The position numbers were made by a program, and so were the translations under genes. 64,000 bases of DNA from the NCBI GenBank assembly GCA_951813515.1, contig OX638346.1, positions 372,001-436,000 on the forward strand. The letters run 5' to 3'. The notes beneath the pieces were generated by a model, which searched no databases, had not been told where the DNA came from, and worked only from the letters and a program-made list of their open reading frames with translations. Numbering within the stretch: position 1 is the first letter of the stretch; each line of letters begins with the position of its first letter. Positions 1-64,000 of the stretch are shown piece after piece. The DNA comes from an uncultured Pseudomonadales bacterium. Its GTDB lineage: Bacteria > Pseudomonadota > Gammaproteobacteria > Pseudomonadales > Azotimanducaceae.

Positions 1-11
1 CCCCGCATTTC

Positions 12-210
12 GGGACAGGCATCTCCGCCACACGTTGGGACAGGCATCTAGGCCATCTCGCCTCCCCGTTCGGACAGGCATCTGGCGCCACCCGAATTTA
101 CGATAGTTAGCACCTATCGATTCGGTGGAAATAATCGATTTCACTATTCGCAATGGCTCTGGCATAAACGTTTTCGCATTAGGGACAGCCATCACGCAGG
201 GACAGCCATG
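12..210. repeat. Repeated GGGACAGGCATCT motifs, possible IS end
   Basis: The motif GGGACAGGCATCT occurs at 12-24 and 37-49, and again with one change (C for the first G) at 71-83. Shorter relatives (GGGACAGCCAT) lie at 182-192 and 199-209. Closely spaced repeats of one motif are typical of the ends of some insertion sequences, notably the IS21 family, where they serve as transposase binding sites. No transposase is visible because the window starts here, so the assignment is inference. Positions 1-344 contain no gene I can support; the readings on both strands there are short and unlike known proteins. Confidence 0.35.
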
Positions 211-344
211 ACGGCCTGCCTAAAGACAGGGCCCCGGCACGAAGTCGGAGGATCAACCTCCTCCTCAGGGCACCTCGGAGACCTGCGTTTGTCTCGTCGA
301 AAAGGAAGCCTTCGGGCCTTCGGGAATACAGACAGGAGAAACCC

Positions 345-1862
345 ATGTCGGACAAACCCACGAAAACGATGACCACGACAGCCGGCAATCCGTTTGTCGA
401 CAACCAGAACAGCCTGACCGCCGGTCCGCGCGGACCTGTCCTGCTCCAGGACTACGAACTGATCGAGAAGCTGGCGCATCAGAATCGTGAACGCATCCCC
501 GAGCGGGTGGTCCACGCCAAGGGCTGGGGCGCATTCGGAAACTTCGTCGTGACCGACGACATCACGCGCTACACGAAAGCCGCCCTGTTCTCGGAAGTCG
601 GCAAGAAAACGCCGGTGTTGACGCGGTTCTCAACGGTCGCGGGGGAAATGGGGGCCGCCGACGCCGAACGCGACGTGCGCGGCTTCGCGACCAAGTTCTA
701 TACCGATGAGGGCAACTGGGATCTGGTCGGCAACAACACGCCGGTGTTCTTCATCCGGGACCCGATGAAATTCCCTGATTTCATCCGCACGCAGAAGCGC
801 CATCCGCGCTCGAACCTGCGCTCCCCCACGGCGATGTGGGACTTCTGGTCCAGGAGCCCCGAGAGCCTGCATCAGATAACGATCCTCATGTCGGATCGGG
901 GGATTCCGGTCAGTCCCAGGTTCATGAACGGCTACGGCAGCCACACCTTCAGTTTCTGGAACGCGAAAGGCGAACGCTCCTGGGTGAAGTTCCACCTGAA
1001 AACGCTGCAGGGACACCGAACCATGACCAACGCGGAATCCGCCAGGGCCATCGGCGAAAGCCGGGAGAGTTTCCAGGAGGACCTTTTCTCTGCCATCGAG
1101 GCAGGCGCCTGTCCGAAGTGGAAAGTGCAGGTGCAGATCATGTCTGAAGCCGAGGCCGAGAGCGCGTCTTTCAATCCCTTCGATCTGACCAAGATATGGC
1201 CTCACGCGGACTACCCGTTGATCGACGCCGGGATCCTGGAGTTGAACCGCAACGCCCGCAACTATTTCGCCGAGATCGAGCAGGCGGCCTTCAGTCCATC
1301 GAACGTGGTTCCCGGCATCGGGTTCTCCCCCGACAAGGTGTTGCAGGCGCGCATCTTCGCTTACGCCGATGCGCACCGGTACCGGCTCGGCACCCACTAC
1401 GAAGCCTTGCCGGTGAACGCGCCGAAGTGTCCCGTCCACCACTATCACAAGGACGGCGCCATGCGATTCTTCGCCAACGACACCGGCGACCCGGACGCGT
1501 ACTACGAACCGAACAGCTTCGGCGGGCCCACCCAGGCGAAGCACTCCGGGCAACCGGGAGTCGGGACGGAGCAGCCCTACGCGCCGCAGGAACCTGCCCT
1601 GCCCATTCGGGGAGACGCTGACCGCTACGACCATCGGGACGGCAACGACGACTATACCCAGGCGGGCAACCTCTTCCGCATGTTCGATCCTGGGCAGAAG
1701 GACCGTCTGTTCGACAATATCGCCGCAGCCATGCAAGGCGTACCGGAACACATCGTTCGACGGCAGTTCGCACACCTCGCGAAAGCCGATCCAGCGTACG
1801 CCGAAGGAGTCGCGGAACGGCTCGGATTCGGATCCAAAGAAGTAATGCAGGCTGCGGGATAG
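345..1862 (+). CDS. katA: Heme catalase, small-subunit (clade 3) type
   Basis: A 505-residue monofunctional catalase that converts hydrogen peroxide to water and oxygen. The distal histidine is His57 in [12 protein letters not shown], the distal asparagine is in [13 protein letters not shown] (about residue 130), and the proximal heme-ligand tyrosine is Tyr340 in [14 protein letters not shown]. The length of about 500 residues and the lack of a C-terminal flavodoxin-like domain fit the small-subunit class. There is no signal peptide, so it should be cytoplasmic. The ATG follows AGGAGAAACCC, a good ribosome binding site. The next gene begins 7 bp after its stop, so they may be cotranscribed. 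No OxyR site was recognised upstream. Confidence 0.97.
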
Positions 1863-1869
1863 CGGGGAC

Positions 1870-2277
1870 ATGACGAGGCCAATCACAGGCGAGCCCAACC
1901 GGGTGGAAACCCGTCCGGCAAGGCTCGCCTATACCGCAGCCGGCTACGCATCTGTCGGCCTGGGCGTCATCGGCGCGCTGTTGCCACTTGTGCCGACGAC
2001 ATGCTTCATGATTGTCGCGCTGGCCTGTTTCGCACGGGGATCGCCGTCCCTCGCGGCAAGGCTTTTGAATCATCCGCGCTTTGGTCCATCGCTCGTCGCG
2101 TGGCAAAGGCGCCGCGCAATTTCCGTGCGCGGAAAATGCCTGGCGATTCTCGGCATGACATTCGCGTTTACCTTCGCCGTCGCGACCAGTTCCACGTGGC
2201 TCGTGCCGGGCGTGACCGGCCTCGTACTGGCGGTGGTGGCCCTGTACGTGGTCACGCGGCCGATCCCCGCGCGCTGA
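1870..2277 (+). CDS. YbaN/DUF454 family inner-membrane protein
   Basis: A 135-residue protein with two to three hydrophobic segments (about residues 18-50, 90-105 and 108-128). The first contains the sequence GVIGALLPLVPTTCFMIVALACFARGS cut by polar residues, matching the DUF454 pattern in which a Gly-Pro-rich membrane segment is followed by a conserved cluster before a short basic loop. E. coli YbaN is the best-known member; its function is not established. It starts 7 bp after the catalase stop, so it is probably translated from the same message. Family assignment rests on motif memory, not a search. Confidence 0.8.
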   Translation: MTRPITGEPNRVETRPARLAYTAAGYASVGLGVIGALLPLVPTTCFMIVALACFARGSPSLAARLLNHPRFGPSLVAWQRRRAISVRGKCLAILGMTFAFTFAVATSSTWLVPGVTGLVLAVVALYVVTRPIPAR

Positions 2278-2480
2278 ATCCGGAACTCCTACGACGCCAG
2301 GCGGCGCTAGTGTCGTGTCACTGCGCGCGGCAGGACCGAACGGGACTGATTCGCACTCGCGCAAACAGGCTCACCGGCCCGATCGGCAACCGGGTAGACT
2401 GGCACGCGCATGCACGTTTACCTGATCGGCATCGGACCGGGCCGCACCGCCTGTCGCCGTAACCTGCGGCAATTCGTCCT

Positions 2481-4709
2481 GTGACCCCGACAGTGGTCCA
2501 GGTCGCGGTGCCGCGCCCCCTGCGCCGTGTCTTCGACTATTCGCTTCCCGCCGACCTCCCCCGTCCGAAGGTCGGCGCACGCGTGCGGGTGCCGTTCGGA
2601 CGCACTGAAGTGGTCGGCATCGTCACGGGCTTCGCCAAGACTTCCTCTTATCGACTCAAGCCCGTAGCCGGCGTCATCGATGGCGACGCGTTTCTCGCGC
2701 CCGACCTGATTACGCTCGCAAGCTGGCTCAGCGGCTACTACCACCACCCCCTGGGGGAGGTCTATGCAACCCTTCTGCCGAGCGCGGCGCGGCATGGCGC
2801 AGTTCCGGACCCGAGATGGCCGCTCTCCTGGACCGCGACGGCGGGCGATGTCGAAGGCCTTGAACGGGCGCCGCGCCAAAAGGCGGCGTTCGAGATGCTG
2901 CGGGACCTCGGTGCGGCTGTCCCCGAGCAGGAGCTCCCGGCGCTGGGAATCGATCGGCGGACGCTGGGCGCACTGGCGGACAAGGGACTCGTGCGGTCTG
3001 CGGAAACCAGGCCTGTCTATCGGACCGAACGTTCACCGATATCGCTGAATTCGGAACAGCAGGCGGCAGTATCCGCGATCAAGGCCTCCATCGGCACCCG
3101 CGCCATCCATTTGCTCGACGGTGTCACCAGCAGCGGCAAAACCGAGGTCTACATGCGGGTTATCGCAAAGATCATCGACGGCGGCGGGCAGGTTCTGGTC
3201 CTGGTGCCGGAGATCGGTCTGACTCCCCAAACGCTCGCGCGCTTTCGTCGACGATTCGGGGCGGCGGCAGCACTGCATTCTGCCGAGAGCGATAGCGCGC
3301 GACTCAGAACGTGGATGCAATGCAGGTCGGGAGACCACAGGATCCTCATCGGAACGCGATCGGCCGTATTCACCCCGTTTGCCAACCTTGGCCTGATTAT
3401 CGTGGACGAGGAACACGATGCCTCGTTCAAGCAGCAGGAGGGACTGCGCTATTCGGCCCGCGATGTCGCGTGCAAGCGCGCGCAGCTGCTGGAGATTCCG
3501 GCGGTGCTCGGCAGCGCAACGCCCGCGCTGGAGACCCTGGCCAACGTTGCGCGGGGGCGTTACCGCCTGAACGAACTGAAGTCGCGCGCCGGGGGCGCCC
3601 TGATGCCTCGGTTCCGCGTGCTTGACATCCGCGGTCGGCGCCTGCGGGACGGCCTGAGCGACCCGCTCCTGCACGCCATCCGGCGACACCTCGGGGCCAG
3701 CAACCAGGTTCTCGTTTTCATCAACCGACGCGGGTTCGCGCCGACCTGCCTGTGCTCGTCCTGTGGCTGGCAGGCGCGGTGCGCTGATTGCGATGCGCGA
3801 TTGACGCTGCATGAGGTCCCACGCGCACTGCGCTGCCATCACTGCGACCGGCGCTACGCGTATCCGGATGCCTGTCCCGGCTGCGGCGCGCAAACCCTGG
3901 TGCACCTCGGCACAGGCACCCAGCGTGTCGACGCTGCCTTGCGCGAACAGTTTCCGGGCATCCCCCTGTATCGCATTGATCGTGACACCGCGCGCTCGCC
4001 GAGACGACTCGCAGCGCAGCTCGATGACATCCGCCAGGGCGGAGCCGCCATTCTTGTCGGTACGCAGATTCTCGCCAAGGGTCACCACCTTCCCGCCGTG
4101 ACCCTCGTGGCCGTGATCGACGCGGACAACGGTTTCCTGTCATCGGACTTCCGGGCGCCCGAGCGAACCGCACAGAACATCGTTCAGGTTGCCGGACGCG
4201 CTGGTCGCGCAGAGCGTCCTGGCGAGGTCTGGATTCAATCCTACGATCCCGCCAACCCGAACCTGAACGCGCTGATCGATCACGGCTACGCCGGGTTTGC
4301 CTCGATTCAGGCGGCTGAACGCCGCGCGGCACGATTGCCCCCGTACGCCGCGATGGCCATGCTGCGGGCGGAAAGCACGGATGCGGCGGCGGCGGTCAAA
4401 CTTCTACGGCTTGCGGCCGGCGTCATCCGCGACGCTTGGGACAGCCACAGGCGCGAGGCTCTCGGCGGTCCCCCCCATGGCGGGTCAGGAACAGCCATTG
4501 AAACGGCAGAAGACAGCCACGAGTTCGAACTGATGGGCCCCGCTCCCGCGCCGCTCGCGCGCCTGCGGAACCGTCTGCGCTACCAGTACATGATCTGCGC
4601 ACGTCGACGCCGCTCTCTGCACGCCGTTCTATCCGCCCTCGAAACTGCGGAATTGGCAGTCCCCAACGTGCGCTGGTCCATTGACGTAGACCCCCTCGAT
4701 ACGTTCTGA
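2481..4709 (+). CDS. priA: Primosomal protein N' (PriA helicase)
   Basis: A 742-residue replication-restart helicase that recognises stalled forks and loads the replicative helicase through PriB/DnaT/DnaC. An N-terminal DNA-binding domain (VAVPRPLRRVFDY) is followed by a superfamily 2 helicase core with Walker A GVTSSGKT (residues 214-221) and a DEEH box near residue 310. A zinc-binding region with eight cysteines in CxxC pairs lies at about 420-470, and GTQILAKGHHLP is helicase motif V. The start is GTG; the protein then begins at the usual family N terminus. It is the first gene of the housekeeping run leading to tatABC. Confidence 0.97.
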   Translation: MTPTVVQVAVPRPLRRVFDYSLPADLPRPKVGARVRVPFGRTEVVGIVTGFAKTSSYRLKPVAGVIDGDAFLAPDLITLASWLSGYYHHPLGEVYATLLPSAARHGAVPDPRWPLSWTATAGDVEGLERAPRQKAAFEMLRDLGAAVPEQELPALGIDRRTLGALADKGLVRSAETRPVYRTERSPISLNSEQQAAVSAIKASIGTRAIHLLDGVTSSGKTEVYMRVIAKIIDGGGQVLVLVPEIGLTPQTLARFRRRFGAAAALHSAESDSARLRTWMQCRSGDHRILIGTRSAVFTPFANLGLIIVDEEHDASFKQQEGLRYSARDVACKRAQLLEIPAVLGSATPALETLANVARGRYRLNELKSRAGGALMPRFRVLDIRGRRLRDGLSDPLLHAIRRHLGASNQVLVFINRRGFAPTCLCSSCGWQARCADCDARLTLHEVPRALRCHHCDRRYAYPDACPGCGAQTLVHLGTGTQRVDAALREQFPGIPLYRIDRDTARSPRRLAAQLDDIRQGGAAILVGTQILAKGHHLPAVTLVAVIDADNGFLSSDFRAPERTAQNIVQVAGRAGRAERPGEVWIQSYDPANPNLNALIDHGYAGFASIQAAERRAARLPPYAAMAMLRAESTDAAAAVKLLRLAAGVIRDAWDSHRREALGGPPHGGSGTAIETAEDSHEFELMGPAPAPLARLRNRLRYQYMICARRRRSLHAVLSALETAELAVPNVRWSIDVDPLDTF

Positions 4710-4740
4710 TTCTCAAAGTTCCGAGCGTTGACAGAACCCG

Positions 4741-5268
4741 ATGCCTGCACGAAACCAGAGAACACCGCCTCGCCGGTTCAGCGCGTCGTCCTTCGGTGCC
4801 GGTCTTGTCGTCGGCATCGCCGTCTCCTTGATCTCGATGTACCTCCTCGAAGACCCCGGAACGCCGGACTCGACATCGGCGGGCGGAGACGGCGCCGCCA
4901 CCGAAGACGGCGGCGAGGAAGGCGCGCCGCGTTACGAATTCTTCGAAACGCTGCCTGCCGCCGAGGTTTCGACCGACACCGAACCCTACAAGACCCTCAC
5001 GCCCGGCGGGTACGTGAGACCCTCGACGTACCTCGTGCAGGCCGGGTCCTTCCAGCAGCAGGACGATGCGAACAGATTGCGGGCGCGGTTGATGCTCACC
5101 GGAATGACCTCCGACATCAGCGTCAACACGCAGGACGACGAGGGCGAGGTCTGGCATCGCGTCGTCCTCGGACCGTTCGGCAGCATGGGGGACGCCGAGC
5201 AGGCGATGGCCAGCCTGCGGCAGCAGGACCTGTCCCCTATTCTGCTGACGGCGCCGCCTGCGGGCTGA
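4741..5268 (+). CDS. SPOR-domain membrane protein, FtsN-like
   Basis: A 175-residue protein with a short basic N terminus, one membrane segment (about residues 16-38, FGAGLVVGIAVSLISMYLL) and an acidic Gly-rich linker. The C-terminal SPOR domain (about 97-172) starts STYLVQAGSF and contains the RVVLGPFGSMGDAE signature. SPOR domains bind denuded septal peptidoglycan, so a role in division or the cell wall is likely. A gene of this kind commonly precedes hslV in Gammaproteobacteria. It is shorter than E. coli FtsN, so I leave the symbol blank. Confidence 0.9.
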   Translation: MPARNQRTPPRRFSASSFGAGLVVGIAVSLISMYLLEDPGTPDSTSAGGDGAATEDGGEEGAPRYEFFETLPAAEVSTDTEPYKTLTPGGYVRPSTYLVQAGSFQQQDDANRLRARLMLTGMTSDISVNTQDDEGEVWHRVVLGPFGSMGDAEQAMASLRQQDLSPILLTAPPAG

Positions 5269-5364
5269 AGTGGCGCCGTTCGGGGAAAACGCGCATCGTC
5301 GGTTGAAATCCCCCATCGCCCTCCCCACTATCAGAAGCTGACCAGTCTCCGGAGCTTAAGCGCC

Positions 5365-5907
5365 TTGCAGCAATTCAGAGGGACGACGATATTGTCGATT
5401 CGCCGCGGCGACACGGTAGCCCTCGGCGGCGACGGCCAGGTGTCCATGGGCGACACGATCATGAAAGGCAACGCAAAGAAAGTACGGCACCTCTACAAGG
5501 ACACCGTCCTAGCCGGGTTCGCGGGCGGCACCGCCGATGCCTTCACCCTGTTCGAGCGCTTCGAAGGCACCCTGGACAAGTACCGCGGGAACCTGACCCG
5601 AGCCGCCGTCGAACTGGCGAAGGACTGGCGCTCGGACCGTGCGCTGAGGCGCCTGGACGCATTGCTGGCAGTGGCCGACGCGTCGGCCTCGCTGGTGATC
5701 AGCGGCAATGGCGATGTCATCGAGCCCGAAGCCGGCATCATCGCGATCGGTTCCGGCGGCGCCTACGCGCAGGCCGCGGCGAAGGCGCTGCTGGAGAATT
5801 CCTCGCTGGACGCGGAAACTATCGTCGTCAAGAGCCTGGCCATCGCCGCAGACATCTGCGTCTACACCAACCATCAGACCACGATCGAGACATTGAACGC
5901 CGTATGA
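5365..5907 (+). CDS. hslV: HslV peptidase, ATP-dependent protease proteolytic subunit
   Basis: A 180-residue threonine peptidase forming the dodecameric proteolytic core of HslUV. The TTG start gives a short N-terminal peptide (MQQFRG) ahead of [19 protein letters not shown]; the first Thr of TTILS should become the catalytic N-terminal nucleophile after processing, as in related proteobacterial HslV with a propeptide. [17 protein letters not shown] and [12 protein letters not shown] are conserved family blocks. It overlaps hslU by 4 bp (ATGA), so the two are translationally coupled. No sigma-32 promoter was recognised in the 96 bp upstream. Confidence 0.97.
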
Positions 5908-7229
5908 GCACCATGGACCCGCCCCAAATCGTTCACGAACTGGACAAGCACATCATTGGCCAGGACGACGCCAAGCGAGCGGTAGCAATCGCACTCAGGA
6001 ACCGGTGGCGACGCATGCAACTGCCCGACGAGCTGCGCGATGAGGTGACGCCGAAGAACATCCTCATGATCGGACCCACCGGCGTGGGAAAGACGGAGAT
6101 AGCACGCCGGCTGGCCAGGCTCGCGAACGCCCCGTTCATCAAGGTCGAGGCAACGAAGTTCACCGAGGTCGGCTACGTTGGCCGGGATGTCGAGTCCATT
6201 GTCCGGGACCTTGCAGACGTGGCGGTCAAGATGCTGCGCGAAGGACAACTGGAAAGGGTCCAGGACCGCGCCGACGACGCCGCCGAGGACCGGGTCCTCG
6301 ACGCGCTTCTGCCCCAGGCGCGCGGGGGATCCGGACAGGACGGACTCAGCGAATCCGATACCCGCCAGATCTTTCGCAAGCGGCTGCGCGAGGGGGCGCT
6401 CGACGACCGCGAGGTGGAAATCGAGCTCGACTCCATGCCGATCGGCGTGGAGATCATGGCCCCGCCCGGCATGGAGGAGATGACCAACCAGTTGCAGGAC
6501 ATGTTCGCGAACGTCGCCGGTGGCCGGACGAAAAGCGTTCGCCTGAAAGTCAGGGACGCGCTGCGGCGCCTGCGCGAGGAAGAAGCCTTCAAGCTGATCA
6601 ACGAGGAGGAGATCAAGACGCAGGCGATCGAATCTGTTGAGCAGACCGGGATCGTCTTCATCGACGAACTCGACAAGGTGGCCAGACGCTCCGAGACGAT
6701 TGGCGCCGACGTTTCCCGGGAAGGGGTGCAACGCGATCTGCTCCCGCTGATCGAAGGCTGCACCGTGTCCACCAAGTACGGCATGGTGCGCACCGACCAC
6801 ATCCTATTCATTGCGTCGGGCGCGTTCCATTTGTCCAAGCCCTCCGACCTGATCCCGGAACTGCAGGGGCGACTTCCGATCCGCGTGGAACTGGCCGCCC
6901 TGGATCCGGACGACTTCAGGCGCATTCTCCGGGAGCCTCGCGCTTCCCTGACGGAACAATACTGCGCGCTCCTCGCAACCGAAGGCGTGGAGCTCGACTT
7001 CTCCGATGATGCGGTGGCCCGAATCGCAGAGATTTCCTGGCAGATCAACGAGCATACCGAGAACATCGGCGCCCGCCGGCTGCACACGGTGCTAGAGCGC
7101 CTGCTGGACGAGGTCTCCTTCGAAGCTGCCGGTTGCGGCGGTCGCACCGTGCACATAGACGCCGAGTATGTCGACTCCCGACTTTCCGATATCGCCGAGG
7201 ATCGGGATCTCTCGCGCTACATCCTTTGA
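5904..7229 (+). CDS. hslU: HslU ATPase, unfoldase subunit of HslUV protease
   Basis: A 441-residue AAA+ unfoldase that feeds substrates to HslV. Walker A is GPTGVGKT (residues 57-64) and Walker B is [13 protein letters not shown]. The intermediate I domain spans about residues 110-240, and sensor and C-terminal elements include [17 protein letters not shown]. The protein ends ...LSRYIL, the hydrophobic tail that docks into HslV and activates it. Length matches the family. The start codon overlaps the hslV stop. Confidence 0.98.
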
Positions 7230-7244
7230 ATCCGTGAACACGTT

Positions 7245-7631
7245 GTGAATCCCGTCGCCGTTACCTACCACCGCGACTCTCAAACCCTGGAGATCGACTA
7301 CGGCGACACGACGGCGGTATTGAGCGCAGAACTCTTGCGCGTGTTTTCGCCATCGGCGGAGGTTCGCGGCCATTCGGAAGCCGAACGCGTATTGCAGACC
7401 GGAAAGAGACACGTCGGGGTCGAGAAGCTTGAAGCGGTGGGCAACTATGCGATACGCATCGTCTTCGACGACGGCCACGATACGGGCATCTACTCCTGGG
7501 ATTACCTCAGGGAACTCCACGATCGACGCGAGGAGTACTGGCAGGACTACCTGGTCCAACTGAAGCAGGCAAACGCCTCCCGGCTGCCTGCGATTCCCAT
7601 CGGCCACTGGACGCCTCCGCGCAAGCCGTGA
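7245..7631 (+). CDS. DUF971 (GBBH-like N-terminal) domain protein
   Basis: A 128-residue single-domain protein. The pattern DYGDTTAVLSAELLRVFSPSAE, then VGVEKLEAVGNYAIRIVFDDGHDTGIYSWDYL, split by variable loops, matches the DUF971 family, related to the N-terminal domain of gamma-butyrobetaine hydroxylase. Homologues often sit between hslU and ubiE in Gammaproteobacteria, as here; the biochemical role is not established. The start is GTG. The stop overlaps the ubiE GTG start by 4 bp (GTGA), suggesting coupling. Confidence 0.9.
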   Translation: MNPVAVTYHRDSQTLEIDYGDTTAVLSAELLRVFSPSAEVRGHSEAERVLQTGKRHVGVEKLEAVGNYAIRIVFDDGHDTGIYSWDYLRELHDRREEYWQDYLVQLKQANASRLPAIPIGHWTPPRKP

Positions 7632-8422
7632 AACCGGATAGCTCGCCCGACCGCAGGTCGGCGACGGTGGATTTCGGAGCCGAACCCGTGACCCCGGGCG
7701 AGAAGACCGCCCGCGTCGCGGGAGTGTTTCACACCGTCGCGCAACGCTACGACGCGATGAACGACATCATGTCTCTCGGCCTGCACCGGGTCCTGAAGCG
7801 TATTGCCATCGACAGTCTTGCCTTGCGGGAGGGCCAATGCGTACTTGATCTTGCGGCCGGAACAGGCGACATGGCGCGGCTCATCTCGCCCATCGCCGGC
7901 TCGACCGGGCGGGTCGTCCTGTGCGATATCAACGCCAGCATGCTGACAATCGGCCGCGACCGCCTGCTGGACGCCGGATTGACCAACGTCGTCCCCGCGC
8001 GGGCCGACGCCGAGTCCCTGCCCTTTCCGCCAGCCACCTTCGACCGCGTCATCATTGCCTTTGGCCTGCGCAACGTGACGGACAAGGAACGCGCCTTGAG
8101 CGAGATGTATCGCGTCCTCCGCCCGCGCGGACGACTGTTGGTCCTCGAGTTCTCGAAACCGCGCAGCGCCTGGTTGCGCGGCGCCAACCGCTCGTTCCAG
8201 AGCCTGTGGCCGCTGGCTGGCCGCGTCGTCGTCGGCGACGCGGCGCCGTACCGCTACCTGGTCGACTCCATCGAGTCGCATCCGAACCAGGCTGCCCTGT
8301 CGCTGATGATGCGCGACGCCGAGTTCGCCGACGTGCAGGCGGACGACCTTCTCGGAGGCGTGGTGGCGATGCATACCGCCGTGAAGTCGGACGCCACGCA
8401 CGGAGGAGGAGCGGCCGCGTGA
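7628..8422 (+). CDS. ubiE: Ubiquinone/menaquinone C-methyltransferase UbiE
   Basis: A 264-residue class I SAM-dependent methyltransferase that C-methylates the demethylated quinone ring in ubiquinone (and where present menaquinone) biosynthesis. [29 protein letters not shown] is the UbiE N-terminal signature; [15 protein letters not shown] is the SAM-binding motif I and [27 protein letters not shown]-like sequence is the conserved centre. The start GTG overlaps the upstream stop, and its own stop overlaps the ubiB GTG by 4 bp. The ubiJ (SCP2) gene usually found between ubiE and ubiB is absent. Confidence 0.97.
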   Translation: [264 protein letters not shown]

Positions 8423-10053
8423 AGCGCATCGCCAGGATCGCCTGGACAATCGCGAGGTACCGGCTCGACGACGTTGCCCGGGCCGTCGTCCCCGAAAGCA
8501 GGCTGATCCGGCTGTCGCCGTTCGGCCTGCTGCCGAAACCGGCGCGTCCTCCCGCCGAGCGGCTGCGGCTCGCGATCGAAGCCCTCGGTCCCATATTCAC
8601 CAAGTTCGGCCAGATCCTGTCCACCCGCCGCGACCTGTTGCCGACGGATTACGCCGACGAACTCGCAAAGCTCCAGGACCGGGTGCCGCCATTCCCCGCG
8701 CAGGATGCGATAGCGCGTATCGAGACGCGCGAGGGCAAGCGCGTCGGAGAGGTTTTTGCCACCTTCGATGAGCATCCCATCGCCTCGGCGTCCCTGGCCC
8801 AGGTGCACGGGGCGACGCTTGCCGGTGGGGCCGACGTGGTGGTCAAGGTCCTGCGGCCGGGCATCGAAACCGTCATCGCGAAGGACCTCAAGCTCCTGTA
8901 CGGAATCGCCGCGCTGCTGGAGCGCGTCTCCCGCGATGCGCGAAGACTGCGTCTCAAGGCCGTGGTCGCCGACTATGAGCGAACGGTCTTTGACGAGTTG
9001 AATCTGCTCCTCGAAGCCGCCAACACCGCAACGCTGCGGCGCAACTTCGCCGATTCACCGTTGCTCTATGCGCCGAGGGTGTATTGGCAGTACTGCCACG
9101 AGGACGTGTTCGTCGTCGAGCGAGTGGAGGGAGTGCCCATCGCCGACGTCGCGGAGCTGAAAGCTCGCGGAACCGACATGCGCAAGCTCGCGGAACGCGG
9201 CGTCGAGACGTTCTTCACCCAGGTCTTCGAACACAACTTCTTCCACGCGGACATGCACCCCGGCAACATATTCATCAATGTCACGGACCCTGCCGAGCCG
9301 AGCTATATCGCGGTCGACTGTGCCGTGATCGGGCGCCTGACGGAGGAGGACCAGTCCTACCTGGCAAAGAACCTCGTCGCCTTTTTCCACCAGGACTACG
9401 CAAGAGTGGCGAAACTGCACGTCGAATCGGGGTGGGTCCCGCCCGGCACCGATGTCGGCGAGTTCGAAGCCGTGATACGCCAGCTCTGCGAACCCATATT
9501 CGAACGGCCGCTGAAGGAAATCTCCTTCGGCAACTTTCTCGTCGCCCTGTTCCGCGCCGCCCGGCGATTCGACATGGAAGTGCAGCCGCAACTCGTGCTG
9601 CTGCAGAAGACCCTGCTCAACATCGAGGGCCTCGGACGCCAGCTCTACCCCGACCTCGACCTCTGGTCCACGGCGAAGCCCTTCATGGAGCGCTGGATCG
9701 AAGCGCGTTATGGGCCGATCGGCGCGTTGCGGCGACTGGCGGATCGATTGCCGGACCTGCTCGATCAATTGCCTCGGCTGCCCGACCTGCTGCTCGGCGC
9801 CGAGTCGCGGATCAAGGACCTGGACCGGCTCGCGGCGCAGCAGCGCGAAGTGATCCACGAAGCGGCCGAGGCACTCGGGCATCGACGCCGCGCCAGTCGC
9901 GGGCGACGCGCTGCCGGTGTCGTGCTTACCCTTGCCGGCGTGGTCCTGCTGTGGACGCCGCTCACCGATGCCCTCGGTGGCGGCGAGTCCACGATGCCTG
10001 CCATCGGGGTCGCAGCGGTATTCCTGGGCGTCCTGCTGGCGGCACGCAATTGA
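8419..10053 (+). CDS. ubiB: UbiB, atypical kinase/ATPase for ubiquinone biosynthesis
   Basis: A 544-residue ADCK/UbiB-family protein needed for ubiquinone biosynthesis. The KxGQ motif is in FTKFGQILSTRRDLLP, the Ala-rich nucleotide loop in SASLAQVHGA, the catalytic-loop-like segment is FFHADMHPGNIF, and the metal site is VDCAVIG. Two hydrophobic helices at the C terminus (about 495-515 and 522-541) anchor it to the inner membrane. I chose the GTG at 8419 because it overlaps the ubiE stop and gives the normal N terminus; the longer in-frame upstream reading lies inside ubiE in another frame. Confidence 0.96.
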   Translation: MKRIARIAWTIARYRLDDVARAVVPESRLIRLSPFGLLPKPARPPAERLRLAIEALGPIFTKFGQILSTRRDLLPTDYADELAKLQDRVPPFPAQDAIARIETREGKRVGEVFATFDEHPIASASLAQVHGATLAGGADVVVKVLRPGIETVIAKDLKLLYGIAALLERVSRDARRLRLKAVVADYERTVFDELNLLLEAANTATLRRNFADSPLLYAPRVYWQYCHEDVFVVERVEGVPIADVAELKARGTDMRKLAERGVETFFTQVFEHNFFHADMHPGNIFINVTDPAEPSYIAVDCAVIGRLTEEDQSYLAKNLVAFFHQDYARVAKLHVESGWVPPGTDVGEFEAVIRQLCEPIFERPLKEISFGNFLVALFRAARRFDMEVQPQLVLLQKTLLNIEGLGRQLYPDLDLWSTAKPFMERWIEARYGPIGALRRLADRLPDLLDQLPRLPDLLLGAESRIKDLDRLAAQQREVIHEAAEALGHRRRASRGRRAAGVVLTLAGVVLLWTPLTDALGGGESTMPAIGVAAVFLGVLLAARN

Positions 10054-10144
10054 CCCGTAGTCTCCCGCGCAGGCCGGGCCGCAGCGCGCAATGGCGCCGA
10101 GGGATCAAGTATAGTTACCGGTCCGAAACAAGCGGAAGACCCTG

Positions 10145-10357
10145 ATGTTCGGACTAGGTATTTGGGAACTCCTGGTCATCCTGGCCATCGTCCTGCTGTT
10201 GTTCGGCCCCCGTCGACTGAAGACGCTCGGTTCGGATCTCGGCAATGCCATCAAGGGTTTTCGATCCGCAGTGCAGCAGGACGAGGACAAAAAGGCCACG
10301 GACGAGCCGAAGATCATCGACAACGACACCCCGCCCCGCCAGGAACGCGACAGCTAG
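10145..10357 (+). CDS. tatA: Twin-arginine translocase subunit TatA
   Basis: A 70-residue pore-forming subunit of the Tat system, which exports folded proteins. One N-terminal membrane helix ([16 protein letters not shown]) is followed by the conserved [20 protein letters not shown] hinge and amphipathic helix, then a charged tail. First gene of tatABC, following ubiB after 91 bp, the usual gammaproteobacterial order. Confidence 0.96.
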
Positions 10358-10378
10358 AACACGAGAGGAGCCGAGCGG

Positions 10379-10765
10379 ATGTTTGACATCGGTTTCTCCG
10401 AGCTACTGCTGCTGAGCGTCATCGTCCTGCTGGTGATCGGTCCCAAGCGGCTGCCGGAAACACTGCGCACCCTTGGCCTCTGGATCGGCCGCATGCGCCG
10501 GAGTTTCACGCGGGTAAAGTCGGAGATCGAACGCGAGATCGGCATGGACGACGTGCGCCGGCAACTCCACAACGAGGCCGTGATGGAGCAGATGAAGGAG
10601 ATCGAACGCGACGTCGGCGGCGCGATCAACGACGCGAACATCGGTTCATCGACCGACCTCAGCCCGCAGGGGCCGACCGGCGATCAGGCCGTCGAGCCCT
10701 CCGGCCCCCTGACCCCGACCACGCAGGCCGAAGACTCGCCCGAAAAGGCCCGCGATGGCGGATGA
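10379..10765 (+). CDS. tatB: Twin-arginine translocase subunit TatB
   Basis: A 128-residue Tat receptor component. The N-terminal helix MFDIGFSELLLLSVIVLLV is followed by IGPKRLPETLRTLGLWIGR, distinguishing TatB from TatA (Glu in the membrane segment and a longer amphipathic region). It ends in a Pro/Thr-rich tail. It begins 21 bp after tatA and overlaps tatC by 11 bp. Confidence 0.96.
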   Translation: MFDIGFSELLLLSVIVLLVIGPKRLPETLRTLGLWIGRMRRSFTRVKSEIEREIGMDDVRRQLHNEAVMEQMKEIERDVGGAINDANIGSSTDLSPQGPTGDQAVEPSGPLTPTTQAEDSPEKARDGG

Positions 10766-11573
10766 GGAGTCCCCGGAGAGCGCCCCCGACGAGAAGCGAG
10801 ACGAGGCGGCGAATGCGTCTCCGGACGTGGAAGCCGAACACGATGCCCGTGTCGACGACCACGAGATGCCTTTTCTCGACCATCTCCTGGAACTGCGTCA
10901 ACGCCTGCTGCGAAGCGTCGTCGCCGTGGCTGTCCTGTTCGTACCGAGCTTCATCTTTCGCGAAGAGATCTTCCAGTTCGTATCCGCGCCGCTGACGGCC
11001 ATCCTTCCCGGCGGCAACCTGGCCGCGATCGACGTCGCATCGCCGTTCGTGATGCCCCTCAAACTCGCGGCGTTCACCGCCTTTATCGTCGCGATGCCCT
11101 ACGTGTTGCACCAGCTCTGGGGTTTTGTCGCCCCGGGCCTCTATCTTCGCGAAAAAAAGTTCGCGACGCCGATGCTGGCATCGAGCGTCCTGCTGTTCTA
11201 CGCCGGGATGGCGTTCGCATACTTCGTGATGTTCCCGGTCGTGTTCGCATTCTTCGACTACGTCGCGCCGGAAGGCGTGACGATGATGACAGACATCAAT
11301 CGCTACCTGGACTTTGTGCTGAAACTGTTCTTCGCCCTCGGCATCGCATTCGAGATTCCGATCGCAACTTTCTTACTGGTGCGCTCCGGTCTGGCAACGG
11401 CGGAGGGGATCGCGCGCAAGCGCCCCTACGTCATTGTCGGCTGTTTCATTGCCGGCATGATGCTCACGCCGCCGGATCCCTTCACCCAGGTCCTGTTAGC
11501 CATCCCAGTCTGGCTGCTGTTCGAAATAGGCATCCTGATATCCCGCACCTCGCAACGGTCAAAGGATGACTGA
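10755..11573 (+). CDS. tatC: Twin-arginine translocase subunit TatC
   Basis: A 272-residue polytopic protein with six predicted membrane helices that recognises the twin-arginine signal. The family start MPFLDHLLELRQRLLRSV comes after an unusually long acidic N-terminal extension of about 36 residues rich in Asp and Glu. LHQLWGFVAPGLYLREKK and FALGIAFEIPI are conserved TatC blocks. A start at the internal ATG before PFLDH would give the usual length, but the upstream ATG lies in the coupled position over the tatB stop. Confidence 0.96.
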   Translation: MADEESPESAPDEKRDEAANASPDVEAEHDARVDDHEMPFLDHLLELRQRLLRSVVAVAVLFVPSFIFREEIFQFVSAPLTAILPGGNLAAIDVASPFVMPLKLAAFTAFIVAMPYVLHQLWGFVAPGLYLREKKFATPMLASSVLLFYAGMAFAYFVMFPVVFAFFDYVAPEGVTMMTDINRYLDFVLKLFFALGIAFEIPIATFLLVRSGLATAEGIARKRPYVIVGCFIAGMMLTPPDPFTQVLLAIPVWLLFEIGILISRTSQRSKDD

Positions 11574-11625
11574 GCGGGGTGCCTCCAGCCTTCTGAACGA
11601 AAGAACCCCCTACAGCCATGAAATC

Positions 11626-11652
11626 CGGCGGCCCTTCGGGCGCGCCGTCTTT
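11626..11652 (+). terminator. Probable terminator after tatC
   Basis: An imperfect GC-rich hairpin, CGGCGGCCC-TTC-GGGCGCGCCG (one bulged base in the right arm), followed by TCTTT. It sits 53 bp after the tatC stop and before the integrase region, where the operon should end. The T tract is short. Confidence 0.5.
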
Positions 11653-11815
11653 CACCCCCGCCCAAGCCCTCCGCGTCGTAGCGTTTCTGGGCACTTCACA
11701 ACGATCCAAATTTACCAATAAGATATTGAATTGTTTAGCAATTATCACGCTTCAGGTTTCGCGCCGATTCCGGTAATCTCATACTCTGTGTGGTAATCAA
11801 ATTGGGGAAATACCA

Positions 11816-13018
11816 GTGCCCGCAGGCCGCCTCAACCCCGCTTTCGTCGCGAGCGTCAGGCCCGGACCCAAGACTAGCAGATACGGCGACGGCAACGGCC
11901 TGTACCTGGTGGTCACTCCGACGGGCGGCAACGGCGGCAAGTCCTGGGTGCAGCGCATCGCCGTCGGCGGCGTCCCGCGCGAGCTCGGCCTCGGCAGCGT
12001 TCGGGACGTGCCTCTGAGGGAGGCGCGGCGGCGGGCGCTTGAGAACCGGCGCACCGCCCGCGCCGGCGGCGATCCGTCCAGGCGGCGGGAGAACGGCATG
12101 CCCACGTTCGCGCACGCGTTCGACGCCGTGATCGCCCTGCGCCGCTCCAGTTGGAAGGATCCGGACGCGATGGAGGCGCGCTGGCGGTCCTCCATGGAAC
12201 GCTATGTGCTGCCCCGCATCGGGAACCGCCGGGTGGACTCCATCAACCCCGCGGACCTGCTCGCCGTGCTGCAGCCGATCTGGGCGCCCCTGGACGAGGC
12301 GCGCCGCATCCGGCAGCGCATCGGGCTCGTCATGCGGTGGGCGGTGGCGCGCGGATACCGTCCGGACAACCCGGCCGGGGATATCCTGGCCGCGGCGCTG
12401 CCTCAGGTGAGCCGAAAGGCCACCCCGCGGCTCGCGCTGCCGCACGGAGAAGTCTCGCGGGCGCTTGAGAAGGTGCGGCAGTCTAGCGCCGGTCCCGGCG
12501 TCAGGTTCGCGTTCGAGGCGATGGTGCTGTGCGCGGTCCGCCCCGGAGAGGCGCGGCGCGCGACGTGGGACGAGGTGGACCTCGAGTCCGCGGTCTGGAC
12601 GATCCCCGCGTCGCGCATGAAGGCGGGACGCGCGCACCGGGTGCCGCTGTCGCCCCAGGCGCTTGCGGTGTTCCGGGAGGCGCGGGCGATCCGCGACGGC
12701 GCGCTGGTGTTCCCGTCGCGCAAGCCGGGCGTGCCGATCGACAAGCGCACCCTTGCGCGACTGACGTCGCGTCTCGGCATCGGGGCGCATCCGCACGGGT
12801 TCCGCTCATCGTTTCGCGACTGGGCGGCGGAGTGCACGACCGCGCCGAACTCCGTGATGGAGGCGGCGCTAGCCCACCAGGTCGGCGACAGGACCGAGGC
12901 GGCCTATGCCCGCTCGGACCTTTTCGGGCGCCGCCGGGCGCTCATGCGACGCTGGGCGGAGTACGTCTATCCGGACGGCCGCACATCCCGGTCGGCGCGA
13001 GGGGAGACGCGGCGATGA
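11816..13018 (+). CDS. Tyrosine-recombinase integrase, DUF4102-type, first of a tandem pair
   Basis: A 400-residue P4-like integrase for site-specific integration or excision of a genomic island. An arm-type DNA-binding N terminus (SRYGDGNGLYLVV, GKSWVQRIA) precedes a SAM-like core-binding domain (about 97-195) and a catalytic domain with Arg242 (CAVRPGEAR), His327-x-x-Arg330 (HGFRSSFRDW), His354 and nucleophile Tyr364 (YARSDLF). Start GTG. Its stop overlaps the ATG of a closely similar second integrase by 4 bp. All catalytic residues are present, so it looks intact. Confidence 0.93.
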   Translation: MPAGRLNPAFVASVRPGPKTSRYGDGNGLYLVVTPTGGNGGKSWVQRIAVGGVPRELGLGSVRDVPLREARRRALENRRTARAGGDPSRRRENGMPTFAHAFDAVIALRRSSWKDPDAMEARWRSSMERYVLPRIGNRRVDSINPADLLAVLQPIWAPLDEARRIRQRIGLVMRWAVARGYRPDNPAGDILAAALPQVSRKATPRLALPHGEVSRALEKVRQSSAGPGVRFAFEAMVLCAVRPGEARRATWDEVDLESAVWTIPASRMKAGRAHRVPLSPQALAVFREARAIRDGALVFPSRKPGVPIDKRTLARLTSRLGIGAHPHGFRSSFRDWAAECTTAPNSVMEAALAHQVGDRTEAAYARSDLFGRRRALMRRWAEYVYPDGRTSRSARGETRR

Positions 13019-14175
13019 GCAGGTTGACCGCCGCGTTCGTACGCACCGTGAAGCCGACGGCGCGCCTCAAGCGCTACGGCGACGGCAACGGGCTTTACCT
13101 GCTGGTCAAGCCGGGTCCCAGGGGCGGCGGCAAGTCGTGGGTGCAGCGGCTTGTCATACAGGGAGAACGACGCGATCTCGGCCTCGGCGGCGCGGACCTC
13201 GTGACTCTCGCGGAGGCGCGCCAGACCGCCTGGGACAACCGCCGCATCGCGCGTGCGGGAGGCGACCCGAGAGCCAACGGCACGCGCGTATCGCCGACGT
13301 TCACTGAGGCGACCGAGAAAGTGATCGCCATGCACCGTCCGGCATGGAGGGAGAGCGGCGGCTCGGAAGCCCAGTGGCGCGCCTCGCTCGAAGCCCACGT
13401 CTATCCGCAGATTGGCCGCAAGCCGGTGCACCTCATCGGTACCGCCGACGTTATGGCGGTTCTCATGCCGATCTGGACGTCGACGCACGAGACCGCGAAG
13501 CGCTGCAGGCACCGCATCTCTGCCGTGATGCGATGGGCGATCGCGCAAGGCTATAGGACGGACAACCCCGCCGGCGAGGCGCTAGGCGCCGCGCTGCCGA
13601 AAGTGGACCGCACCCCGACGCACTTCCGGGCTTTGCCGTATGCCGAAGTGGGCCCAGCGCTTGAGAAGATCCGCGAGCGCGGCGGCAACCTCTCCGCGAC
13701 ACTCGCCCTCGAGTTCATGGTGCTGTGCGCGGTCCGCTCCGGCGAGGCGCGCAACGCCCGCTGGGACGACATCGACCTTGAACGCGCCACCTGGACGATC
13801 CCGGCGGAGCGCATGAAGGCGGGACGCGAGCACCGGGTGCCGCTGTCCGATCGGGCGCTTGAGATCCTGAACGAGGCTGCCGCCCTCCGCGACGGCGAAC
13901 TGGTATTCCCGTCCCCCGGGCGCGACAGGCCGTTGTCCAGCGCATCGCTCGGAAGGCCGCTGACCGAACTCGGTGTCGACGCGGTGCCGCACGGGTTCCG
14001 GTCGTCGTTTCGCGACTGGGCCGCTGAGATGACCGAGACGCCGCAGGCGGTGATGGAGGCCGCCCTGGCGCATACCAACCGCAACCCGGTCGAGGCCGCC
14101 TACGCGCGCTCCGATCTGTTCGAGCGGCGGCGGGAACTGATGCGCCAGTGGAGCGACTACCTGCACCAGTCCTGA
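13015..14175 (+). CDS. Tyrosine-recombinase integrase, second of a tandem pair
   Basis: A 386-residue paralogue of the preceding integrase with the same layout: arm-binding domain (KRYGDGNGLYLLV), core-binding domain, and catalytic residues Arg241 (CAVRSGEAR), His326/Arg329 (HGFRSSFRDWAAE), His353 and Tyr363 (YARSDLFERRREL). Long identical blocks such as VMRWA, KAGREHRVPLS-like and YARSDLF show a tandem duplication that has since diverged. I chose the ATG at 13015, which overlaps the upstream stop (ATGA) and aligns with the family N terminus; the longer in-frame reading upstream lies inside the first integrase in a shifted frame. Confidence 0.92.
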   Translation: MSRLTAAFVRTVKPTARLKRYGDGNGLYLLVKPGPRGGGKSWVQRLVIQGERRDLGLGGADLVTLAEARQTAWDNRRIARAGGDPRANGTRVSPTFTEATEKVIAMHRPAWRESGGSEAQWRASLEAHVYPQIGRKPVHLIGTADVMAVLMPIWTSTHETAKRCRHRISAVMRWAIAQGYRTDNPAGEALGAALPKVDRTPTHFRALPYAEVGPALEKIRERGGNLSATLALEFMVLCAVRSGEARNARWDDIDLERATWTIPAERMKAGREHRVPLSDRALEILNEAAALRDGELVFPSPGRDRPLSSASLGRPLTELGVDAVPHGFRSSFRDWAAEMTETPQAVMEAALAHTNRNPVEAAYARSDLFERRRELMRQWSDYLHQS

Positions 14176-14322
14176 GCTGACCCCGCCGCGACGGCAGCCA
14201 CCTCAACCAGCTTGCCAGAGCCGATGAACGCCTTACCCGTCAGTCGTCGGGCTCGACCGCCGCCGCATTTGCAGGCACGGCCACGACGCGGCGCTTTGCG
14301 AGGCGTGTGGGTTAGACCTGGG

Positions 14323-15120
14323 TTAGACCGCCGATCCGCCCCAGACCATCAATAGGAATCCCAACACGACCACTGCGATTGCGAGAATGCCGATTACTCG
14401 TTTAACGCCAGGATTCATCATGCCGATAACTTCACTACTACTTGCGGGGGGGCGCGGGTTGTCCCCGTTCGATCCCGGACCCTCCGAGATGATCTCAACA
14501 CACAGTTCCAGGCACTCGTTGCAGATTCTCGCGCCGGTCGCGGAGACCAAGTTCACGATTTTGGTTGTCAGCTTTGAACAGAAACTGCAGCGCAGGTCTT
14601 CGTCGCCGTCGGCGGCCGGGCGTGCGGAACCCTCGTTGATCAGGTTCAGACACAGCTCCACACAGTCGCCGCAGATGTAGTAGCCGGTGCCGACGATCAG
14701 CTTCGCCACCTTGTATTGCGAACTGAAGCAGAAGCTGCAGCGCCCGCCATCTTGCTCGCATTCTCTTCCCATCTCGGCCGCCAGTTGTCGCGTGAGACGA
14801 CCAGTCTTACCGCCCACCCCTCCGGGGTCTACGGACATCAGGTCGCGCGCTTCCTGGCGCTGGAACGCATGCAACTCGTCCCGAACTTCGAGGAACGCCT
14901 TGAGCTTGCGCCAGCTTGAAAACCCGTATTCCCGGGCGATGACAAGCTGCGTTTGCTGGAGGGTGAGCGACGACGGATCGTCGAAGTAGGGCTCGATCCG
15001 TTCGAGTTCGCTCGCCGCGCCGGCTTCGATGGATTTCAACAGCACCTTGGCGCGGGATCGGACGTCGTTGAGGGTGACTTCAGCGGGTATTCCGATGGGG
15101 AACGGGTGAATGGCCACCAT
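14323..15120 (-). CDS. Membrane-anchored protein with two ClpX-type zinc fingers
   Basis: A 265-residue protein with an unusual combination of parts. The N-terminal half has a helical segment with IAREYGFSSWRKLKAFLE (about 61-78), a motif seen in ankyrin-type and uncharacterised proteins. Two tandem C4 zinc fingers follow, Cys128/131/150/153 and Cys178/181/200/203, both of the ClpX N-terminal type (CSFC ... CGDCVELC and CSFC ... CNECLELC). A single C-terminal membrane helix (about 241-261) ends the protein. There is no AAA+ domain, so it is not ClpX. It could be an adaptor or substrate-sequestering protein at the membrane; that is inference. It is convergent with the integrase pair, 147 bp away. 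Confidence 0.75.
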   Translation of the reverse strand: MVAIHPFPIGIPAEVTLNDVRSRAKVLLKSIEAGAASELERIEPYFDDPSSLTLQQTQLVIAREYGFSSWRKLKAFLEVRDELHAFQRQEARDLMSVDPGGVGGKTGRLTRQLAAEMGRECEQDGGRCSFCFSSQYKVAKLIVGTGYYICGDCVELCLNLINEGSARPAADGDEDLRCSFCSKLTTKIVNLVSATGARICNECLELCVEIISEGPGSNGDNPRPPASSSEVIGMMNPGVKRVIGILAIAVVVLGFLLMVWGGSAV

Positions 15121-15220
15121 AGACCTCCTTTCGTTCGCGTCCAGTATCCGCGCCCTCGGACTGAAAAGAGGCTATGTCGACACTATCTCGTCAGATGGGG
15201 GCAACCCTTGCGCGGATCGG

Positions 15221-15604
15221 ATGCGCTCTGACTCGCAAGCCCAAACGTATCACTCGGCGCGCGACTTGGCCACTCCGGCCGCCAGGCCTTCCGGCTACGC
15301 CCGACGCACACCCTTTGCGCGACGTGGGCGGCGGCACGCTACGCCTGGGGAGCGGGCCGCCCCCTTCCGCCGCATCGCGCGGCCATGCGCTGCGAGCGCC
15401 GCGGCCATCGACGATTTCGCCGCCCAGCCCGAACGCGTCCACAAGGCCAGCAACCTCGATTACGGCGTGTCCCCGTGGAACGCGCGCCCCGAGCCGGAGC
15501 CCTCCGCCGCCTATTGGTCGCCCCTGCCCGACCCGGAGCCCAAGGAAACGCAGGGCTGGCGCCATTCCATCTACGACAGCGGTTGGCGCGTGAGCCGCCA
15601 CTGA
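15221..15604 (+). CDS. Possible hypothetical protein
   Basis: An unassigned 127-codon reading. The first two thirds is Arg/Ala/Pro-rich and could be a frame artefact in GC-rich DNA. The last 55 residues (for example SNLDYGVSPWNARPEPEP and ETQGWRHSIYDSGWRVS) have a balanced composition with Trp, Tyr and acidic residues, more like a real protein. No ribosome binding site stands out and I recognise no family. The true gene, if any, may start later. The surrounding stretch 15121-15703 holds nothing else I can support. Confidence 0.25.
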   Translation: MRSDSQAQTYHSARDLATPAARPSGYARRTPFARRGRRHATPGERAAPFRRIARPCAASAAAIDDFAAQPERVHKASNLDYGVSPWNARPEPEPSAAYWSPLPDPEPKETQGWRHSIYDSGWRVSRH

Positions 15605-15703
15605 CCGCGCCACTGCGCGGTCGAGACGCGGCAGTTCCGGTCGCCGCGTCTCGGTCGCCGGTTGCTTGTCAATCCGCCCGCCCTTCGCTATGAATATCCC
15701 CCA

Positions 15704-15835
15704 ATGCTCGAACGCCACGAAATCCTCAGCGGCGGGACGCGCGTCGATCGCGACTGGTGGATCGTCGCGAAACTGGTTGCCATGACCGTCGCGTGCGCGT
15801 TGGTTGTCGCCATTTTGTTCGGCGCGCTCGGGTAG
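15704..15835 (+). CDS. Small single-pass membrane protein
   Basis: A 43-residue reading: a charged N terminus (MLERHEILSGGTRVDRDWW) followed by one strongly hydrophobic helix (about residues 20-42, KLVAMTVACALVVAILFGALG) running to a TAG stop that is doubled (TAGTAG). The topology and composition look like a genuine microprotein. No family is recognised and there is no strong Shine-Dalgarno sequence. It lies between the zinc-finger gene and the third integrase, in island DNA. Confidence 0.4.
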   Translation: MLERHEILSGGTRVDRDWWIVAKLVAMTVACALVVAILFGALG

Positions 15836-16100
15836 TAGCAATTCACCTTGGCATGGCCCGCGCCATGGACCTTGACCAGCGGCAGCGAGAGTCGCGGGCC
15901 GGATGCGATCCTTGTGCGATGCCGGGTCAGCCGGAGGACGGACGCCCCCCGTCGCCATCCATTTGCACGAAGCGCACCAGCCGCGCCGGATCGGTCACCG
16001 AGTCCACCCGCCAGCCGACCGACACGCACGCGGCAGCGGCCGGTGACGCGGGCCAGCCCTTCGCGTCCGCCCACCACGCCGCCCGGATTTGCCGGCCGCT

Positions 16101-16964
16101 TCACGCACCTATGTAAATCGACGAAATCTGCCTTCTGCCGTGCCCCAGCTCCGCGGCGATCGTTTGCCGCGCCTCGGTGTCGATCCGCCGTCGCGCGCCC
16201 GTCAGAGACCGCTGCGGCGGTCCGCCCGCCGCCGGCGCCTTCCAGCCCGTTATCCCCTCGTACCTCTTCAACGCGTACGCATGTCGAAGCCAATGCATGC
16301 GGTACAGCCCCGCCGCCCGCGTCCGGGTCTCGTAGATCTTCAGTTGCTGCCTGTAGTTGCGCTCCGGGGGGATCAACGCGCCGCCCCCCGCCAGGTCGCG
16401 CGCCTCGTCGAGCAGCTTGCGCTGGCTGTCCCTCAGAACCGGCACCTCGCGCGGGCGGCCGCCCTTGGTGGTCGAGCCCTTCAGCCGGATGCGGTCGCCC
16501 CGATCGTCCCTCGATGGCGTGAACTTGATCGCCTCCTCGCGGCGCAGGCCGAACGCCGCCTCCAGCCGCAGCGCCATAGCCACATGCGGATCCTTCACCA
16601 GCGCCAGCTTGTCCGGGTCGAGGACCACGCTCTTGTCCTCGTTGGTCACGTACTCGCGGTTGGCGATGCCGAGGGCGCCGTTGACCGGCACCACGCCCGG
16701 ACGCCCGATGTGTTTCGCCCACCAGCGCACGTGGGCCATGCGGTTCTTCATCGTGCCGATGGAGCGCCCCTGGCGCTTCCACTCCTTGACCAGCGCCGCG
16801 ACGTGCTTGCGCTTCAGCCCGGTCGCCCGCAGGCCCTTGAAGCCGAGATCGTGCAGGGCGTCGGCGATCTGCGCGAGCGCGTAGGAGCGCGCCGCGCGCG
16901 TGCCGTGGGAGCCGTCGTCGTGCGCCGCCTGCAGTCGCTTCAGGTCGTAGTTCAGGTCGCGCAC
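16101..16964 (-). CDS. Phage/ICE-type tyrosine integrase
   Basis: A 287-residue site-specific recombinase unlike the two upstream. The N-terminal SAM-like domain (MRDLNYDLKRLQAAHDDGS, then TMKNRMAHVRWWAKHIGRP) and catalytic domain resemble the PF12834/PF12835-type integrases found in integrative elements. Catalytic residues: Arg141 or Arg142 (FGLRREEAIKF), His224-x-x-Arg227 (MHWLRHAY), His275 (LGHGRRQIS) and Tyr284 (IYIGA). The protein ends three residues after the tyrosine, so it is compact but apparently complete. Transcribed towards the zinc-finger gene. Confidence 0.85.
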   Translation of the reverse strand: MRDLNYDLKRLQAAHDDGSHGTRAARSYALAQIADALHDLGFKGLRATGLKRKHVAALVKEWKRQGRSIGTMKNRMAHVRWWAKHIGRPGVVPVNGALGIANREYVTNEDKSVVLDPDKLALVKDPHVAMALRLEAAFGLRREEAIKFTPSRDDRGDRIRLKGSTTKGGRPREVPVLRDSQRKLLDEARDLAGGGALIPPERNYRQQLKIYETRTRAAGLYRMHWLRHAYALKRYEGITGWKAPAAGGPPQRSLTGARRRIDTEARQTIAAELGHGRRQISSIYIGA

Positions 16965-17071
16965 CGCAACCCCCTTCCAGCTTGCCGCCTCGCCATCCCC
17001 GGCGAACGGCCGGGCAACGTCCTCCCCTGGCCGGAACGCTATAGCCGGTGCCCGCGGCCCGTCAAAGGCCG

Positions 17072-17742
17072 CGTGTTTAGCAATTCAGCAAGTAGGAGAC
17101 CGCGCGAAACGCCGTGCGCCGGAGCGACGCCAAGAGCGCCTCTGGAAGCTTTTTTCGGCGGGAACGGAAGGAATCTACCGCGCCCGGCGCCGCGTCAGCG
17201 GCCCGGGCCGGCGTGCGGGTTAGTTTTGCTGGGCGATCCGGCTCTGCCCGCAGGCAGTCCGGACCCCGCAACGAATTGCGGTTCGAGCCCTTCGACGCGT
17301 ATTCCCTTGCCGTCGCATGCGGCGGCCGCGGCGTGTCGTCAAGACACCAGTCCCGCCAGCCATTCGACGCGCCGGCCTCTTGCGCTGGCCCGATAAAGGG
17401 CACGACATCGGATCGCTCCTCCGTCGCGCGCGAGACCTCGCGCCACGGCCTGTTGCCATCTGCACGCCCGACTGTTCGCCAGGCCCGCGCGGTTTCCCGC
17501 GCGCCGCAGCGCAATGGCCGTCGAGGATACGCCCCCGTTCGCGCGCGACCGCGACGTGGCGTACGGTGCCCTTGCGGCGCGTCGACCGCGCAGCCGCGCA
17601 AATTGCGGCGAGGCACGTTGGACACCATTCGGTGCCGTCTCACGCCAGACACTTCGTCGGGCAACGCCCCCGAAAGGCGGCGAGTGAGCGCGACGGACTG
17701 TACCATGCCGTCATTACGCCAGCATCAGTCTCGTGTTTAGCA
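17072..17742. repeat. Direct repeats CGTGTTTAGCA bounding a 0.66-kb segment
   Basis: CGTGTTTAGCA occurs at 17072-17082 and again at 17732-17742 in the same orientation. A shorter copy (CGTGTTTA) lies at 18793-18800, and TGTTTAGCAATT of the first copy recurs at 11732-11743 in front of the integrase pair. Positions next to integrase genes make them candidate recombination cores. Short matches like these also arise by chance in 64 kb, so confidence is low. Confidence 0.3.
17077..17706 (-). CDS. Unassigned ORF between direct repeats
   Basis: A 209-codon reading whose TAA stop falls inside the repeat at 17072-17082 and whose ATG lies 26 bp inside the repeat at 17732-17742, so it fills the repeat-bounded segment. 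The product is Arg/Ala/Pro-rich with a more normal C-terminal half (RKKLPEALLASLRRTAFRAV). I recognise no family. The opposite strand also has a long open reading, so this could be a GC artefact. The stretch 16965-18079 has no other gene I can support. Confidence 0.22.
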   Translation of the reverse strand: MVQSVALTRRLSGALPDEVSGVRRHRMVSNVPRRNLRGCAVDAPQGHRTPRRGRARTGAYPRRPLRCGARETARAWRTVGRADGNRPWREVSRATEERSDVVPFIGPAQEAGASNGWRDWCLDDTPRPPHATAREYASKGSNRNSLRGPDCLRAEPDRPAKLTRTPARAADAAPGAVDSFRSRRKKLPEALLASLRRTAFRAVSYLLNC

Positions 17743-17779
17743 GATCCCTTGCCGCCACTGCTTTTCAGGCCGATTTAGC

Positions 17780-17866
17780 GCCCCGTCACTACCGGGACTC
17801 CGCAACGCCCGCAAATCCGAGCAACCGTCTGCTATACCCATGCAACAAACCCGGTAGTGACGGGGC
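17780..17866. repeat. 17-bp perfect inverted repeat
   Basis: GCCCCGTCACTACCGGG at 17780-17796 is perfectly complemented by CCCGGTAGTGACGGGGC at 17850-17866, with a 53-bp spacer that contains no gene. A perfect 17-bp arm at this distance is very unlikely by chance. It could be a miniature transposable element, a REP-like element or a recombinase-binding structure. There is no T tract, so it is not an obvious terminator. Confidence 0.7.
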
Positions 17867-18079
17867 ATGAAACCGGGACAACCGTAGTCATGCCACAGAC
17901 AAGAAAGCTCCATGGCGATGCCCCTGCCTTCGGGCCAAGGCCCCGCCCGATACAGCCGTTTGCTCGTCCTCATTCTGGCCGGAGGCAACGGTTGCCGCTA
18001 GGCCGCCTCTGCTTCCGCAAAGTTGGCAACCATTGGATACTGTATCCATTCGAAATCAGAGGCAAATCGCCGATCCGCC

Positions 18080-18250
18080 CTATCGCTTTAGAAAACCGTA
18101 AACCACAGCAAATAGCGCCATGAACGCTGTGGCCGCGATCCAATAACGCGGCGACATGAAGCCTAATGGATACATCAATACGCCCGCTATGGCGGTGCCC
18201 GCGACCAGTGGCCACTTGCTCCATGCGGTCTGCAGCGGTTTACGATTCAT
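18080..18250 (-). CDS. Small two-helix membrane protein
   Basis: A 56-residue protein beginning MNRKPLQTAWSKWPLVAG, with two hydrophobic segments (about 14-31, and 37-53 in IAATAFMALFAVVYGFL) and a basic C terminus (KR). Its ATG comes 3 bp after the stop of the exported-protein gene upstream, so the pair forms an operon and is probably translationally coupled. The composition is typical of a real small membrane protein. No family is recognised. The pair lies between integrase genes. Confidence 0.6.
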   Translation of the reverse strand: MNRKPLQTAWSKWPLVAGTAIAGVLMYPLGFMSPRYWIAATAFMALFAVVYGFLKR

Positions 18251-18253
18251 CGT

Positions 18254-18715
18254 TTACGGCAAGGCTGTCGCGTCAGCGTCCAGGCACGCCCCGACTGCGG
18301 CTCCTGCCGCCAGGGCGCATGCCAGGCTTGCAGCCGCTTTCGCCTTCTTGCTCTTTGCCTTCGCTCCAGCTTTGGCGCAGCTGAACCATCCGACCGCAGA
18401 ACCACCTGCGCCTGTGACTGTGGCTCCCGCCGCTTGCGCGACTTTCGCCGCCGCCCTGCATGCGGAGTTCTTCTGTGCCTGTCTCTCCTGTTCCGTGTAG
18501 GCGGGCTGCATGCCAGCGCCAGGTCCGTAAATTTGATCGCCGGCGTATCCGCCGAGTACGATCGGCACTACCTCCTCATCATCGTCGTCGTCGTCTGCCC
18601 AAGCTATACCGGGCGCGTCCGGGATCAAGGACGATCCAAGCAGACCATAGCCGAACACCAACATGAATGCGACCGCAAACGCGGTCAGGTTTTTGATACT
18701 CAATCCTGAGTTCAT
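18254..18715 (-). CDS. Exported hypothetical protein with acidic and Ala-rich segments
   Basis: A 153-residue protein. The N terminus (LTAFAVAFMLVFGYGLLGSS, about 10-29) looks like a signal peptide or anchor. It is followed by a run of six Asp plus two Glu, then a central part with GDQIYGPGAGMQPAYTEQE, and finally an Ala/Lys/Gly-rich region with four Cys and small-residue hydrophobic stretches resembling glycine-zipper membrane segments. A strong AGGAG lies 8 bp before the ATG, which supports translation. The small membrane protein follows immediately. No homologue is recognised; function unknown. Confidence 0.6.
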   Translation of the reverse strand: MNSGLSIKNLTAFAVAFMLVFGYGLLGSSLIPDAPGIAWADDDDDDEEVVPIVLGGYAGDQIYGPGAGMQPAYTEQERQAQKNSACRAAAKVAQAAGATVTGAGGSAVGWFSCAKAGAKAKSKKAKAAASLACALAAGAAVGACLDADATALP

Positions 18716-18797
18716 TTCAAATGCTCCTCTTCTTCAACCGTCTCGCGGTCAACCGCTCGCTCAACGCGACTCCCGAGCCGTCAATTCACAACCGTGT

Positions 18798-18811
18798 TTA
18801 ACTCGCGTTAA
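18798..18811. promoter_or_regulatory. Palindrome TTAACTCGCGTTAA upstream of recombinase
   Basis: Inverted half sites TTAAC and GTTAA around a 4-bp centre, 21 bp before the recombinase start. The reverse complement of its first 13 bases recurs exactly at 19949-19961, over the stop codon of the same gene. It may be an operator or a recombinase-binding site. Confidence 0.5.
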
Positions 18812-18832
18812 CCGAAGCTGAGAGACGTAAAA

Positions 18833-19951
18833 ATGACCCTTGGATCCGTGCCTCATGCCCACCATCGCAAACCGATTCCCCCAATCCGCCATCGCTTCGG
18901 CCTACGGCCCTTGCTGCTCGTCTTCGTTCGCGACCTCGCGGAACGTTTGGAGAGCACCTACGACGCGACCGGAGGCTCGAAATACCTCGACATAGGGCTG
19001 GCGATCGGCCAGCTCCATACGGCGGCCCTGGCGGCCACCACCCGAAAGGCTTACGCCGGCGCGCTACGCCGCTTCGACGACTGGCTTAACGAACGACCGC
19101 CCACCGACAGGCTCCTCGCGAGGCACCTCGACGAGATGTTCTGGCGGGGCCTCGCCCCGGCCAGCGCCGTACTCGTGGTTGCCGCCCTCCGGCGCGCGGT
19201 TCGCGATCTGAACAGGGCTGGCGGTCGTTGCTGCGAGCATCCCGTCGGCCCCGTGACGCTCGAGCGGCTTGAGCGGTACCGTCGCGAAGGCGCCGATCGG
19301 GGGCGCGGACAAGCCCGTCCCCTTCTCTGGGAGGACGCCGACAGGATGAGCGAGTGCGCCGAGGCCCGAGGCGATGCGCGGGGCGCGCGCGATGCGGCCC
19401 TGGTTGGCGTCGCCTCCCACGCACTGCTACGCGTCTCGGAGGTCTCCGGTCTGGACGCCGAGGACGTGTCGCCGCAACGCGACGGCTCCGCGCTCGTGAA
19501 GATCCGTCGGAGCAAGACCGACCAGTATGGAGAGGGCGCAGTTCTCCACGTCTGCAAGGACGCCGCCGAACGCCTTGGGCGGTGGATGACCCTAGCCAGC
19601 ATCGAGTCCGATCCCTTATTTCGTCCGGTCAATGGCGGTGCCATCAAGGCGGCGCGTCTGGGAACCAGCGCCATCCGCGCAGCGATCAAACGCCGGGCGG
19701 CCCAAGCCGGGATCGCCCGGCGCGTATCGGGTCACTCGCTCCGCGTCGGCGCCGCCCAGTCGCTGGCCGAGCGCGGCGTGTCGCTGGTGGAACTTCAGGT
19801 GATCGGGCGCTGGACGTCGCCTGCGATGCCGGGCCGCTACACGCGCGGGCAGGAAGCGGCGAGAAGCGCCGTGGCCCGACTCCGAGGCAACAAGAACAAA
19901 GTTGCATATGCCGCTTGCAAGTCGAGAAAAATTAGCGTTATGCTCGAGTAA
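18833..19951 (+). CDS. XerD-like tyrosine recombinase
   Basis: A 372-residue recombinase. A SAM-like N-terminal domain (about 65-155, AATTRKAYAGALRRFDDWL) precedes a catalytic domain with Arg200 (ALLRVSEVSGLDAEDV), Lys228 (RRSKTDQYGEG), His301-x-x-Arg304 (SGHSLRVGAAQSLAERG), Trp327 at the second His/Trp position (IGRWTSPAM) and Tyr336 (GRYTRGQ). All key residues are present. It is transcribed divergently from the small exported/membrane gene pair and is bracketed by a 13-bp inverted repeat. Host and target site are unknown. Confidence 0.9.
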   Translation: MTLGSVPHAHHRKPIPPIRHRFGLRPLLLVFVRDLAERLESTYDATGGSKYLDIGLAIGQLHTAALAATTRKAYAGALRRFDDWLNERPPTDRLLARHLDEMFWRGLAPASAVLVVAALRRAVRDLNRAGGRCCEHPVGPVTLERLERYRREGADRGRGQARPLLWEDADRMSECAEARGDARGARDAALVGVASHALLRVSEVSGLDAEDVSPQRDGSALVKIRRSKTDQYGEGAVLHVCKDAAERLGRWMTLASIESDPLFRPVNGGAIKAARLGTSAIRAAIKRRAAQAGIARRVSGHSLRVGAAQSLAERGVSLVELQVIGRWTSPAMPGRYTRGQEAARSAVARLRGNKNKVAYAACKSRKISVMLE

Positions 19952-19961
19952 CGCGAGTTAA
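19949..19961. repeat. Inverted copy TAACGCGAGTTAA at recombinase 3' end
   Basis: Exact reverse complement of 18798-18810. Its first three bases are the TAA stop of the recombinase gene. The two copies bracket the gene almost exactly, as terminal sites or paired regulatory sites would. Confidence 0.5.
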
Positions 19962-20751
19962 TCATCTATTTTTTGTTCTTCTTAACGGACAGACAGACTC
20001 TACTACTCATTCCCTGCCAACGTCACAAGCGCCAACCCCTCATTTCTCGCTGGTATTCCTCCGGCCCGCCCGGTGTAGCGTCCCGAAGCCACGGACCCGC
20101 GCCCTGCCCATTGACCTGCTTCCGATCCGCTGAGTCTGCTCCACAGCATCGTCGGCTTTCGCAACGGCTCCGGCATTCCCACCGCAACGGGAAACCGCGA
20201 CCGTTGCCGGGGCTTGCCGCGGCCGGTCCCATCAAGTCGTAAAACGTGCCGCCACGGGGCGCGCGTTCCTACCACCAAACCAGTAGTTGCTCCCGTACCC
20301 GTTCTGCACAAACGTCAACAAGTCTAGTTAAATCATTGTGTTGATGGAATTTCTCTGCTGAGGCAGTGTTCAGAATGTGATCGCGCGGGATCGGACTCCC
20401 TGCCATCCGGCAGTTTCAGCCGGCGGGGTATCCGGTTTCACCCTCCGATGCGCAGATCCCCGACTGCCGCCTCCACCGAAAGGGGCACCATCTCCCCTCT
20501 ATTTGCCGTCGCCGCACGTCCAGATCATCGTAGGCGAGTCATCGCGCACTGGCGCTACATGAATGACTCCGTGCACCAGGCGCCCGACGGTTACCTTGAA
20601 TGACATCGGCATCGCAGCGGAGATGAGTGCAACTGCGCGCCTATCGAAGTGGGCATAGCCTCTAAGAAAGCGCGACGCGTGCATGTGGGCATCGCCGTGG
20701 TAACTGAGTGCGCGATTGGAACGATATATTTCTCAGAATCAATATGTTGTG
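19962..20751. other. Stretch without a recognisable gene
   Basis: About 790 bp between the recombinase and the hairpins downstream of dtd. Readings of 60-100 codons exist on both strands (for example 20003-20311 and 20499-20684, minus), but none has a convincing start, composition or family resemblance. It probably marks the right-hand part of the accessory region, or decayed DNA. Confidence 0.5.
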
Positions 20752-20821
20752 GTCCGATCGTTATCGGACAAGCCCACCTACCACTCTGTCGATCTTGCCG
20801 CTAACGCGGCAAGTCCGACAG
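20752..20821 (-). terminator. Two stem-loops downstream of dtd, possible terminator
   Basis: First hairpin: GTCCGAT-CGTT-ATCGGAC at 20752-20769. Second: CTTGCCGC-TAAC-GCGGCAAG at 20794-20813, extended by outer arms CTGTC (20786-20790) and GACAG (20817-20821). The second begins 5 bp after the dtd stop on the minus strand. Neither has a clear T tract, so termination may be inefficient or need Rho. Confidence 0.5.
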
Positions 20822-20825
20822 GCTG

Positions 20826-21263
20826 TTAGCCTTCGAGCAGAATCGTCACCGGGCCGTCGTTGACCAGGCTGACCTGCATGTCGGCACCGAAGACGCCGGT
20901 TGCGACGTGCTGCCAGCGCTGTTTCATCGCCGCGACATAGTGTTCGTAGAGAGCGCTGGCCCTTTCCGGTTCCGCTGCGTGCCCAAAGCTCGGCCGGTTG
21001 CCTCGCGAGGTGTCCGCTGCCAGCGTGAACTGCGAGACGACCAGGACGCTGCCGCCGACATCCACCACGGAGCGGTTGATCGGCTTCGACGCGTCGGCGA
21101 AAACGCGTAGCGCGAGGGTCTTCGCCGCCAACCGTTCCGCCTGTGCCTCGGTGTCATCAAGGAACACCCCCAGGAAAACGAGCAGCCCGTGGTCGATTCG
21201 CGCCGCGGTGTCGCCGCCGATGGCGACCGATGCGCCGGCAACGCGTTGGCACAACGCCCTCAC
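20826..21263 (-). CDS. dtd: D-aminoacyl-tRNA deacylase
   Basis: A 145-residue DTD1-type enzyme that hydrolyses D-aminoacyl-tRNA (and Gly-tRNA-Ala), protecting translation. Both signature motifs are present: SQFTLAADTSRGNRPSF (SQFTL, near residue 77) and VNDGPVTILLEG (the NxGPxT type, near the C terminus), which form the Gly-cisPro chiral selector across the dimer. Length is normal. It is divergent from the PP-loop gene. Confidence 0.96.
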   Translation of the reverse strand: MRALCQRVAGASVAIGGDTAARIDHGLLVFLGVFLDDTEAQAERLAAKTLALRVFADASKPINRSVVDVGGSVLVVSQFTLAADTSRGNRPSFGHAAEPERASALYEHYVAAMKQRWQHVATGVFGADMQVSLVNDGPVTILLEG

Positions 21264-21383
21264 GGCAGGCCCCCTTCACGCGGGCCCGACAGGAACGTCG
21301 CGCGTGGCGTCCCGTGCCGGCGTCGCCATTTCCGACCTCCGTAGCGGGCGAAGCCGGGACACCGACCGGCTACAATACGTTGC

Positions 21384-22421
21384 ATGAAGAAAGCCATTGC
21401 GCTCATCTCCGGCGGACTCGACTCCATGTTGGCGGCAAAGGTCGTCCAGGAGCAAGGCGTGCATGTCGAGGGACTCAATTTCTACACCGGTTTCTGCGTG
21501 GAGGGCCACACCCATGCCATCCGCGAGAAACACCGGTCCAGGCCGCGCCGGAATAACGCGCTCTGGGTCGCGGAGCAGCTCGGCATCAAGCTGCACATCA
21601 TCGATGTGTCCTCCGAGTACAAGGACATCGTGATCAACCCGAAGTACGGCTATGGCCAGAACCTGAACCCATGCCTCGATTGCAAGATCTTCATGGTCAA
21701 CAAGGCCCTGGCATGGGGCATGGAGGAGCGGGATTTCGACTTTGTCCTAACCGGCGAGGTGATCGGTCAACGGCCGAAGTCGCAGCGCAAGGAAACCATG
21801 CCGATCATCGCGCGCGAATCCGGCGCCGACGACCTCCTGCTGCGGCCCCTGTGCGCAAAGAACCTGACCCCGACAAGACCCGAACGCGAAGGCTGGGTGG
21901 ACCGCGCCGCCCTGTACGGTTTCCATGGCCGCAACCGCAAGCCGCAGATGGCGCTGGCGGAGTCGTTCGGCTTTTCGGACTATGCACAGCCGGCCGGCGG
22001 CTGCTGCTTCCTGACGGACGCCCAATACGCCTCGAAGTTGCAGGACCTGTGGGACGCCCGTGGCGAGCGAGATTACGAACTCGACGACATCATGCTGCTC
22101 AAGGTGGGACGCCACATCCGACCCGCCAGCCACTACAAGCTGATCGTCGGGCGCGAGGAAGGCGAGAACCGATACCTCGAGGGCTATCGCAAGCGCTTTC
22201 TGCACATGCGAACCACCGGGTTCCCCGGACCGCTGGCGCTGATCGATGGCGCGCCGAAGCGCCGTGACCTGACGCTTGCCGCGCGCATTCTGGCCCGCTA
22301 TAGCCGGGGCCGCACCTTGCCGCGCGTCGACGTCAGCGCCCACCACACCGATGGTGTGGTGGAAATGCTCAACGTCGAACCGTTGTCGCCGACGGACCTG
22401 CCGGCATCGTGGCATGTCTGA
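21384..22421 (+). CDS. PP-loop ATPase, MnmA/ThiI-like tRNA-modification type
   Basis: A 345-residue protein with an N-terminal PP-loop SGGLDSMLAAKV (residues 9-20) that adenylates a substrate. A CxxC lies in NPCLDCKIFM and further conserved blocks are LTGEVIGQRPKSQ, LLRPLCAK and PAGGCCFLTD. The fold and motifs resemble tRNA-thiolating enzymes such as MnmA and ThiI, but the C-terminal half differs from both. It overlaps a TusA-like sulfur-carrier gene by 13 bp, which supports a sulfur-transfer role. Target position and substrate are not identifiable from sequence. Cytoplasmic. Confidence 0.8.
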   Translation: MKKAIALISGGLDSMLAAKVVQEQGVHVEGLNFYTGFCVEGHTHAIREKHRSRPRRNNALWVAEQLGIKLHIIDVSSEYKDIVINPKYGYGQNLNPCLDCKIFMVNKALAWGMEERDFDFVLTGEVIGQRPKSQRKETMPIIARESGADDLLLRPLCAKNLTPTRPEREGWVDRAALYGFHGRNRKPQMALAESFGFSDYAQPAGGCCFLTDAQYASKLQDLWDARGERDYELDDIMLLKVGRHIRPASHYKLIVGREEGENRYLEGYRKRFLHMRTTGFPGPLALIDGAPKRRDLTLAARILARYSRGRTLPRVDVSAHHTDGVVEMLNVEPLSPTDLPASWHV

Positions 22422-22684
22422 CGGCACCGCCGACTGAGGTCTGTGTGGCGCAAGAAAACCGTCAACGACTGGACGCCCGCGGACTGCTCTGCCCCCTGCC
22501 GGTCATTCGCACCCAGGAGCGTGTCCACGACCTCGCTCCGGGGACACTGCTCGATATCCTCGCGACCGATCCCGGTGTGATGCAGGACATTCCGGCGTGG
22601 TCCCGCGTTCACGGCCATGTCGTGGTTTCGACCGAGCAGGATCGCGGGTGTATTCGCATCACTATCGAAGTGTGCGAGACTTGA
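22409..22684 (+). CDS. TusA-family sulfur carrier protein
   Basis: A 91-residue small protein with the family motif LDARGLLCPLPVIRTQE, whose CPxP cysteine carries persulfide sulfur. The GTG start at 22409 overlaps the preceding PP-loop gene; a GTG at 22445 (before AQENRQRLDARG) would give a more usual length of 79 residues. Coupling to the PP-loop ATPase suggests it supplies sulfur to that enzyme. I do not assign tusA because paralogues serve several pathways. Confidence 0.87.
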   Translation: MACLTAPPTEVCVAQENRQRLDARGLLCPLPVIRTQERVHDLAPGTLLDILATDPGVMQDIPAWSRVHGHVVVSTEQDRGCIRITIEVCET

Positions 22685-22707
22685 ACCCGGACGAAACGGC
22701 GTAACCA

Positions 22708-22745
22708 ACGCACCGACACGCACTAACACGCACCAGAACGGTGCA
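22708..22745 (+). promoter_or_regulatory. Probable NtrC enhancer site with phased half sites
   Basis: GCACC-AGAAC-GGTGC at 22730-22744, followed by A, is an inverted repeat matching the NtrC-type consensus TGCACC-N5-GGTGCA except for the first base. It ends a run of three 10-bp units beginning ACGCAC (22708, 22718, 22728), so half sites recur once per helical turn. It lies about 190 bp upstream of the predicted glnA transcription start, a workable enhancer distance for sigma-54 activation. Confidence 0.6.
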
Positions 22746-22796
22746 TCATGCCGAGTCGTGCACCACGGCAGGCACCATCGGTCACACCCAGTGTGT

Positions 22797-22834
22797 CAAG
22801 AGTGTGCCGACAAGAGTGCCGACAAGAGTGCCGA
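22797..22834. repeat. Short tandem repeat CAAGAGTGCCGA
   Basis: Two exact 12-bp copies (22811-22822 and 22823-22834) preceded by a copy with two extra bases (22797-22810). It sits between the NtrC-like site and the sigma-54 promoter of glnA. It may set spacing or DNA flexibility; no binding protein is suggested by the sequence. Confidence 0.7.
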
Positions 22835-22905
22835 GTAGTGGAGTTCGGCCGTACGCGCGCGCCTGTTTCGCCTGCAATGTGCCGCAAGGCAACGAGGACG
22901 CCGCA

Positions 22906-22921
22906 TGGCACCGATATTGCT
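22906..22921 (+). promoter_or_regulatory. Sigma-54 promoter of glnA
   Basis: TGGCAC-CGATA-TTGCT is a perfect match to the RpoN consensus (TGGCAC-N5-TTGCW) with the GG and GC dinucleotides 12 bp apart. Transcription should begin near 22933, giving a leader of about 107 nt before glnA. Together with the upstream NtrC-like site and the downstream ntrBC genes this indicates nitrogen-limitation control. Confidence 0.9.
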
Positions 22922-23039
22922 TAACACATAGGGAACCAGCAGAAAGAGGTCGAGTTCCTCGAACTTCGGTTCGTCGGCGGCGTCACGGCGGCTTCGCCAA
23001 GTCAATCAATTTTTGCAAAACAACGGAGCGGAATCCGAA

Positions 23040-24452
23040 ATGGCAGAAAACACGTTAAAACTGATCAGCGACAACGATGCGAAGTGGGTGGACCTGCGAT
23101 TTACCGACCCCAAGGGCAAGGAGCAGCACACGACGATCCCGGCGGGCCGCCTGGACGCGGAAGCCTTCGCGGACGGCATCATGTTCGACGGCTCGTCCGT
23201 CGCCGGATGGAAGAGCATCAACGAATCCGACATGATGCTCATGCCGGACGATACGACCCCCGTGGTCGATCCCTTTCGCGACGATACGACCGTCAACGTG
23301 CGTTGCGACATCATCGAGCCCACGACGATGCAGCCGTACGGACGCGACCCCCGTTCGACCGCCCGGCTTGCCGAGCAGTACCTGATTTCGACCGGCATTG
23401 GCGACGAAGCCTTCTTCGGCCCGGAAGCCGAGTTCTTCGTCTTCGACGATGTCCGCTGGAAGGTCGACATGTCCGGGTGCTCCTACGCGGTATCCGCAGA
23501 GGAAGCCGCCTGGGAGTCGAACACCGAATTCGAAGGCGGCAACCTGGGCCACCGTCCAAGGGTCAAGGGCGGGTACTTCCCGGTCCCGCCGGTCGATTCC
23601 GGCGCCGACCTCAGGAGCGCGATGTGTAGCGCGATGCAGGCCATGGGGATAGAGATCGAGGTACACCACCACGAGGTGGGGACCGCCGGCCAGGGCGAGA
23701 TCGGCGCACGCTTCAACACGCTGGTCAAAAAGGCGGACGAACTGCAGATCTACAAGTACTGCGTGCACAACGTAGCGCAGGCCTACGGCAAGACGGCGAC
23801 ATTCATGCCCAAACCGCTGGTGGGCGACAACGGCAATGGCATGCACGTGCACCAGTCCATCTCCAAGGGTGGCGAAAACGTGTTTTTCGGTGACGGCTAT
23901 GCCGGATTGTCGGAAACTGCCCTCTACTACATCGGCGGCATCATGAAGCACGCCCGGGCGTTCAACGCATTCACCAACGCGACCACCAACTCCTACAAGC
24001 GCCTGGTGCCCGGCTTCGAAGCGCCGGTCCTGCTCGCCTATTCGGCGCGCAACCGTTCCGCTGGCGTCCGGATTCCCTACGTGCAGGGAGGCAATCCGAA
24101 GGCCTATCGCACCGAGGTCCGCTTCCCGGACTCCGCAGGCAATCCGTACCTGACCTTCGCGGCCATGCTGATGGCGGGCATCGACGGCATTCAGAACAAG
24201 ATTCACCCGGGCGACCCGTTCGACAAGGATCTCTACGATCTGGCCCCGGAGGAACTCGAAGGCGTTCCCACCGTGTGCGCTTCGCTGGAGGAAGCGCTCG
24301 CAGAACTCGATGCCGACCGCGGTTTCCTGACCGCCGGCGGCGTCTTCAGCGATGACCAGATCGACGGTTACATCGAACTCAAGCAGGAAGAAGTGGAAGT
24401 GCTGCGCATGACCACGCACCCCGCCGAGTTCCAGATGTACTACTCCGTCTGA
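23040..24452 (+). CDS. glnA: Type I glutamine synthetase
   Basis: A 470-residue enzyme that makes glutamine from glutamate, ammonia and ATP; it forms dodecamers in the cytoplasm. Conserved blocks are [39 protein letters not shown] and [29 protein letters not shown] contains the tyrosine that GlnE adenylylates, so activity is probably covalently regulated. I place the start at the ATG at 23040 ([10 protein letters not shown]), preceded by GGAG, rather than the TTG 27 bp upstream. Expression should depend on the sigma-54 promoter at 22906-22921. Confidence 0.98.
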
Positions 24453-24474
24453 TCCAACCCCTCGAGCGAACTGC

Positions 24475-24497
24475 GATGGCGGCACCACGCCGCCATC
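24475..24497 (+). terminator. Hairpin after glnA
   Basis: GATGGCGGC-ACCAC-GCCGCCATC, a perfect 9-bp stem starting 23 bp after the glnA stop. There is no T tract, so it may be an attenuator or an RNA-stabilising element that sets glnA expression above that of the downstream ntrBC genes. Confidence 0.6.
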
Positions 24498-24609
24498 ACG
24501 GTTCGCCGGCAAGTGCAATTTCCCGCGCATCGAAGGTGCGCGGTCCTACACCTGGCGCCGACCCCGGCTGTCAGGCTCAACACACGTTTCGAGGCAAACT
24601 CCCTGCCTG

Positions 24610-25215
24610 ATGACGGGGCCAGTTCGATTGCAGATCCTGCGTCTGCCACGGTCTCCCGTGACGGCGAGGCGGCTCTCTGGCGCGCTGCTCGCGCTGGCGG
24701 CATTGGCAGACGCAGATACGAAGATCTACCGATACGAAGATGCGCAAGGCATCACCGTATTCGCGGACCGAGCCGCCGCAGACCGGCAGGAGGTCGCACT
24801 TCCCGGAGTCAACACCTACATCCCCGCAGAACCAAAGGAATCCGTCCCCGCTCCTCCGCCGGCGGATGTGACGGGATCTTACCGATCCCTGTCCGTCACC
24901 GGCCCGGGCGATGGAGAGACGATTCGTCGCAACGGGGGCAATGTACGCGTGACAGGGCGAATCGAGCCCAGGATGCGCGAAGATCACCGCGTGGTATTGC
25001 TCGTGAACGGCGCCATGACATCGCTCGAAGCCCTGCAAGACAGTGTCCGCTCCCCTGCCGAAACCCACAACGACATTGAATTCGCGCTCACGGGAGTCGC
25101 GCGAGGCCCCCACACGGTGCGAATCGCCGTCCTGGACCGGGAGCACAACGTCCTGATTCAGAGTGCCCCCGTCCGTTTCCACCTGCTTCGCGCGGCCACG
25201 GGACAACGCCGATAG
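24610..25215 (+). CDS. DUF4124-domain exported protein
   Basis: A 201-residue protein with a basic N terminus and a weak hydrophobic segment (about 21-34, LSGALLALAALADA) that may be a signal peptide. The DUF4124 domain follows (TKIYRYEDAQGITVFAD), then a Pro-rich linker and a beta-rich C-terminal region (about 95-193). Genes of this kind are commonly found between glnA and ntrB in Gammaproteobacteria. Function is unknown; an envelope location is inferred. Confidence 0.82.
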   Translation: MTGPVRLQILRLPRSPVTARRLSGALLALAALADADTKIYRYEDAQGITVFADRAAADRQEVALPGVNTYIPAEPKESVPAPPPADVTGSYRSLSVTGPGDGETIRRNGGNVRVTGRIEPRMREDHRVVLLVNGAMTSLEALQDSVRSPAETHNDIEFALTGVARGPHTVRIAVLDREHNVLIQSAPVRFHLLRAATGQRR

Positions 25216-25342
25216 TCCCGGCCCTTGAGAGTTTTGACAGTTTGACGCCCACGGGGCAACGCACTATTTTGGTGCACACATTTCTCAACTTGTTGCACGG
25301 CACCGGGAAAATCCCAGCCAATACGGTGCCCACGGACCGCGA

Positions 25343-26459
25343 ATGCATATGGACCGATTTTTGCAGCGCTATCTCCAGTCCGGTTTTCGCGGGCACAAAC
25401 GGCGCGACAAAATGATGGCCCAGGCCCCAGAGATACTTGATCAGCTCGCCACGGCTGTGGTCGTTCTGGACAACACGCTGCGCGTCGGCTACCTCAACCA
25501 GGCGGCGGAATCCCTCTTCGGCAAGTCCTCCCAGCGCATCGTCGGCAAGGAAGTGCGCGAGCTGTTCGTCGATCCCGCCGAGCGGGCGTCGGCGCTCAGA
25601 AACACCCTTGAGACAGGCCAGCCATACACCAAGCGTCGGGCGGTGCTCAAAAGCAACGGCCACGGCGACCTGCGCGCCGACTACTCGGTCGAACTGCTCG
25701 ACAACGGCGAACTCCTGATCGAGATCGAACCGCTCGACCGATTCTTGAGGATCAATCGAGGCGATGAACACCTCGAACTGCAGGAAACGACGCGCAAGCT
25801 GGTGCGCGGACTTGCGCACGAAATCAAGAATCCCCTGGGGGGCATACGCGGGGCCGCGCAGCTACTCGAAAGGGAACTGACGAACGGAGGCCAGCGGGAG
25901 TACACGAAGGTCATCATCGAGGAAGCGGACCGCCTGAGAAACCTGGTCGACCGCATGCTGGGATCCAACGAGCGGCCACGATTCGAACAGGTCAACATTC
26001 ATCGCGTCCTCGAGCGTGTCGTGCAGCTTATCGAAGCCGAGTGCCCGAACCGCATTGTCTTCGTGCGCGACTACGACCTGGGCCTGCCTGAAATCGAGGG
26101 CGATCCCGGCAAGCTGATCCAGGCGATACTCAACATCGCGCGCAACGCCAAGGAAGCGTTGGTCGACACGCCGGGTCCGCGCATCAGCCTGTCGACCCGC
26201 GCCGTGCGGCAATACACCATCGGGCGCCACCGGCACCGCGTGGTCGTCAAGGTCGAAATTGTCGACAACGGTCCGGGGATACCGGCAGACATCGCCGACC
26301 GCATCTACTACCCGATGATCAGCGGCCGGCCCGATGGAACGGGACTTGGTCTTTCCATCACCCAGAACATCATCGGTCAGCACAGCGGCGTGATGGAGTG
26401 CGACAGCGCGCCCGGGAAGACGGCATTCGCGCTGTACATACCACTGGAGCAGCCGAACG

Positions 26460-26467
<8 letters not shown>
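25343..26467 (+). CDS. glnL: Nitrogen regulation sensor kinase NtrB
   Basis: A 374-residue cytoplasmic histidine kinase/phosphatase that controls NtrC in response to PII proteins. An N-terminal PAS domain (about 26-130, LATAVVVLDNTLRVGYLNQAAE) precedes the HisKA domain with phospho-acceptor His159 (RGLAHEIKNPLGG) and a HATPase domain with VDNGPGIP and GTGLGLSITQN boxes. It overlaps ntrC by 8 bp. The ATG at 25343 gives about 22 residues before the PAS domain; ATGs just downstream are possible alternatives. Confidence 0.96.
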
Positions 26468-27869
<1,402 letters not shown>

Positions 27870-27893
27870 CCTGGGCCTGCCCCCGAGCACGAC

Positions 27894-29090
27894 TTAGCCG
27901 AAGTAATTGCCGCCGTCGGTGTTGCGTAGCTTGTCCCGCGCGACCACCAGGCGGTGCACCTCCGACGGGCCTTCGCCGATCCGTTTTACGCGCAGTTCCC
28001 GGTACCAGCGCTCCAGCGGCATCTCCTTGGCCACGCCCATTCCGCCGAACATCTGTATCGCGCGATCCACGACGCGCCAGGCGGTCTCGGTGCCGTAGAG
28101 TTTGCACACCGAGGCATCCACCTTTCCCGGCGCACCGGCGTCTACCTTCGATGCAGCATCGTAGATCAGCAGCCGGGCGGCGCGCAGTTCGACTTCGGAG
28201 TCGGCGATCATCCACTGGATCGCCTGCTTGTCCGCCAAAAAGCCGTCGCGGACCGGACGGTTCTTGACCCATCCGCAGGCCATGTCCAACGCTTCCTGGG
28301 CGATCCCGATGCAGCCGGCGGCATAGGGAATGCGCGCATCCACCAGCCAGTTTTGGGCCACGCCGAAGCCGCCGCCCACCTCGCCGAGCACGTTCTCCGC
28401 CGGCACTTCGCAGTTGTCGAGCACGATCTCGTATGGCGACAGCGCCCGAATGACCTTGATCTCGTTGAACTCGATGCCCTTGAAGTCCGGTTCCACGATG
28501 AACGCCGTGATCTGCGGCGGCGAACCGTCCCGGGTACGTGCGAATATGATGCCGTAGTCCGCGCTGCCCGCCGCCGTAATCCACATCTTGCGTCCGTTCA
28601 GGACCCACACGTCGCCCTCCTTGCGCGCCCGGGTCTGCACGTTGTTGCGGGGATCCGACCCGCCGGTCGGTTCGGTAAGCGCGACGAACGCGCGCTTCTC
28701 TCCATCGATACAGGGAAGGGCGTACTTCTCGATCTGCTGCGGCGTTCCCGACCAGAGGATGATCGGCGGCCCGCCGGCGAACGCGCCCAGCGCCGGGTTG
28801 TATGCACCGAGACGGCATTTCGCCCCCTCCTCGGCGACGATCGCCCGCGCCAGGGCGCTGAGGGCATTGCCGCCGTACTCCTCCGGCGTGGTCAACCGCG
28901 TGAGTCCCATCTCCGTGGCGATCCCGCGTAGATGCGCGAGATCCTCCGGCCCGCATCCGAGCGCGTCATGCGGCAGCTTGTCCTCGATGGGTTTGACTTC
29001 CTCGCGCATGAAGCGCCGGATCTGATCGCGCAGCATGAGCAGCTCGTCCGGCAGTTGGAGACCATAGTGATTGCCATTGTCCATCGACAT
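27894..29090 (-). CDS. Acyl-CoA dehydrogenase family protein
   Basis: A 398-residue FAD-dependent enzyme that introduces the alpha-beta double bond in acyl-CoA thioesters. FVALTEPTGGSDPRNNVQTRA and WVLNGRKMWITAAGSADYGI are the flavin/substrate signatures; IQMFGGMGVAKEMPLERWYRE and RIGEGPSEVHR form the C-terminal block. The Glu in GEGPSE is in the region of the catalytic base of medium-chain enzymes. The long N-terminal helix bundle and internal sequences suggest the ACAD11-like group, but chain-length preference cannot be read. Convergent with ntrC, 24 bp away. Confidence 0.92.
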   Translation of the reverse strand: MSMDNGNHYGLQLPDELLMLRDQIRRFMREEVKPIEDKLPHDALGCGPEDLAHLRGIATEMGLTRLTTPEEYGGNALSALARAIVAEEGAKCRLGAYNPALGAFAGGPPIILWSGTPQQIEKYALPCIDGEKRAFVALTEPTGGSDPRNNVQTRARKEGDVWVLNGRKMWITAAGSADYGIIFARTRDGSPPQITAFIVEPDFKGIEFNEIKVIRALSPYEIVLDNCEVPAENVLGEVGGGFGVAQNWLVDARIPYAAGCIGIAQEALDMACGWVKNRPVRDGFLADKQAIQWMIADSEVELRAARLLIYDAASKVDAGAPGKVDASVCKLYGTETAWRVVDRAIQMFGGMGVAKEMPLERWYRELRVKRIGEGPSEVHRLVVARDKLRNTDGGNYFG

Positions 29091-29244
29091 CCTCCCTCCT
29101 CGATCAGGACCACCGCCACTGTGGCGGCTGATCGCTACTATCCTATCCGTTCAAGCGGGGATTCTGGAACGCGAACCCGCCGGGACCCTTGAGTTGAGCC
29201 CCTGGGATGGCCCTTCGATGACCGATTCGCGGTAGATTCATCGC

Positions 29245-29709
29245 ATGGACACCATGCCGCGCATCGTCCTCTACGAACCCGAGATACCGCCCAATACGGG
29301 CAGCGTGATTCGCCTGGCGGCGAATACGGGCGCCTCGCTCTCGCTGATCGAGCCGCTGGGATTCGAACTCGATCATGTGCGCCTGAAGCGCGCGGGACTC
29401 GATTACCGCGAGTTTGCCGACGTGCGCGTGTATCCAGACCTCGACACCTATCTCGAGAGCGTTCGGCCCGACCGGGTATTCGCGTTCACGGCGAAGGCGA
29501 CGATTCCCCACACCGCGCCCCGCTACCGCGGCGGCGATGCGCTGTTGTTCGGGCCGGAAACCCGGGGGCTTCCGGCGAGCGTCCTCGCCCGCTTTCCGGC
29601 AGACCACAGGCTGCGCATTCCCATGCGGGCCCATTCCCGCAGCCTGAACCTGTCCAACGCCGTGGCCGTCGCCGTCTACGAGGCGTGGCGCCAGTTGGGA
29701 TTCGCGTGA
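29245..29709 (+). CDS. trmL: tRNA (cytidine/uridine-34-2'-O)-methyltransferase TrmL
   Basis: A 154-residue SPOUT-class methyltransferase that 2'-O-methylates the wobble base of leucine tRNAs using SAM. The N-terminal [45 protein letters not shown] and the C-terminal knot motifs [11 protein letters not shown] and [23 protein letters not shown] are diagnostic. Length matches the family. An ATG 12 bp further downstream (MPRIV) is an equally plausible start. Confidence 0.95.
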
Positions 29710-29816
29710 GTCTCTGCTTACCGGCGGCCCTTCGCTAATGTCGTTCGGAGCAAGCAGTTTTCACTCACAGGAGTTTCGGAGATCGCCCACAAAAGGGCAC
29801 GACGAGCTGTGCAATA

Positions 29817-30050
29817 ATGACTCGAATCCTCGATTTGGTGGTGGACCACGTGAGCCCGGAAATCGTATCGATACTTGCCGTCGGTGTCGCGCTCGCCGGG
29901 CTGACCCTGACGGGACTGCGCAGCGTACGTATCGAACTGCACGACGCGCGCGCGGACGTGGGCGACCTACGCGAACGCATTGCGCGCCTTGAAGGCCTGT
30001 TCGAGGGTTTCATCCGCAACGTGTCCCCTGGCGAACCGGATCCCAAGTAA
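29817..30050 (+). CDS. Small membrane-anchored coiled-coil protein
   Basis: A 77-residue protein with an N-terminal membrane helix (about 13-33, EIVSILAVGVALAGLTLTG) and a C-terminal amphipathic heptad region ending LRERIARLEGLFEGF. Proteins with one helix plus the LRERMARLEGLFEG-type tail occur widely as uncharacterised small proteins, sometimes near toxin-antitoxin genes. A decayed copy follows at 30094. Function unknown. Confidence 0.65.
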   Translation: MTRILDLVVDHVSPEIVSILAVGVALAGLTLTGLRSVRIELHDARADVGDLRERIARLEGLFEGFIRNVSPGEPDPK

Positions 30051-30093
30051 AAGCGAGACAGGGCCTTCAACTGTCCACGAGTGACGTTGACGG

Positions 30094-30330
30094 GGGAAGA
30101 GCGTGAGCCCGAAGTCGTATCGATACTTGCCGTCGGCGTCGCGCTCGCCGGGCTGATCTTGACGGGTCTACACGGCCCCGTACCGAAATGAATCCGGTGC
30201 GGTCGAATTGAACGATGCGCGCACCGAACTGAACACTGTGAGGACCGACGTGGCCTACCTGCGCGAACGCGTCGCTCGCCTTGAGGGCTGTTCGACGGAT
30301 TTATCCAGAAAGCGCCTGCGAATGATGCGG
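30094..30330 (+). pseudogene. Decayed tandem duplicate of the small coiled-coil protein gene
   Basis: DNA from the gene at 29817-30050 is repeated here. GTGAGCCCG is followed by a near copy lacking one base (AAGTCG versus GAAATCG), then a long near-identical block encoding SILAVGVALAGL, and later a block encoding YLRERVARLEG. The missing base and further indels shift the frame, so no intact protein is encoded. Part of the 3' half stays open because it continues into the hicA region in another frame. Confidence 0.8.
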
Positions 30331-30406
30331 GTTCGAACTGAACATCCGGCCGCGAGCCCCGAGTCCGCTTCGAAGCTGAATCATGATGTCGTTGATCGAG
30401 AGGCAG

Positions 30407-30430
30407 TATTGTGTATATTGATACACAATA
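30407..30430 (+). promoter_or_regulatory. Operator palindrome upstream of hicAB
   Basis: TATTGTGTAT-ATTG-ATACACAATA, a perfect 10-bp inverted repeat with a 4-bp centre, 9 bp before the hicA start. HicB antitoxins autorepress through AT-rich palindromes at the operon promoter via their ribbon-helix-helix domain, so this is the likely operator. Confidence 0.8.
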
Positions 30431-30439
30431 AATCAGGTC

Positions 30440-30631
30440 TTGGAACGCAACAGCGGAAAGCTCATCCGCATGCTCCGGCAGGACGGGTGGGTGCATGTCG
30501 CCACGAGGGGCAGCCACTGGCAGTTCACGCACCCCGCCAAGGCGGGGCGGGTCACGGTACCGCACCCGAACAAGGACATCCCGCGTGGAACGGTGGCGTC
30601 GATCTACCGGCAGGCGGGATGGAACGTGTAG
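30440..30631 (+). CDS. hicA: HicA toxin, mRNA interferase
   Basis: A 63-residue HicA toxin with a double-stranded-RNA-binding-like fold that cleaves mRNA. SGKLIRMLRQDGWVHVATRGSHWQF, split by one charged residue in typical members, contains the catalytic His in GSH; HPNKDIPRGTVASIYRQAGW is the conserved C terminus. The start is TTG; no better start gives the full N terminus. hicB begins 13 bp after the stop, preceded by GGAGG. Confidence 0.93.
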   Translation: MERNSGKLIRMLRQDGWVHVATRGSHWQFTHPAKAGRVTVPHPNKDIPRGTVASIYRQAGWNV

Positions 30632-30644
30632 GGAGGACCAACCG

Positions 30645-31046
30645 ATGCGCTACGTATCCTTCATCCACCGGGACGAGACCGGCTACGGTGTCAGCTTCCC
30701 CGACTTTCCGGGCTGCGTGTCAGTCGGCGACACGGTCGATGACGCAGTTCGCCACGGCAGCGAAGCCCTGGCTTTCCACGTCGAGGGCCTGACCAACGAC
30801 GGCGAGGCGATTCCGGTGCCCCGGTCGATCGGCGCCATCAAGGCCGACCCGGAACTGGCGGACTGGCGGCGCGACGCTGACCTCGTGCTGATTCCGCTCC
30901 TTCTTGACCGCGGTTCCTCACGAAGGGTCAATATCTCGCTCGACCGCGGCCTGCTGGAAGCCATCGACGACGAGGCTAAACAGCGCCGCATGACCCGCTC
31001 GGCCTTCCTGGCAACAGCGGCACGCCACGAGATCGAAGCCACGTGA
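30645..31046 (+). CDS. hicB: HicB antitoxin with C-terminal DNA-binding domain
   Basis: A 133-residue antitoxin. The N-terminal HicB fold (YVSFIHRDETGYGVSFPDFPGC, then AVRHGSEALAFHVEGL) neutralises HicA, and the C-terminal ribbon-helix-helix (RVNISLDRGLLEAIDDEAKQ) binds the operator. The ATG at 30645 has GGGAGG 8 bp upstream and aligns with the family start; the reading is open further upstream only because it passes through hicA in another frame. Confidence 0.94.
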   Translation: MRYVSFIHRDETGYGVSFPDFPGCVSVGDTVDDAVRHGSEALAFHVEGLTNDGEAIPVPRSIGAIKADPELADWRRDADLVLIPLLLDRGSSRRVNISLDRGLLEAIDDEAKQRRMTRSAFLATAARHEIEAT

Positions 31047-31134
31047 CGCATGGCCAGCAGAAAGGACGAGACTGGGGTTTGAAAGGTTGAGATGACCACC
31101 TTGGACAATGGAGACCTCACTACTGTCGGCGCAG

Positions 31135-31521
31135 TTACTTTGTTGCTGAGCGTCCGAGAGTACTTCCAAAGTAGAGCGTGTGCCCGTCCGGGTCCTCAAT
31201 CACAAACTCGGTGGTGCCCCATGGGCGGTCGGAAATTCCTTCGATGATCTTCACCCCGGCGTCCTGAACCTGCCGGAAAGCGGCGCCGATGTCGCGCACG
31301 CCAAAATGGATGTGAAGATGCTGTCCGCTGCGAACGAAGTCGATGCCCGGGTCGGGATCGTCCACCAGCTTGAGGTGGATCATCCGGTCGCCACAGCGGA
31401 CACCAGCGTAGAAGTCCTGGTAGCGAAAGGAGAGCACGAAGCCGAGCTTCCCGGTATAGAAATGGATCGCGCGGTCGAGGTCCGTGGTGCGGAGTTGGGG
31501 TACGAGCGCTTCTAATTCCAT
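31135..31521 (-). CDS. VOC-superfamily (glyoxalase-like) protein
   Basis: About 128 residues with a vicinal-oxygen-chelate fold: LVPQLRTTDLDRAIHFYTGKLGF opens the first beta-alpha-beta-beta-beta module, and DVGAAF-like DIGAAFRQVQDAGVKIIE and FVIEDPDGHTLYFG form the second. The EDPDGHTLYF block is typical of glyoxalase/bleomycin-resistance proteins. The substrate is unknown. I prefer the internal ATG at 31521, which has GGAGG just upstream, over the ATG 12 bp earlier. Confidence 0.85.
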   Translation of the reverse strand: MELEALVPQLRTTDLDRAIHFYTGKLGFVLSFRYQDFYAGVRCGDRMIHLKLVDDPDPGIDFVRSGQHLHIHFGVRDIGAAFRQVQDAGVKIIEGISDRPWGTTEFVIEDPDGHTLYFGSTLGRSATK

Positions 31522-31598
31522 CGGATCCTCCATCGCGTCACTTCCCGACGTGCGTCACTCGCTAGGAGAACCCGCTGGGGACTCCGAGAGCCGTGCGA

Positions 31599-32066
31599 TC
31601 AGTTGACGCTGTCACCACGCTCCTCGGCCCTGTTGCGTACCGCCTGCTCGTAAAGCGAGGGAAAGTCCACCGGGGCGAGCATGAACGGCGGGAATGTCCC
31701 CTTGGCCGCCACGTTGTCCACGGCTTCGCGCACGTACGGGAACAGGATGTCGGGGCACGCCACGGCCAGAATCCGCTCTAGCGCGGGACCGTCCGCACCC
31801 TCGATGAGAAAGACCCCTGCCTGCTGTACTTCGATGATGAGCGCGGGCGAGGTGTCGTCGCCTTGCGGCCTCGCCGAGAGTGTCGCCGTGAGGACTATTT
31901 CGAATCGGGTCGGGGAAATCCGATTCGCCGTGGTATTGATGTCGAGGTGGACGTTCGGCTTCCACTCGCTGGCGAACACCTGCGGTGCTTTCGGCGACTC
32001 GAACGAGAGATCCTTCAGGTAGACCCGCTCGACCTGCACCCGCACCTCAACCTGCGGTTCAGCCAT
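31599..32066 (-). CDS. secB: Protein-export chaperone SecB
   Basis: A 155-residue cytoplasmic tetrameric chaperone that keeps preproteins unfolded and delivers them to SecA. VYLKDLSFESPKAPQVFASEWKP-type sequence, VQQAGVFLIEG, ILFPYVREAVDNVAAKGTFPPFMLAPVDF (each quoted in part from the protein) are diagnostic. The ATG at 32066 (MAEPQVEVRV) follows AAGGGGATC and gives the standard length; an in-frame start 14 codons earlier lies inside the preceding gene. The usual grxC neighbour is missing. Confidence 0.95.
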   Translation of the reverse strand: MAEPQVEVRVQVERVYLKDLSFESPKAPQVFASEWKPNVHLDINTTANRISPTRFEIVLTATLSARPQGDDTSPALIIEVQQAGVFLIEGADGPALERILAVACPDILFPYVREAVDNVAAKGTFPPFMLAPVDFPSLYEQAVRNRAEERGDSVN

Positions 32067-32068
32067 CG

Positions 32069-32488
32069 TCAAGATCCCCTTACAACCGGCAGGTTCTGAT
32101 TGCGCCACTCCGTGATGCCGCCGCGCAGGCGCGCCACGTTCTCGAAGCCCGCCTTGCGCAGGATCGTCCCTACGGCACCGGAGTGTTGCCCCATCTTGCA
32201 GGCGACCACCACCGGCTTGACCTTGTGTCTCTCCAGCTCGCCAATGCGGCTGGCAATCGCCGAGTGGGGAATGTTCAGCGCATCCACGATATGCCCTTCA
32301 CCGAATTCCCTCTTGTCCCGCACGTCCACCACCACCGCACCCTCGCGATTGATCAGGTCAACGAGCTGCTGCGCGCTGACAGCACGTCCGCCGCGTTGCA
32401 CCTCATTCCTGACGAAAAGCCCCATCAAAACCACGAAGAGGCCACTCAGAATGTAGTGATTACCAATAAATTCAAAGAGTTGTTCCAT
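32069..32488 (-). CDS. Membrane-anchored rhodanese-like protein (YibN type)
   Basis: A 139-residue protein with an N-terminal membrane helix (about 9-27, GNHYILSGLFVVLMGLFV) and a rhodanese domain (about 37-135). The active-site cysteine is Cys97 in VACKMGQHSG, and VVVDVRDKREFGEGHI is the CH2A-type motif. It resembles E. coli YibN, which also lies between gpmI and secB. It ends 2 bp before the secB start, so the pair is likely cotranscribed. Sulfurtransferase activity is inferred. Confidence 0.9.
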   Translation of the reverse strand: MEQLFEFIGNHYILSGLFVVLMGLFVRNEVQRGGRAVSAQQLVDLINREGAVVVDVRDKREFGEGHIVDALNIPHSAIASRIGELERHKVKPVVVACKMGQHSGAVGTILRKAGFENVARLRGGITEWRNQNLPVVRGS

Positions 32489-32584
32489 CTATTCCTATCC
32501 GTGCCGCAAACTCTCGGGGCGCGTGCGGGAAGGCGCAATATTATAGAATAAGCGCACCACCGAAGCCGGTGAGATTGATCGCCG

Positions 32585-34099
32585 ATGTCAACAACGCTTC
32601 TGGTCGTGCTCGACGGCTGGGGCCATAGCGAAGAGGCCCGCCACAACGCCATTCACGCCGCGCGCACGCCCAACTGGGATCGTTGGTGGCGTAACGCACC
32701 CCGCACCCTGCTCTCGGCTTCGGGCACCGATGTCGGCCTCCCCGACGGTCAGATGGGCAACTCCGAGGTCGGACACATGCATCTCGGCGCAGGCCGCATC
32801 GTTCGCCAGGAACTGTCCCGGCTCTCGCACGCCATCGATGACGGCAGCTTTCAGAACAATGCGGCCATTCGTGCGGCGATCGAAAGGTCGGCGGGAAGCG
32901 CGCTGCATGTGATGGGGCTCGTATCCCCCGGCGGCGTCCACAGCCACGAAGACCACGTTGCAGCCTTGATCCAACTCGCCGCCGACGCCGGCGTCACGGT
33001 CCATTTGCACGCCTTCCTGGACGGACGCGACACCCCGCCAAGAAGCGCATCAGCGAGTCTCGCGCGGTTCGATGGCCACGTCGCCTCCCTCTGCGGCCGC
33101 TACTACGCGATGGACAGGGACGCCCGCTGGAACCGCACCGAGACCGCCTTCAACATGCTGGTTCAGGGTGCGGCAGAGTACCGATTCGACGACGACGCCT
33201 CTGCCCTCGAAGCGGCCTACGCCCGCGGCGAAAGCGACGAATTCGTCAAACCCACCCTGGTCTGCCCCGAAGGCCAGGCACCCGTCTCTATCCGCGATGG
33301 GGATGTCGTGATGTTCATGAACTTCCGCGCCGACCGGGCTCGACAGCTCACGCGTGCCTTCGTGGACTCCGATTTCGACGGTTTCCCCCGCTCGCGGGCG
33401 CCGGTACTGGCCGACTTCGTCATGTTGACCCGTTACGCCGACGACATCGACGCTTCGTGCGCCTTCGAGCCCCAGATGCCTGGCAACACTCTCGGCGAAC
33501 ATCTGGCCAGGCTCGGCAAACGCCAGCTTCGCATCGCGGAGACGGAAAAGTACGCCCACGTGACGTTCTTCTTTTCCGGAGGACGGGAACAGCCGTATGC
33601 GGGCGAAGACCGCATACTGGTGCCGTCCCCGAGAGTGGCGACCTATGACCTCGAGCCTGAAATGCGCGCGACCGAGGTCACGCGCCACGTGATCGACGCC
33701 ATCGATGAGGACAGCTACGACGCCATCATCTGCAACTTCGCCAACGCCGACATGGTCGCCCACACAGGCGTATTCAACGCCGCCGTCTCCGCGATCGAGA
33801 CCCTCGACGAGAGCCTCGGCGCCATCGCGGCTGCGCTCGAAAAGCGCGGCGGACAATGCCTCGTCACTTCGGATCACGGCAACGCCGAGCGCATGCGCGA
33901 TGGAGACCAGGCGCACACCGCGCATACGTCGGCACCGGTGCCTTTGCTCTACCTTGGTCCCTCGGCACTCACGTTCCGGGATGGCGGCACCCTGTGCGAC
34001 GTCGCCCCGACAATGCTGGCACTGATGGGCCTGCCACAGCCACGCGAAATGACCGGACGTTCCCTGTTCGCCAGCGAGCAGGCTCGGCGACGCGCTTGA
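32585..34099 (+). CDS. gpmI: 2,3-bisphosphoglycerate-independent phosphoglycerate mutase
   Basis: A 504-residue glycolytic enzyme interconverting 3- and 2-phosphoglycerate with two Mn ions. LLVVLDGWGHSEE is the N-terminal metal site, DGQMGNSEVGHMHLGAGR includes the nucleophilic Ser (GNSEVGH), FLDGRDTPP is in the phosphotransfer domain, and SDHGNAERM and AHTSAPVPLLY complete the metal site. Length is normal. The TTG start of envC overlaps its stop. Confidence 0.97.
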   Translation: MSTTLLVVLDGWGHSEEARHNAIHAARTPNWDRWWRNAPRTLLSASGTDVGLPDGQMGNSEVGHMHLGAGRIVRQELSRLSHAIDDGSFQNNAAIRAAIERSAGSALHVMGLVSPGGVHSHEDHVAALIQLAADAGVTVHLHAFLDGRDTPPRSASASLARFDGHVASLCGRYYAMDRDARWNRTETAFNMLVQGAAEYRFDDDASALEAAYARGESDEFVKPTLVCPEGQAPVSIRDGDVVMFMNFRADRARQLTRAFVDSDFDGFPRSRAPVLADFVMLTRYADDIDASCAFEPQMPGNTLGEHLARLGKRQLRIAETEKYAHVTFFFSGGREQPYAGEDRILVPSPRVATYDLEPEMRATEVTRHVIDAIDEDSYDAIICNFANADMVAHTGVFNAAVSAIETLDESLGAIAAALEKRGGQCLVTSDHGNAERMRDGDQAHTAHTSAPVPLLYLGPSALTFRDGGTLCDVAPTMLALMGLPQPREMTGRSLFASEQARRRA

Positions 34100-35247
34100 C
34101 GTGCCGGGGCCTAGCGCTAGGGTTCGGGGGCACGGCCTTCGCCCTCTGCCTGCTCGCGGCCAGTGCCGTTCAGGCCCAGACGGATGCAGCCGACGCGGAA
34201 CAGCGTCTCGACGAGGTCGATCGCGAACTCGGCGCGCTCAACATCTGGCTTGAGAAGGCCGACAGTCGCCTCGCAACGCTCCAGGCGGAGATTTCCCGGG
34301 CGGACGACGAAGTCGCCGACCTCAATCGGCGCGTCCGGGATCTTCACGCGGAAATCACCGAGGTGCAGCATTCGCTCGCGTCGCTCCGTGACCAGCGCCG
34401 CGAAGTAGAAGAGCGTCGCATCGACCAGGCCCGTCGCATAGCCCGCCATGTGCGTGCGGCGCAGCGGCTCGGCGGAACGGATATCTTCAAGATGCTGCTC
34501 AACCGCGAAGACCCGGATACGGTCGACAGGATCGTCCGTTACCACCGGTACTTCGTCCGCGCTCGGCTCGACGCCCTCGACGCGTACGCCCGCACCCTGG
34601 AAGAGATCGAAGAGATCGGTCAGGCCACGCGCGACCGGGAATCGTTGCTGGCAGCGCGGGAAGACGAAATGCAGTTGCGAACGGCAACGCTCGGGGAGCG
34701 CCGCCGCGAGCGAGAAACGCTGGTCGAGTCGCTGCGCCGGGAAATGCAGGACAAGACGGTGTCCCGCGATCAACTCGTCCGCGACCGCCAACGCCTGCAG
34801 ACGCTGCTGGCCGAGATTCGCCAACGGTTGAGCGAAACGCCCGGCGTATCCTTCGCCACAAGCAAGGGCCGGATGCATTGGCCTGTCGCCGGCCGGGTGC
34901 TGCACCGTTTCGGCGATCCACGCGCCGACGGCCGGCTGAAGTGGGAGGGAATCTATGTCGCCGCACCCGACGGTACCGAAATCAATGCCATCCACGGCGG
35001 CCGGGTCGTCTTCGCAGGTTGGCTACGCGGTTTCGGACTGCTCACCATCATTGACCACGGCAACCGCTACATGTCCCTGTATGGCAACGCTGATGTCCTG
35101 CTGAAGCAGGCTGGAGACTGGGTCGAAGGCGGCGAAACCATCGCCTCGGCGGGACAGAGCGGTGGACAGGGGGTCAGCGGCCTGTATTTCGAAGTGCGCG
35201 CCGACGGGCATCCGACCAATCCTGCGGCCTGGTTGCGCCGCGAATAA
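34096..35247 (+). CDS. envC: Murein hydrolase activator EnvC
   Basis: A 383-residue periplasmic protein that activates amidases at the division septum. A signal peptide (FALCLLAASAVQAQ, about 14-27) precedes a long coiled coil (about 30-245) and a C-terminal LytM/M23 domain. The metal-binding residues of active M23 peptidases are replaced (the usual HxxxD site reads WEGIY and the HxH site reads LYFEV), as in EnvC, so it should be catalytically inactive. I chose the TTG at 34096, which overlaps the gpmI stop; longer in-frame readings lie inside gpmI. Confidence 0.93.
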   Translation: MTCRGLALGFGGTAFALCLLAASAVQAQTDAADAEQRLDEVDRELGALNIWLEKADSRLATLQAEISRADDEVADLNRRVRDLHAEITEVQHSLASLRDQRREVEERRIDQARRIARHVRAAQRLGGTDIFKMLLNREDPDTVDRIVRYHRYFVRARLDALDAYARTLEEIEEIGQATRDRESLLAAREDEMQLRTATLGERRRERETLVESLRREMQDKTVSRDQLVRDRQRLQTLLAEIRQRLSETPGVSFATSKGRMHWPVAGRVLHRFGDPRADGRLKWEGIYVAAPDGTEINAIHGGRVVFAGWLRGFGLLTIIDHGNRYMSLYGNADVLLKQAGDWVEGGETIASAGQSGGQGVSGLYFEVRADGHPTNPAAWLRRE

Positions 35248-35312
35248 CCGGATCACCCTTCTCGCTGACCCTCCCCTGCGAGAAGGTCTACGGACGGGCT
35301 ACAATCCCTGCG

Positions 35313-36503
35313 ATGCGGCTTAGATCGTTGACACTGCTGGCCATCATGGCAAGCATGACCATGGGCGTTGCGTTCGGTATCGTGGCGTTCCAGGAGTTTG
35401 TCGGAGAGCTGCGCCCTGGGCGAGACGCATCATCGCTCGGCATCGTCTTGCGCCGCGTACGAGATGCGTACGTGGAACCGATCGCCGAAGAGACTCTCAC
35501 GGAAAACGCCATACGCGGCATTGTCGACGGTCTCGACAAGCACTCTTCGTTCCTGGATGCCGCGGCACTTGCCGACCTGCGCGAAGACACCACCGGCAAT
35601 TTCGGCGGCATAGGTGTCGATATCAGACTGGTGAACGGCTACATCACCATCGTCAGGCCCCTGGACGACACGCCCGCAGCCGAAGCCGGACTCCGCCCCG
35701 GCGACACGCTGATCGAGGTGGATCACAAATCGCTCAAGGGGCGCACCGTCCGCGAGGCCGCCCAGGATCTGCGGGGCGAACCCGGCACGAAGGTTCACGT
35801 GCGGGTGCGGCGCGATGGCGCGGCGACACCCCTGGACTTCGACCTGGTGCGTGCGGATATCCGGGTCAACAGCGTGCGCTCCCGGTTGATCGAACCCGGC
35901 TACGGCTACGTGAGAATCGCCCAGTTCCAGAACAAGACGCCGCGGGACCTGCGCGCGGCCGTGCAACGGCTCGCCGAGGAAAGCGAGGGAGGATTGCTTG
36001 GCCTGATCATCGACCTTCGCAACAATCCCGGCGGTGTCCTGGGGGCATCGGTGGATGTCGCCGACGAGTTTCTCGACGAGGGTCTGATCGTCTATACCGA
36101 GGGCCGGGACCGAGAAGCCGAGATCAGGTTCATGGCCGAGGACGGCGACATCCTGGACGGCGCCCCCCTCGTGGTCCTCATCAACGAGGGTTCTGCCTCC
36201 GCCGCGGAAGTGGTCGCCGGCGCGCTCCAGGATCACGGCCGGGCGACCCTTGTCGGCACGACGAGCTACGGCAAGGGATCGGTGCAGTCGGTGCTCGAGC
36301 TGGAGGGCAAGCGGGCGATCAAGTTGACGACCGCGCATTACTACACGCCGAGCGGCCGTTCGATACAGGCTTCGGGAATCGATCCCGATATCGCCGTACC
36401 TGTTTCAGACACCGACTCGCCCGACGCATACGATGCAATCCTCCTGACCGCAGCAATCCGCCAGTTGAAGGAGAGCCTTCAGCTGGGGAGCGCGAGGGGG
36501 TGA
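35313..36503 (+). CDS. ctpA: Carboxy-terminal processing protease (S41)
   Basis: A 396-residue periplasmic serine protease. An N-terminal signal anchor (about 5-27) precedes a cap region, a PDZ domain (about 94-170, GIGVDIRLVNGYITIVRPL ... GLRPGDTLIEV) and the protease domain with catalytic Ser294 (NEGSASAAEV) and Lys321 (SYGKGSVQ). It commonly follows envC and may trim cell-wall or envelope proteins. Its last eight codons lie inside the first unit of a 44-bp repeat array, so the C terminus (QLGSARG) is repeat-derived. Confidence 0.95.
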   Translation: MRLRSLTLLAIMASMTMGVAFGIVAFQEFVGELRPGRDASSLGIVLRRVRDAYVEPIAEETLTENAIRGIVDGLDKHSSFLDAAALADLREDTTGNFGGIGVDIRLVNGYITIVRPLDDTPAAEAGLRPGDTLIEVDHKSLKGRTVREAAQDLRGEPGTKVHVRVRRDGAATPLDFDLVRADIRVNSVRSRLIEPGYGYVRIAQFQNKTPRDLRAAVQRLAEESEGGLLGLIIDLRNNPGGVLGASVDVADEFLDEGLIVYTEGRDREAEIRFMAEDGDILDGAPLVVLINEGSASAAEVVAGALQDHGRATLVGTTSYGKGSVQSVLELEGKRAIKLTTAHYYTPSGRSIQASGIDPDIAVPVSDTDSPDAYDAILLTAAIRQLKESLQLGSARG

Positions 36504-36681
36504 CCCCTCGCATGAAGAGCCTTCAGCCGGGGAGCGCGAGGGGGTAACCCCTCGCATGGATAGTCCTCAGCCGGGGAGCGCGAGGGGGTGACCCCTCGCA
36601 TGAATAGCCCTCAGCCGGGGAGCGCGAGGGGGTAACCCCTCGCACGAATAGCCCTCAGCCGGGGAGCGCGAGAGGGTGACC
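36475..36681. repeat. 44-bp tandem repeat with internal hairpin, 4.7 copies
   Basis: Units start at 36475, 36519, 36563, 36607 and 36651. Each of the first four contains GCGAGGGG-GT(G/A)A-CCCCTCGC, a perfect 8-bp stem with a 4-nt loop, and the shared block CAGCCGGGGAGCGCG (one change in unit 1). The loop alternates GTGA, GTAA, GTGA, GTAA, so there is also an 88-bp higher-order period. Unit 5 is incomplete and mutated. The array starts inside the ctpA coding region and includes its TGA stop. It may stabilise or terminate the ctpA message. Confidence 0.95.
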
Positions 36682-36829
36682 TGGCCCCGTCCCAGACTTT
36701 GTTCTGGGAAGAAGCCCCGATCCCTAGCCCGCCGACCAAATCGGAGGACCGAACACTCAGGCCATTCCGACCGGCACGCCGTTGGGCATTTGATAGTCTT
36801 CGAGTCTCCCAGAGTCCCCGAGCACGCCC

Positions 36830-37969
36830 ATGAACAACAAAGTCTGCTCCATGCTCGACATCGAGTTCCCGCTGTTCGCTTTCAGCCATTGCCGAGACGT
36901 GGTTGCCGCCGTCAGCAATGCCGGCGGATTCGGCGTGCTCGGTTGCGTCGGTCACACCGCAGAATCCCTCGACATCGAACTGCGCTGGATCGACGACCAG
37001 GTCAACGGGAACCCATACGGCGTCGACCTCCTGGTGCCGACCAGCCTGGACAGCAAGGAGAGCGCCATCTCCGCCGCTGAAATCGAGGCGCGGATCCCGC
37101 CCGAGCATAAGGCCCACGTCGAGTCGATACTCGCCCAGCACGGCATCGACACAAAGGGGCTCTGGGACCGTGATATCGGTGACCACCACGGCGACAACAT
37201 GCGCGAGATGGGTGCCTCGGTGATCCTCGACGCCGCATTCGCCCACCCCGTCAGGATGGTGGTCAATGCCCTCGGCGTGCCGCCCGACTTCATGCTCGAC
37301 CGGGCGAGGGAAAAGGGAATCGTCGTGGGCGCACTGGCTGGTGCCAGGGAGCACGCGATCAAGCACGCCGAGGCCGGGGTCGACATCATCATCGTGTCGG
37401 GGACGGAGGCAGGGGGGCACTGCGGCGAAGTGTCCACAATGGTGCTGGTCCCCGAGGTGCTGGAATCACTCAAGCCCTACGGTGACATTCCCATTCTCGC
37501 CGCCGGCGGCATCGTCACCGGCCGGCAGATGGCCGCAGTGATGGCCATGGGCGCGGCCGGCGCCTGGTGCGGTTCCGTCTGGCTCACCACGGCGGAGGCC
37601 GAAACCGCGCCCGTCGTCAAGGAAAAGATGCTGCACGCCAACTCTCGTCAGACCGTGCGTTCGCGCAGCCGGACGGGCAAATACACGCGCCAGCTTCGAT
37701 CTTCATGGACCGACGCCTGGCATCAGGCCGACAGCCCGGATCCACTGCCCATGCCGCTGCAGGCGCTGGTCAGCGAACCCGCCCTAAGCCGCGTCTCCCA
37801 ACTGGCGGAAGGCGGTCACAACGGCGCGAAGCAACTCGCCACCTACTTCGTCGGCCAGGGTGTCGGCTTGATGAACTCGACGACATCGGCGCGGCAGGTT
37901 GTCTACGAGTTCATGGAAGACTTTGCAAACGCCGCCGAGCGATTGGCCGCAACGCTCGAGGAGGCCTGA
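36830..37969 (+). CDS. Nitronate monooxygenase-like flavoprotein
   Basis: A 379-residue TIM-barrel FMN enzyme of the 2-nitropropane dioxygenase/nitronate monooxygenase family. AAVSNAGGFGVLG near residue 30, GVDIIIVSGTEAGGHCGE with the family HCG segment near 200, and the phosphate-binding ILAAGGIVTGRQMAAVMAMGAAGAWCGS are diagnostic. It is longer than typical members and has an insertion (about 75-125) in the first half. Substrate is uncertain; members detoxify nitronates or act in other redox steps. Cytoplasmic. It is convergent with pnuC, 1 bp apart. Confidence 0.9.
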   Translation: MNNKVCSMLDIEFPLFAFSHCRDVVAAVSNAGGFGVLGCVGHTAESLDIELRWIDDQVNGNPYGVDLLVPTSLDSKESAISAAEIEARIPPEHKAHVESILAQHGIDTKGLWDRDIGDHHGDNMREMGASVILDAAFAHPVRMVVNALGVPPDFMLDRAREKGIVVGALAGAREHAIKHAEAGVDIIIVSGTEAGGHCGEVSTMVLVPEVLESLKPYGDIPILAAGGIVTGRQMAAVMAMGAAGAWCGSVWLTTAEAETAPVVKEKMLHANSRQTVRSRSRTGKYTRQLRSSWTDAWHQADSPDPLPMPLQALVSEPALSRVSQLAEGGHNGAKQLATYFVGQGVGLMNSTTSARQVVYEFMEDFANAAERLAATLEEA

Positions 37970-37970
37970 T

Positions 37971-38579
37971 CTACTGGCGAGTGTCCGCCTCGTTCATGGA
38001 CCGACGCCAAGTCAAGTAGCCCCAGACCGCCATGCCCAGGTAGATCGCATACAGAATCGCGTAGCCCTCCAATCCCTGTAGCGAGTAGAGGGCTACCGAG
38101 ATGATGTTGACGACGAACCAGACGATCCAGTTCTCGATCTTCTTTCGCGCCGTGAGCCACATGGCGGCGAGGCTCATGGCGAATACGCCATTGTCCCAGA
38201 ACGGATAGGCAGCATCTGTCTGCGTGGCAAACCAGGCGCCGAGGCCAGCCGCCACGGCTAGACACATCACCGCGAGAGTGGCCAGCACGGACCTGCTCGT
38301 GCGGGTCACGGGCAACTCTTCCCGCTGTTCGGTGCCGAACAACCAGTAGTACCAGCCATACAGATTCAACGGCAGGAAGGCGACAACATGCAGCAGCAGG
38401 TTGGCGTAGAGTCGCGCCTCCCACAGGACCGTGATGGAAACGATGACGTATGCCACGCCCAACGGCCACGCCCAAACGTTCTGGCGAACCAGGAACCAGA
38501 CGACGACGAGACCCAGCACGGTGCCGATGGGCTCATCGACGAGCAGCCACAGATTCAAGATGTCCGAGAGCAGGTCCAT
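37971..38579 (-). CDS. pnuC: Nicotinamide riboside transporter PnuC
   Basis: A 202-residue membrane protein with seven predicted helices, importing nicotinamide riboside for NAD synthesis. NVWAWPLGVAYVIVSITVLW, LHVVAFLPLNLYGWYYW, then ENWIVWFVVNIISVALY and LYAIYLGMAVWGYLTWR contain the conserved Trp, Asn and Tyr residues of the PnuC substrate pocket. No kinase partner (nadR) is adjacent. Confidence 0.93.
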   Translation of the reverse strand: MDLLSDILNLWLLVDEPIGTVLGLVVVWFLVRQNVWAWPLGVAYVIVSITVLWEARLYANLLLHVVAFLPLNLYGWYYWLFGTEQREELPVTRTSRSVLATLAVMCLAVAAGLGAWFATQTDAAYPFWDNGVFAMSLAAMWLTARKKIENWIVWFVVNIISVALYSLQGLEGYAILYAIYLGMAVWGYLTWRRSMNEADTRQ

Positions 38580-38746
38580 GGGGATCGGATACGGAAGCGA
38601 GCGGCCTTTCAGACTTGCGGCATTAGCAAGTTAGACGGGATGATAGCGGCGCTTGGGCGCCGCGAAAACACGGCACACCAGAAAGGGCGGCGGCTTTCGC
38701 GGCGAAAGTGGCTGGCCCGGAGCATATAAGTTCCCTGCCGACGTGC

Positions 38747-40036
38747 CTATTCGATAATCGCCTCTCGAACGATTTCTGCGAAATCCCCGCCGGCGCCCGG
38801 CTGTTGCAGCATGAGCACGCCAACTAACTCGTTTTTGGGATCCGTCCAGGACACCGTGCCGGCCGCGCCGCCCCATCCGAAAGCGCCTTTCCCGCGGCTA
38901 CTGCCTGCGGTGATCGGATCCAGTGTGACAGCAACACCGTATCCGAAACCCATTCCATTTTGTGCCTTCACACCCTTGCCTGAAGTCGCAAAGAGGTCAC
39001 CAACCTGATTGCTGCTCATCATCTTCACGATCGCCGGACTCAACAATCGGCGCCCAAAAAGCTCGCCATCATTGAGCAGCATCTGCTCGAAATGAAGAAA
39101 ATCTTCGGCCGCACTGACAAGCCCACCGCTCCCCTTCTCCTTGAAGTCGAGACCCGCGATTACGACACGTTTGGATACTTTTTCGCTCGGCACATGGAAA
39201 TACGAGTTATTCATCTCCAGCGGATTGAACAACCGTTCCTGCATGAATTCATGAAATGGGGTTTCAGTGACGATTTCGATGATGCGTGGCAATACTTCAT
39301 GGAAGCCCACATTGCTGTAGGCCCACCGCGTCCCAGGTTGGAAAATCACCGGCGCCTGCGCGAGCTTGGGAACGTAGGCCGCAAACGAATCCTCTTTGGT
39401 GCGTTCGATTCCACCACCCGTGAGACCAGACGTATGCGTGAGCAGATGGTGAATAGTCAGCGGCGTCTTGACAGGCACGAGATGCTGCTCCGGATCATCT
39501 CCCTTGCCCATGTTGGCTTTGCCTCTGCCCTTGTTGTCGCCTTTCCCCTTGCTCCACTCTTTTTTGCCATCCCCATTCGCCGACTTGGCTGGGACCGCAA
39601 CTTTCTGATTGGCGAATTCCGGGATGAATTTCGATAACGGATCGTTCAGACTTATCAGCCCTTCGTCAACTAAAACCAGCGTGGCAACGCCAATCACGGG
39701 CTTCGCCGAGGAGGCCATAATATATAATGCGTCGGGCTCCATGGCACGGCCCTTTTCGACATCCATTTCTCCATGCGTCGAGAAGTGAACGACCTTGCCG
39801 CGTCGGGCTACGATTGTAGCCCCGCCCTGGATACGCCCGGCGTCGATTTGTTCCTGCATCATTTCGTCGATACGACTCAAGACTTCGGTCGACATGCCGA
39901 CCGACTCCGCCTTGGCCATCGGCATCTTCGTGGGCATATGCATCGGATTCGCTGACAATCCGGAAATCGACGAAACCAAAAACAGTGAAAAGGCTAGAAG
40001 AACGGGTGTTGCGTTGTTTTTTTGTAGCACATTCAT
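38747..40036 (-). CDS. Serine hydrolase, class C beta-lactamase fold
   Basis: A 429-residue exported serine hydrolase. A signal peptide (about 10-29, TPVLLAFSLFLVSSISGLSA) leads into a beta-lactamase/esterase domain with the SxxK nucleophile motif at Ser109-Lys112 (MASSAKPVIG), the YxN motif at Tyr240 (WAYSNVGF) and HHLLTHTSGLTGG. GAFGWGGAAGT is in the position of the third motif. A Lys/Gly-rich insertion (about 152-186) is unusual and may be a surface loop. Related proteins are esterases or peptidases; a true beta-lactamase role is unlikely. The substrate is unknown. Confidence 0.87.
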   Translation of the reverse strand: MNVLQKNNATPVLLAFSLFLVSSISGLSANPMHMPTKMPMAKAESVGMSTEVLSRIDEMMQEQIDAGRIQGGATIVARRGKVVHFSTHGEMDVEKGRAMEPDALYIMASSAKPVIGVATLVLVDEGLISLNDPLSKFIPEFANQKVAVPAKSANGDGKKEWSKGKGDNKGRGKANMGKGDDPEQHLVPVKTPLTIHHLLTHTSGLTGGGIERTKEDSFAAYVPKLAQAPVIFQPGTRWAYSNVGFHEVLPRIIEIVTETPFHEFMQERLFNPLEMNNSYFHVPSEKVSKRVVIAGLDFKEKGSGGLVSAAEDFLHFEQMLLNDGELFGRRLLSPAIVKMMSSNQVGDLFATSGKGVKAQNGMGFGYGVAVTLDPITAGSSRGKGAFGWGGAAGTVSWTDPKNELVGVLMLQQPGAGGDFAEIVREAIIE

Positions 40037-40110
40037 AGTTGAAGTTTCCTTTGATCCAGGGCTATTGACAAGTTAACTGCTGAAAAACCAATAAAGAGTA
40101 CTGTATAGAT

Positions 40111-40632
40111 TTACAAGGAAGCTTGAGTTTTGATTTTCAGCTGACCCAAGAAATCAAGCTTGCCAACCGGCACACCTTTTGTTCGCAAGATGTCGTACGC
40201 CGTGGTGACATGAAAATAAAAACTGGGTAGTGAGAACGACATCAGAAAGCCCTCGGCGGTAAAGGGCCACCAGGGCGTGCGTACTTCCTTGCCTTCTAAT
40301 CCGTTCACCACCTCGGCGGTGACTTGCTGCAAACCGGATTGCGCCTCGGCCACAAGATCCTGCAGTGCCTGGTAGTCAAGATCCTCCGCAGCTGGCTTCG
40401 GCAAATATTCCCCTGCCTGCGCGCCGTCTATCGCACCCATGGAGTGGGATACAACCTGGATTATCTGAAACCGAAACGGCAGCATATCCGGATAGAGGCG
40501 AGTCTCGACGATCTCGTTCAGGGCTATGTTGTTTTCCTCACAGTGAGACCTACCCTTGTCGAGGTAACCTGATACGGCACCGAGGGATTGCAGAAAACGG
40601 GCGACGCTGGCGTCATATAGTGAAACAGACAT
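40111..40632 (-). CDS. DUF1993 family protein
   Basis: A 173-residue helical protein of the DUF1993 family, related to the DinB-like four-helix-bundle metal-binding proteins. LYDASVARFLQSLGAVSGYL, LYPDMLPFRFQIIQVVSHS and SFSLPSFYFHVTTAYDILR are the family blocks; His residues in the second and third helix positions are consistent with a metal site. Function is unknown. It lies between the serine hydrolase and a sulfatase, all on the minus strand. Confidence 0.85.
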   Translation of the reverse strand: MSVSLYDASVARFLQSLGAVSGYLDKGRSHCEENNIALNEIVETRLYPDMLPFRFQIIQVVSHSMGAIDGAQAGEYLPKPAAEDLDYQALQDLVAEAQSGLQQVTAEVVNGLEGKEVRTPWWPFTAEGFLMSFSLPSFYFHVTTAYDILRTKGVPVGKLDFLGQLKIKTQASL

Positions 40633-40665
40633 ATCTGAACTCCTTTTGTTCGGCCCTGGTCTAGA

Positions 40666-42141
40666 TTACTCCAACCCACCAGCAGGAGGTAACTTGCCAG
40701 TACGCCTCTTTTGTTCTATTTCTTTTTTCAGGCTCGGGGGCTGACGCGATTTGGCCTTGAGTTCTGTCTCGAGACCCAGGTCACCCTGCTGCTGCATCCA
40801 GCTATCCAGTTCCTTCCCCAAACGAGATTCGATTTTCCGATACTCAGTTTGGCCAGCCAGATTGTTCTGCTCAAAGGGATCATTCTCGAGGTCATACAAC
40901 TCCACTTCCGGGCGATGGGACAAGAACTTGACGCGTCGCGCCAGGCCGGGATCCTTTTCAGCGTCCTCCTGCCAGGACTTGTAAACCGCGTGACCATGGA
41001 TCCCATTGATCCAGAATTCATTTTCGAAAGCCAGATTGCGGATCAGCTTATAGCGGTCGTCCCGTACCGCACGGCTGGGGTAGGGTTCTCGGTAACCGAA
41101 CACCCCGACCGTAGTATGTTGCGCAAAGACGTATTGCCGGTGCGCGCTCCGATCCCCTTGCAACACCGGCAAAAAGCTCCGCCCGTCAAACCCGCGTTTT
41201 CCGTCTGGCGCGCCGGTGCTACCCGTGTCCGACTCCTGTGGATTTCCCCCAGCGATCTCGACCAGGGTGGGGACGACATCAATGTATTGAAGCATCGCAT
41301 TGGTTGAGCTGCCAGATGGGATGCGGCCGGGCCAACGAACAAAACCGGCCACGCGAATGCCGTTGTCATAGAGACTCCACTTGCCGCCGTAGGGCAATTG
41401 ACTGCCCTGTTCACTGAAGAACCAAACCATGGTCCTGGACGCCTGGCCCGCCGCTTCGATGAATTGAAGCAACCTGCCAACCTGCTCGTCCAGACCACTA
41501 ATCTCCGCGTAATAGTCCGCTAGCGCGTTGCGCGTAACCTGGTTGTCGTGAAGCCAGGAAGGCAGGGTCAGTTGATTCGCATCGTAGCGTTCCCTCGGTC
41601 CACTGCGCCAAGGGGCGTGAGGTTCGTTGGAGGCAAACACCATGAACCAGGGTTGCTGCTCGTCTCGATTAAAGAAGGCTGCTGCCTCGTCGATTTCGGC
41701 GGTCCTGGACGAAATATTTTCGAAAGGAAAAGCAACCGCCGGACTGATGTGCGTCTTGCCGAGGAGACCAACCCGATAACCAAGATCTTTGAGGTGATGA
41801 AAAACACTGCGCGTTTCCGGATCGACCATGGTGTGATTGGGATAGGCCCCGCTGCGAACCGGATACAACCCGGTATAAAGTGCATGACGCAGCGGTGAAC
41901 ACACGGAGGAGGAGGCAAAGAAGCCGTTGAGCCGCATGCCGTCACGAGCCAGTTGATCAATGTTTGGCGAGTAAACATCCGGGTTCCCAGTGGTTCCAAG
42001 GTCGCGCCAGTGAAGATCATCGGCGAGGATGATGAGAATATTGGGTTTGGAGTCCGAGGAAGGGGCAACACTCTGCGTCCAGCCAGGTTGGGGCAAAACC
42101 ACGACAAGAACTGTGAGCAGTAACAATCGATATCGTTTCAT
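40666..42141 (-). CDS. Exported sulfatase, formylglycine type
   Basis: A 491-residue sulfatase that hydrolyses sulfate esters after conversion of its active-site cysteine to formylglycine. A signal peptide (MKRYRLLLLTVLVVVLPQPG) places it in the periplasm or outside. PNILIILADDLHWRDLG binds calcium, and Cys81 lies in the CxPxR modification motif (VCSPLRHALYTG). YDLENDPFEQNNLAG is the C-terminal family block. I start at the ATG at 42141, immediately before the signal peptide; the upstream in-frame extension to 42285 has no signal-like sequence. Substrate unknown. Confidence 0.9.
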   Translation of the reverse strand: MKRYRLLLLTVLVVVLPQPGWTQSVAPSSDSKPNILIILADDLHWRDLGTTGNPDVYSPNIDQLARDGMRLNGFFASSSVCSPLRHALYTGLYPVRSGAYPNHTMVDPETRSVFHHLKDLGYRVGLLGKTHISPAVAFPFENISSRTAEIDEAAAFFNRDEQQPWFMVFASNEPHAPWRSGPRERYDANQLTLPSWLHDNQVTRNALADYYAEISGLDEQVGRLLQFIEAAGQASRTMVWFFSEQGSQLPYGGKWSLYDNGIRVAGFVRWPGRIPSGSSTNAMLQYIDVVPTLVEIAGGNPQESDTGSTGAPDGKRGFDGRSFLPVLQGDRSAHRQYVFAQHTTVGVFGYREPYPSRAVRDDRYKLIRNLAFENEFWINGIHGHAVYKSWQEDAEKDPGLARRVKFLSHRPEVELYDLENDPFEQNNLAGQTEYRKIESRLGKELDSWMQQQGDLGLETELKAKSRQPPSLKKEIEQKRRTGKLPPAGGLE

Positions 42142-42313
42142 ACGGGGTCTCGATCCGTGCATCAAAAAGCGGCCATTGGAGGTGTCGACAAGCATCCCGA
42201 AACGAGAGCTTCCAGCCGCGAGGAATTTGTTATCGTAACATGACGCCTGAATGCAATTGATCTGGTGTTCCTCCGGCAAGCGCAAGGACTAATATTGGGG
42301 AAAAGATACGGCT

Positions 42314-43432
42314 ATGAAAAAGTGGAGCGAGAAAAGAGCCAACGAATGGTATGACGCTCAACCTTGGCTGGTAGGCTGCAACTTCCTGCCGAGTACCGCA
42401 ATCAACCAGGTGGAGATGTTCCAACCGGAGACGTTTGATCCTGAAGCCATCCGGCGGGAGCTGGGCTGGGCAAGCGACATCGGGTTTAACACCCTGCGAG
42501 TGTATCTCCATGACGTCCTCTGGAAGGAAGAAGTCCGCGGGGGATTCCTGGCGAGCTTCGGCGCGTTTCTCGACATCTGCGAGTCGGTGGGCATGCGATG
42601 CATCATCGTTTTCTTCGATGACTGCCATTGGGATCACGACATCAGGCTGGGACCACAGCAGCCTCGAATCACCGGCGTGCACAACAGCGGCTGGTTGAAA
42701 TGCCCGGGAAGGAAGCTTCTGCAGGCTTACGATGACGGAAGTGTCTCCGGCAGCGACCGCGCACGTTTGCAAAGTTATGTGCAGGATATGATGGAGCGGC
42801 ACCGCGATGATCGACGGATTCTGATGTGGGACCTCTACAACGAACCCAGGCAACCGGCGACAAAAACCCTGCTGCAAGACGCGTGGACTTGGGCGCGTGA
42901 GGTGGGCCCCTCACAACCCCTGACCGGCTGCCACGGCGGCGCCGGGCTCGATTACCGCGACTATCATGCTGAACAGTCGGACGTCCTTACCTTCCACTGC
43001 TATCGTACGCAGCATCTGCAGGAGGCAATCGACACGCTCAGGAAGGCCCACCCCGACCGGCCCATCATCTGCACCGAATACATGGGGCGTCCGGACAGTA
43101 CGTTCAAGAGCTGTCTTCCGATTCTGAAAGAGAACCACGTCGGGGCCATCAACTGGGGGCTGGTCAACGGCAAATCCGGCACGGTCTGGCGCTGGCCGTC
43201 GCAGAAGGCTATCCGCGAAATCGTCGAGAAGCCGGGTTGGAGCCGGGCCAGTATCGAAGCCGGCCATGGGTTTGATCGGCCCGCGCCGGGCGAGAACTAT
43301 CCGGAGCCGGAGGTCTGGTTCCACGACATCTTTCGTGTGGACGGCACGCCGCATGATGCGGCGGAGATCGCGTTGATCCGGGAGCTTGCGGGGAGCAGTG
43401 CAGAAAGGCCAGGCGGCGGCCGAAGGGGGTGA
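42314..43432 (+). CDS. Glycoside hydrolase, GH5-like TIM barrel
   Basis: A 372-residue protein without a signal peptide. Strand motifs include FNTLRVYLHDVLW, the acid/base Glu177 in MWDLYNEPRQ and the likely nucleophile Glu255 in IICTEYMGRP, the clan GH-A pattern (NEP on strand 4, Glu on strand 7). Homologues are often labelled cellulase or xylanase without proof. It diverges from the exported sulfatase, suggesting a joint role on a sulfated or glycosylated substrate. Confidence 0.85.
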   Translation: MKKWSEKRANEWYDAQPWLVGCNFLPSTAINQVEMFQPETFDPEAIRRELGWASDIGFNTLRVYLHDVLWKEEVRGGFLASFGAFLDICESVGMRCIIVFFDDCHWDHDIRLGPQQPRITGVHNSGWLKCPGRKLLQAYDDGSVSGSDRARLQSYVQDMMERHRDDRRILMWDLYNEPRQPATKTLLQDAWTWAREVGPSQPLTGCHGGAGLDYRDYHAEQSDVLTFHCYRTQHLQEAIDTLRKAHPDRPIICTEYMGRPDSTFKSCLPILKENHVGAINWGLVNGKSGTVWRWPSQKAIREIVEKPGWSRASIEAGHGFDRPAPGENYPEPEVWFHDIFRVDGTPHDAAEIALIRELAGSSAERPGGGRRG

Positions 43433-43466
43433 TTTGCGTCATACTATTTCGCGACAGGAGTAGTCG

Positions 43467-43940
43467 ATGCAAAAGTTAACGATAGGTGACGATTTCCCGA
43501 ACCTGACACTGAAACTGACAGACGGAGGCACCCTGGAACTTCCCAGGGATATCGACACCAAATTCGGGATCGTATTGTTCTATCGAGGCTACTGGTGACC
43601 CTACTGTATCCGCCTTCTGGCTGGATACGAAGAGCGCCGTGCCGCGTTCGCAGAACAAGGTGTCAGCATCTTTGCCGCTGCCGTTGATTCCAAGGAACAA
43701 TCTCTGAAAGTTGCTGGGCCACTTGGCTTTCCTGTCGCATATGGGGTGACGCGCGAACAGGCAGATTTGCTGGGCGCCTGGTGGGACGATCAACGCGATT
43801 TCATACAACCGAGCGAATTCGTCTTGAATCGGCGTGGCAGAGTTCTAATGTCCACCTACAGCAATTCGCCCGTCGGCCGGATGGACCCGGCCGAGATGCT
43901 TACCCTGATGACAATGATCAATTCCCGAAGAAAACAGTAG
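43467..43940 (+). CDS. Peroxiredoxin-like selenoprotein with in-frame UGA (Sec44)
   Basis: A 157-residue thioredoxin-fold protein of the AhpC/TSA-like family if the TGA at 43596-43598 is read as selenocysteine. The reading continues unbroken on both sides: FYRGYW-U-PYCIRLLAGYEE matches the family motif YRGxWCPxC with U in place of the first Cys. Downstream blocks fit the family too (VSIFAAAVDSKEQ, LGFPVAYGVTREQADLLGAWW, EFVLNRRGRVL). AGGAG lies 6 bp before the ATG. A hairpin resembling a bacterial SECIS follows the TGA. The alternative is a nonsense mutation, but the exact position at the redox residue argues against it. Confidence 0.85.
43599..43636 (+). promoter_or_regulatory. Candidate bacterial SECIS element of the Prx-like gene
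   Basis: Directly after the TGA, CGCCTTC (43611-43617) pairs with GAAG-A-GCG (43629-43636), with a bulged A, around an 11-nt loop that begins TGG. The loop starts 19 nt after the TGA, inside the usual 16-37 nt range, and has G among its first two bases. A competing fold pairs GTATCCGCC (43606-43614) with GGC-T-GGATAC (43619-43628), leaving a bulged T. Confidence 0.6.
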
Positions 43941-43980
43941 AGGGAGCATCGCCATTTTGTCGTTTTGGCGGTAGCACAAT

Positions 43981-45495
43981 TTACCCATGTTCGGCGTGTA
44001 CTGTCGATTGACGTGATGCCGTTTCGCGCCTTATTTCCAGTTCGGCGAGGATTTCATCATGGCGTGTCTTGTCGATCCGATAGAAAACCATGAACCCAAT
44101 CGCCGCAATATAGAGAAACAGATACAGCGGCCCGTTTAGAAAGAGCAAGCCATGGATCGTTTCCGGCAGGAGGCTACCTACTTCGGCGTTTTCGGGAAAG
44201 CTGATGTATTCCAGCCCGAATCCTGCAATCAACCCGCCGACTCCACTCGTCGACTTGATCGCGAAACTGCGCACAGCGAAGATGATGCCCTCCGACCGTG
44301 AGCCGGTATGATATTCGTGCTCGTCGGCAACATCGACCAACTGCGAATCGACGACAATCATGGCTACCGGTAGGATCATGTAGCCGAGAACGAGGGGTAC
44401 AAGCAGCCCAACAAGCAGATAGGGCGAATCGTTGCCCGGGAACCAGTCGAGCATCTTCAAGTCATGCGGCAATGAAATCAGTATGCCAGTGATTGCGGCA
44501 GCGACGATTAGTATCTGTCTCTTGTCCAGCCACCGGGACAACAGCGCCAGCAGCGGTAGGGCGGTCAATACTCCTGGTAGCTTCGCAATTCCAAACAGGG
44601 TCATTTGCTCCGTCGATAGGCCATATACGTAAACATAGGCGTAGGTGCCCACCACACCGAGGATGCCGAGACCGGTGAAGATCGTTATCAGGCTCAAACA
44701 GGTCGAAAGGTAGGACGGGCTGCGAATCAGCACCCCGAGTTCTCGGAAGAACTCTCCGTAACGAATCCTTTCACGGGTGTCTATATGGTGAATATGGCGG
44801 ACTTGATCCATGGTTCCCACCGTGCACACCACAACGGAAACGGCAATTACGACGGCCCCCGCCCCCGCCAATATATAGTACCGTGAAGCGTTCAACAGAC
44901 CGTTTTCATACTCTGGGGTTGTTGGAAAAATGACGAAATAGACAACCCCCGCCATGAGGATGGCGGTCAGTGATGTCGCGACGGCGTTGTACCCGAAGAC
45001 CGACGAGCGTTCCGTATAGTCGTCGGTGAGTTCGGCTCCAAGTGCATCATGGGGGATGTTGTAAAAGGTAATTGCCAGCCGCATGAGCACCAAGAAAACG
45101 GTCAACCATATGAAGTATCCCATTTCACTGACGCCGTCGACGGGTTGGTACAGGAAGTAGAACGAGATTGCGGCCGGAATTGCCGAAGCCAGCATCAATG
45201 GGTGCCGTCTGCCCCAGCGACTTCTGAAGCGGTCTGACATGGCACCCACAAGCGGGTCCGTAATGCCATCGAATACGCTGGCAATCAGAAACGCGGTCCC
45301 GCACAGACTAGGTGCAACACCGAGAATCTGGTTATAGAAGAGGACGGTGACCAACCCGCCCGCAGCTACCGTGGCTTCCTGAAAGGCACCTGAGGCGAAC
45401 AGGACCTTGGTGCGGACCGGGACCTTACGCCGGCGTCTCGTCTCGCCACCGGCGCTCTCGGTATTCGAGTTGGCAGGCGAGTTCTGCATCTTCAT
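43981..45495 (-). CDS. GPH-family (glycoside-pentoside-hexuronide:cation) symporter
   Basis: A 504-residue transporter with about twelve helices of the MFS_2/GPH type. FDGITDPLVGAMSDRFRSRWGRR is the family signature after helix 2, and ITFYNIPHDALGAELTDDYTERS is the second conserved loop. It begins 8 bp after the stop of the large rifampicin-phosphotransferase-like gene, so they form an operon; its substrate may be what that enzyme modifies. It is convergent with the selenoprotein gene. No substrate can be named. Confidence 0.9.
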   Translation of the reverse strand: MKMQNSPANSNTESAGGETRRRRKVPVRTKVLFASGAFQEATVAAGGLVTVLFYNQILGVAPSLCGTAFLIASVFDGITDPLVGAMSDRFRSRWGRRHPLMLASAIPAAISFYFLYQPVDGVSEMGYFIWLTVFLVLMRLAITFYNIPHDALGAELTDDYTERSSVFGYNAVATSLTAILMAGVVYFVIFPTTPEYENGLLNASRYYILAGAGAVVIAVSVVVCTVGTMDQVRHIHHIDTRERIRYGEFFRELGVLIRSPSYLSTCLSLITIFTGLGILGVVGTYAYVYVYGLSTEQMTLFGIAKLPGVLTALPLLALLSRWLDKRQILIVAAAITGILISLPHDLKMLDWFPGNDSPYLLVGLLVPLVLGYMILPVAMIVVDSQLVDVADEHEYHTGSRSEGIIFAVRSFAIKSTSGVGGLIAGFGLEYISFPENAEVGSLLPETIHGLLFLNGPLYLFLYIAAIGFMVFYRIDKTRHDEILAELEIRRETASRQSTVHAEHG

Positions 45496-45503
45496 CTGAA
45501 CCG

Positions 45504-48368
45504 TCAGCCAGGTTGCGCGGTTTCTTCGATCTGCTCGTGAATCTCGACCGTACCGGCATCGCCATCGATGGTGATCATCTGACCGTGTCCAATGCGTTTG
45601 GTCCCGTTACCGACACCCAGCACGGCAGGGATGCCGTACTCCCGGGCAACGATCGAGCCGTGCGCGAGGATGCTGCCCATGTCAGTGACGAGGCCCACAG
45701 CATGGGCGAAGAGTTGCGTCCACGCGGGCGTCGTCAGCGGTGATACCAGAATCGAACCCGGCGCCATCCTGTCGAACTCCGCGGGACCAAGGATCACACT
45801 GGCCGGGGCAGTGATGCGCCCGGAACTGACGGCAAAACCACGCATGGCGTCGCTGCTTTCGTCGTTCCTGATCTGCGTTTCCTTGAACCTTATGCCCGGC
45901 ACATTGCTGGCTTCGTCGGGCACCGTACCCGGTGGATGGTGACGTTTCCTCGCCTCCCGGAGCTCGCGGCGTTCTGACGCCAGCCTGCCCAGCTCAGGTA
46001 GCGCTTTGCCGGATCTGCGCGCTGCAATCGCCTGATCCAGTTCGTCGGTAACCAGGAAGTACGTGTCTTCCGGAGTCAGAAACGTCCCGGCTTCGACCAT
46101 ACGACGACCCAGCTCCGCCGCCATCGGGCGCAGCACCTTCCAGGTATAGCCGAAGTAGAAGGCCACCTCCTCGCGGATGTAGTTGTACTTGCGAGCCAGC
46201 CACCACCGGTATCGGAACTGCCAGTATTCGATGCCGGTCAAGAGATCCGACACCTCGGCGAACTTCTGGTCCCGGATGGCCTTCGCCCTGATCTCCTGGT
46301 TCTTCGGATCGTAGTCCGGGTCGCCCACCATGGCCTTGATCGTCGCAAACAGGGCGGACGGATCCTCTGTCTGCGTGGGCTCTACGAAATCCATGCTGTA
46401 TCCCTGGTGCCCGTAGGTGTCCAGGTATTCATCGATGCCTGCCACTACAGCGGCCACCTCGGCATCTTCGCGCGCCCTTTCGCGCAGAACGTCCATCAGA
46501 AACTGGGCGGGCGTCACGATGACCAGGTAGGTCAGTTCTTCATGGGCGCGAACCAGTTTCGCAATCTCAAAGAGATCCCGGTTCGCCTGCATGGTTTTTG
46601 ATTCGATTCCCGAGAGAAACTGACCGCTGATGTAGTTGTGATCAGGCAGGTGGTATTCCAGGAAATCCTGCAGATGGGAGTCCGTGGACTTCGCGACGCC
46701 GAACGTGTGGCTGGCATTGCTCGACCAGTAGTTCCCCTCTTCATGACCCATTTCAGTGATACCGGCGAGCAGTTCTTCATCGCTGGCCGTCGCCAGATCC
46801 AGTCTCGCCCACTTTTCACCAATACCTCTCAGGCGCGGCATCGTCTCGTCGTGCCATTCGGCCAGTTGCCGATCATTGAAGGCGGTCTTGCTGGCGAACA
46901 TATAGACCGAGGTCTCGGTCTTCGGCATGGTGACCTGGTGAGCCAGATCGTCGATGTCCGGCGATGCTGCAAATTCGCGGAAGGCCTTGCGATCTTCCTC
47001 GGAAAGATCCGCAACCATCAACTCCATATCGTGTTCTTCGTGCTCTGCTATCGACTGCTGTTGCAGTTGTGCCTTGATGGCCGCTTCCGCCTGCCTGGCA
47101 AGCGCCGCCTCCTGCGCTTCGAGATCCTCTTCGGTCACCTCCCTGGATTCCTGGTCCTTCTTCGGTTGCAGCTGCAGCCAGTCCGCCCGCTGGTATGCAA
47201 AGCCGTTCATGGTGACGAATACCGGACCGCCGCCCACCATGGGGCTTCTGTCCTTGCGTGGCATCTCCAGCCCCTCGGTCAGGTAGAGCTGTTCAAACAA
47301 CGGACAAACGGGATCCGGCATGTTTTCGACGATTTGTCGGCGAACCAGGGTTTTGGCCGGTGGTGTCGGTGTCCATTCAACCTTGATCGGCTGAACCGGG
47401 AGGTTGGTAATTGGACGTGATTGCAGCAGATGCAGCTGACCCTTCGAAAAAGCCCATTCGATATCCTGTGGCTGCCCGTCGTACAGCGCTTCGATCTTCA
47501 GCACCGTCCCAATCAACTCGGTCAGCATGTCATCGGACAACGAGGATTGATCCCGTTCTGATGCCGACACATCCTCCATTCTCACACCCTGCTCGCCGTC
47601 GGAGATGATCTTCTGCTCTTTCGGACCGATCATGGTTTCCTTGACCGTCCTGTTGGCCTTGTCGACGACATAGGTGTCAGGCGTCACCTGACCACTGACT
47701 ACCGCCTCGCCGAGACCAAAACTGGCGTTGATGACGATTTCATTGCGCTCCCCGGTGGCCGGGTTAGCGGTAAACAGAATGCCTGAAACCTCTGAAGGCA
47801 CCATGATCTGGACTACAACAGCCATCGCGACCGAATCCTGATCGATTCCGTTCTGATGCCGATAGCTGATCGCCTGCGCGGTCCACAAAGAGGCCCAACA
47901 GTTTTTCACGGCCGCGACAACCGCGTCGGCGCCTGTTACGTTGAGATAGGTTTCCTGCTGACCGGCAAATGACAGGCCAGGCAGATCTTCTGCATTTGCG
48001 GATGAACGAACCGCCACCGGGGGTTGACCATCCAGCGCCTCGTAGGCCTGTCTGATCTCAGTCGTGATTTGCGCTGCCAGGTCATTGTCAGCAAAGAGCG
48101 TCTGTATATTCGCGGAAGACTGCTCGAAAGAAGCTCTACCCTCCACCACCGCGGGTTTGGCGAGCACCAAAATCTGGTCCTGCAAGTTATTGTCGGCAAC
48201 AAACCCGCGATAGGCGGCAGTTGTGACCAGAAAACCGCTAGGCACGTGAAAACCGGCATTGGCCATCTTGGCGAGGGACCGGCCCTTACCGCCAACGACT
48301 TCAAGCGCGTCGTCTTTTGTAGAAAGTGGTGTGGTATATACCCTCTGTGGGCCAGTCCTGGTATTCAC
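45504..48368 (-). CDS. Rifampicin-phosphotransferase/PEP-synthase-like dikinase, paralogue 1
   Basis: A 954-residue protein. The N-terminal ATP-grasp (PEP/pyruvate-binding PPDK_N) domain spans about 1-330 with VVGGKGRSLAKMANAGFHVP, AVRSSANAEDLPGLSFAGQQETYLN (in part) and QSRPITN. A long divergent central domain follows, and the C-terminal swivelling phospho-histidine domain carries ILAHGSIVAREYGIPAV. The PEP-binding TIM barrel of PEP synthase is absent, so the layout matches rifampicin phosphotransferase, which moves the ATP beta-phosphate to a hydroxyl through histidine. The true substrate is unknown. GTG start with AGGAG upstream. Operon with the symporter. Confidence 0.88.
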   Translation of the reverse strand: MNTRTGPQRVYTTPLSTKDDALEVVGGKGRSLAKMANAGFHVPSGFLVTTAAYRGFVADNNLQDQILVLAKPAVVEGRASFEQSSANIQTLFADNDLAAQITTEIRQAYEALDGQPPVAVRSSANAEDLPGLSFAGQQETYLNVTGADAVVAAVKNCWASLWTAQAISYRHQNGIDQDSVAMAVVVQIMVPSEVSGILFTANPATGERNEIVINASFGLGEAVVSGQVTPDTYVVDKANRTVKETMIGPKEQKIISDGEQGVRMEDVSASERDQSSLSDDMLTELIGTVLKIEALYDGQPQDIEWAFSKGQLHLLQSRPITNLPVQPIKVEWTPTPPAKTLVRRQIVENMPDPVCPLFEQLYLTEGLEMPRKDRSPMVGGGPVFVTMNGFAYQRADWLQLQPKKDQESREVTEEDLEAQEAALARQAEAAIKAQLQQQSIAEHEEHDMELMVADLSEEDRKAFREFAASPDIDDLAHQVTMPKTETSVYMFASKTAFNDRQLAEWHDETMPRLRGIGEKWARLDLATASDEELLAGITEMGHEEGNYWSSNASHTFGVAKSTDSHLQDFLEYHLPDHNYISGQFLSGIESKTMQANRDLFEIAKLVRAHEELTYLVIVTPAQFLMDVLRERAREDAEVAAVVAGIDEYLDTYGHQGYSMDFVEPTQTEDPSALFATIKAMVGDPDYDPKNQEIRAKAIRDQKFAEVSDLLTGIEYWQFRYRWWLARKYNYIREEVAFYFGYTWKVLRPMAAELGRRMVEAGTFLTPEDTYFLVTDELDQAIAARRSGKALPELGRLASERRELREARKRHHPPGTVPDEASNVPGIRFKETQIRNDESSDAMRGFAVSSGRITAPASVILGPAEFDRMAPGSILVSPLTTPAWTQLFAHAVGLVTDMGSILAHGSIVAREYGIPAVLGVGNGTKRIGHGQMITIDGDAGTVEIHEQIEETAQPG

Positions 48369-48767
48369 TTCAGTTGCTCCTCTTGACCAAATAGCGGCCT
48401 AGGCTGATCAGCCTGTTCCAGTTCAGACACAGTTGGCACCCAGGTGCCGGTAGTCGGACAAAGCGGCAGCGGGGGCGGGAACCCCACGCCGGTACCGGAT
48501 CGGGTAGCCTCAGGTGAACGCAAATCCCCCGGGCAAGGAGACCCGAACCATGGCAATGCGAATCCGATCATACCGCAGCTTCGGGGTCGACGAACACCTG
48601 CCGGCGGTGGCCGCGGAGCGGGACCGGACGATGAACGTCACGGGCAAAGGTCAGAGGATGGGTGAATCTGAACTACTCAATTGATTGCATCATGTTGATC
48701 TCAATCGGCAGAGACACAATAATTCGCGCCTCCTTGTGCTGAGGCACCAATCAAATCGGGTACTTTC
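48369..48767. other. Divergent intergenic region
   Basis: About 400 bp between the two divergent operons of the sulfatase island. It must contain promoters for both directions, but no clear -35/-10 pair or operator stood out. One part (48440-48550) has GC-rich blocks that superficially recall a riboswitch (AGGTGAACGCAAATCC, GGAGACC) without forming a recognisable class. No gene is supported here. Confidence 0.5.
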
Positions 48768-49559
48768 GTGAAGGACTTGAACGGCAAGACAGCATTCATC
48801 ACCGGTGGCTCTACAGGTATCGGTTTTGGCATGGCCACGGTCTTTGCCCGCGCGGGGATGAATATCGCTATTACCGATATTCGTGATGAACAACTCGCCA
48901 TCGCAAAGAAAGAACTGAAGACCATCACCAGCAATGTGCTCACATTTAATGTCGACTCGACCGATAGCAGCGCTATGAAAAGAGCAGCCGACGAACTGGA
49001 GAAATCGCTTGGCCCGCTGCACGTACTTTGTAACAACGCGGGAATACCTGGAGGAGCAAAGATACTGGAAACAGACGACACACGATGGCGACTGCTTTTT
49101 GAGGTCAATTTCTTTGGGCAAATCAACGGAATCAATGCGTTCCTGCCGCGCATGCTCGATCATGGAGAAGAAGGGCATATCGTCAATACCGCTTCGTTCG
49201 CTGGCATCCATGGCCATGGGCATCAGTCAGCCTACGGCAGCAGCAAATCTGCCGTTGTCAGCATGTCCGAATTCTTGAGAAACGATCTCGCCGACACCAA
49301 CATTTCCGTCTCCGTACTTTGTCCTCATCTTGCCGATACGCCCATTGTTCGAGCACTCAAAGATAGAGCGCCCAAAGATATGGCCAGAATGATCAGTGAA
49401 ATCGCCGTGCCAACAGAGACGGTTGGCTCTCAAGTCATGAATGCGATATTGACAGACGAGTTTTACGTCTTTTGTGATGGCACGCACACGCGCAGAATGC
49501 TTGAAACGCATTGCAGCGATCTGATCGCTGCAATGGACAGGCAGTTTCCGAAGGAGTGA
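48768..49559 (+). CDS. SDR-family NAD(P)-dependent oxidoreductase
   Basis: A 263-residue classical short-chain dehydrogenase. The Rossmann motif TGGSTGIGFGMA is near residue 12, CNNAGIPGG near 87, and the catalytic tetrad has Ser in NTASFAG and Tyr-x-x-x-Lys in SAYGSSKSAV. The start is GTG. Its stop is followed within 9 bp by the sulfatase ATG, and AAGGAG at its end may serve as that gene's ribosome binding site. It is the first gene of the SDR-sulfatase-dikinase operon. The alcohol or ketone substrate is unknown. Confidence 0.92.
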   Translation: MKDLNGKTAFITGGSTGIGFGMATVFARAGMNIAITDIRDEQLAIAKKELKTITSNVLTFNVDSTDSSAMKRAADELEKSLGPLHVLCNNAGIPGGAKILETDDTRWRLLFEVNFFGQINGINAFLPRMLDHGEEGHIVNTASFAGIHGHGHQSAYGSSKSAVVSMSEFLRNDLADTNISVSVLCPHLADTPIVRALKDRAPKDMARMISEIAVPTETVGSQVMNAILTDEFYVFCDGTHTRRMLETHCSDLIAAMDRQFPKE

Positions 49560-49568
49560 TTGGATAGT

Positions 49569-51419
49569 ATGAAACCGGTAGACCCGAGTCCGCACCTCAA
49601 AGCCAGGGCATATCTTGTTGACACCACCCTTGTGGACGCCACCCTGGAGAAAGGCAACACCGACCCGAACGGCAAGCCGTGGGTGCCCGGGGAGCGTCGG
49701 CACCCCGGCGATGATTCACTGGTCAGGTTGTATCCGGTACCGCGTAGGGGCGATGAGGTCTCGCCCCAGGAACGAAAGACCACTCAAAATCGAGCGTTGG
49801 TTCCTATACTCTCATTGTTGTTGGCGTCGCTTCTCGCAACCCTGCCTTTGTCCGCATTCGCCGATCGGCCGAATATTCTGTGGATTGATATCGATGATCA
49901 ATCTCCCTGGTACAACGTCTATGGAGACACGACAGTCAGCACACCGAATCTGGACGCATTGGCGAGTGAGGGTGTTGCCTTTGAACGTGTATATGTAGCG
50001 GTACCCGTTTGTGCACCCAGTCGATCAGCCATGGTTACCGGCGTATATCCGATTCGGGCGGGAACGCATGATATGCGATCCGGACGTGTACCCGAATACC
50101 AGATCCACCTGCCTGACGACATCACCACAGTGCCGGAGTTATTGCGTGAGGCAGGGTATGAAACCTACAACGCCCACAAGGATGACTATAACTTCACCTA
50201 TGATCGGCGTGATCTCTTCACCATAGGCAATCCGCCGCACCCTTATTCTCCCGGTAGTCGTGTAGTCGAAGCTGGGGATGATGAGCTCAATCAGTCAATG
50301 AGCAAGCAAAGGCTGTTGGAATCGGGTCTCACTGATGAGCAAATGGCCAAAATGATGGCAGTTGGGGCATTGAAGGATCAGGGCAAAGGAAAAAGCAAAC
50401 GGGTGGCTACGGGCAACTACAAAGGACTGGTTGGAACCGGATCCTGGCGTGACGTCAAAAAAGGCCCTTTCTTCGGGCAAATGTCCATTCCTGGTGGTAA
50501 GGCCGTGGCGGGTATAGAGAAGCAGCTCCGTACGTGGGGTCTAGAGCCCGTGGATCCGGCAAAGGTCAGAGTCCCGGCTCAATATCCGGATATCCCTCAG
50601 GTCCGGCAACACGTTGCGAATCACTACAATTCCATCCTGCGTACTGACCATCGGGTTGGGGAATTGATTCAGCAATTCAAGGATGAGGGCCTGTGGGGAA
50701 ACACGGTGTTTATCCTATACAGTGATCATGGTTCAGATCTGCCCAGAAGCAAGGAATTCCTCTATGAAGAAGGTCTGCATGTTCCGTTTATCATTGCAGC
50801 ACCCGGCATGGATATCATTGAGCCGGGAAAAAGGGAAGACCTGGTAAACCTGATGGATATTGCCGCCACGACATTGGGACTTGCCGGCATTGAAGTGCCC
50901 GGGTTCATGGACGCAAAAGATGTGTTCGCCGAGGACTTCCACCGGGAGTACGTCTATTCATCGGCAGACCGGATGTCCAACGTTATCGACAGGACGCGTT
51001 CCGTGATGGGCGAACGGTTTCACTACATCAAGAACTTCATGCTGGACCGACCGCTGTATAACTGGGGGCATCGTGAAATGGCGGCTTCCATACGCGACCC
51101 GGAAGGCAAGACCACCAGTTTTATGGCTATGCGCAAGTTGGCCGAAGCGGGTCAGCTGAAGGGCGTCCACGCTGCACCTTACGGCCAACGGGTCTCTGAA
51201 GAACTCTACGACCTTCAAGAGGACCCCGACGAGGTGGTGAACCTGGCCGGCAATCCGAAGTACGAAAAGCAGCTTCTAAAGATGCGTGGCCTTCTCGATG
51301 CCTGGATAGCTGACACTGACGATAAAGGACAGTACCCGAGATCCGAGGGTGCGATGAGTGAAATTCTCGGTCGGTTTCCACCTGAATGGCTTCACAGTCC
51401 GGAGTTTCTTAAAGAATAA
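49569..51419 (+). CDS. Sulfatase with N-terminal extension and signal anchor
   Basis: A 616-residue formylglycine sulfatase. RPNILWIDIDDQSPWYNVYGD is the metal-binding start of the domain, quoted to its usual length, and Cys148 is in the modification motif VCAPSRSAMVTG. LYDLQEDPDEVVNLAG is the C-terminal block. A hydrophobic signal segment (about 78-97, ALVPILSLLLASLLATLPL) is preceded by about 75 residues of unknown kind, so translation may instead start near a TTG just before it. A TTG at 49560 is another possible start. It lies between the SDR and dikinase genes in one operon. Confidence 0.9.
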   Translation: MKPVDPSPHLKARAYLVDTTLVDATLEKGNTDPNGKPWVPGERRHPGDDSLVRLYPVPRRGDEVSPQERKTTQNRALVPILSLLLASLLATLPLSAFADRPNILWIDIDDQSPWYNVYGDTTVSTPNLDALASEGVAFERVYVAVPVCAPSRSAMVTGVYPIRAGTHDMRSGRVPEYQIHLPDDITTVPELLREAGYETYNAHKDDYNFTYDRRDLFTIGNPPHPYSPGSRVVEAGDDELNQSMSKQRLLESGLTDEQMAKMMAVGALKDQGKGKSKRVATGNYKGLVGTGSWRDVKKGPFFGQMSIPGGKAVAGIEKQLRTWGLEPVDPAKVRVPAQYPDIPQVRQHVANHYNSILRTDHRVGELIQQFKDEGLWGNTVFILYSDHGSDLPRSKEFLYEEGLHVPFIIAAPGMDIIEPGKREDLVNLMDIAATTLGLAGIEVPGFMDAKDVFAEDFHREYVYSSADRMSNVIDRTRSVMGERFHYIKNFMLDRPLYNWGHREMAASIRDPEGKTTSFMAMRKLAEAGQLKGVHAAPYGQRVSEELYDLQEDPDEVVNLAGNPKYEKQLLKMRGLLDAWIADTDDKGQYPRSEGAMSEILGRFPPEWLHSPEFLKE

Positions 51420-51448
51420 AATCGTCGGCTGAGTACAGGAACCACAAG

Positions 51449-54196
51449 GTGTCCGAAGTACATATACTCCCCCTTGCTGTCACGGATGCAGATCTGAACC
51501 TGATCGGTGGCAAGGGAATGAGCCTCGCCAGTCTGTCCGCAGCTGGATTCCCTGTCCCCGATGGTTTTCACGTCAATGCCGACGCCTATCGGGCATACAT
51601 CGAGACGCATGATCTTCACGACCAACTAATGCGGCTGGCTGTACCAGCACTCGTGGATCAGCGAGTGTCCTTTGAAGCCGCATCCAATGGCATTCAGGCG
51701 ATTTTCTCGGACCACGATGTTCCCGATAGCATCGCCGGGTCAATTGCATCCGCGTACCGGTCACTCGAGGGTGCGGTTGGCGCGGTGGCGGTTCGGTCTT
51801 CGGCCAATGCCGAAGATCTGCCGGATCTGTCATTTGCGGGTCAGCAGGATACGTTTCTCAATGTACAGGGTGAGGAAGCGGTCATCGCGGCGGTGCGAGA
51901 CTGCTGGGCGTCACTGTGGACCGCGCGGGCGCTCAGCTATCGCCACGAGATGGGTATCGACAACCACCTGGTGGCGATGTCAGTGGTTGTGCAACGCATG
52001 GTGGATGCCGAGGCTGCCGGCGTGCTGTTCACAGTGAATGCCATTACGGGCAAACGCTCAGAGCTCGTCATTAACGCAAGTTTTGGGCTGGGGGAAGCGG
52101 TGGTCAGCGGGCAGGTGACGCCTGACAGTTTTACCCTTGACCGGGAAAATCTGCATGTCCGGGAGACAATGATCGGCGCCAAGGAGCAGATGATCGTTGC
52201 GGATGCGAGTGGCACAGGACTGAAAGCCACTGAAGCCATCAATGAAAAGCTACGCGACTCGGCCTCACTGTCTCCCGCACAGACGAAAGCACTTGCGGAG
52301 CTGGCGCTGAGCGTGGAAGCGCACTGGGATGGCGTGCCACAGGACATTGAATGGGCTATCGCGGACGGGAACTGCTGGCTGTTGCAATCGCGGCCGATTA
52401 CACATCTGCCGCCGCCGCCACTTGAGGCAAAATGGGCGCCGCCGTTTCCCGGGGCGAATCTGATCCGCCGGGGCTGGGTAGAGCACCTGCTGGGTCCTCT
52501 GTCGCCGCTATTTGAAACCATGTACCTGCAACTCGGACTGGAGGACGCCTTCCGGAGGCGCGCCGACGGCGCAAAAACCATGCCGATACCGCGACACATC
52601 ACGGTCAACGGCTGGGCATACTCCCGCACGGGACCAACCAAAATACTCATTCTGCAGAATCGGCTGCGAAAATGGTTGCGCGTTTCCCGGTCAGCGGTCT
52701 ACTTGTTGGCGGGTTACAAGTTCGGCTGGCTGCTGTTGTGGCGGTACCGGGGCCTGCCCTTGTACCTGTCACGAATTCGCCGCTGGCAAAAACTGAATCC
52801 AGCGTCAGCATCGGCGGAAACTCTGTACCTCGCCCTGCGCGCCCTGGTGGATGCCGATGCCGAATACTGGATGTACGCCCGTACCATGCAGGGCTTGTCC
52901 AAGATAGCCAACGCAGGCATGACCCGTTTTCTCTCGGAGCATGCAGGCGATGCCGGGTTTCTTCTAGGGAAGGATAACGCGCTAGGTGCGCAGTCCACTG
53001 ATCTGCTCTGTGGGTATCCATCGAAGACAAATGATGCCCTCGTCGAACTGGCGCGTATCGCAAAGTCCATTCGTGATGACGATCAACTCAAGACCCTGGT
53101 GCTGACGACACCCGTCAAGCGTCTCATGGCAACGCTGGAAACCAAGGCGAAGGACACGGCGAGAGACATCGAGAGTTATCTGGACAGGTATGGGCAGCAG
53201 ATCTTCACACTGGACTTTGTTGAACCGACGCTGCGCGAGGCGCCTGTCGCGATGTTATCCAATCTGCAGTTCATGGTTGCGGGCACCGGCAACCTCGACC
53301 CGGTGGCATCACAGGCCCAGGCGCAGCGGCGCCGCAAGATAGTCGCGACCGAGGTGCTGGCGCATCTCGATGAACCTGTGCGCAGTCGGTTTAGAAGGCA
53401 GTATCGAAGTGCTTCGAGGGACTCGCGGTACCGCGAGGATGCGATGTTTCACATGGGTGCTGCCTGGGCGGTGTTCCGACCGTTGGCGCTGGAACTAGGT
53501 CGCCGCCTTGCAAAAGTCGGTACGCTGTCGACTGCCGACGACATCTTCTACCTGACCAACGATGAATTGCTGGTCGCATTGGAACCCTTGACCGCGGATG
53601 GGCGACCCGGCCGAATCGCGTCGTGGGCGATGCGGATAACCGCTAGAGCACTATTGGGTCCTGATGCGGCGGAGCAGATGCTTCGCGGCAAAAACAAGGT
53701 CAATCAACAGCCGGATCTCGCCATCCACGGCCTGAAGGAAAAAGCCCGAGAGCAGCGACAGTTGCGGGAAGCCCGGAAACGCCTTCACCCCCCGGCAACC
53801 ATCCCCAGCGCCTACATCGAAAAGGCCAGGGCCGTGATGACCCAGCACGCCAACGAGGATGAAACCGCAGACGTGATCAGCGGTTTTGCGACCAGCGGCG
53901 GCACCATTTCCGCCCACGCGTCCGTGCTGTCTTCGCCGGAGGATTTCGACCGAATGAGACCGGGATCGATTCTGGTCTGTCCGTTCACCACGCCGGCATG
54001 GACCCAGTTATTTGCACAGGCAGCGGGTCTGGTCACAGACATTGGCGGAGTTGGTGGGCATGGCTCTATCGTGGCACGCGAATACGGTATTCCCGCGGTC
54101 ATGGGAACAGGGGTGGGCACCAGCCGCATCAGCCATGGGCAGCGGATCACAGTCGATGGCGATGCCGGTACGGTGACGTTGCACGACTCGAGCTAG
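51449..54196 (+). CDS. Rifampicin-phosphotransferase/PEP-synthase-like dikinase, paralogue 2
   Basis: A 915-residue paralogue of the protein at 45504-48368 with the same order of parts: ATP-grasp domain (LIGGKGMSLASLSAAGFPVP, AVRSSANAEDLPDLSFAG, QSRPITHLPPPP), divergent central domain, and C-terminal phospho-histidine domain with GGVGGHGSIVAREYGIPAV. The central region differs most, including a basic hydrophobic stretch near 405-445 (VYLLAGYKFGWLLLWRYRG), which suggests different substrates for the two. GTG start. Last gene of the SDR-sulfatase operon. Phosphorylation of an organic substrate is inferred from family architecture. Confidence 0.88.
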   Translation: MSEVHILPLAVTDADLNLIGGKGMSLASLSAAGFPVPDGFHVNADAYRAYIETHDLHDQLMRLAVPALVDQRVSFEAASNGIQAIFSDHDVPDSIAGSIASAYRSLEGAVGAVAVRSSANAEDLPDLSFAGQQDTFLNVQGEEAVIAAVRDCWASLWTARALSYRHEMGIDNHLVAMSVVVQRMVDAEAAGVLFTVNAITGKRSELVINASFGLGEAVVSGQVTPDSFTLDRENLHVRETMIGAKEQMIVADASGTGLKATEAINEKLRDSASLSPAQTKALAELALSVEAHWDGVPQDIEWAIADGNCWLLQSRPITHLPPPPLEAKWAPPFPGANLIRRGWVEHLLGPLSPLFETMYLQLGLEDAFRRRADGAKTMPIPRHITVNGWAYSRTGPTKILILQNRLRKWLRVSRSAVYLLAGYKFGWLLLWRYRGLPLYLSRIRRWQKLNPASASAETLYLALRALVDADAEYWMYARTMQGLSKIANAGMTRFLSEHAGDAGFLLGKDNALGAQSTDLLCGYPSKTNDALVELARIAKSIRDDDQLKTLVLTTPVKRLMATLETKAKDTARDIESYLDRYGQQIFTLDFVEPTLREAPVAMLSNLQFMVAGTGNLDPVASQAQAQRRRKIVATEVLAHLDEPVRSRFRRQYRSASRDSRYREDAMFHMGAAWAVFRPLALELGRRLAKVGTLSTADDIFYLTNDELLVALEPLTADGRPGRIASWAMRITARALLGPDAAEQMLRGKNKVNQQPDLAIHGLKEKAREQRQLREARKRLHPPATIPSAYIEKARAVMTQHANEDETADVISGFATSGGTISAHASVLSSPEDFDRMRPGSILVCPFTTPAWTQLFAQAAGLVTDIGGVGGHGSIVAREYGIPAVMGTGVGTSRISHGQRITVDGDAGTVTLHDSS

Positions 54197-54273
54197 TCCA
54201 TCGATACCATGCCACCAGGTGGCGCCCCTCACGGAATATAACTATCGCCAATCCAAAGGAATTGGTGGGCTAG

Positions 54274-55449
54274 TTACTCTCTACCCGCTGGAGCCAGGCC
54301 AAACCAAATCGATTGATCCGCATCACTATCTCGCATCGCCCGTCGGGCCTTTAAGATAATCTGGCCTGCCTCAGTTCCATCGTAAAACCATTCCTCGGTT
54401 GCCCATGGGCCTATAGGGCCCTCTGCCAGTTCACAGGCCAGTTCTTCATAGTAGGTTCGTATGTCGTGAACCGTTCCATACATTGATCTGGCTGGAAACC
54501 CAACTTCGTCCCAGCGTTCTCCCTCGACTATTCTCACAAATCTTTCCAGCGCTTCGGGAACTTGCTCAGCACTGATTTTCATTCCTACAGAGGTTCTTCT
54601 GTTCCTTTGATATGCACGGTCATAGGCCGCTTTCAAGCCTTGGGCCTCATCTACGGCGGGATGCAGCTCAGTGTTCATTCTTGGCGGAAGTGAGCAAACC
54701 AGTGGCTCGCCGCCAGTTGAGCTTATGCTAACAGGAAACTCCCTGATAACTGGACCTTCGGGTTCCTCCAGCAAATCAAATGCAGCTTGCAAAACCTCAT
54801 ACTGGAATTGTTTGTCTCTTGGTTTCCCCAGTGACAGACCTACCGGAAAATCTGTGTGGAGGGCTCTCGGAACTTTCGTGCGTTCCGCCACTTCTCTCAT
54901 CGGGGTGATGACGACAGTTGACAGACCCGCTGATTCGAAGACGTGGGCAAGCGTACACAAGGTACGCGGACAAAGAGGTCATGTACCTGTTAGCAAAACA
55001 ACGTCTACGCCCTCTTTCAGCATTTCCTTGGCGCAAAGCGGCCCGGTATCCAAGCGAATTTCCGATACGGTTGGCGACTGGTTACCAGCGAAAGCGTAGT
55101 GCTTTTCCGCCACTCCACCGATGAAATCGTCTTCAGCAAGTTCCTCAAGGCGATCAATTGGATAGACAACATTGATATCAGCCGCGAAACCGCCACGATC
55201 AAAGTTGACGCTATGATGTCCGAGAGTTAAATCCCTGGCGTGTCTGGGTAACGTTTCGTAATGATAGTCACTGTCACCGAGTTCAAAACCATCCCCACCT
55301 TCTCGATATAGAGCGGCAGTTGTGACAATGGCAACCTTGGCAAGATTTAACGGCTTTGGTTCATTGAAGCTGCTCTCGCCGAATTCTGGTAGAGGCACAC
55401 TTGCCGAGAACTTCCGCATCGCAGCTTTGTCTTTTCCAAAAACACTCAT
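54274..55449 (-). CDS. GrdB-like reductase selenoprotein with in-frame UGA (Sec157)
   Basis: A 391-residue protein of the glycine/betaine/sarcosine/D-proline reductase selenoprotein B family if the TGA at 54979-54981 encodes selenocysteine. Two open readings join in frame across it: VDVVLLTGT-U-PLCPRTLC then TLAHVFESAGLSTVVIT. In clostridial GrdB the same place reads VLTSTUGTCTRC followed by a similar helix, so U-x-x-C is conserved. KVAIVTTAALYREGG and HHSVNFDRGG also fit the GrdB C-terminal domain. The protein lacks the N-terminal half of clostridial GrdB. A perfect hairpin follows the TGA. Its substrate in this organism is unknown. Confidence 0.87.
54951..54978 (-). promoter_or_regulatory. 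Candidate bacterial SECIS element of the GrdB-like gene
   Basis: On the coding strand the TGA is followed after 11 nt by GCGTAC-CTTGT-GTACGC, a perfect 6-bp stem with a 5-nt loop (hairpin at 54951-54967). The loop begins 17 nt after the TGA, within the 16-37 nt range for bacterial SECIS elements. The loop lacks the usual early G unless the closing pair is open. Confidence 0.6.
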
Positions 55450-55637
55450 CTTGTTCTAGTCCTTGACGGTTACACAAAAGACCGCACCAGCGATGGAGAA
55501 AGTCAAGACTGGCACAATCCACAATGGCGGAGGAGAAATAAACCGGAAATTCAGGACGTAGTCAACGCAAAGTTTGCAGGCGCGATGGACCAAAGTCGCC
55601 ATCGCGACCGAATCCTTGAGGAATGCGGTCCAGTCCT

Positions 55638-56681
55638 TTACGTTGAACTGGCGTGCCCCTTCCTGATCTTCTGAATTTTCTCCAGAACGTCAATCAAATA
55701 GAGCGACTCTTCCCTCCCAAATTGCGGACATTCAGGCAGGCCCGCGGCCAGGCAGCGATGTACTGCTTCAGTCTGATAGAGAAAACCCTGTTGATTCGGA
55801 TAGGCCATGGGGATGCTCACGGATTCAGGTGTCGGGTATTCAAATCGATGCGCCGGTGCCGGCGTATTGGCATCCATGTAGCGTGACGGAACTTTCTGCG
55901 GCACACGAATCGTGATGGTCGTGGGGCAATGGGCCGGTTGTTCCAGAGTAATTCGTCCCTTGGAGCCGATGATCTCAGTGACTTCCGCGAATTCACTCGG
56001 ATAATGGATGAAGGACAGCACCGCACTCCTATCGTCAGAGTAGCCGAGTATCCCATGTCGACTGGTAGCCACAATGGACTCCGGCATCGCTTCAATACCG
56101 AAGGCCAGGACTGCCGCCTGAATCGTATAGATGGCATCGAAGTCCGCCTGCACCATCAGCACATCCCCAATCATGCCCTGCTCGAGCGCCCATCGGGCGT
56201 GTTCCACAGCCGGAAAGAACCGGGTCCAGAGGCCATGCTGAAGCATCACTCCCTGCCTGGCTGCAGCCTCATACATCTCTCTGGCGTCCGCGGATTCGCC
56301 GCCCATGGGTTTCTCGCACAACACATGTTTACCCGCCTCAACGGCAAGCAGGACGTGCTCCTTGTGAAGCGTATGTATGGTGCCTATATAGACGATGTCC
56401 ACATCAGGGGACGCCAGCATCTCGGCGTAACTGCCATAAGCGGACTCAATATCATGCTGAGCGGCGAAGTCCTCTGCGCGTTCTTTCGAGCGGGCCGCAA
56501 CAGCACTCACAGTCGCGCCTTTGCAGGCTCTGGTCGCCAGCGCCCACTGCCTCGAGATTTGCCCGGCACCAATAATGCCCCACCGCAATGGGAAGGCATC
56601 ATCATTCGGGTCTGTCAGGCCCAGACGAACATCCATGGGTGCAGACGGAGACAGCCCCGCCTCATCGTGTTGTGTTTTCAA
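55638..56681 (-). CDS. Gfo/Idh/MocA-family oxidoreductase
   Basis: A 347-residue NAD(P)-dependent oxidoreductase. WGIIGAGQISRQWA is the nucleotide-binding motif (about residues 34-47), YIGTIHTLHKEHVLLAVEAGKHVLCEKPM, quoted from its two ends, carries the conserved EKP lysine, and GLWTRFFPAVEHARW is the typical start of the C-terminal domain. Members oxidise or dehydrate sugars and cyclic polyols, and trans-dihydrodiol dehydrogenases belong here. It sits next to the selenoprotein and sulfatase genes, suggesting catabolism of a ring or sugar compound (inference). Confidence 0.92.
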   Translation of the reverse strand: MKTQHDEAGLSPSAPMDVRLGLTDPNDDAFPLRWGIIGAGQISRQWALATRACKGATVSAVAARSKERAEDFAAQHDIESAYGSYAEMLASPDVDIVYIGTIHTLHKEHVLLAVEAGKHVLCEKPMGGESADAREMYEAAARQGVMLQHGLWTRFFPAVEHARWALEQGMIGDVLMVQADFDAIYTIQAAVLAFGIEAMPESIVATSRHGILGYSDDRSAVLSFIHYPSEFAEVTEIIGSKGRITLEQPAHCPTTITIRVPQKVPSRYMDANTPAPAHRFEYPTPESVSIPMAYPNQQGFLYQTEAVHRCLAAGLPECPQFGREESLYLIDVLEKIQKIRKGHASST

Positions 56682-56793
56682 TAGGAACTCCCATAAGGCC
56701 CTTCATCTACATATTCCCATCCCGGCAGCGGCTGCGGAAGGGATCGCAGACGCACCCTCTCGTTGATCCGATCGGCTCTTCGTCGCTCAAGGA

Positions 56794-57513
56794 TCATCCC
56801 GAACCCGTCGGCGCGATGATCAACTCCCGGACCGTGATCTCAGGTGGCTGCTGGTACGCGAACACGACCGCCCCCGCGACATCGTCCGGACGCAGCCCGC
56901 CCTGCAGACGGTCCTTGTTGGCCTGATACGCCTCGATCAGATCCACCTGGGTCGACCGGCTGAGCAGCTCGGTATCCACCAGGCCGGGAGAGATCAGGAC
57001 GACCCGCACTCCGCGTCCGGCCGCTTCGGCGCGCAGTCCCTCGGTGAGGCCGCGGACGGCGAACTTCGTTCCGACGTATACCACGTGATTGGGACCGTAC
57101 CGGTGCCCCGCGGTTGACCCGATGTTGATGATGGTCCCCGCGCGCCGTTCGAGCATCGGAGCAAAGACCACGGACGTGGTGTTGAGCAACCCTACGACGT
57201 TGGTCTCGAACATCCCCTGCCAATGCTCCGGTTCCTGGTCCTTGAATGCTGCGAGGTTCAGCCAGCCGGCGTTGTTGACCAGCAGGTCCACCGGCCCATG
57301 CACCTCCTCCGCTTCGGACACCGCAGCGCGGAAGCCCTCGACATCGGCGACGTCGTTCTGCCGGCAGACGGTGTCGGGGAGATCCAGTTCCCGGAGGCGG
57401 TCCACGCGGCGGGCGGTCAGGAGCAGCGGATGGCCCGCCGCGCTGAGCGCCCGAGCGATTGCCGCGCCTATGCCGGCACTTGCTCCGGTGATCACTGCCA
57501 ATGGCTTGGTCAT
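56794..57513 (-). CDS. SDR-family NAD(P)-dependent oxidoreductase
   Basis: A 239-residue classical SDR. TGASAGIGAAIA is the cofactor motif at residues 9-20, NNAGWLNLAAF the structural motif, and Ser in IGSTAGHRYG with Tyr-x-x-x-Lys in VVYVGTKFAVRG the catalytic residues. The Arg after the first strand (TARRVDRL) favours NADP. It is on the same strand as the Gfo/Idh/MocA gene, 112 bp upstream of it, and divergent from the third sulfatase. Confidence 0.92.
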   Translation of the reverse strand: MTKPLAVITGASAGIGAAIARALSAAGHPLLLTARRVDRLRELDLPDTVCRQNDVADVEGFRAAVSEAEEVHGPVDLLVNNAGWLNLAAFKDQEPEHWQGMFETNVVGLLNTTSVVFAPMLERRAGTIINIGSTAGHRYGPNHVVYVGTKFAVRGLTEGLRAEAAGRGVRVVLISPGLVDTELLSRSTQVDLIEAYQANKDRLQGGLRPDDVAGAVVFAYQQPPEITVRELIIAPTGSG

Positions 57514-57751
57514 GGGCCTGTCTCATCCACTGCGTACGCCAGCGAGTTTCTCATGCCTGCGGGCGGGCAAGTAGATGCAAACGACCGGGATGCGACGTCA
57601 CACCCGAAATGGGGGAACTCGAACCACTCTGAATTGACCCCCGGAACAGTGTTTGCCAACCTGATCGGGCATGAGATGAACGACCTGTTGGCGACGTTAT
57701 GCGAAGCGTTGTTTGCAGCAGTTCCGGGAGCACATCGGCAGTCAGGTCACC

Positions 57752-59167
57752 ATGGCGAACAAAAGACCCAACATTCTCTGGATATACATCGAAGACCAGG
57801 ATCCGAGATACGGATGCTACGGCGAGACGCTGGTGGAAACGCCCAACATAGACGCCCTCGCAGCCGAGGGCGTGGTATTCGAGCGGGCTTACTCGCCGGC
57901 GCCGGTGTGCAGCCCCAGCCGCTCGGCGGTCATTACCGGCAGCTACGCGATTCGTCTGGGCACCCATGTCCAGCGCTCGAGCCGCTTTCCCGGCGAAGAG
58001 ATCTGCCTGCCGGAGGACCACAAGACCGTACCGGAGGTCTTCCGCGATGCCGGCTACTTCACCTTCAACAACGGCAAGGACGACTACAACTTCGCCCGTG
58101 ATCGAAGCATGTTGTATACCGCCGGCAACGATGCGCGGGAGCCGGACGGCAAGGTAAACGGCGGGGTGAGCCTGCAACGCGGCAGCGGCGACTGGCGCGA
58201 GTGTCCCGCCGATACGCCCTTCTTCGCACAGATACAGACCAACGGCGGCAAGGACGGCTACACGGCCGAGCAGGCATCGGAAATCCTGCAGCGTCTGGGG
58301 GTCGAGGATCCGGAACTCGTCAACCCTGACGATGTCACCGTGCCACCGCAATATCCGGACATTCCGGAAATGCGCGAGATGGTCGCCAACCAGCTCAACA
58401 CCATGCTGGTCAGCGACATCCTCGTGGGTCAGACGATCGAGCGCCTGAAGGCGGACGGACATTGGGGCAACACCATCATCTTCTTCCTGAGCGACCACGG
58501 CGCACTGTTCCCGCGCGCCAAGCAGATGTGCTACGAGGAGGGCCTGCACGTACCGTTGATGGCGGCCGCGCCGGGCATGCCGGACTTCCAGAAGCTGATC
58601 CCGCCGGGCACGCGGCGCAAGGAACCGGTCGCCACCCTGGACGTGGGCGCCACCTCACTGGAACTCGCCGGGATCACGGTGCCGGAGTACATGGACTCCG
58701 CCAACCTGTTCGAGGGACCCCAGCGCGAGCATGTGTTCTCGGCAAGGGACCGCTGCGAATGGGTGGTGGACAGGACCCGAAGCGCCATCGGTGACCGCTA
58801 TCACTACATCAGGAATTTCATGACCGACCGGCCCGTCGCGCAGCCCAATTTCCGCGACGTGTGGCCGGCGATCATCAAAACCCGGGAGATGTATGAACGC
58901 GGCGAGCTGACACCGGCCCAGGCAGCGGCCTATGGACCGAGGCCGGCGGAAGAACTGTACGATCTGCAGGAGGATCCACACGAAACGGTCAACCTGGCGG
59001 ACGACCCCGACCACCAGGAAATCCTCTCGGCCATGCGCGCGCTCGTGGAGGCCTGGATCGTGGATACGGATGACCGGGGGCAATACCCGGAATCGAAAGC
59101 GGCGCTCGCGGTCACCAAGAAGCAGTTTCGGAGGTGGTGCACGGACCCGATATTCGATGATGTTTGA
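57752..59167 (+). CDS. Sulfatase without signal peptide
   Basis: A 471-residue formylglycine sulfatase. RPNILWIYIEDQDPRYGCYGE opens the domain (first residues only are invariant), Cys53 lies in VCSPSRSAVITGSY, FFLSDHGALFPRAK holds later metal ligands and LYDLQEDPHETVNLAD is the C-terminal block. Similarity to the sulfatase at 49569 runs through whole blocks, so they are paralogues. The ATG at 57752 starts directly at the catalytic domain, so this one should be cytoplasmic; an in-frame TTG 39 bp upstream adds no signal peptide. Confidence 0.9.
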   Translation: MANKRPNILWIYIEDQDPRYGCYGETLVETPNIDALAAEGVVFERAYSPAPVCSPSRSAVITGSYAIRLGTHVQRSSRFPGEEICLPEDHKTVPEVFRDAGYFTFNNGKDDYNFARDRSMLYTAGNDAREPDGKVNGGVSLQRGSGDWRECPADTPFFAQIQTNGGKDGYTAEQASEILQRLGVEDPELVNPDDVTVPPQYPDIPEMREMVANQLNTMLVSDILVGQTIERLKADGHWGNTIIFFLSDHGALFPRAKQMCYEEGLHVPLMAAAPGMPDFQKLIPPGTRRKEPVATLDVGATSLELAGITVPEYMDSANLFEGPQREHVFSARDRCEWVVDRTRSAIGDRYHYIRNFMTDRPVAQPNFRDVWPAIIKTREMYERGELTPAQAAAYGPRPAEELYDLQEDPHETVNLADDPDHQEILSAMRALVEAWIVDTDDRGQYPESKAALAVTKKQFRRWCTDPIFDDV

Positions 59168-59298
59168 TTGCCGCTGTTCGTGCGATTTCGAGAGACCCCA
59201 GGAGTTTTCGCGTGTCTCGGCGAAGCCGGTCCAAGCCTGCTTGCCAGCGGCCAAGCACCCCAATTGAACCGATTCTCCCGCAGGCGTACGCTGGACGC

Positions 59299-59568
59299 AT
59301 GATCGCCGATACCGCCAGCATCCGTTCGGAACTCGAGCACCTGCGCGACCTGCCAACCCCGGTAAGGTCGTGGCTTGTCGAAGAAGGACTCGACGCCACT
59401 GACGACCCCGCCGTTTGGGTCTGGACGCTCGTCGAACGCGACGATGTCGACATGGACACGCTGAACCAGCTAAAGGCAATCGCGCGCGAGGTCGTTCGCG
59501 ATGCAACCGGTGGCCTCTGGGCCTATGTGCTGGTACGAGGTGCGGACGAAGCCAACGTAGCGGCGTGA
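59299..59568 (+). CDS. Small protein coupled to HEPN-like gene
   Basis: An 89-residue acidic protein (LPTPVRSWLVEEGLDATDDPAVWVWTLVERDDV in pieces of helices, ending GLWAYVLVRGADEA). Its stop overlaps the GTG of the next gene (GTGA), so the two are translationally coupled, the arrangement of a toxin-antitoxin module. I do not recognise the family; by position it is the candidate antitoxin. Confidence 0.6.
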   Translation: MIADTASIRSELEHLRDLPTPVRSWLVEEGLDATDDPAVWVWTLVERDDVDMDTLNQLKAIAREVVRDATGGLWAYVLVRGADEANVAA

Positions 59569-60074
59569 GTCTTCCCCGAGATTTGCTGGCGCAGGCCAGG
59601 CTCCTCGCGGCCAAGGAACCCAGCAGACCCAAGCAGGCCAGCCTGCGGCGCGCCGTTTCGGCCGCCTACTACGCACTGTTCCATTTGCGTGTCGGCGACG
59701 CCGTGCGACGCCTCCTGGCTGGAAGCGACCGTGAAGCGCTGCGTCACTGCCCGGGCCGCGCCTTCGATCACGCCGTCATGAAACGCGTCGCCGTGCAGTT
59801 CGCTCAGAGAGGCGTGTCCCCGAAGCTGGAGCCCGGATTGAACCAACTGCCCCTTCAGGAGGAGATCGTCCGAGTCGCGGCGGCTTTCGTCGACCTCCAG
59901 CAACAACGCCACGAGGCCGACTACGATATGGGCCGCTCGTTCACCCGGCTCGAGGTCCTAAGTCTCATCAGCGACGCCGAGGGCGCCTTCGTCGATTGGC
60001 GCGCCGTACGCCACTCGGTCCAGGCCGACACCTTCCTGATCGGGCTGCTCGCGTTCGAGAAGATTCGGCTCTAG
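59565..60074 (+). CDS. HEPN-like domain protein
   Basis: A 169-residue all-helical protein. RRAVSAAYYALFHLRVGDAVR is the conserved helix of HEPN-type proteins, and HEADYDMGRSFTRLEVL forms the C-terminal helix. HEPN proteins in small two-gene operons are often ribonuclease toxins or partners of nucleotidyltransferases. The strict RxxxxxH catalytic motif is not clear here, so ribonuclease activity is uncertain. The start GTG overlaps the upstream stop. No decay is seen, unlike the genes that follow. Confidence 0.7.
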   Translation: MSLPRDLLAQARLLAAKEPSRPKQASLRRAVSAAYYALFHLRVGDAVRRLLAGSDREALRHCPGRAFDHAVMKRVAVQFAQRGVSPKLEPGLNQLPLQEEIVRVAAAFVDLQQQRHEADYDMGRSFTRLEVLSLISDAEGAFVDWRAVRHSVQADTFLIGLLAFEKIRL

Positions 60075-60151
60075 GCGGCTCTCCTACGCCCCACTTCGTC
60101 CCCCCAACCCCGCACTATGTGTGCACCTGTCGCACCGATGCCCAGCGAGCT

Positions 60152-60179
60152 TTGACTCCCGACCGTCTGATATCATAAT
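60152..60179 (+). promoter_or_regulatory. Possible sigma-70 promoter before fitA remnant
   Basis: TTGACT at 60152-60157 and CATAAT at 60174-60179 with a 16-bp spacer, 55 bp before the fitA-like start. Both hexamers are close to consensus. Confidence 0.45.
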
Positions 60180-60233
60180 TTGCAGTCGCGCGGGTTCGGC
60201 AGATCGACTGCTCCCGCGACAGGAGGCAACGCG

Positions 60234-60490
60234 ATGAGCACAAGTCTCACCGTCCGGGACATCGATCCCGCCGACAAGTCTGGCTCAGGCGCGAAGCGCG
60301 CCATGTCCGCATGTGGATGGAAGAGTTCGTGCGCCGCCTGATCCACGAGAAGCGCGCCAAGACCGAGCATCGCCGCAAACCGTCCGAAGCCTTCGCACGC
60401 CACTTCGGTGAGGAGTACGGCGTCGACCTGCCGCCCCCGGCGCGTTGCGGCTACCGGCCGGCGTCATTTGCCGAAGAGGATGGCGAATGA
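60234..60490 (+). pseudogene. FitA/VapB-type antitoxin, frameshifted
   Basis: The ATG follows AGGAGGCAACGCG. The reading begins MSTSLTVRDIDPADK, the ribbon-helix-helix start of FitA-type antitoxins, then goes out of frame near 60278. In the next frame the sequence resumes as WLRREARHVRMWMEEFVRRLI and continues to a TGA at 60488-60490 with a normal tail. One missing base explains this. The toxin start overlaps the stop (ATGA). Confidence 0.75.
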
Positions 60491-60537
60491 CTGCCCCAGC
60501 TTGCCTGGTTGATCGACACGAACGTCGTCTCCGAAAC
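60487..60537 (+). pseudogene. PIN-domain (FitB/VapC) toxin, N-terminal fragment
   Basis: After ATGACTGCCCCAGC, one frame reads WLIDTNVVSETR, the start of a PIN-domain toxin with its first conserved Asp. The initiating ATG is out of frame with it because of a small indel, and the homology ends after about 17 codons where an unrelated gene fragment begins. The toxin is therefore inactive. Confidence 0.65.
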
Positions 60538-61264
60538 TCGAAGCCGAGCGGTTCTGGAACTTTCCGATAGCGGCGATCGAAGTGATGCTCGGCAACGCCA
60601 TCTACGACCGCTCCTACGAGGAGCGCGAACCGGAGGAGGTACGGGACCACGCCGGAGTGGTTGCTGGTCCTGAGTTTCCCTGGCGTGGACCGCTCCATTC
60701 GGATGGAAGATATGCAGCAAAGGCCGGGCGGGAAGCCGCCGCTACCGCAACCAGCGAATCGGCGAGTGCCTGAAAGAACTGGATCTGATCGAAGGGCGCT
60801 CGACCGGCGTACCGAAGATCCTGCGTACGATGCGCAACAACGGCTCGCCACCGCCGAGCTTCGAGACCGACGAGGATCGCATCTGGTTTCGCGTCCGGCT
60901 GCCGGCGCACGAGGAGTCTTCGCGGTCGGAAGATTGGGCAGAAGCAGAGCAACATACCGGACAGGATCCCGAACAAGATAAGTTATTGAGATGTATAGAA
61001 AGAGAGTTGCCCACCGAACAAGTCACCGAACAAGTCGGGCTCTTGGTCCTGGCGCTGACAGGTGAGATGCGCCGCCTTGAGTTGCAGGATCTTCTGCGCA
61101 TCGCACACCGCCCACAATTCTTGGAGACGTAACTCAATCCCGCACTCGAGGCTGGCCTCATCGAAATGACCTTGCCGGACAATCCCACGAGCAGAAACCA
61201 GCGGCACCGTCGCACGTCCGCCGGAGAGGCGCTGGCTCGCCAACTTACGGAGTCCGGCAAGTGA
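60538..61264 (+). pseudogene. AlbA/Schlafen-type ATP-binding regulator, C-terminal remnant
   Basis: The C-terminal part of an AlbA_2/HATPase-type transcriptional regulator, read across three frames: AIEVMLGNAIYDRSYEEREPEEV, then LVLSFPGVDRSIRMED, then RRYRNQRIGECLKELDLIEGRSTGVPKILRTMRNNG (each quoted in part), then a winged-helix tail. There are at least two frameshifts and a TAA at 61130-61132 where relatives have Tyr (ET-stop-LNPALEAGLIEM). The sequence continues to a TGA at 61262-61264. The N-terminal half is missing, lost at the junction with the toxin fragment. Confidence 0.75.
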
Positions 61265-61467
61265 ACTCCGCAATCATGGTCTCGAAGGTCTGGAGCTTCT
61301 TTAACACGCTGCGCGACGACGGCGTCGGCTACGTCAACTGCCTGGAGCAACTGAGATCGCGGAAGACTCGACTCTCAGCGGGAGACCCTCTATTCGTTGA
61401 GGGCAACGGGCCCATCGAACAAATCGGGCGCGTTGCAATCCGGGATCACAAGGGGCTGGCCGCGTGA
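61261..61467 (+). pseudogene. hsdM-hsdS deletion remnant
   Basis: A 68-codon open reading. The first 30 codons (IMVSKVWSFFNTLRDDGVGY) match the N terminus of type I modification subunit HsdM. The second half (GDPLFVEGNGPIEQIGRVAI) resembles a segment of specificity subunit HsdS. A large internal deletion joining the two genes would give this chimera. It starts GTG over the previous stop, and its own stop overlaps the fic-like GTG. The order hsdM, fic, hsdS is common in type I loci. Confidence 0.6.
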
Positions 61468-62101
61468 AGGGTCGTTACGACACGACGGGCAGTGTGGAGG
61501 CGCAGTTCGAGCCTGGTTCGAACGGCAGTGTGCTCGTCAACAAGCTCGGCATAGCCGACGCCGAAGAGATGGATGACGTCGAACTCGACCTGTTGAAACG
61601 GCTGCACGAGGATGTCTTCGACTCGGTGGAAACGGACCAACGCCTTACCGTTGCTGACATTCGTGAATGGCATCGCCGCTGGCTGGGTAACGTATACGTC
61701 TGGGCTGGCAGCTACCGCACACTCAACATGGGCAAGGGTGGCTTCCAGTTTGCGGCAAGTAGTCAAGTCCCGAGGCTCATGGACAATCTGGACCAGGACG
61801 TTCTTGCGGTTCGCACTCCCTGTACAGGAATGTCCGAAGATCAACTAGCCGAAGCAATCGCCGTCGTTCACGTTGAACTGATACTGATCCACCCGTTCCG
61901 GGAAGAAATGGTCGGTTGTCGCGTCTGCTCGCGAGCGTGATGGCGCTGCAGGCTGGCAGGCGTCAACTGGATTACACGCCTTGGGATGATCGAAAGACCG
62001 ACTACCTTGCCGCCATTCAGGCGGGCATGACCAACTATGAACCAATGAAGGGCTTGGTCAGGCAAGTGTTACACGAGACGGCAAGGAACGTAGATGATTG
62101 A
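61464..62101 (+). pseudogene. Fic-family protein frameshifted in its active site
   Basis: Starting at GTG 61464, the protein reads KGRYDTTGSVEAQFEPGS ... WHRRWLGNVYVWAGSYRT, the normal Fic fold, up to HPFRE near 61902. The catalytic motif HPFxxGNGR then breaks: loss of one G turns EGNGR into EMVGC and the frame ends at 61940. The next frame resumes exactly with RLLASVMALQAGRRQLDY and runs to a TGA at 62101. AMP-transferase activity should be lost. Confidence 0.85.
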
Positions 62102-62237
62102 TCCTTTCTTCAATCTCTCGCACCGGTTTCCCTGTCTCGATCGCCGTCGAACTGGCCACGCTGCGAATCGTTTGCCGGGTCGCCTTCGCAGAGTCGCGCA
62201 GGTGAGGATTGGTCGCGGAGAGCGTCTTGCTTTTCAC
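62058..62237 (-). CDS. Possible small hypothetical protein
   Basis: A 59-codon reading from a GTG with GAGGA just upstream (KSKTLSATNPHLRDSAKATRQ, then SSTAIETGKPVREIEERI). The SxTNPHLRD start resembles short uncharacterised proteins found near toxin-antitoxin genes. It overlaps the 3' end of the fic remnant on the other strand, which lowers confidence. Confidence 0.4.
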   Translation of the reverse strand: MKSKTLSATNPHLRDSAKATRQTIRSVASSTAIETGKPVREIEERINHLRSLPSRVTLA

Positions 62238-62287
62238 GTCCTCATTGTAGCCGACCAAGTTTCGACCCCACAACAACGGGAGCGACA

Positions 62288-62470
62288 AACCGCCGCTACC
62301 GCAACCGGCGAATCGGTGAGTTCCTGGAGGAACTGGACCTAGCTCAAGGGTGCTCGACCGGCGTGCCGAAGATTCTGCGGGCGATGCGCAACAACGGTTG
62401 GCTGGCACCACGGTTCGAGACCGACGATGATCGCATTTGGTTTCTCGTCCGGCTGCAGGCCCACCAGTCA
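62288..62470 (+). pseudogene. Second AlbA/Schlafen-type regulator fragment
   Basis: A short piece reading RRYRNRRIGEFLEELDLAQ then STGVPKILRAMRNNGWLAP and ETDDDRIWFLVRL. It is a diverged copy of 60738-60910, sharing most residues. No start, N-terminal domain or C-terminal tail is present. It abuts the truncated vapC. Confidence 0.75.
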
Positions 62471-62574
62471 TTCCCACCCAGGCGTGCAATGCCAGCAGCG
62501 CACAAGACAACCACTTGGAACATAATGAAAATCTCTCCTCACCCCTCAAGACACCCCCCAAGATACCCCACAAG

Positions 62575-62596
62575 TTACGTCCAGCAACGCACGCAT
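62575..62596 (-). pseudogene. vapC toxin, truncated after about seven codons
   Basis: The vapB stop overlaps an ATG (TGATG) from which the reading is MRALLDV, a typical VapC N terminus with the first catalytic Asp. After this the sequence is unrelated and joins the regulator fragment, so the toxin has been lost. Confidence 0.5.
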
Positions 62597-62847
62597 CAGT
62601 CACCGACTTCTTCCCGGAGGCGATCAATCAAAGCGTTTGTGACGATACCCCCGCGTTTCGGAAATGGACGAAAACCGCACTCCGCTTCGGTTTCGCTCGC
62701 TTGGTTCAAGTCGTCGTCCTGCTTCTCTCCGGCCAATGATCGCCGCAACAGGCTTGAGACCACGGCCCCCGCAGACGTCGACTCGCGCCGGGCAACCTTT
62801 TTCACCGCTATGAGCAGGTCGTCGTCAATGTTCAGGGTGGTCCGCAC
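62596..62847 (-). CDS. vapB: Orphan VapB-type antitoxin
   Basis: An 83-residue ribbon-helix-helix protein: MRTTLNIDDDLLIAVKKVAR is the classic DNA-binding start, followed by a linker and a C-terminal toxin-binding tail (FPKRGGIVTNALIDRLREE). The frame is intact. The cognate vapC is truncated immediately downstream, so it may persist only as a repressor or anti-toxin against related toxins. Confidence 0.82.
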   Translation of the reverse strand: MRTTLNIDDDLLIAVKKVARRESTSAGAVVSSLLRRSLAGEKQDDDLNQASETEAECGFRPFPKRGGIVTNALIDRLREEVGD

Positions 62848-63001
62848 AACGGTGACCCAACAGAAATTTGATGAAGCGATGCTACTAAATCACACATCAC
62901 ATATGACAGAACGCTGAACGGATGTACCGGGCCTTCGCCCACCGGGTATGCCGCAAGCGTTGCCGTCATCGACTGAGAACGCCTGTTCCATGTGAGGAGC
63001 G

Positions 63002-63889
63002 TTAGTCCAGTCTCCTGATCTCATTCGCCTCCCCCGTGGAGCCTTTCGTGACGCCGGAGACCTTGGAGTTCCTGCTTGAGACGCGCGGGAACTTCCGCGA
63101 CAGCTCCGGCCCGGCGGCGGTGAGACCGCCATCGACCAGAATCGTCTCTCCCGTCACGAATTCGGAATCGTCGCTCGCGAGGAAGAGCGCGGCGCCGGCC
63201 ACGTGGTCGGCCGTGCCGTGCGCCGGCCAGGGCTGAGATTTGGCAAAGGCCGCCCTGAGCGGATCAAGATCCTCACCATCGGCCCCGGGTCGGGTTCCCG
63301 CCGAAAGCGGTGTGGCGATAAATCCCGGGCAGATCGCGTTCACCCTGATCAGATCGGGCGCCAGTTCGACGGCCGCCGATTTCGAAAGGCTGATCACCGC
63401 CGCCTTCGCCGCCGAGTAGACCAGCGGGCCACCATCGCCGCTCAGTCCCGCGACGGAAGCGGTGTTGATGATGGACCCGCCCTTGCCGGCGCTCTGCATG
63501 ATTCTCGCCGCGTGCTTGATGCCCAGGAATACGCCCTTGGCAAGCACATCGAACGTGTAGTCCCAATCGCTCACGGTGGTCTCGGTGAGAGGACCCACGG
63601 CGCCGCCGACACCCGCATTGTTGAACACGATGTCCAGTCCGTCGTATTCGTCCAGCGCGCGCTGCAGCATGGCTTCGACATCGGGCTCGCTGGCCACGTC
63701 CGTTCGAATGAACGAAGCAAGCCCGCGATACCCCGCACCGTCAGCGGCGATGAGTGCGGCGTTCCCGGTCTCGGCGTTGTAGTCGGCGATCACCACCCTC
63801 GCGCCTTCCTCGAGAAAGCGCATGGCGGTCGCAAGGCCCATCCCGCTCGCGCCGCCGGTAATCACTGCCACCTTGTTCTCGAGTCTCAT
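63002..63889 (-). CDS. SDR-family NAD(P)-dependent oxidoreductase
   Basis: A 295-residue classical SDR. TGGASGMGLATA is the cofactor motif at residues 11-22; the acidic residue after strand 2 (VVIADYN) favours NAD. NNAGVGGAVG, Ser in INTASVAGLSG and Tyr-x-x-x-Lys in LVYSAAKAAV complete the active site, and GETILVDGGLTA is the usual C-terminal block. About 35 extra residues at the C terminus (KFPRVSSRNSKVSGVTKGS) are not part of the core fold. The gene is free-standing at the end of the window; substrate unknown. Confidence 0.92.
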   Translation of the reverse strand: MRLENKVAVITGGASGMGLATAMRFLEEGARVVIADYNAETGNAALIAADGAGYRGLASFIRTDVASEPDVEAMLQRALDEYDGLDIVFNNAGVGGAVGPLTETTVSDWDYTFDVLAKGVFLGIKHAARIMQSAGKGGSIINTASVAGLSGDGGPLVYSAAKAAVISLSKSAAVELAPDLIRVNAICPGFIATPLSAGTRPGADGEDLDPLRAAFAKSQPWPAHGTADHVAGAALFLASDDSEFVTGETILVDGGLTAAGPELSRKFPRVSSRNSKVSGVTKGSTGEANEIRRLD

Positions 63890-64000
63890 CGTTCGACCTC
63901 AACTTTGTTCCGGGTGAAAATCGATGTTCCGCCACTGGGTATCAACGGTGGATCGTTGGTAACTTCATGGTACGTCCGTCCGGTTTGAAGGGAAGTGTAA

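Follow-up and report, generated by a model that had tools for sequence, protein, structure and literature searches.

On the minus strand of the window (the whole stretch of 64,000 nucleotides that was analysed), the gene at 55449–54274 is predicted to be read through an in-frame TGA as selenocysteine (Sec), and would give one 391-residue selenoprotein. This protein, a member of the PrdB/GrdB superfamily, is likely a selenol/thiol reductase that stands alone. That the gene encodes a selenoprotein is, as a prediction, close to certain. A function distinct from those of both PrdB and GrdB, which belong to the proline and glycine reductases of clostridia, appears probable, and the detailed reductase scheme set out below is offered tentatively. 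The sequences show an open frame, an exchange of TGA and Cys codons at residue 157, a conserved hairpin whose stem covaries, the genes for Sec decoding, and that the gene belongs to a group with its own C-terminal part. The features referred to in the text are the following, with the basis of each assignment in brackets where one applies.

54274..55449, minus strand: predicted selenoprotein gene of 391 codons, the 157th for Sec, followed by a TAA stop (open frame and homologues)
54979..54981, minus strand: in-frame TGA at residue 157, predicted Sec codon, in a UxxC motif with Cys160 (TGA or Cys in the loci)
54951..54967, minus strand: SECIS-like hairpin, 6 bp with the 5-nt loop CUUGU, starting 11 nt 3′ of the TGA (covariation, synonymous constraint, loop survey)
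54763..55359, minus strand: PrdB/GrdB-like core, residues 31–229, Rossmann-like in the predicted model (family models and predicted model)
54277..54762, minus strand: C-terminal part, residues 230–391, for the most part helical as modelled (unmatched in Pfam and NCBIfam; predicted models)
54274..54960, minus strand: mechanical ORF with a TTG start, 228 aa, the 3′ part of the selenoprotein gene, which a gene caller could report alone
55638..56681, minus strand: upstream Gfo/Idh/MocA oxidoreductase gene on the same strand, with 188 nt between the genes

The in-frame TGA and the Sec-decoding genes

The frame runs from an ATG at 55449 to a TAA at 54276–54274, and the TGA at 54981–54979 is the sole stop that interrupts its 391 residues; the initial annotation, which had joined two minus-strand readings in frame across this TGA, was correct in this respect. 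By themselves, the frame, the TGA and the hairpin (GCGTAC-CTTGT-GTACGC at 54967–54951, or GCGUAC-CUUGU-GUACGC as RNA) are weak to modest evidence, since a perfect 6-bp hairpin at similar spacing accompanies 55 of the 1698 TGA trinucleotides in the window (~3%), long open frames flank 11 of the TGA stops in the window, and the fold of the single hairpin sequence is unremarkable (z −1.37, with 16 of 200 shuffles folding equally well). The hairpin was for these reasons rejected as evidence on its own. What appears to lift the observation far above chance is the comparison with relatives, i.e., the TGA/Cys exchange at residue 157, the covariation of the hairpin, synonymous constraint, purifying selection, and the presence of selA, selB, tRNA-Sec and selD.

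The codon at residue 157 was followed in 50 loci, counting the window, whose sequence spans it, and was TGA in 43, TGT in four and TGC in three, which bears out the earlier placement of the TGA at the Sec residue of the family. These loci comprise the window and 12 close TGA orthologues of the 391-aa type (70–91% identical), three close orthologues with TGT (about 70% identical), and also more distant paralogues of several lengths. The count leaves out one locus in which the Sec site is not covered (L033), the window’s own copy (L009) and a duplicate (L013, the same gene as L010), and seven of the 37 matches in the order sample, which were assigned no locus, are likewise absent from it. One TGA was carried by 36 of these 37 matches and by four of the seven matches in the class sample. 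A quick tree of 58 chosen rows requires at least three changes of the Sec label, two of them forced by well-supported branches. On two SAR92 contigs, the Sec form (TGA, L029) and the Cys form (TGT, L032) lie among the same neighbours, and this natural pair is a ready test of the benefit of selenium.

Database relatives were examined as the best 120 of 226. Among the 50 long ones (260 aa or more), the aligned position holds Cys in 47 and Gly or Ala in three, one of which (P0113) covers just 37% of the query; in the 39 closest long relatives (344–396 aa) it is Cys throughout. Cys or Sec at position 157 was what the initial annotation had proposed looking for in homologues. Another 70 of the 120 are truncated at the N-terminus; their first residue falls shortly after the TGA, at 159, 164, 170 or 174 of the query, and among the matches listed they are called “hypothetical protein” wherever an NCBI or JGI name is given. 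We infer that they are pieces of Sec genes, as a gene caller starting after the TGA would yield, and the 3′ part thus seems to be entered in the database under the name of a short hypothetical protein. The Cys relatives, again among the matches listed, bear the names “D-proline reductase” or “glycine/sarcosine/betaine reductase selenoprotein B family”. Comparison with four orthologues gave dN values of 0.04–0.11 and dS values of 0.21–1.21, i.e., purifying selection both before and after the TGA.

All four Sec-decoding genes that the initial annotation had suggested searching for were found in the same genome. selA, selB and tRNA-Sec follow in a row from G000:C1:3877315 onwards, with selD elsewhere, and the protein matches lie well over their cut-offs (selA 545.9 bits against 268, selB 408.7–409.9 against 242, selD 275.6 against 125); the tRNA-Sec represents selC. 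Across 390 genomes of the order, selA was found above its cut-off in 22 of the 23 genomes with a TGA copy and in 34 of the 367 without one (Fisher p 9e-20, indicative only since the genomes are related). The sole exception among the 23 (G572, locus L050) has a TGA-bearing PrdB-like gene and no selA match, perhaps through incompleteness of the assembly. In another genome (G293), the match to a PrdB-like TGA gene and the selA match are ~315 bp apart in opposite orientation. Neither of the two outcomes that had been named as counting against a selenoprotein, unrelated residues at this position in homologues or absence of all Sec-decoding genes from a complete genome, occurred.

The hairpin downstream of the TGA

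The perfect 6-bp hairpin at SECIS spacing described in the initial annotation was found at the same place, 11 nt after the TGA, and its stem covaries. It was aligned in 42 of the 43 TGA sequences, 40 of them distinct, one (L028) being left out because of an N. Standard pairs are formed in 96.3% of the 240 stem cells, 70 cells are changed on both sides (24.5 in shuffles), and the covariation score is 0.701 (0.193 in shuffles); none of 500 shuffles reached any of these three values. Two weaker measures were also scored: five of the six pairs show change on both sides, a value reached by 6 of 500 shuffles, and the number of further pair types, 11, is no higher than in the shuffles, 373 of 500 of which reach it. 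Control stems slid along the alignment were 5–53% paired, and in the seven Cys sequences 29 of 42 stem cells were paired, which is about the shuffle level. The same stretch is constrained at synonymous sites: among 13 Sec orthologues, codons 161–166 have a synonymous identity of 0.97 against a gene mean of 0.487 and rank first of 377 windows along the gene. Three close Cys orthologues use other codons at 162–164.

Stricter SECIS rules want a G within the first two positions of the loop. A G at loop position 2 is present in 35 of the 40 distinct sequences, whereas the window gene and its four nearest orthologues have the loop CUUGU (54957–54961), which is without it and does not satisfy these rules. 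The two kinds of loop differ at codon 164, which is TTG (Leu) in this group of five, whereas the eight remaining Sec orthologues of the comparison have GTG (Val). The loop of the window clade keeps a G at position 4 and so has the small, guanosine-containing form named in the available text of the Sargasso Sea survey, whose authors describe a SECIS hairpin directly downstream of the UGA with such a loop (PMC1088965). In the second PrdB-like TGA gene of the same genome (L010) the loop is of the common kind, CGUGA.

Family placement and competing readings

The initial annotation had seen in the joined protein a shortened relative of GrdB. The family models led to a different picture. The GRDB domain of Pfam (PF07355) matches residues 8–156 with 33.3 bits and passes its gathering score of 22. 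The PrdB model TIGR04483 gives the best family match, with 121.2 bits, and its curated cut-off of 300 is not reached; the GrdB models give 45.2 bits or less, the highest being TIGR01918 (glycine/betaine/sarcosine reductase selenoprotein B), likewise under its cut-off of 65.45. Other members of the group (in L020, L069 and L013) also fall under the PrdB cut-off. Residues 31–229 align with positions 24–220 of TIGR04483, while for residues 230–391 neither the GrdB and PrdB models nor anything else in Pfam or NCBIfam gave a match, and this C-terminal part gave no clear match in the PDB. The reported alignment with the C-terminal domain of GrdB is thus sound up to about residue 229 and does not extend into residues 230–391. 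As judged from these models, the protein is best described as a PrdB-like core followed by some 160 C-terminal residues of a distinct kind, and the description “GrdB-like, shortened” is abandoned.

The protein resembles PrdB in the alignment of the core and in the Sec or Cys of the UxxC motif, UxxC being given as the motif of the PrdB family in the accessible part of a published account (PMC13188914). With GrdB, GrdF and GrdH it shares the Pfam match and the alignment to the C-terminal half of the GrdB models, but it is without the N-terminal half of GrdB, has a different C-terminus, and no GrdE was found beside it in a search that had no positive control. A further relative is FarB, which in the text available is the proposed fluoroacetate reductase component of the rumen bacterium Cloacibacillus; its GrdB-type Sec is proposed to attack a substrate that is not an amino acid. 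FarB is said to serve in dehalorespiration and has a GrdE-type partner, FarE, in its operon (PMC10838667), whereas no such partner was found here.

A selenoprotein with a thiol-repair or peroxide-type role, the UxxC motif serving a general thiol oxidoreductase and not a substrate-cleaving reductase, is unlikely. The motif is similar to those of thioredoxin-type proteins, and PDB profiles gave weak matches over the Sec site to glutaredoxins (E 0.45 and 0.47, residues 150–182) and to a protein disulfide oxidoreductase (E 0.82, residues 133–171). These E-values are not significant, however, and an unrelated kinesin stands in the same list at 0.52; the large conserved core, the C-terminal part and the dioxygenase and catabolic neighbours of some relatives also speak against it.

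Less probable still is that the selenoprotein is a true D-proline reductase PrdB which splits D-proline together with a diverged PrdA-type pyruvoyl subunit. Its best family match is indeed TIGR04483, JGI calls several of the Cys relatives “D-proline reductase (dithiol) PrdB”, and the marine surveys, in the text available, class UxxC selenoproteins as proline reductase PrdB, with pfam07355 in the GOS paper. Yet the score of 121 bits is far under the cut-off of 300, and the protein has 391 aa, including the additional C-terminal part, against 238 positions in the model. The partner subunits did not appear either: PF09338 (GrdE-type partner) had no match in the own genome (0/1) or in 299 genomes of the phylum, a search without a positive control; TIGR04480 (PrdA) had none in the own genome, and this model rang in no control genome either; and for the nine neighbours in the window that were scanned, the matches listed include no PrdA or GrdE family. 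The genome also holds three COX1-type genes, which point to oxygen respiration.

That the TGA is a real stop, with the second half started at the TTG at 54960 or dead, is highly improbable: a mechanical ORF does begin there, many proteins of 218–243 aa of this kind are among the database matches listed, and UGA can always terminate some chains, but across the 50 loci the TGA persists in species that have diverged, and Cys codons are all that takes its place; the supposed start lies within the conserved hairpin, the Cys forms are intact in a single frame, and a decayed gene or two separate proteins were rejected on this codon exchange, the synonymous constraint and the dN/dS on both sides of the TGA.

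Neighbours, possible reaction and marine relatives

The neighbours of the gene vary among its relatives. In three intermediate relatives (L067–L069) a TauD-type dioxygenase gene comes next, with gaps of 4, 4 and −3 nt, the last being an overlap, and in five others (L024, L025, L026, L028, L034) a PhyH-type gene lies 45–54 nt downstream of the TGA gene; in L022, PhyH-type genes begin 269 nt downstream. In the same five loci the PhyH-type gene is followed by a convergent gene of the ADP-ribosylglycohydrolase family. The window gene has no dioxygenase neighbour and is flanked by the upstream Gfo/Idh/MocA gene and a convergent dikinase-like gene. A relative of the former is present in L031, ~5 kb downstream of the Cys form there.

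The sulfatases and dikinase-like genes, which the initial annotation had mentioned beside the gene, say little on its role, since no relative of them was found near the gene in the 37 other loci compared, some of which are short stretches. Both dikinase-like proteins (45504–48368, minus strand, and 51449–54196, plus strand) carry PPDK_N and PEP-utiliser domains at their ends and a long middle without a Pfam match, and among the NCBIfam models listed, those for PEP synthase, prodigiosin ligase and Rph types have cut-offs that neither protein reaches. The two sulfatase genes (49560–51419 and 57713–59167) have SDR genes and a gene for a GPH-type sugar symporter nearby; this region may be a locus for sulfated glycans that has no link to the selenoprotein.

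The retained UxxC motif, the COX1-type genes, the dioxygenase neighbours in relatives and a search that, without a positive control, found neither PrdA nor GrdE favour a reductase that stands alone and acts on a small electrophile in aerobic catabolism. The idea that the protein serves a different reductive step from the anaerobic reduction of amino acids is likewise preferred. In the scheme, SelB would bind the hairpin and deliver Sec-tRNA. Sec157, placed between a β strand and a helix in the predicted model, would then attack an electrophilic substrate, Cys160 of the UxxC motif would resolve the adduct by forming a selenenylsulfide, and the enzyme may be regenerated by thioredoxin or another dithiol. 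For glycine and D-proline reductase, the published text available describes a presumed attack of the selenolate on the carbon of the substrate, which in proline reductase is bound as a pyruvoyl adduct, and cleavage of the resulting selenoether by a thiol (PMC10298544). Since the search, which had no positive control, turned up no pyruvoyl partner, the substrate here is predicted to be a small electrophilic molecule of aerobic catabolism rather than an amino acid bound as a Schiff base.

Selenoproteins of this kind may have been recorded from seawater for some time. In the portions of the surveys at hand, 42 UxxC selenoproteins of the Sargasso Sea were given as proline reductase PrdB (PMC1088965), as were 235 in the GOS survey, under pfam07355 (PMC2398784), and proline reductase made up 6.4% of the selenoprotein genes in a later large GOS marine survey (PMC9402790). 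They share seawater and the UxxC motif with the group described here, and in that text they are named proline reductase without full-length architecture or genome context. The window gene probably belongs with them, an assignment made without comparing the survey sequences. The present analysis adds the architecture of the full-length protein, its scores under the PrdB and GrdB cut-offs, its genome context and the exceptional loop. If the groups are the same, this would be a common marine use of selenium without a known reaction. It is conceivable, if somewhat less likely than not as a whole, that one of the commoner selenoproteins of the ocean, classed as proline reductase since 2005, is in fact another enzyme. 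It would be a selenol reductase that works alone in marine bacteria respiring oxygen; it would have given up the pyruvoyl partner, acquired a C-terminal domain of its own and multiplied into several Sec-bearing paralogues per genome, and in some lineages Fe(II)/2-oxoglutarate dioxygenases would join it in a catabolic step that is new.

Further copies were seen in single genomes. In the genome of the window, the second PrdB-like gene (L013:5680-6429; G000:C1:1694625-1695263), which is shorter and also interrupted by an in-frame TGA, is 31% identical and lies near acyl-CoA ligase-like, ApbA-type reductase and thiolase-like genes. A 2.8-Mb genome of the same family (G309) has four PrdB-like matches with one TGA each, in L041, L058 and two further places.
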